Assembly: GCA_944392525.1 (NCBI GenBank)
Contig: CALXXB010000038.1
Span: forward strand, 1-15,080
From: an uncultured Clostridia bacterium
Lineage (GTDB): Bacteria > Bacillota_A > Clostridia > TANB77 > CAG-508
Direction of reading: 5' to 3'
Length of the DNA: 15,080 nucleotides
Shown one piece after another: positions 1-15,080 of the stretch (position 1 is its first letter; every line of letters starts with the position of its first letter). The position numbers were made by a program, and so were the translations under genes. A model generated the notes under the pieces. The model was not told the DNA's origin and did no database searches. It saw only the letters and a program-made list of their open reading frames with translations.

Positions 1-525
1 TATATGCAATCAGAATGTGTGAAAAATAAAATAGATTTTCAATTACAATTAAACGGGAATATCTATACAATGATAAATCATCATATAGATAAAGAAGAAT
101 TAGAAATATTACTTGCTGACCATATAAAAAATGCAATTATAGCAATTGGATATGGAGACAATGTAAATAAAAGTATTTTAGTAAGACTTGGAAAAATAGA
201 TGGAAGTTATGGATTATATGTTTTTGATTCAGGTATAGAGTTTGAAATAGACACATTGCTAAATTTAGGAAAGAAACCAAGTACAACACATAAAGACTCA
301 GGTGGTACTGGTATGGGATTTATGAATACTTTTGATACATTAAGAAAAAATAGAGCAAGTTTTGTAATAGAAGAATATGGAAAACCTGTTAAAGATAACT
401 TTACTAAAGCTCTAAAATTTAAGTTTGATGGAAAGAATGAATTTAAGATTTGTTCATATAGAGAAGAAGAAATAAGAAATAAAGATAAAGAGAATAGTCT
501 AGTTGTAGAAAAGTTATCTTTATAG
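1..525 (+). CDS. GHKL-type sensor histidine kinase, C-terminal ATPase part (5' end outside window)
   Basis: This is the C-terminal catalytic (HATPase_c/GHKL) domain of a membrane-associated sensor kinase. Counting from the ATG at 4, an N box is visible at about residues 34-47 (LLADHIKNAI, with the Mg-ATP asparagine at 43), a G1 box at 75-80 (DSGIEF) and a G2 box at 100-105 (GGTGMG). No sensor, membrane or phosphoacceptor-histidine region is present. The frame is already open at base 1 and the ATG at 4 has no ribosome binding site, so this Met is probably internal and the gene runs in from upstream. The closest layout I recall is the Clostridia ATP-binding family with a DSGIPF motif and a TTTHKxxGGSGIG-like block. 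No cognate response regulator lies in the window. The stop is followed within 60 bases by the DUF6512-like gene with no terminator between them, so the two may be co-transcribed. Confidence 0.8.
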   Translation, partial: YMQSECVKNKIDFQLQLNGNIYTMINHHIDKEELEILLADHIKNAIIAIGYGDNVNKSILVRLGKIDGSYGLYVFDSGIEFEIDTLLNLGKKPSTTHKDSGGTGMGFMNTFDTLRKNRASFVIEEYGKPVKDNFTKALKFKFDGKNEFKICSYREEEIRNKDKENSLVVEKLSL

Positions 526-540
526 TAATAAAAATCAAGT

Positions 541-582
541 ATTAGCATAAGAATTAATAAGAAAAGGAGGTCTTATGCTAAT
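541..582 (+). promoter_or_regulatory. 12-bp inverted repeat holding the Shine-Dalgarno site in its loop
   Basis: Bases 541-552 (ATTAGCATAAGA) and 571-582 (TCTTATGCTAAT) are perfect reverse complements, separated by 18 bases that include AAGGAGG at 564-570. In RNA this would form a hairpin that presents the ribosome binding site in the loop and pairs the bases just before the ATG at 583. An ATG at 575 in the 3' arm opens a 5-codon frame (575-592) that overlaps the gene start out of frame. There is no U-tract, so this does not look like a terminator. A role in translational control is inferred. Confidence 0.6.
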
Positions 583-1158
583 ATGGAATTAATTAAAAAA
601 GCTTTTGATAAAGTAAAATCAAATAAGTTAATAAAGGCAGAGTTGATTGCAATCTTATTTAGCTTAATTTTAGGTACATTATTACATTTTACATATGAAT
701 GGTCTGGTGAGAACTTATTTGTAGGAAGTTTTAGTGCAGTAAATGAAAGCGTATGGGAACATTTGAAATTAGTATTTTATCCTATGTTAATTGCGGCAAT
801 AATAGAATATTTCTTTGTAAAAGGTGTATCTAATAATTATGTTGAGGCAAAGACAATAGGTATATTTACTGCAATATGTTTTATAATAGTTTCATTTTTT
901 ACTTATTCAGGAATTATTGGAACAAGTATTATAGTAATAGATATTCTAATATTTATTATAAGTATAATTTTGGGTGAATATGTTGCATATAAGCTTATGA
1001 AAAGGGAAAATGAAAGTACTGTAACAACTGAAAGTTTATCAATTATTATACTTGTATTTTTACTTCTTTGCTTTATAATATTTACATACTTACCACCAGA
1101 AGTTAATTTGTTTAGAGATGTTACAACAGGAGTATATGGAATAGGAAATATATTATAG
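583..1158 (+). CDS. DUF6512-like integral membrane protein
   Basis: A hydrophobic 191-residue protein with about five membrane segments (roughly residues 18-37, 64-80, 90-110, 113-133 and 151-169) separated by short loops. The first loop carries FVGSFSAVNESVWEHLKL (residues 46-63), which I associate with the DUF6512 family of Clostridia; no biochemical function is known to me for that family. The ATG at 583 lies 12 bases from AAGGAGG (564-570), a long spacing. The only nearer ATG (575) gives a 5-codon dead end, so 583 is the best start. It follows the sensor kinase fragment closely and ends at an intrinsic terminator, suggesting one transcription unit with the kinase. Whether it is a sensory partner or merely a neighbour cannot be told. 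Confidence 0.75.
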   Translation: MELIKKAFDKVKSNKLIKAELIAILFSLILGTLLHFTYEWSGENLFVGSFSAVNESVWEHLKLVFYPMLIAAIIEYFFVKGVSNNYVEAKTIGIFTAICFIIVSFFTYSGIIGTSIIVIDILIFIISIILGEYVAYKLMKRENESTVTTESLSIIILVFLLLCFIIFTYLPPEVNLFRDVTTGVYGIGNIL

Positions 1159-1184
1159 AAAGTAGGGAATACCTACTTTTTATA
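1159..1184 (+). terminator. Intrinsic terminator after DUF6512-like gene
   Basis: AAAGTAGG (1159-1166) pairs with CCTACTTT (1172-1179) around a 5-base loop and runs into a T-rich tail. It starts one base after the stop codon. Confidence 0.8.
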
Positions 1185-1213
1185 TTTTAATTGGAAAAAT
1201 TTTCAAAAAACTA

Positions 1214-1242
1214 TTGACAAAATTTGTAAATAAAATTATAAT
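1214..1242 (+). promoter_or_regulatory. SigA-type promoter upstream of the inverted-repeat unit and yraN-like gene
   Basis: TTGACA at 1214-1219 and TATAAT at 1237-1242 with a 17-base spacer match the consensus exactly. Transcription would start near 1249, about 250 bases ahead of the yraN-like reading frame, so the transcript would carry a long leader containing the whole 27-bp inverted repeat. Confidence 0.75.
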
Positions 1243-1315
1243 TAGGACAGTTTTTAAATCAAAATATTTATTTTCTTTATATTTTATCGAAGATTTCAAA
1301 CGAAAAAAAAAGAAT

Positions 1316-1486
1316 ATATTTAGATATCTGAGGCCATTATAAGCCCCTAATTTTGATCCCTAAATTAAATGAATTATTCCCTATATTTTTAGTAAATTTA
1401 TTTCAATCTTTAAAAGTCCACAAATATTTTATAATAAAGAAAGAACCAAATATAAATATTTATAATGGCCTCAGATATCTAAATAT
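1316..1486. repeat. 27-bp perfect inverted repeat enclosing a 171-bp unit (MITE-like or long leader hairpin)
   Basis: Bases 1316-1342 are the exact reverse complement of 1460-1486; in RNA the pairing extends a few bases outward with G-U pairs. The 117 bases between the arms are AT-rich and carry no recognisable gene, and a reading frame open through here (from 1353) has no ribosome binding site. The right arm ends only five bases before the AAAGGAGG of the yraN-like gene. A size near 170 bp with perfect terminal repeats fits a miniature inverted-repeat element, but no target-site duplication beyond a possible TA is distinguishable. It could equally be a regulatory leader structure, since it lies downstream of a consensus promoter. 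Together with the flanking terminator and promoter this accounts for the gene-free stretch 1159-1484. Confidence 0.65.
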
Positions 1487-1499
1487 GTTTAAAGGAGGA

Positions 1500-1865
1500 G
1501 TGAGAATAGTAGTTAGCAAAGGAAGAAGAAAAATAGCAGAAAATGTGGCTTGTAAATATCTGAAAGATAATAATTATATAATAGTAGAAAAAAACTTTGA
1601 ATGTAAAAAAGAAATAGTTGACTTAATTGCTTATGATGAACTAACAAAAGAATTAGTTTTTATTAAATTAAAAATTTATATAATTCCAAAAGAGTTAAAA
1701 GAAAAAGAAATTGTTAAAAATCAAGAAATTTTAAGATCTATAGCTAAATACTATAATTATGAATATGGTATTTATGATATACCTGTTAGATTTGATATAA
1801 TAAAAATACTTTTAAATAATAGCATATGTAAGATAAAACATATTAAAAGGATTTTTAATAAATAA
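1500..1865 (+). CDS. Diverged YraN/UPF0102 family protein (predicted endonuclease fold, probably inactive)
   Basis: From the GTG at 1500 the product is 121 residues, the usual YraN size, and keeps the family order: KIAENVACKYLKDNNY (11-26) resembles the N-terminal helix normally written GExxAxxYLxxxGY, followed by VEKNF and a VDLIA / LVFIKLK block (residues 40-58). In the family this core reads GEIDLIA...VFVEVK and forms a PD-(D/E)xK nuclease-like site. Here D41 and K58 remain, but the first Glu is replaced by Ile39 and the ExK Glu by Lys56, so catalysis is doubtful. The start is unclear: AAAGGAGG (1491-1498) is only 1 base from GTG 1500; the ATG at 1485 lies before that site; the well-spaced in-frame codon at 1506 is ATA. 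It may be a decaying gene or use an unusual start. It converges on dgt. Confidence 0.6.
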   Translation: MRIVVSKGRRKIAENVACKYLKDNNYIIVEKNFECKKEIVDLIAYDELTKELVFIKLKIYIIPKELKEKEIVKNQEILRSIAKYYNYEYGIYDIPVRFDIIKILLNNSICKIKHIKRIFNK

Positions 1866-1902
1866 AAGTTGCCCAAAATGTATTTGGACAACCATATATT
1901 TT
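1864..1902. terminator. Convergent (bidirectional) terminator between yraN-like gene and dgt
   Basis: Bases 1868-1877 pair with 1883-1892 (GTTG, one C/A mismatch, then CCAAA) around a 5-base loop. A-rich sequence precedes the stem and T-rich sequence follows it, so it could end transcripts from both strands. Confidence 0.65.
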
Positions 1903-3106
1903 AAAATCTAATTATTTCATTATACATTTCCATAACAAAATTATCTGTCATACCTGAGATATAGGATATTATGGCTTTAGAAAAATCTTGTTCATTAGAA
2001 ATATCATAAATAATTTTATTTTTTAACTTTAATTCTTCACGATTAGCAAAAGCACAATAATTTTCTAAGAAATGATAAAAGCCATCTGCTAATTTTGGAT
2101 AGAATTTCTTTAAATTAGATAAATTTAATAAAGTATTAGTATTATCATAACAGTCTTTTAATATATCATAAATTTCGTTAATAACAAGTTCAAAATATTT
2201 TGTAGAAGTAAGAGTACGTCTACTAAAATAAATATGTTTATAATTAAATTCTTTAATTTTATTCATTAATTCAAAAGCTTTTTGAGAAAAGCATAAACCT
2301 TTTTCAGGAGAAGAATTTTCACATAAATCACATACTAAATAATTTATAATAGTACTGTTATTTAATGCTTCAGAAGAGTCATAATTCAATAAGTTGTACA
2401 ATTCTTCTAAGTGGTTATCAAGTATTCCTAATGTGATTGCATCTTCTATATCACGTCCTATATATGATATTTTATCAGATATTTTAACTACACAGGCTTC
2501 CCATGTATATGGTGCATATTGATTAGGATGTATATACTCATTTAAATCTATAAATTCATCTCTTGGTCGTAGTGCATTCTCATCTATCTCACCACAGTGT
2601 GAAATAATACCATCACGAACTCCATAACATAGATTCAAATTATTTTTATATCCATCATGTCCTACTAGTAGTTCGATAGAATCAACAAAATCTAAACCAT
2701 TTTTTTCATGCCAGAAACCAATTCCTAAATCTCTGTTAGAAATCTTAGAAAGAATTTTTTCTCCTTCATGTCCAAAAGGGCTATGGCCTAAATCATGACC
2801 AACCGCAATCGCTTTTGTTAATTCAGCATTTAAACCTAAGTAACTTGCAATTGTGTAGCTAATAGATTCTACATGTGTTACATGCTCAATTCTAGTACAA
2901 ATATGATCATTTTCTGGAGAAAAGAATACTTGTGTTTTATGTTTTAATCTTCTATAAGCATTAGAATGGATTATTCTTGTATAATCTCTATCAAAAGAAC
3001 TTCTTATATCAGTTTTTCTTGTTTCTAATGGTGCTATTCTTGAAATAACATTATTCCATTTAGGATTGTTCTCATTCATAGCAAAATCTTTAAAAGAATT
3101 CTTCAT
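1901..3106 (-). CDS. dgt: Deoxyguanosinetriphosphate triphosphohydrolase-like HD-domain protein
   Basis: A 401-residue soluble HD-superfamily hydrolase expected to convert dGTP (or other dNTPs) to the deoxynucleoside plus triphosphate. The N-terminal block RIIHSNAYRRLKHKTQVF (residues 44-61) is a hallmark of dGTPases. The metal site is intact: RIEHVTHV (72-79, His75), GHDLGHSPFGHEGE (103-116, His104-Asp105) and SDKISYIGRD (210-219, Asp211). Length and order fit the dGTPase-like family rather than a short HD nucleotidase. The ATG at 3106 is preceded on its strand by AAGGAGG at about 3112-3118. It is divergent from the small ORF and thymidylate kinase, so a dNTP-degrading and a dNTP-making enzyme share a control region of about 140 bases. 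The exact substrate cannot be read from sequence. Confidence 0.92.
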   Translation of the reverse strand: MKNSFKDFAMNENNPKWNNVISRIAPLETRKTDIRSSFDRDYTRIIHSNAYRRLKHKTQVFFSPENDHICTRIEHVTHVESISYTIASYLGLNAELTKAIAVGHDLGHSPFGHEGEKILSKISNRDLGIGFWHEKNGLDFVDSIELLVGHDGYKNNLNLCYGVRDGIISHCGEIDENALRPRDEFIDLNEYIHPNQYAPYTWEACVVKISDKISYIGRDIEDAITLGILDNHLEELYNLLNYDSSEALNNSTIINYLVCDLCENSSPEKGLCFSQKAFELMNKIKEFNYKHIYFSRRTLTSTKYFELVINEIYDILKDCYDNTNTLLNLSNLKKFYPKLADGFYHFLENYCAFANREELKLKNKIIYDISNEQDFSKAIISYISGMTDNFVMEMYNEIIRF

Positions 3107-3192
3107 GTTTACCTCCTTGAATTTTACTAATTTATCGTAAATAGTTTATAACAAAAAGCCAAAAAAGTCTACCATAAAATGTTTATTTTCTA

Positions 3193-3220
3193 TTGACTAA
3201 AAAATTATAAATAGTATAAT
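3193..3220 (+). promoter_or_regulatory. Promoter of the small ORF-tmk operon
   Basis: TTGACT (3193-3198) and TATAAT (3215-3220) with a 16-base spacer lie just ahead of the AAAGGAG site at 3234-3240. Transcription would start near 3227. The dgt promoter on the other strand is less clear; TATAAA (3150-3145) is a candidate -10 element with only a weak -35. Confidence 0.7.
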
Positions 3221-3248
3221 AATTTTGGAAAAGAAAGGAGAACACATA

Positions 3249-3386
3249 ATGTTTAATTTAGTTAGAGATGATTTTGATGAGAATTCAGATGATATATTAA
3301 ATTCTATTAATAAAATGTTAGAAAAAAATAGAAAAGACAAAGAAACAAAGGAAGAAAATGAAGAAGAAAAACCAAAAGGAGAATAA
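3249..3386 (+). CDS. Small acidic/lysine-rich protein of unknown function, 45 residues
   Basis: ATG at 3249 follows AAAGGAG (3234-3240) with an 8-base spacing and a good promoter, and the stop at 3386 is two bases before the thymidylate kinase ATG, whose ribosome binding site lies inside this ORF's last codons. The product starts MFNLVRDDFDENSDDIL and ends in a charged run of Glu and Lys, probably helical, with no Cys, membrane segment or known motif. Placement and signals argue that it is really translated and coupled to tmk. I do not recognise the family; a regulator or partner of the kinase is possible but unsupported. Confidence 0.65.
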   Translation: MFNLVRDDFDENSDDILNSINKMLEKNRKDKETKEENEEEKPKGE

Positions 3387-3388
3387 AA

Positions 3389-4060
3389 ATGGGAAAGTTA
3401 TTTGTAATAGATGGAACAGATGGTAGTGGAAAACAAACACAGTTTAATAAATTACAAGAAAGACTAAAAAAAGATGGAGTAGATTTTAGAGTAGTTAGTT
3501 TTCCAAATTATGATAGTCCAAGTTCTGGATTAGTTAAAATGTATTTATCAGGAGAGTTTGGAGAGAATGCAAAAGATGTAAGTCCTTATATTGCATCTAC
3601 ATTTTATGCAGCAGATAGATATGCAACATTTAAAACAGGATATCAAGAATATTATGATAATGGAGGAATAATATTAGCAGATAGATATACAACAGCTAAT
3701 ATGGTTCATCAAGCAGGAAAAATAGATAATCCAGAAGAAAGAGAAAAATTTTTGAATTGGCTTTGGGACTTTGAATTTAATTTATATGGATTACCTGTAC
3801 CAACAGAAGTATTTTTCTTAAATATGCCAGTTGAAAAATCAATAGAACTTATGGAAAATAGAGAAAATAAATTTACTCATAGTGACAAAAAAGATATTCA
3901 TGAAAGAGATAAAAATCATCTAATAGATGCCTATCATGCAGCTTGTTATGTGGCTAAAAAATATAATTGGTATGAAGTAAAATGTGTTAAAGATGATAAA
4001 ATTAGAACAATAGAAGATATTCACGAAGAAATCTATAATGAAATAGAAAAACATATATGA
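3389..4060 (+). CDS. tmk: Thymidylate kinase (dTMP kinase)
   Basis: A P-loop kinase of 223 residues that phosphorylates dTMP to dTDP in the cytosol, an essential step to dTTP. The Walker A loop is GTDGSGKQT (9-17), with Gln where many bacterial Tmk enzymes have Ser; a similar Gln form is familiar from Clostridia. FPNY (38-41), the DRY motif (98-100) in LADRYTTANMVHQ, and a basic lid region around ENRENKFTHSDKKDIHERDK support nucleoside monophosphate kinase activity on thymidylate. The length is near the family norm. AAAGGAG at 3375-3381 gives good spacing to the ATG. It sits two bases after a 45-residue ORF, shares that promoter, and ends inside a bidirectional terminator. The divergent dGTPase makes this a dNTP-pool locus. 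Confidence 0.92.
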   Translation: MGKLFVIDGTDGSGKQTQFNKLQERLKKDGVDFRVVSFPNYDSPSSGLVKMYLSGEFGENAKDVSPYIASTFYAADRYATFKTGYQEYYDNGGIILADRYTTANMVHQAGKIDNPEEREKFLNWLWDFEFNLYGLPVPTEVFFLNMPVEKSIELMENRENKFTHSDKKDIHERDKNHLIDAYHAACYVAKKYNWYEVKCVKDDKIRTIEDIHEEIYNEIEKHI

Positions 4061-4090
4061 GACAAATAGGGATATGCCTTATTTGTCTCA
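4058..4090. terminator. Bidirectional terminator between tmk and the HTH gene
   Basis: Bases 4058-4071 pair with 4077-4090 (14 pairs, one G-T) around a 5-base loop. The left arm starts with the TGA stop of tmk, and the stop of the minus-strand HTH gene abuts the right end at 4091-4093. T-rich sequence follows on both strands. Confidence 0.8.
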
Positions 4091-4297
4091 TTATGCATCT
4101 TTTTCTATATCAATTAATTCATCAATTGTACAGTCTAAATATTTACAAAGTTCTTCTAAATATTTAAAAGAAATAGAAGAAGTTTCACCATGAATAACAC
4201 GATTCAAATTTCTAGAAGTAATATTCATATTTTGACATAACCAATATTTAGATTTGTTTTTTCTTTTTAATAGTTTTTCAATATTAAAACGAACCAT
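4091..4297 (-). CDS. Small Cro/C1-type (XRE family) HTH transcriptional regulator
   Basis: A 68-residue protein made of little more than one helix-turn-helix domain: FNIEKLLKRKNKSKYWLCQN (4-23) forms the first helices, MNITSRNLNRVIHGETSSIS (24-43) the turn and recognition helix, and FKYLEELCKYLDCTIDELI (44-62) the closing helix typical of the YozG-like short XRE regulators. It should bind DNA as a dimer; there is no sensor domain. AAGGAG (rc of 4307-4312) lies 9 bases before the ATG. It converges with tmk and is divergent from the SDR gene, so it could control either itself or the SDR gene, but no clear operator palindrome was found in the 4298-4464 spacer. Confidence 0.85.
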   Translation of the reverse strand: MVRFNIEKLLKRKNKSKYWLCQNMNITSRNLNRVIHGETSSISFKYLEELCKYLDCTIDELIDIEKDA

Positions 4298-4406
4298 ATC
4301 TCTTACTCCTTGGTTAATATTATAAAATATATCATTTGGAGTTTTAAGATACTTAAAAATACCATATTTTAAGGGTTTAATTTGATTAAAGGATAAAAAT
4401 AAAAAC

Positions 4407-4435
4407 TTGAAAATTTTTTATAAAAATTGTAAAAT
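4407..4435 (+). promoter_or_regulatory. Promoter of the SDR gene
   Basis: TTGAAA (4407-4412) and TAAAAT (4430-4435) with a 17-base spacer precede the gene. A TATAAT at 4445-4450 is too close to the ribosome binding site AGGTGG (4452-4457) to be the -10 element. Confidence 0.6.
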
Positions 4436-4464
4436 TAGTTATTATATAATTAGGTGGTGAAGAT

Positions 4465-5229
4465 ATGAAAGTATTATTAACAGGAGCATCTTCTGGAATA
4501 GGAAAAGATATGGCTAAAATACTAAATAAGAAAGGTTACAATTTAGTATTAGTTGCAAGAGATGAAGAAAAACTAAACAATGTAAAAAAAGAATTAGAAA
4601 AAGAAAATAATGAAAATAAGATAGAAACAATATCAATGGATTTATCAGTAGAAGAAAATTGCTTAGAATTGTGCAAAAGAGTAAAAAATGTGGATATCCT
4701 AATTAATAATGCAGGATTTGGAGATTGTGGAAATTTTACAAAAACAGATTTAGAAAAAGAAATGAAAATGATAAAAACGAATATAGTCGCATATCATATA
4801 TTAATGAAAGAATATCTAAAAGAAATGAAAGAAAGAAATAGTGGTAAGATTCTTAATGTTGCATCTATTGCAGGTTTCATGCCGGGACCACTAATGGCAA
4901 CATATTATGCTACTAAAGCTTATGTTGTAAGATTATCAGAAGCAGTAAGGGAAGAACTAAAAAAAGAAAAATCAAATGTAAAAATAAGCATACTATGTCC
5001 AGGTCCAGTTGCAACAAATTTTAATAATGTTGCAAATGTAAAATTTAAATTAAGGGAAGCAAATAGTTTTGATGTAGCCAAATATGCAATTAAAAAAATG
5101 GAAAAATGTAAGTTTTATATAGTGCCAGGTTTAGATGTTAAAATAGGAAGACTTGGGGCTAAAATATTTCCAACAAATTTAGTAGCAAAAGTTTCATACA
5201 CGGTGCAAAAAAGAAAACTTTATAAATAA
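4465..5229 (+). CDS. Short-chain dehydrogenase/reductase (classical SDR)
   Basis: A 254-residue NAD(P)-dependent oxidoreductase with a Rossmann fold. The cofactor loop TGASSGIG is at 6-13, followed by a basic residue after strand 2 (AR at 31-32, suggesting NADPH preference). NNAG is at 81-84, the catalytic Asn probably N106, Ser134 in VASIAG, and YxxxK at 147-151, so the catalytic tetrad is complete. PGPVATNF (about 178-185) is the usual SDR loop. The basic C-terminal tail (VQKRKLYK) is somewhat extended, as in the DltE/YqjQ-like SDR subgroup. The substrate cannot be predicted. The start is supported by AGGTGG 7 bases upstream. It appears to be a single-gene unit between a divergent HTH gene and a separate promoter downstream. 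Confidence 0.9.
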   Translation: MKVLLTGASSGIGKDMAKILNKKGYNLVLVARDEEKLNNVKKELEKENNENKIETISMDLSVEENCLELCKRVKNVDILINNAGFGDCGNFTKTDLEKEMKMIKTNIVAYHILMKEYLKEMKERNSGKILNVASIAGFMPGPLMATYYATKAYVVRLSEAVREELKKEKSNVKISILCPGPVATNFNNVANVKFKLREANSFDVAKYAIKKMEKCKFYIVPGLDVKIGRLGAKIFPTNLVAKVSYTVQKRKLYK

Positions 5230-5233
5230 AACA

Positions 5234-5263
5234 TTGACAAATAAATGTGAATTATGGTAAACT
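5234..5263 (+). promoter_or_regulatory. Promoter of the structured leader and methyltransferase operon
   Basis: TTGACA (5234-5239) and TAAACT (5258-5263) with an 18-base spacer; the -10 is preceded by TATGG, a context repeated at the promoter near 14145. Transcription would start near 5270, which gives a leader of about 147 bases. Confidence 0.65.
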
Positions 5264-5269
5264 AAAAAT

Positions 5270-5346
5270 GTATTAGGAGTGTACTTAAGGGAGAAATCCT
5301 GAGCAGTACAGAGTAGAAAATTTCTACTTACACTAGAAAAGTAAGT
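5270..5346 (+). promoter_or_regulatory. Structured 5' leader, candidate riboswitch or attenuator of unrecognised class
   Basis: Several helices can form ahead of the terminator: 5278-5283 with 5329-5334 (AGTGTA/TACACT) closing a domain; inside it 5288-5291 with 5297-5300 and a strong hairpin 5312-5318/5322-5328 (AGTAGAA/TTCTACT). Alternatives compete: 5281-5285 with 5305-5309, 5325-5331 with 5341-5347 (TACTTAC/GTAAGTA), and 5340-5345 with 5352-5357, the last of which uses bases of the terminator's 5' arm. This is the layout of a switchable leader. I could not match it to the T-box, SAM, TPP, purine, lysine, glycine, cobalamin, c-di-GMP, THF, preQ1, fluoride or guanidine classes. No leader peptide longer than two codons starts at the first ATG (5269). 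Confidence 0.5.
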
Positions 5347-5396
5347 AAAGCCTTACTTGAGGAGTCTTAAACAAGATTTTTCAAGTGAGGCTTTTT
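5347..5396 (+). terminator. Leader terminator upstream of the methyltransferase gene
   Basis: Bases 5347-5368 pair with 5373-5394 as an almost continuous helix (a few G-T pairs, 4-base AAAC loop), and the helix runs into TTTTT at 5392-5396. It lies between the promoter and the first gene of its own operon, so transcripts must read through it for expression, which is the hallmark of attenuation control. Confidence 0.75.
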
Positions 5397-5416
5397 AGAT
5401 TTTAGGGGGGAATATT

Positions 5417-6202
5417 ATGCAAGAAGTAAAGAGCTTACTAGAAAATTATTATTCAGGCCATGAGGAAAATGAAAGATTGGTAAAGGACAAAGCACATAAG
5501 GTGGAGTTTTTAACCACAACTAGATATATTAATAAATATATAAAGCCAGGAGATAAAATATTAGAAGTAGGTGCAGGAACAGGAAGGTATTCGCTTCATT
5601 ATGCTAGTAAAGGTTATGAAGTAGAAGCAGTGGAACTAATTAAATCTAACATAGAAGAATTTGAAAAGCATATTGATAATAATATGAAAATTAAAATACA
5701 TGAAGGAAATGCTTTAGACTTAAGTATGTATAAAGATAATTCATTTGATATAACATTACTTTTAGGCCCAATTTACCATTTGTTTAATATGGAGGATAAA
5801 AAGAAAGCAATAGAAGAAGCAATTAGAGTAACAAAGCCACATGGAAAAATCTTTATTGCTTATATAACAAATGATATAGTTATAATAACTTATGGGCTAA
5901 AAAAAGGTAATTTGTTAAAACTAAAAGATGTCTGTGATGAAAATTATAGAGTTAAAGAAATGCCGGAAGAAATATTTTCAGTAAATTATGTTGAAGAATT
6001 TGAAAATATGATGGAAAAATTTCCTGTAAAATTATTAAATGAAGTAGGAGTAGATGGGTTATCTGAAAGTTTGGAAGAATATATAAATAATTTATCAGAT
6101 GAAGAATATGCAGTGTGGTTAGATTACCATTTTAAGAACTGTGAACGAAAGGATATAATGGGTTATAGTAGTCATGTAGTTTATATATGTGAAAAAAACT
6201 AA
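5417..6202 (+). CDS. Class I SAM-dependent methyltransferase
   Basis: A 261-residue cytosolic enzyme of the UbiE/Methyltransf_11 type. Motif I is EVGAGTGRY (50-58), preceded by the family's usual PGDKILE strand; the acidic residue binding the SAM ribose is in VEAVEL (72-77); GNALDL (about 98-103) is motif II-like; LLGPIYHLF (about 115-123) occupies the motif IV position and resembles the LLGPLYHL seen in many uncharacterised Firmicutes methyltransferases. The substrate is unknown and could be a small molecule. The ATG at 5417 follows AGGGGGG (5404-5410). The gene is first in a three-gene operon with two acetyltransferases and sits directly behind the leader terminator, so its expression is likely conditional. 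Confidence 0.85.
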   Translation: MQEVKSLLENYYSGHEENERLVKDKAHKVEFLTTTRYINKYIKPGDKILEVGAGTGRYSLHYASKGYEVEAVELIKSNIEEFEKHIDNNMKIKIHEGNALDLSMYKDNSFDITLLLGPIYHLFNMEDKKKAIEEAIRVTKPHGKIFIAYITNDIVIITYGLKKGNLLKLKDVCDENYRVKEMPEEIFSVNYVEEFENMMEKFPVKLLNEVGVDGLSESLEEYINNLSDEEYAVWLDYHFKNCERKDIMGYSSHVVYICEKN

Positions 6203-6262
6203 CCAGTAAAAGAAGTGATAAAAACAAAAAAGAAAAATTAAATTTGCAAAGGGGAGTTTAAA

Positions 6263-6760
6263 ATGATTAGATATTATGAAAAAGGAGATATAGAACAAAT
6301 AGCAAAAGTAATAGATGAAGATTGGAAGATAGCTTATAAAAGAATTATTGATGATGACTATCTAAAAAATTTAAATTATAAAGATAGAGAAAAGAGAATA
6401 AGAGACAAATATCAAAAAGAAAAAGCAATAGTATATGATGATAATGGAATTATAAAAGGATTTTGTAGATTTGGAGAAAATAGAGATGATAAGAAAGAAT
6501 TAGCAGAGATATATGCTTTATATGTTAAAAACGATGAAAGAAGAACAGGAATAGGAGAAAAACTTATAATTAAAGCTAAAGAGATTTTAAAGGAAAGAGG
6601 ATATGAAGAAGCAATTCTTTGGCGCTTGGAAGAAAATAAAAATGCAAGAAATTTTTATGAAAAAGTTGGAGGTAAATTATATAAAGAGAGGTTGTTTAAA
6701 ATTGGAGATATATATTATAATGAAGTAAGTTATAAATATAATTTAAAGGGGGATTTATAA
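6263..6760 (+). CDS. GNAT family N-acetyltransferase
   Basis: A 165-residue GNAT-fold acyl-CoA transferase. The acetyl-CoA pyrophosphate loop (motif A) is ERRTGIGEKL (92-101) after the strand AEIYALYV (81-88); motif B is ENKNARNFYEKVGG (124-137), with the usual NxxxxxFYExxG form. Typical substrates for this group are small amines or protein N-termini; this one cannot be assigned. The start is supported by AAAGGGGAG (6248-6256), 6 bases before the ATG. The 60-base gap after the methyltransferase has no terminator. Its stop codon overlaps the next start as TAATG, giving translational coupling. Confidence 0.87.
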   Translation: MIRYYEKGDIEQIAKVIDEDWKIAYKRIIDDDYLKNLNYKDREKRIRDKYQKEKAIVYDDNGIIKGFCRFGENRDDKKELAEIYALYVKNDERRTGIGEKLIIKAKEILKERGYEEAILWRLEENKNARNFYEKVGGKLYKERLFKIGDIYYNEVSYKYNLKGDL

Positions 6761-7326
6761 TGAAGTATTTTAAGAAGTTAGTAGGAGAACATATATACTT
6801 ATCACCAATAAGGGTAGAAGATGTGGAAAAGTATACTGAATGGATGAATGATTTTGAAACAACAGATTATACAGGAAGAAGTAGTCAAATATATACAGTG
6901 GAAAATGAAAGAAAATGGCTAGAAGGTAGTATAGAGGATAAATCAAATCAGATATTTGGAATAGTAGTTTTAGAAAATGATAAACTTATAGGAAATTGTG
7001 GAATTCATAAAATAGATTCAAAAAATAGGAATGCAACACTTGGAATATTTATAGGAGATAAAGAAGAACGAAATAAAGGATATGGAACAGAAACAATAAA
7101 ACTATTATTAGATTATGGATTTAACTATTTAAACTTACATGAAATACAATTAGATGTAATGTCTTTTAACGAAAGAGCAATTAGATGTTATGAGAAGGCA
7201 GGATTTAAACAATATGGAAGAAGAAGAGAATCTGAATATGTAAATGGTAAGTATTATGATAGAATAAGTATGGATATCTTAAAGTCTGAATTTAAAGAAA
7301 GCTATATAAAAAATAAAAACATATAA
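6760..7326 (+). CDS. GNAT family N-acetyltransferase, RimJ/RimL-like
   Basis: A 188-residue acetyltransferase of the RimJ/RimL type (Acetyltransf_3), a group that includes ribosomal-protein N-acetyltransferases and small-molecule detoxifying enzymes. Typical features are the opening VGEHIYLSPIRVEDVEKYTEWMND form (8-31), the central IGNCGIHKID strand pair (77-86), the CoA loop EERNKGYGTE (102-111) and the C-terminal FNERAIRCYEKAGF (136-149), which matches the family's NxxAIRxYEKxGF. The start overlaps the preceding stop by one base and is preceded by AAAGGGGGA. Last gene of the methyltransferase operon; it ends in a strong terminator. Whether it modifies a protein, a tRNA-related substrate or an antibiotic is not known. 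Confidence 0.88.
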   Translation: MKYFKKLVGEHIYLSPIRVEDVEKYTEWMNDFETTDYTGRSSQIYTVENERKWLEGSIEDKSNQIFGIVVLENDKLIGNCGIHKIDSKNRNATLGIFIGDKEERNKGYGTETIKLLLDYGFNYLNLHEIQLDVMSFNERAIRCYEKAGFKQYGRRRESEYVNGKYYDRISMDILKSEFKESYIKNKNI

Positions 7327-7353
7327 GGAAGCATTTGCTTCTTTATATGTTTT
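7316..7353. terminator. Bidirectional terminator between the GNAT operon and the sirtuin gene
   Basis: A 17-bp stem: 7316-7332 with 7337-7353 (one G-T pair) around ATTT. The stop codon of the acetyltransferase lies within the left arm, and T-rich sequence follows on each strand. Confidence 0.85.
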
Positions 7354-7359
7354 CTTATT

Positions 7360-8076
7360 TTATAGACAAGAAAAAACTTTTCCTAAAGATTCATTAATAA
7401 CTAAGTTTGCAATATTATCAAATGGAGTTGTGGATTTATTGATTAATATTAAATTTTTTCCATTGAAATATCTTATTAATCCACTTGCAGGATAAACAGT
7501 AAGTGAAGTACCACCAATAATTAAAGTATCACAAGAGAAAATTGCTCTTATTGAATTCTTGTAAGTTTCCTCGTCTAAAGGTTCTTCATATAGGACAACA
7601 TCAGGTTTTACAATTCCACCGCAACTACAATGTGGAATACCTTCGGAATTAAAGACAAATTCAGCATCATAAAACTTATGACATTTTACACAGTAATTGC
7701 GCATAACACTTCCATGTAGTTCATAAACAATTTTAGAGCCAGCTTTTTGATGAAGACCATCAATGTTTTGAGTAACTACCGCTTTAAGTATACCATCTTT
7801 TTCTAATTCAGCTAATTTTATATGTGTAATATTAGGATCAAATTTTAAGGAATTCATTTTATCTCTATAAAATTCAAAGAAATCTTCAGTTTTTTCATAA
7901 AAGAAATGATGACTTAAAATTTCTTCAGGTGGAAATTTATACTTTTGATTATATAATCCGTCTTTACTACGAAAATCAGGAATACCACTTTCGGTAGAAA
8001 CGCCTGCTCCTCCAAAAAAGACTATGTTATTACTTTTATTTACTATCTCTTTAAATTTTTCTATTTTTTCATCCAT
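7360..8076 (-). CDS. cobB: NAD-dependent protein deacylase (sirtuin, Sir2 family)
   Basis: A 238-residue sirtuin that removes acyl groups from lysines using NAD. All family motifs are present: GAGVSTESGIPDFR (23-36), TQNIDGLHQKAG (102-113), catalytic His121 in ELHGS, a zinc site C129/C132 and C150/C152, KPDVVLYEE (157-165) and GGTSLTVYPASG (near 185). The Phe-Arg-Ser context after GIPDF is that of the bacterial CobB/SrtN group. A GTG at 8085 could extend the frame by three codons, but it is part of the AGGTG ribosome binding site (rc of 8083-8087) that serves the ATG at 8076, so 8076 is the better start. It converges with the two acetyltransferases, so acyl transfer and removal are neighbours, though this may be coincidence. 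Confidence 0.93.
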   Translation of the reverse strand: MDEKIEKFKEIVNKSNNIVFFGGAGVSTESGIPDFRSKDGLYNQKYKFPPEEILSHHFFYEKTEDFFEFYRDKMNSLKFDPNITHIKLAELEKDGILKAVVTQNIDGLHQKAGSKIVYELHGSVMRNYCVKCHKFYDAEFVFNSEGIPHCSCGGIVKPDVVLYEEPLDEETYKNSIRAIFSCDTLIIGGTSLTVYPASGLIRYFNGKNLILINKSTTPFDNIANLVINESLGKVFSCL

Positions 8077-8183
8077 AAAAATCACCTAAAAGTATTATAT
8101 AATAATAAAAACAATAATTAAATATAAAAATAAAAAAGATTATAAAAAGTGCTTATTAAAACTAATATTTTAAAAAAATTATA

Positions 8184-8212
8184 TTGACAAAAGCAAACAA
8201 ACATTCTATAAT
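8184..8212 (+). promoter_or_regulatory. Consensus promoter of the Y-family polymerase gene, with a possible LexA-like site in the spacer
   Basis: TTGACA (8184-8189), 17-base spacer, TATAAT (8207-8212): a full consensus promoter. Start of transcription near 8219 would leave only about 9 bases before the ATG at 8228, with GGTGAT (8219-8224) at the very 5' end. On the minus strand, bases 8206-8195 read GAATGTTTGTTT, one mismatch from the GAAC-N4-GTTY half-site pattern of Gram-positive LexA boxes. Such a strong promoter on an error-prone polymerase would be expected to need a repressor, but the site assignment is tentative. Confidence 0.6.
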
Positions 8213-8227
8213 AAAATCGGTGATAAT

Positions 8228-9445
8228 ATGGAAAAACAAATATTACACGTGGATGTTAATAATGCTTTTTTAAGTTGGACAGCAGTAGAAATGTTAAAAA
8301 ATGGAGCGGATATTGATATAAGAGAAATTCCTGCAATTATTGGAGGAGATGAAACAAAAAGATCAGGGATAGTTTTGGCTAAAAGCATGAAGGCAAAAGA
8401 ATGTGGAATAAGGACCGCAGATACAATTTATCAAGCAAAGTTGAAATGCCCAGGAATAAAAATATATCCATCTAATTTTAAAATATATAGAAAGTATTCA
8501 GATAGTTTATTTAAATTATTATCTGAATATACAGACAAAATAGAAAGATTTAGTATAGATGAATGTTTTCTAGATATGACAGATTATTTAATGAAAGATA
8601 CTTTACTCAACAAAGCTTATGAAATAAATAAAAGAGTAAAGGAAGAACTAGGCTTTACTGTAAATGTTGGAGTAGCTCATAATAAACTTTTAGCCAAAAT
8701 GGCATCTGACTTTACTAAACCAGATAGAGTACATACATTATTTCAAAATGAAATAGAAACTAAAATGTGGCCACTTCCAGTATCAGAATTATTTATGTTA
8801 GGAAAGAAAACGGTACCAAAACTTCTTAATATGCAAATAAGGACAATAGGAGATTTGGCAAGAACAAGTAAGGAATTATTACATAAAAAATTTGGAAAAC
8901 ATGGAATTTTAATGTGGGAGTATGCAAATGGAATAGATAACTCAGAGGTACATTTTGAAAAAGAAAAACCAAAAGGGATAGGAAATTCCATTACACTTCC
9001 AGAAAATATAACAGAGATAGAGAAGTTAGAAGAGATAATACTTGCTTTAGCAGAACAGGTATCATTTAGATTAAGAAAATACGATATGCTTGCTAAAACT
9101 GTTAATGTACAGTTAAGGACAAAAGATTTTGAAGATACATCACATCAAAAAAAATTACCAGAAGCAACAGCGTCAACGAAAGAAATATCTAAAACTGCTA
9201 AGGAGTTATTAAATGAGATGTTTCACAAGCCAATGGCAATTAGACTAGTTGGTTTAAGAGTTGATAATCTAGTAGATAAGGAACAGATGCAATTATCACT
9301 TTTTAGCAATAAAGACAATGAAAAACAAGAGAAATTAGACAAAGTAATAGATGACTTGAAAAATAAATACGGCTATAATAAAATAACAAGAGCAGGAAAA
9401 ATGAATGCAGGAGATTATTTAAATTTAAAAGATATAAAAAAATAA
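8228..9445 (+). CDS. dinB: Y-family translesion DNA polymerase (DinB/UmuC, Pol IV-like)
   Basis: A 405-residue error-prone polymerase. The metal-binding Asp9 is in HVDVNNAFLSW (7-17), the form common in clostridial Y-family enzymes, with Phe14 near the steric-gate position. The catalytic SIDE is at 109-112 (ERFSIDECFLD). NVGVAHNKLLAKMASD and the thumb helix-hairpin-helix region LGKKTVPKLLNMQIRTIGDL follow, then a little-finger domain. QLSLF (355-359) near the C-terminus is a beta-clamp binding motif. Length and order fit full-length DinB. The ATG follows GGTGAT. It is followed after 11 bases by the YgjP-like gene and may form an operon with it. SOS control is plausible but the putative operator is imperfect. 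Confidence 0.92.
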   Translation: MEKQILHVDVNNAFLSWTAVEMLKNGADIDIREIPAIIGGDETKRSGIVLAKSMKAKECGIRTADTIYQAKLKCPGIKIYPSNFKIYRKYSDSLFKLLSEYTDKIERFSIDECFLDMTDYLMKDTLLNKAYEINKRVKEELGFTVNVGVAHNKLLAKMASDFTKPDRVHTLFQNEIETKMWPLPVSELFMLGKKTVPKLLNMQIRTIGDLARTSKELLHKKFGKHGILMWEYANGIDNSEVHFEKEKPKGIGNSITLPENITEIEKLEEIILALAEQVSFRLRKYDMLAKTVNVQLRTKDFEDTSHQKKLPEATASTKEISKTAKELLNEMFHKPMAIRLVGLRVDNLVDKEQMQLSLFSNKDNEKQEKLDKVIDDLKNKYGYNKITRAGKMNAGDYLNLKDIKK

Positions 9446-9456
9446 GAGGTAGTTTT

Positions 9457-9987
9457 ATGATAGAAATACAATATGAGGGAAAAAGTATACCTTATACATT
9501 ACAAAGATCAAGAATAAAGAATTTGTATATATATGTAAAGAATGGGGAAGTTATTGTAAAAGCTCCATTAAGACTTTCTAATAAGTATATAGAAGAATTT
9601 TTAAACAAGAAATCAAAATGGATTTATGAAAGTTTGGAAAAAAGTAAAAATAAGGTAAAGAAAGAAAAAGAAGAAAAAATAGAGAAGGCAGATGTAGAGA
9701 GATTACAAAAAATAGTAAAGGAAAATATTTATAAGTATTCTAAGATATTAGGAAAAAGTCCTAAGAAAGTTAGAATAAGAGATTTGAAATACGCTTGGGG
9801 AAGTTGTTCAAGTAATCAAAATATATCTATAAACCTAAAACTTGCGAACAAAGATGAAAAGGCAATTGAATATGTGGTTTTACATGAGATGTGTCATTTA
9901 ATACACATGAATCATTCTAAAAGTTTTTGGAATCTAGTAGAAAAAAATATGCCTAAATACAAAGAATATAAAAAATTACTTGCTTAA
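9457..9987 (+). CDS. YgjP/DUF45-like zinc metallopeptidase (M48-like)
   Basis: A 176-residue cytosolic protein of the YgjP (DUF45) family, distant relatives of WSS1/SprT-like proteases. The N-terminal part has the family's opening beta strands (PYTLQRSRIKNLYIYVKNGEVIVKAP form). YAWGSCSS (112-119) matches the conserved RWGSCS block, and the zinc site is HEMCH (143-147) with the third histidine in NHSKSFW (His153). These features make an active metalloprotein likely; the cellular substrate is unsettled in the family. A weak ribosome binding site AGAGGTAG precedes the ATG. It lies 11 bases after the translesion polymerase gene, so a role alongside DNA damage tolerance is conceivable, by analogy with SprT-type proteases only. 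Confidence 0.88.
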   Translation: MIEIQYEGKSIPYTLQRSRIKNLYIYVKNGEVIVKAPLRLSNKYIEEFLNKKSKWIYESLEKSKNKVKKEKEEKIEKADVERLQKIVKENIYKYSKILGKSPKKVRIRDLKYAWGSCSSNQNISINLKLANKDEKAIEYVVLHEMCHLIHMNHSKSFWNLVEKNMPKYKEYKKLLA

Positions 9988-10008
9988 GGACTTAAGTTCG
10001 TTTATAAT
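9980..10008 (+). promoter_or_regulatory. Possible internal promoter for the DUF975-like gene
   Basis: TTGCTT (9980-9985) and a perfect TATAAT (10003-10008) are 17 bases apart, overlapping the 3' end of the YgjP gene. The -35 is weak (three of six), so the gene may also be read from the dinB promoter. Confidence 0.4.
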
Positions 10009-10039
10009 AAAAGAAACTTTTAAATTTGGGAGAATTGTA

Positions 10040-10960
10040 ATGTGGAAAAGAAAAGACCTAAAAAATAAGGCAAGAAAGGTTGTAAAAAAGAATTATTGGA
10101 CGGCAATAGTTGTGTGTTTCTTATTAGCTTTATTTACAAGTGAATTTGGTACTTCAATTGTAGGAATATGGCAAGGTGAAGATACTATTGACCCTAATTA
10201 TGTTGTTAAACAAGAAAATATAGTAGAGAACAATGAGAAAGCTGAAGAAAAACTAGATGAAATAGAAAAGCAAGAAGAAAAAATAGAAGAGAAAAAATCT
10301 TTACTAGGAGAAGTTGAACTTAGAATATTAAGGCTAATAGAGTTAAACGTAAATAACTTAATAAAATCAGAGAAATATATTTTTAGAGTTTGGGATGCAA
10401 TAGAACTATTTGGAATAAGTGAAACAGGGTTAGGTGTAGGGGTTATTCTAATTGCACTTATTGCAGTAGCATATATAGTTTTAATTGCAGAACCTTTAAG
10501 AGTAGCAGGAAAAAAATATTTCTTAGAAGCAAGAGAAGAAGAAAATGCTAAAATGGGAGTAATGAAAGAAATATTTAGAAAGGGCAATTGGAAAAATGTT
10601 ACTATAACTATGCTCATAAAAAATATTTATAATTTATTATGGTTTTTAACAATTATAGGCGGAATTATAAAAATGTACGAATATAAAATGATTCCATATA
10701 TATTAGCAGATAATCCAAATGTGGAAAGAAAAGAAGCATTTCGACTTTCAAAAGAAATGATGAAACATAATAAGTGGAGAACTTTTATATTAGATTTGAC
10801 ATTCATTTTATGGAATATATTATCTTTGGCAACTTTTGGATTCTTAAATATTTTATATGTAAATCCATATCAAGCAGCAACTTCAGCAGAGTTATATGTT
10901 ACTTTAAGAAATAAAAACATAGAAGAAGTAGAAGATAATAAAAAAATTAATAAAGAATAA
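10040..10960 (+). CDS. DUF975-like integral membrane protein
   Basis: A 306-residue membrane protein. The start MWKRKDLKNKARKVVKKNYW, followed by a hydrophobic helix (about 21-42), is the signature opening of DUF975 proteins, and the later blocks (MIPYILADNPNVERKEAFRLSKEMM and LYVNPYQAATSAELYVTLR forms) match that family's conserved regions. About four to five membrane helices are visible. Between helix 1 and the next is a soluble stretch of roughly 65 residues containing an acidic coiled-coil-like run (about 62-88, alternating Glu/Lys/Ile). The frame is open upstream to a TTG at 9980, but GGGAG at 10028-10032 sits 7 bases before the ATG at 10040, which I prefer. Function unknown; it ends at a clear terminator. 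Confidence 0.82.
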   Translation: MWKRKDLKNKARKVVKKNYWTAIVVCFLLALFTSEFGTSIVGIWQGEDTIDPNYVVKQENIVENNEKAEEKLDEIEKQEEKIEEKKSLLGEVELRILRLIELNVNNLIKSEKYIFRVWDAIELFGISETGLGVGVILIALIAVAYIVLIAEPLRVAGKKYFLEAREEENAKMGVMKEIFRKGNWKNVTITMLIKNIYNLLWFLTIIGGIIKMYEYKMIPYILADNPNVERKEAFRLSKEMMKHNKWRTFILDLTFILWNILSLATFGFLNILYVNPYQAATSAELYVTLRNKNIEEVEDNKKINKE

Positions 10961-10967
10961 AAGAAAG

Positions 10968-10999
10968 TAGTAGTAATGTAGAAATTACTACTATTTTTG
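10968..10999 (+). terminator. Intrinsic terminator after the DUF975-like gene
   Basis: A 10-bp stem, 10968-10977 with 10984-10993, 6-base loop, followed by TTTTT (10994-10998). Confidence 0.85.
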
Positions 11000-11119
11000 A
11001 TTAATAGATTTTTCTCGAATAATAAATATAAAAAAGAATAAATTTGTAATTAATTATATTGTAACATTTTTTCTATGCAAAAACCCTCGAAACTTGTAGA
11101 AACTTGCGATGAAAAGTTC

Positions 11120-11148
11120 TTGCAAACTGGCTTTTTTAATAGTATTAT
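11120..11148 (+). promoter_or_regulatory. Promoter of the DUF6514-like gene
   Basis: TTGCAA (11120-11125) and TATTAT (11143-11148) with a 17-base spacer; the ribosome binding site follows at 11169-11174. The topA promoter uses the same TTGCAA hexamer. The rest of the spacer 10999-11119 shows short GAAACTTG repeats but no gene I can support. Confidence 0.5.
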
Positions 11149-11181
11149 AAAAAGGTGCGATACAAAAGAGGAGGGATGAAT

Positions 11182-11505
11182 TTGAATATTTTTTTCGGAG
11201 GTACTTTTATAAAAAAAGAAGAGCTTCAAGAAGCGGGAATCGAATATCCAATAAAATTAGAATATTACAAAATAATTAATGAAGATGAATTTATAAAAAA
11301 TAGTAATGCAAAATATGGAATTAAAGTAGTTAAAACAGAATATTTAGATAATGATGCAAATATAGAAGACGAAACAATAAAACACTTATCAAATAGTGAA
11401 CAAAGAATTGATGAAATATTAAATATTTTAAAACAAAATGAGGTAACACCTATTGCTACAAAAGATGTTATTTCAGATATATCAAAAAATGATTTTTATT
11501 TATAA
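11182..11505 (+). CDS. Small DUF6514-like protein of unknown function
   Basis: About 107 residues, acidic, soluble, no membrane segment or Cys. The central YYKIINEDEF...YGIKVVKTEY strand pair, the NSEQRIDEILNILKQNEVTP helix region and the closing PIATKDVISDI resemble clostridial DUF6514 proteins, which share a YxI...YGIEI...VxPI pattern; this is pattern memory, not a search. Start choice: GTG 11155 and ATG 11176 are also in frame, but ATG 11176 touches the AGGAGGG site with no spacing. TTG at 11182 lies exactly 7 bases beyond AGGAGG (11169-11174), so I prefer TTG. It has its own promoter and precedes topA, which has another. Function unknown. Confidence 0.7.
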   Translation: MNIFFGGTFIKKEELQEAGIEYPIKLEYYKIINEDEFIKNSNAKYGIKVVKTEYLDNDANIEDETIKHLSNSEQRIDEILNILKQNEVTPIATKDVISDISKNDFYL

Positions 11506-11530
11506 CAAAACAAAAATTCTAATAAAAAGC

Positions 11531-11559
11531 TTGCAAAATGCTAAAAATTAAGCTAAAAT
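11531..11559 (+). promoter_or_regulatory. Promoter of topA
   Basis: TTGCAA (11531-11536), 17-base spacer, TAAAAT (11554-11559), giving a leader of about 45 bases before the topA ATG. AAGGAGG (11599-11605) is the ribosome binding site. Confidence 0.6.
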
Positions 11560-11610
11560 AACTTATGACAAAAAATAGGTAAAAAAAGGTAAAATAATAA
11601 GGAGGCATAT

Positions 11611-13641
11611 ATGGCTGATAAATTAATAATAGTAGAATCACCAGCTAAAGCCAATACGATAAAAAAGTTTCTAGGAGGCAGCACAAAGGTAGTAGCATCA
11701 ATGGGACATGTAAGAGACTTACCAAAATCAAAATTAGGTGTTGATATTGAACATGATTTTGAACCGGAATATATAAATATTAGAGGAAAAGGAGATTTAA
11801 TAAAATCTTTAAAGAAAGATGCAAAAAGTGCAAAGAAAATTTATCTTGCAACTGACCCTGACCGTGAAGGAGAAGCAATAGCTTGGCATTTAGCAACGAT
11901 ATTAAATGAAGATAAAGACAAAATAGTAAGAGTAACTTTTAATGAAATAACAAAAGGTGCAGTAAAAAAAGCAATTAAGGAACCAAGAAGTATAGATATA
12001 AATTTAGTAGATGCACAACAAGCAAGACGTGTACTAGATAGAATTGTTGGTTATAAAATAAGTCCTCTTTTGTGGAAAAAAGTAAGAAGAGGATTATCAG
12101 CGGGACGTGTACAGTCAGTTGCCGTTAAGCTAATAGTAGATAGAGAAGAAGAAATAGAAAAATTCATACCTGAAGAATATTGGAATATATTTGTTGACTT
12201 AGAAGATGGAAATTCTAAGAAACAATTTGAAGCAAAATTTTATGGAAAAGATGGTAAAAAACAAGAAATACATAATAAAGAAGAAGCAGATGAAATCTTA
12301 AAAAATATAGATAAAGCAAAATATGTTGTACAAGAAGTAAAGAAAGGCGAAAAGAAAAGAAATGCAGCACCACCTTTTACAACAAGTACTATGCAACAAG
12401 AGGCATCTAGAAAATTAGGATTTACTTTAAAGAAGACAATGTCAATTGCTCAAATGTTGTATGAAGGAATAAAAATAGATACTAGAGGAACAGTTGGTTT
12501 GATTACTTATATGAGAACAGACTCAACAAGAATTTCAGAAGAAGCAAGAAAAGCGGCTAAAGAACATATAGTGTCTACTTATGGAGAAGAATACTATGAA
12601 AATAGATATTATAAGACAAGTAAAGATTCCCAAGATGCACATGAGGCAATAAGACCAACATATGCAGAATTAGAGCCAGATAGTATAAAAGATTCATTAA
12701 CAAATGATCAATATAAATTATACAAATTGATTTATAATAGATTTATGGCAAGCCAAATGGCATCTGCTATATATAATACTATGTCAGTTACTATAGATGC
12801 AAATAGTTATACATTTAAAGCTAATGGACAAAGCTTAAAATTTAAAGGTTTTATGACGTTATATGTTGAGAGTGAAGAGTCTAAAGAAGAAGAGAAGGGA
12901 ATGCTTCCTGACTTAGAGGAAAATCAAGAAGTAAAGAAGATTAAGATTAATCCAAAACAAAGCTTTACAGAACCACCCCCAAGATATACGGAGGCAAGTT
13001 TAGTAAAAGCTCTAGAAGAAAAAGGAATAGGTAGGCCAAGTACTTATTCACCAACAATAACAACTATTTTAGAAAGACATTACATTGAAAAGGAACAAAG
13101 ACAATTAATTCCAACTGAATTAGGAAAAGTGGTTAATAAATTATTGACAGAGAATTTTACAGATATAATTAATGTCGAATTTACAGCGAAAATAGAAAAT
13201 GAGTTCGATGAGATCGCAGAAGGTAAAGAACCATGGAAGAAGATGATAAGAGAGTTCTATGGGCCATTTAAAAAGGAATTAGACAAGGTGGAAAAGAACT
13301 TAGAACATGTTGAAATAGAAGAAGAGGTGTCAGATATTCCTTGTGAGAAATGTGGTAGAATGATGGTTTATAAATATGGTAGATATGGTAAGTTCTTAGC
13401 TTGCCCTGGATATCCAGAATGTAAAAATACTAAACCAATTATAGAATATGCTGATGTTCCATGTCCTAAATGTGGCGGAAAAGTTCAAATAAGAAAAACT
13501 AAAAGAAAAAGAAATTATTATATTTGTGAAAATAATCCAAAAAGTTGTGATTATATTTCTTGGAACAAACCTAAACCAGGAGAAAAATGGGATGCTAAAG
13601 AAGCAGAGAGTATAAAAAAAGAAACTAAAAATACACCATAA
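11611..13641 (+). CDS. topA: DNA topoisomerase I (type IA)
   Basis: A 676-residue type IA topoisomerase that relaxes negative supercoils by single-strand passage. The Toprim domain opens the protein (KLIIVESPAKA, Glu9; ATDPDREGEA with Asp82 and Asp84 as metal ligands). The active-site tyrosine is Tyr300 in ITYMRTDS. PPPRYTEASLVKALEEKGIGRPSTY is the conserved block of the central domain. The C-terminus carries two zinc ribbons: one beginning C578-x2-C581 and ending in LACPGYPEC, and one with C618, C621, C639 and C646. Two ribbons plus a short basic tail are typical of Firmicutes TopA, slightly short compared with about 690-700 residues. Strong ribosome binding site. Its terminator overlaps the promoter of the tRNA genes downstream. 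Confidence 0.97.
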   Translation: MADKLIIVESPAKANTIKKFLGGSTKVVASMGHVRDLPKSKLGVDIEHDFEPEYINIRGKGDLIKSLKKDAKSAKKIYLATDPDREGEAIAWHLATILNEDKDKIVRVTFNEITKGAVKKAIKEPRSIDINLVDAQQARRVLDRIVGYKISPLLWKKVRRGLSAGRVQSVAVKLIVDREEEIEKFIPEEYWNIFVDLEDGNSKKQFEAKFYGKDGKKQEIHNKEEADEILKNIDKAKYVVQEVKKGEKKRNAAPPFTTSTMQQEASRKLGFTLKKTMSIAQMLYEGIKIDTRGTVGLITYMRTDSTRISEEARKAAKEHIVSTYGEEYYENRYYKTSKDSQDAHEAIRPTYAELEPDSIKDSLTNDQYKLYKLIYNRFMASQMASAIYNTMSVTIDANSYTFKANGQSLKFKGFMTLYVESEESKEEEKGMLPDLEENQEVKKIKINPKQSFTEPPPRYTEASLVKALEEKGIGRPSTYSPTITTILERHYIEKEQRQLIPTELGKVVNKLLTENFTDIINVEFTAKIENEFDEIAEGKEPWKKMIREFYGPFKKELDKVEKNLEHVEIEEEVSDIPCEKCGRMMVYKYGRYGKFLACPGYPECKNTKPIIEYADVPCPKCGGKVQIRKTKRKRNYYICENNPKSCDYISWNKPKPGEKWDAKEAESIKKETKNTP

Positions 13642-13665
13642 CACTTGACAATATGGTGTATTTTT
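13627..13665 (+). terminator. topA terminator
   Basis: Bases 13627-13640 pair with 13652-13665 (14 pairs; core ATACACCATA) around an 11-base loop, ending in TTTTT. The topA stop codon is in and beside the left arm. The loop contains TTGACA, the -35 of the next promoter. Confidence 0.88.
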
Positions 13666-13673
13666 GGTATCAT
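13645..13673 (+). promoter_or_regulatory. Promoter of the tRNA-Gly/tRNA-Cys operon, nested in the topA terminator
   Basis: TTGACA (13645-13650), 17-base spacer, TATCAT (13668-13673). The -35 is in the terminator loop and the spacer is the terminator's 3' arm plus T-tract. Transcription would start near 13680, about 34 bases before tRNA-Gly. Confidence 0.7.
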
Positions 13674-13713
13674 TTTAAGAGTCTTCGCATAATATATAAA
13701 GACTAGAGAAAAT

Positions 13714-13787
13714 GCAGGTATAGTTTAATGGTAAAATAAAACCTTGCCAAGGTTTAGTTGCGGGTTCAATTCCCACTACCTGCTCCA
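13714..13787 (+). tRNA. tRNA-Gly (anticodon GCC)
   Basis: A 74-base cloverleaf: acceptor GCAGGTA/TACCTGC, anticodon arm AAACC-TTGCCAA-GGTTT with GCC at 13746-13748, T arm with GGTTCAATTCC, discriminator T and an encoded CCA. The D stem is AT-rich (GTTT/AAAT). GCC reads GGC and GGT glycine codons. Three bases separate it from the next tRNA. Confidence 0.95.
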
Positions 13788-13790
13788 TAT

Positions 13791-13864
13791 GGCGAGTTAG
13801 CCAAGCGGTAAGGCACGAGTCTGCAAAACTCTGATGATCGGTTCGACTCCGATACTCGCCTCCA
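13791..13864 (+). tRNA. tRNA-Cys (anticodon GCA)
   Basis: A 74-base cloverleaf: acceptor GGCGAGT/ACTCGCC, D arm GCC...GGC, anticodon loop CTGCAAA with GCA at 13823-13825, T arm TCGG-TTCGACT-CCGA, discriminator T and encoded CCA. The outer pair of the anticodon stem (C13816-T13832) is a mismatch; the other four pairs are intact. Same transcript as tRNA-Gly. Confidence 0.95.
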
Positions 13865-13867
13865 TAG

Positions 13868-13912
13868 AAAAAATCTTGTAACTATTCAAAATAATAAGTT
13901 ACAAGATTTTTT
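13868..13912 (+). terminator. Terminator of the tRNA operon
   Basis: A 16-bp perfect stem, 13868-13883 with 13897-13912, loop of 13 bases, ending in TTTTTT. It starts four bases after the tRNA-Cys CCA. Confidence 0.9.
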
Positions 13913-14144
13913 ATTTCCACAAAAAGATATCTATAAATAAAATTTTACATGTTCGACTGTTTTTTTATTAAAAAATGTTATATAGTGAAAAACATAGAAA
14001 AAGAGAATAAGCAGATGTGGTTGTTTTATTTCCTGCATTTATTATACTTAGGTTTTGAGTAAAAGTCAAATGATTCGATAATAAAATCAAGGTTGTTTAA
14101 TTAAATAAATTAATATTTATAATAAGGTGGTTCCTTCTAAGTAT
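13913..14144. other. AT-rich gene-free spacer between tRNA operon and the foreign gene
   Basis: Together with the terminator before it and the promoter and leader after it, this forms the gene-free stretch 13865-14231. I see no coding sequence with a ribosome binding site, no repeat longer than about 10 bases and no RNA gene. A 15-codon hydrophobic frame at 14015-14062 lacks a convincing ribosome binding site. Confidence 0.5.
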
Positions 14145-14173
14145 TTGATAAAAACTGAAAAATATGGTAAAAT
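14145..14173 (+). promoter_or_regulatory. Promoter of the FGE-like gene
   Basis: TTGATA (14145-14150), 17-base spacer, TAAAAT (14168-14173), with ATATGG just ahead of the -10. Promoter sequence is still AT-rich like the host; the composition changes about 20-30 bases downstream. Confidence 0.55.
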
Positions 14174-14231
14174 AAAGAGTGAAGCAATTTGCTATTAGCA
14201 GCAGATCCGGAAAACGCGAAAGGAGCGCACT

Positions 14232-15032
14232 ATGATTATCCGGAAAAGTATTGTGGCGTCAGAAGACGATGATCGCTATTCCAAGAAGTTCGTGAATCCA
14301 GTAATTCCTGATGGGTATCGGCATGTGACCGGAACTGATTGGGAGACTGGTTTCCAGATTGAAAGGATTAAAGACGGAAGTTTGCTTGAGTTCGTGCCTG
14401 TTGGTTGCTTGAAGAGTAATGGTACTCTGGATGGAACAAACTTCAATGAGAAGTTTGGAAGAAGGAGATTCTATCCGGACGATTCAGATGAACTTGGTGA
14501 AGAGCCAATACATGGAACGATGAACCTTCTTTGGAACCAACTCCAAAGTGTCAGAGAATATGGAGGCTTCTATGTAAGCTGTGCGATTTCAAGGTCTAAG
14601 GACTTGAAGCCGATTTCCATTCCTGGTAAACAGCCTTGGACAATGGTTGATTTTGACCATGCAATGTACTTGGCAAGAAGCTTTGAGCCCAAGAAGGACT
14701 TTAGCAGTCATCTTCTTTTTGGTGCAGAGTATGACTCTATTCTTGAATGGCTCATTGAGTCAGAAAAGATGACCTCTCAAGAGGTTACAGAGCAATGTGA
14801 TTGCATAAGCTATGGAAATATCTATGATGGGAACATCATGGGTTTCGGGACTATAGCTGAGTGGACGCAGGAAAAGGCTATAAAAGGAACAATAGCAAAG
14901 CCTGCAGTTCGAGGAACTACGCTAAAGATGGATGGCACTAAGAATCCTATGGCGTGGAGACAAGAAACTCAGAAGTACATAAAGAGACCTTATATAGGTT
15001 TCAGAGTAGCCCTCTTCATTCCAATAGTTTGA
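14232..15032 (+). CDS. FGE-sulfatase/C-type-lectin-like domain protein, foreign composition
   Basis: A 266-residue protein I read as a formylglycine-generating-enzyme-like (SUMF1) domain from its layout: GTDWETGFQIE (34-44) and SLLEFVPVGCL (50-60) as opening strands, VREYGGFYVS as the usual GGFYISR strand, PWTMVDFDHAMYLAR matching PWxxVxxxDAxxxA, LLFGAEYDSILEWL, EWTQE (210-214) and the closing IGFRVALFI (255-263). The expected RGG before the end is RGT here. The residues needed for true FGE catalysis cannot be confirmed, and such domains often serve as binding scaffolds. AAAGGAG (14219-14225) supports the start. By eye the base composition is far less AT-rich than all other genes here, with many G/C-ending codons, which points to horizontal acquisition. 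It ends 7 bases before a strong hairpin. Alternative: an uncharacterised phage protein. Confidence 0.65.
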   Translation: MIIRKSIVASEDDDRYSKKFVNPVIPDGYRHVTGTDWETGFQIERIKDGSLLEFVPVGCLKSNGTLDGTNFNEKFGRRRFYPDDSDELGEEPIHGTMNLLWNQLQSVREYGGFYVSCAISRSKDLKPISIPGKQPWTMVDFDHAMYLARSFEPKKDFSSHLLFGAEYDSILEWLIESEKMTSQEVTEQCDCISYGNIYDGNIMGFGTIAEWTQEKAIKGTIAKPAVRGTTLKMDGTKNPMAWRQETQKYIKRPYIGFRVALFIPIV

Positions 15033-15039
15033 TGCCACA

Positions 15040-15075
15040 AACTAAGACCCTGGTGTACCAGGGTCTTAGTTATTT
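15040..15075 (+). terminator. GC-rich 14-bp hairpin with tetraloop after the FGE-like gene
   Basis: Bases 15040-15053 pair perfectly with 15058-15071 (core AAGACCCTGG) around TGTA, followed by ATTTTAATT. It may be a terminator, although the T-tract is interrupted. Alternatively it could be the DNA hairpin/cruciform found just downstream of the variable repeat in diversity-generating retroelements. Confidence 0.65.
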
Positions 15076-15080
15076 TAATT

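Follow-up and report, generated by a model that had tools for sequence, protein, structure and literature searches.

By the sequence tests applied here, the leader upstream of a methyltransferase-acetyltransferase operon in an uncultured Clostridia bacterium is a real riboswitch. We are highly confident that it belongs to a reduced branch of the (p)ppGpp/PRPP (ykkC subtype-2) riboswitches. It probably acts as a reduced (p)ppGpp-type transcriptional ON riboswitch, with (p)ppGpp as the presumed ligand, and as a sister of the RNAs that precede Clostridia ABC-exporter genes. A first-pass annotation of the DNA analysed (the window, 15,080 nucleotides in full) had proposed a switch-like leader with exclusive aptamer and terminator folds before this operon, and the sequence tests support that description.

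The leader is real and conserved and spans about 5270-5398, starting just 3' of a promoter, with a T-run at 5392-5396. The features of the locus, all on the plus strand, are as follows.

5234-5263, plus strand: sigma-70-type promoter TTGACA-18-TAAACT, TG-extended (TG before the second hexamer), 10/12 match
5273-5278, plus strand: P1 5' strand TTAGGA, partner 5365-5370; 98% of cells paired, two-sided changes in 4/6 pairs (41 relatives)
5279, plus strand: J1-2 G, present in 41/41; by homology, the counterpart in role of G10 of the Clostridiales ppGpp riboswitch and G6 of the PRPP aptamer
5280-5310, plus strand: P2 hairpin, with P2 5280-5285:5305-5310, internal loop UA 5286-5287 / GAGC 5301-5304 and P2b 5288-5290:5298-5300
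5311-5329, plus strand: P3 hairpin 5311-5317:5323-5329; 93.2% of cells paired, two-sided changes in 6/7 pairs
5329-5333, plus strand: J3-4 UACAC; at 5330-5333, A in 41/41, C in 40/41, A in 41/41 and C in 41/41
5339-5358, plus strand: P4 hairpin 5339-5345:5352-5358, its 3' strand being terminator left arm; at least 5 pairs in 128/140 leaders
5347-5396, plus strand: intrinsic terminator, 20-pair stem 5347-5394 followed by the T-run (terminator scan)
5361-5364, plus strand: J4-1 GGAG; G, G and A each in 41/41, the final G in 40/41
5365-5370, plus strand: P1 3' strand TCTTAA, also terminator left arm (covariation, folds)
5417-6202, plus strand: class I methyltransferase, operon gene 1 (Pfam Methyltransf_11/25)
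6263-6760, plus strand: GNAT acetyltransferase (Pfam Acetyltransf_1)
6760-7326, plus strand: GNAT acetyltransferase (Pfam Acetyltransf_3)

The promoter and the strong terminator before gene 1, both proposed earlier, are present. For the promoter, however, shuffled sequence yields equally many promoter-like sites. The same elements occur upstream of the leader in relatives, counted in 139/140 leaders without a shuffled control and leniently for AT-rich DNA. The terminator scan returned 3 overlapping sites against 0.3 expected. The whole leader folds at -49.5 kcal/mol (z -6.3), a value equalled by 0/200 shuffles, and most of this predicted energy is supplied by the terminator. Elsewhere in the window, 13714-13861 holds two adjacent tRNA genes.

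Relatives of the leader were collected from 80 loci, obtained by one genome-contig scan with an alignment of 44 methyltransferases. Among the first 22 of these loci, the leader stood directly before the methyltransferase in 9, and these nine leaders together with the window's own formed the covariance model R1. In the window, R1 matched this leader alone, plus an antisense echo of its terminator. On the same 80 loci it found extra copies before other genes, one in L033 and two back-to-back in L008, as well as three weaker short forms (L011, L016 and L029). The divergent L008 pair lies at 1172-1317 (minus) and 1408-1564 (plus); an ABC transporter ATPase gene follows one copy, whereas behind the other come a kinase-like gene, two GNATs and the methyltransferase. 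Across the clostridial order of L001, R1 matched 114 of 287 sampled genomes at 139 places (E <= 0.01). Of these places 130 were retrieved, the nine absent ones being two at contig ends and seven weak matches, and 140 leaders (E <= 0.001), including loci found earlier, were aligned. Two weak R1 matches are adjacent at G194:C1:82859-83051, and in L240 a second aptamer-like 5' half follows about 50 nt after the first; both arrangements are possible tandem riboswitches. A blastn search yielded no plasmid record, and no viral contig contained the one exact pattern used.

The conserved fold of the leader is a predicted four-way junction, P1-P4, supported by covariation. From 143 RNAs, 44 with less than 80% identity were picked, and three were dropped for their long loop inserts (L008 twice, L180); the remaining 41, with L011, L016 and L029 among them, were aligned by MAFFT without structure. 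The compensatory changes on which the earlier aptamer claim hinged did appear among relatives from the covariance search: P1, P2, P2b and P3 together had 92.7% of cells paired and two-sided changes in 20/23 pairs (41 relatives). None of 500 shuffles reached the observed values, and slid helices were only 34-49% paired. P2 was paired in 99.6% of cells with two-sided changes in 6/6 pairs, while P2b, the weakest helix, was paired in 72.3% with such changes in 4/4 (41 relatives). The P1 strands are re-paired between lineages as UUAAGA:UCUUAA, UAGUGA:UCACUA, ACAAGA:UCUUGU and AUUAGA:UCUAAU. Its six pairs form in 206, 203, 205, 206, 189 and 162 of 206 RNAs, with AU, UA, GC, CG, GU and UG all occurring; these counts are biased towards P1, since for 66 RNAs the strands were taken from the termini of matches to a second model, R2, which expects P1. 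The test on 41 relatives is free of that bias. P4 strands likewise vary by lineage (GUAAG/CUUGC, AGCAG/UUGCU, AUAGG/CCUAU, CGAGU/UCUCG). Exchanging P4 halves between leaders weakened P4 merely from -5.5 to -4.3 kcal/mol, a weak control because many leaders have common P4 strands. J4-1 reads GGAG-U (hyphen, start of P1) in 139/140 leaders and GGAU-U in one.

This fold retains part of the first-pass structure and replaces the rest. The hairpin placed at 5312-5318/5322-5328 is real and corresponds to P3, and the pairing 5340-5345/5352-5357 is P4. P2 and the closing P1, whose partner for the 5' end lies in the terminator left arm, were absent from that model. Its own closing helix, 5278-5283/5329-5334, showed not a single two-sided change in the 41 relatives, did not exceed the shuffles, and was discarded; its bases belong to P1, J1-2, P2 and J3-4 of the fold described here. 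The alternative pairing of TACTTAC (5325-5331) with 5341-5347 proved lineage-limited: it is common where the P4 5' strand is GURAG (73/87), and is otherwise rare (8/53).

The 3' strands of P1 and P4 form part of the terminator left arm, so that junction and terminator are mutually exclusive. At least six of the eight bases GGAGUCUU lie within the terminator left arm in 138 of 140 folded leaders. In the window, the terminator state is predicted at -46.6 kcal/mol and the junction state at -22.1 kcal/mol. When the window RNA is ended at 5370, its unconstrained best fold (-25.5 kcal/mol) has P1, P2, P3 and P4; for the 140 leaders ended likewise, the unconstrained fold has P1 in 135 and P2 in only 118. 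The junction is thus able to form first and would be displaced unless held, which is ON riboswitch logic: with the P1 and P4 3' strands in the terminator arm, a ligand that holds the junction would turn the genes ON. The exclusion is seen in the sequence, and we infer the switching itself. In the ppGpp riboswitch, the ligand stabilises P1 against the terminator, according to PMC10687018.

In our proposed mechanism, P2, P3, P4 and then P1 would assemble the four-way junction as the RNA emerges. The ligand, (p)ppGpp or a guanine nucleotide much like it, would form a pair with C5331 of J3-4, and G5279, G5303, C5304 and G5364 would grip it, as residue identity with solved and probed relatives suggests. 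The ligand would stabilise P1 and keep the P1 and P4 3' strands from the terminator, and the methyltransferase-GNAT-GNAT operon would be transcribed. Without ligand, the stronger terminator would displace the junction and transcription would end near 5396. The predicted outcome is that detoxification- or resistance-like enzymes and exporters are coupled to the alarmone of starvation and slow growth.

The kinship with the ykkC superfamily emerged from R2, an aptamer-only model built without ykkC members. At E <= 0.01, R2 matched 10/398 genomes phylum-wide and 20/391 in the class, 10/193 in the order of Candidatus Onthousia (L016) and 3/296 in its class, and 7/208 and 22/194 in two further clades. 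Outside the order of L001, 66 R2 places were classed, a set that omits class-search matches in that order and one place without a locus (in the 22/194 clade). They comprise 44 RNAs reduced like that of the window, 14 full-size, 6 canonical and 2 others, where full-size denotes GGUUCC, an A-rich P4 loop and J4-1 ending GAG-UC, and canonical denotes AGG-U. Reduced and full-size RNAs share the J4-1 ending GAG-UC, and both have ABC, MFS and GNAT targets. The canonical RNAs get modest R2 scores (31-40 bits). L226 and L228 lie before purE, L263 before purL, L259 before purC and L260 before a near-identical gene, while L229 is located 398 nt upstream of acetolactate synthase. L228 adjoins an Rfam guanine aptamer, a tandem reported for PRPP riboswitches in PMC5912903. 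Two further ykkC-like RNAs, L227:1501-1614 and L230:1501-1614, have J4-1 CGGAAAG-UC or CGGCAAG-UC before a 396-aa protein and fit neither the AGG-U nor the GAG-UC group; the protein behind the L227 RNA had no Pfam match at 1e-8.

The earlier label "unclassified" stands in so far as Rfam 15 gives the leader no match at the gathering threshold. Relaxing the search to E up to 10 added only families that score far below their cutoffs, such as MIR5643 and rli56, and these were judged chance. As a description of ancestry the label falls short, the leader being very probably a reduced relative of the ykkC subtype-2 riboswitches. The Rfam Guanidine-I model (RF00442) scores L226, L228, L229 and the full-size L273 at 38-45 bits (L273 at 42) against a cutoff of 63, and gives no score for the window or the reduced L258 and L271. 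Since PRPP-/ppGpp-type RNAs themselves fall below this cutoff, gathering-threshold scans with Rfam 15 miss such RNAs, and the silence of Rfam on the window is weak evidence against kinship. Guanidine-I has the superfamily scaffold in common with the leader, but its GAG is followed by A, where subtype 2 and the leader (C5304) have a pyrimidine, and according to PMC6031431 it lacks a closing helix like that of the leader.

Among known systems, the closest likeness is to the ppGpp riboswitch (ykkC 2a; oral taxon 876, natA), which has the same P1-P4 junction, P2 with UA/GAGC, J3-4 UACAC with the guanine-reading C, J4-1 ending G-A-G before P1, P1 and P4 shared with the terminator, and ON logic. Unlike it, the reduced leaders have neither GGUUCC nor a long P2b, their J4-1 is 2 nt shorter, the P4 A-tract is not fixed, and their targets are GNAT, methyltransferase, MFS, kinase-like and ABC genes. 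The PRPP riboswitch (ykkC 2b) follows the same P1/P2/P3 plan with UACAC, and R2 finds L226, L228, L259, L260 and L263 of this kind. It differs in AGG-U at J4-1 where the leaders have GGAG-U, in the published S-turn G in P4, and in its purine genes.

The ligand pocket was compared with residues that PMC10687018 names for one ppGpp riboswitch, that from Clostridiales bacterium oral taxon 876. All 20 residues checked match in six of the full-size RNAs and 17-19 in the remaining eight, against 13-16 in the canonical AGG-U RNAs. The window keeps G10, A68, C69, A70, G48, C49 and G98 (5279, 5330, 5331, 5332, 5303, 5304 and 5364, respectively), and these seven columns are conserved in 40-41/41 of the unanchored alignment. 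Counts on the 140 leaders and on the 44 reduced RNAs elsewhere point the same way, though in part by construction, because the residues were located through motifs. By homology of role, C5331 would correspond to the C (C69/C75) that pairs with the guanine of ppGpp. Two features of 2a are missing: the P2b GGUUCC occurs in 0/140 leaders and 0/44 reduced RNAs elsewhere (the latter partly defined by its absence), and the reduced J4-1 is GGAG instead of GGACGAG, without A94 and C95 of the probed riboswitch. The pocket is consequently not identical to the probed one, and the leader, though its working would resemble that of ppGpp riboswitches, is not filed as a strict subtype 2a member. In 2a a purine tract of P4 docks on P2b. 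The P4 loop here is AAAG or AAAAG in 60/140 leaders, including the window (UAAAGC), so some docking on P2b is conceivable; the AAAAG form is absent in 41/44 reduced RNAs elsewhere.

Changing the S-turn G96 converts the PRPP aptamer to a ppGpp aptamer and abolishes the S-turn, as PMC6031431 shows. No S-turn was recognised by eye in the P4 helices of the reduced RNAs, whose P4 is too divergent for position-by-position alignment, and the full-size sequences inspected have no G at PRPP position 96. Nine of the 14 full-size RNAs precede an ABC exporter ATPase resembling the one behind reduced leaders. PMC12373219 reports a roughly tenfold preference for pppGpp over ppGpp in the "Clostridiales bacterium natA aptamer", and this aptamer appears to be of the same kind as the full-size RNAs here.

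The first genes behind 137 leaders comprise 72 GNAT, 18 methyltransferase, 16 ABC exporter ATPase, 10 AAA_18 kinase-like and 8 MFS genes, the remainder being S66 peptidase (3), M20 (2), S51 (2) and six others or unnamed; for three of the 140 leaders the contig stops too soon for a first gene to be seen. Names derive from Pfam on cluster representatives, the 48-member GNAT cluster being named from four of its ten subclusters and the singleton L194 lying outside the scan. No pur genes occur among the cluster names of the 137 first genes (one 93-aa protein lay outside the scan). Behind the 44 reduced RNAs elsewhere, assignment by similarity gave GNAT 19, MFS 7, ABC 3, S66 1 and methyltransferase 1, with 13 not assigned, two of which are a glutamine-tRNA ligase and a dCTP-deaminase-like protein. 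The former belongs to L252, whose reduced aptamer lies 52 nt upstream of the ligase gene, which would be a fitting target for a signal of amino-acid starvation. S66 peptidases recur as targets (L126, L144, L145 and L270); the microcin C immunity protein MccF is a member of this family. No description of a reduced ppGpp-type riboswitch before such genes was found in the literature searched, which included parts of PMC9788692, PMC7736828, PMC11611296, PMC5912903, PMC7266159, PMC6031431, PMC10687018, PMC12373219, PMC8969151 and PMC11109978; the ykkC 2a/2c primary papers were covered only through these texts, and an earlier mention is possible.

These targets are not amino-acid biosynthesis genes, which counts against the ppGpp reading. 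The same type of ykkC ON riboswitch could instead read another ligand, either a different guanine nucleotide or some compound, toxic or drug-like, of which the GNAT, methyltransferase and exporter genes dispose. A J4-1 two nucleotides shorter, at the element contacting the ligand phosphate, the loss of GGUUCC and a resistance-like gene set would fit such a change, and ykkC superfamily members have repeatedly changed ligand according to PMC5912903 and PMC7266159. However, all seven checked pocket residues are retained, and related ABC, MFS and GNAT genes are controlled by full-size RNAs that match the ppGpp riboswitch; we regard a different ligand as unlikely, if a serious contender. Similarly unlikely is a separate ykkC class. 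Its pocket, with the shorter J4-1 and no GGUUCC, would have given up (p)ppGpp for a different signal of antibiotic or toxin stress, one that bears a guanine or is phosphorylated, and in Clostridia and Bacilli the reduced RNAs would serve a resistance-like regulon as its dedicated sensors.

The remaining explanations dispense with a ykkC aptamer. Drug-resistance-like genes are often preceded by leader-peptide attenuators, and a terminator is present here, but ribosome-mediated attenuation, which the first-pass annotation had allowed for, is very improbable: an AUG before GGAG occurs in 71/140 leaders at scattered positions, and the conserved core extends across the whole structure. A conserved upstream ORF was rejected, as the 140 leaders share no start codon at a conserved place. 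The terminator's large share of the folding energy would equally suit a plain intergenic terminator or sRNA with the rest of the leader meaningless, yet P1, P2 and P3 covary, an invariant core lies outside the terminator and many unrelated genes lie downstream, leaving this reading very little probability. A guanidine-IV or Gd4v riboswitch would share GNAT and transporter (MATE) targets and a terminator-linked ON design. PMC9788692 describes it as a pair of hairpins connected by a pseudoknot that involves the terminator loop, whereas the leader is a four-way junction closed by P1; compared by published description only, this identity was rejected on topology and is hardly credible.

If the preferred reading of a reduced (p)ppGpp-type riboswitch is true, alarmone-type riboswitches extend well past amino-acid genes. 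In one clostridial order roughly two-fifths of the genomes sampled carry the leader, mostly before acetyltransferases, methyltransferases, exporters and kinase-like proteins, and the leader family marks RNAs overlooked by current Rfam models. The ykkC aptamer would then be able to lose peripheral elements yet keep its pocket, down to about 75 nucleotides (the short leaders L223 and L255 measure 75-79 nt), and these bacteria would possess a direct RNA path from growth arrest to detoxification or resistance-like functions.
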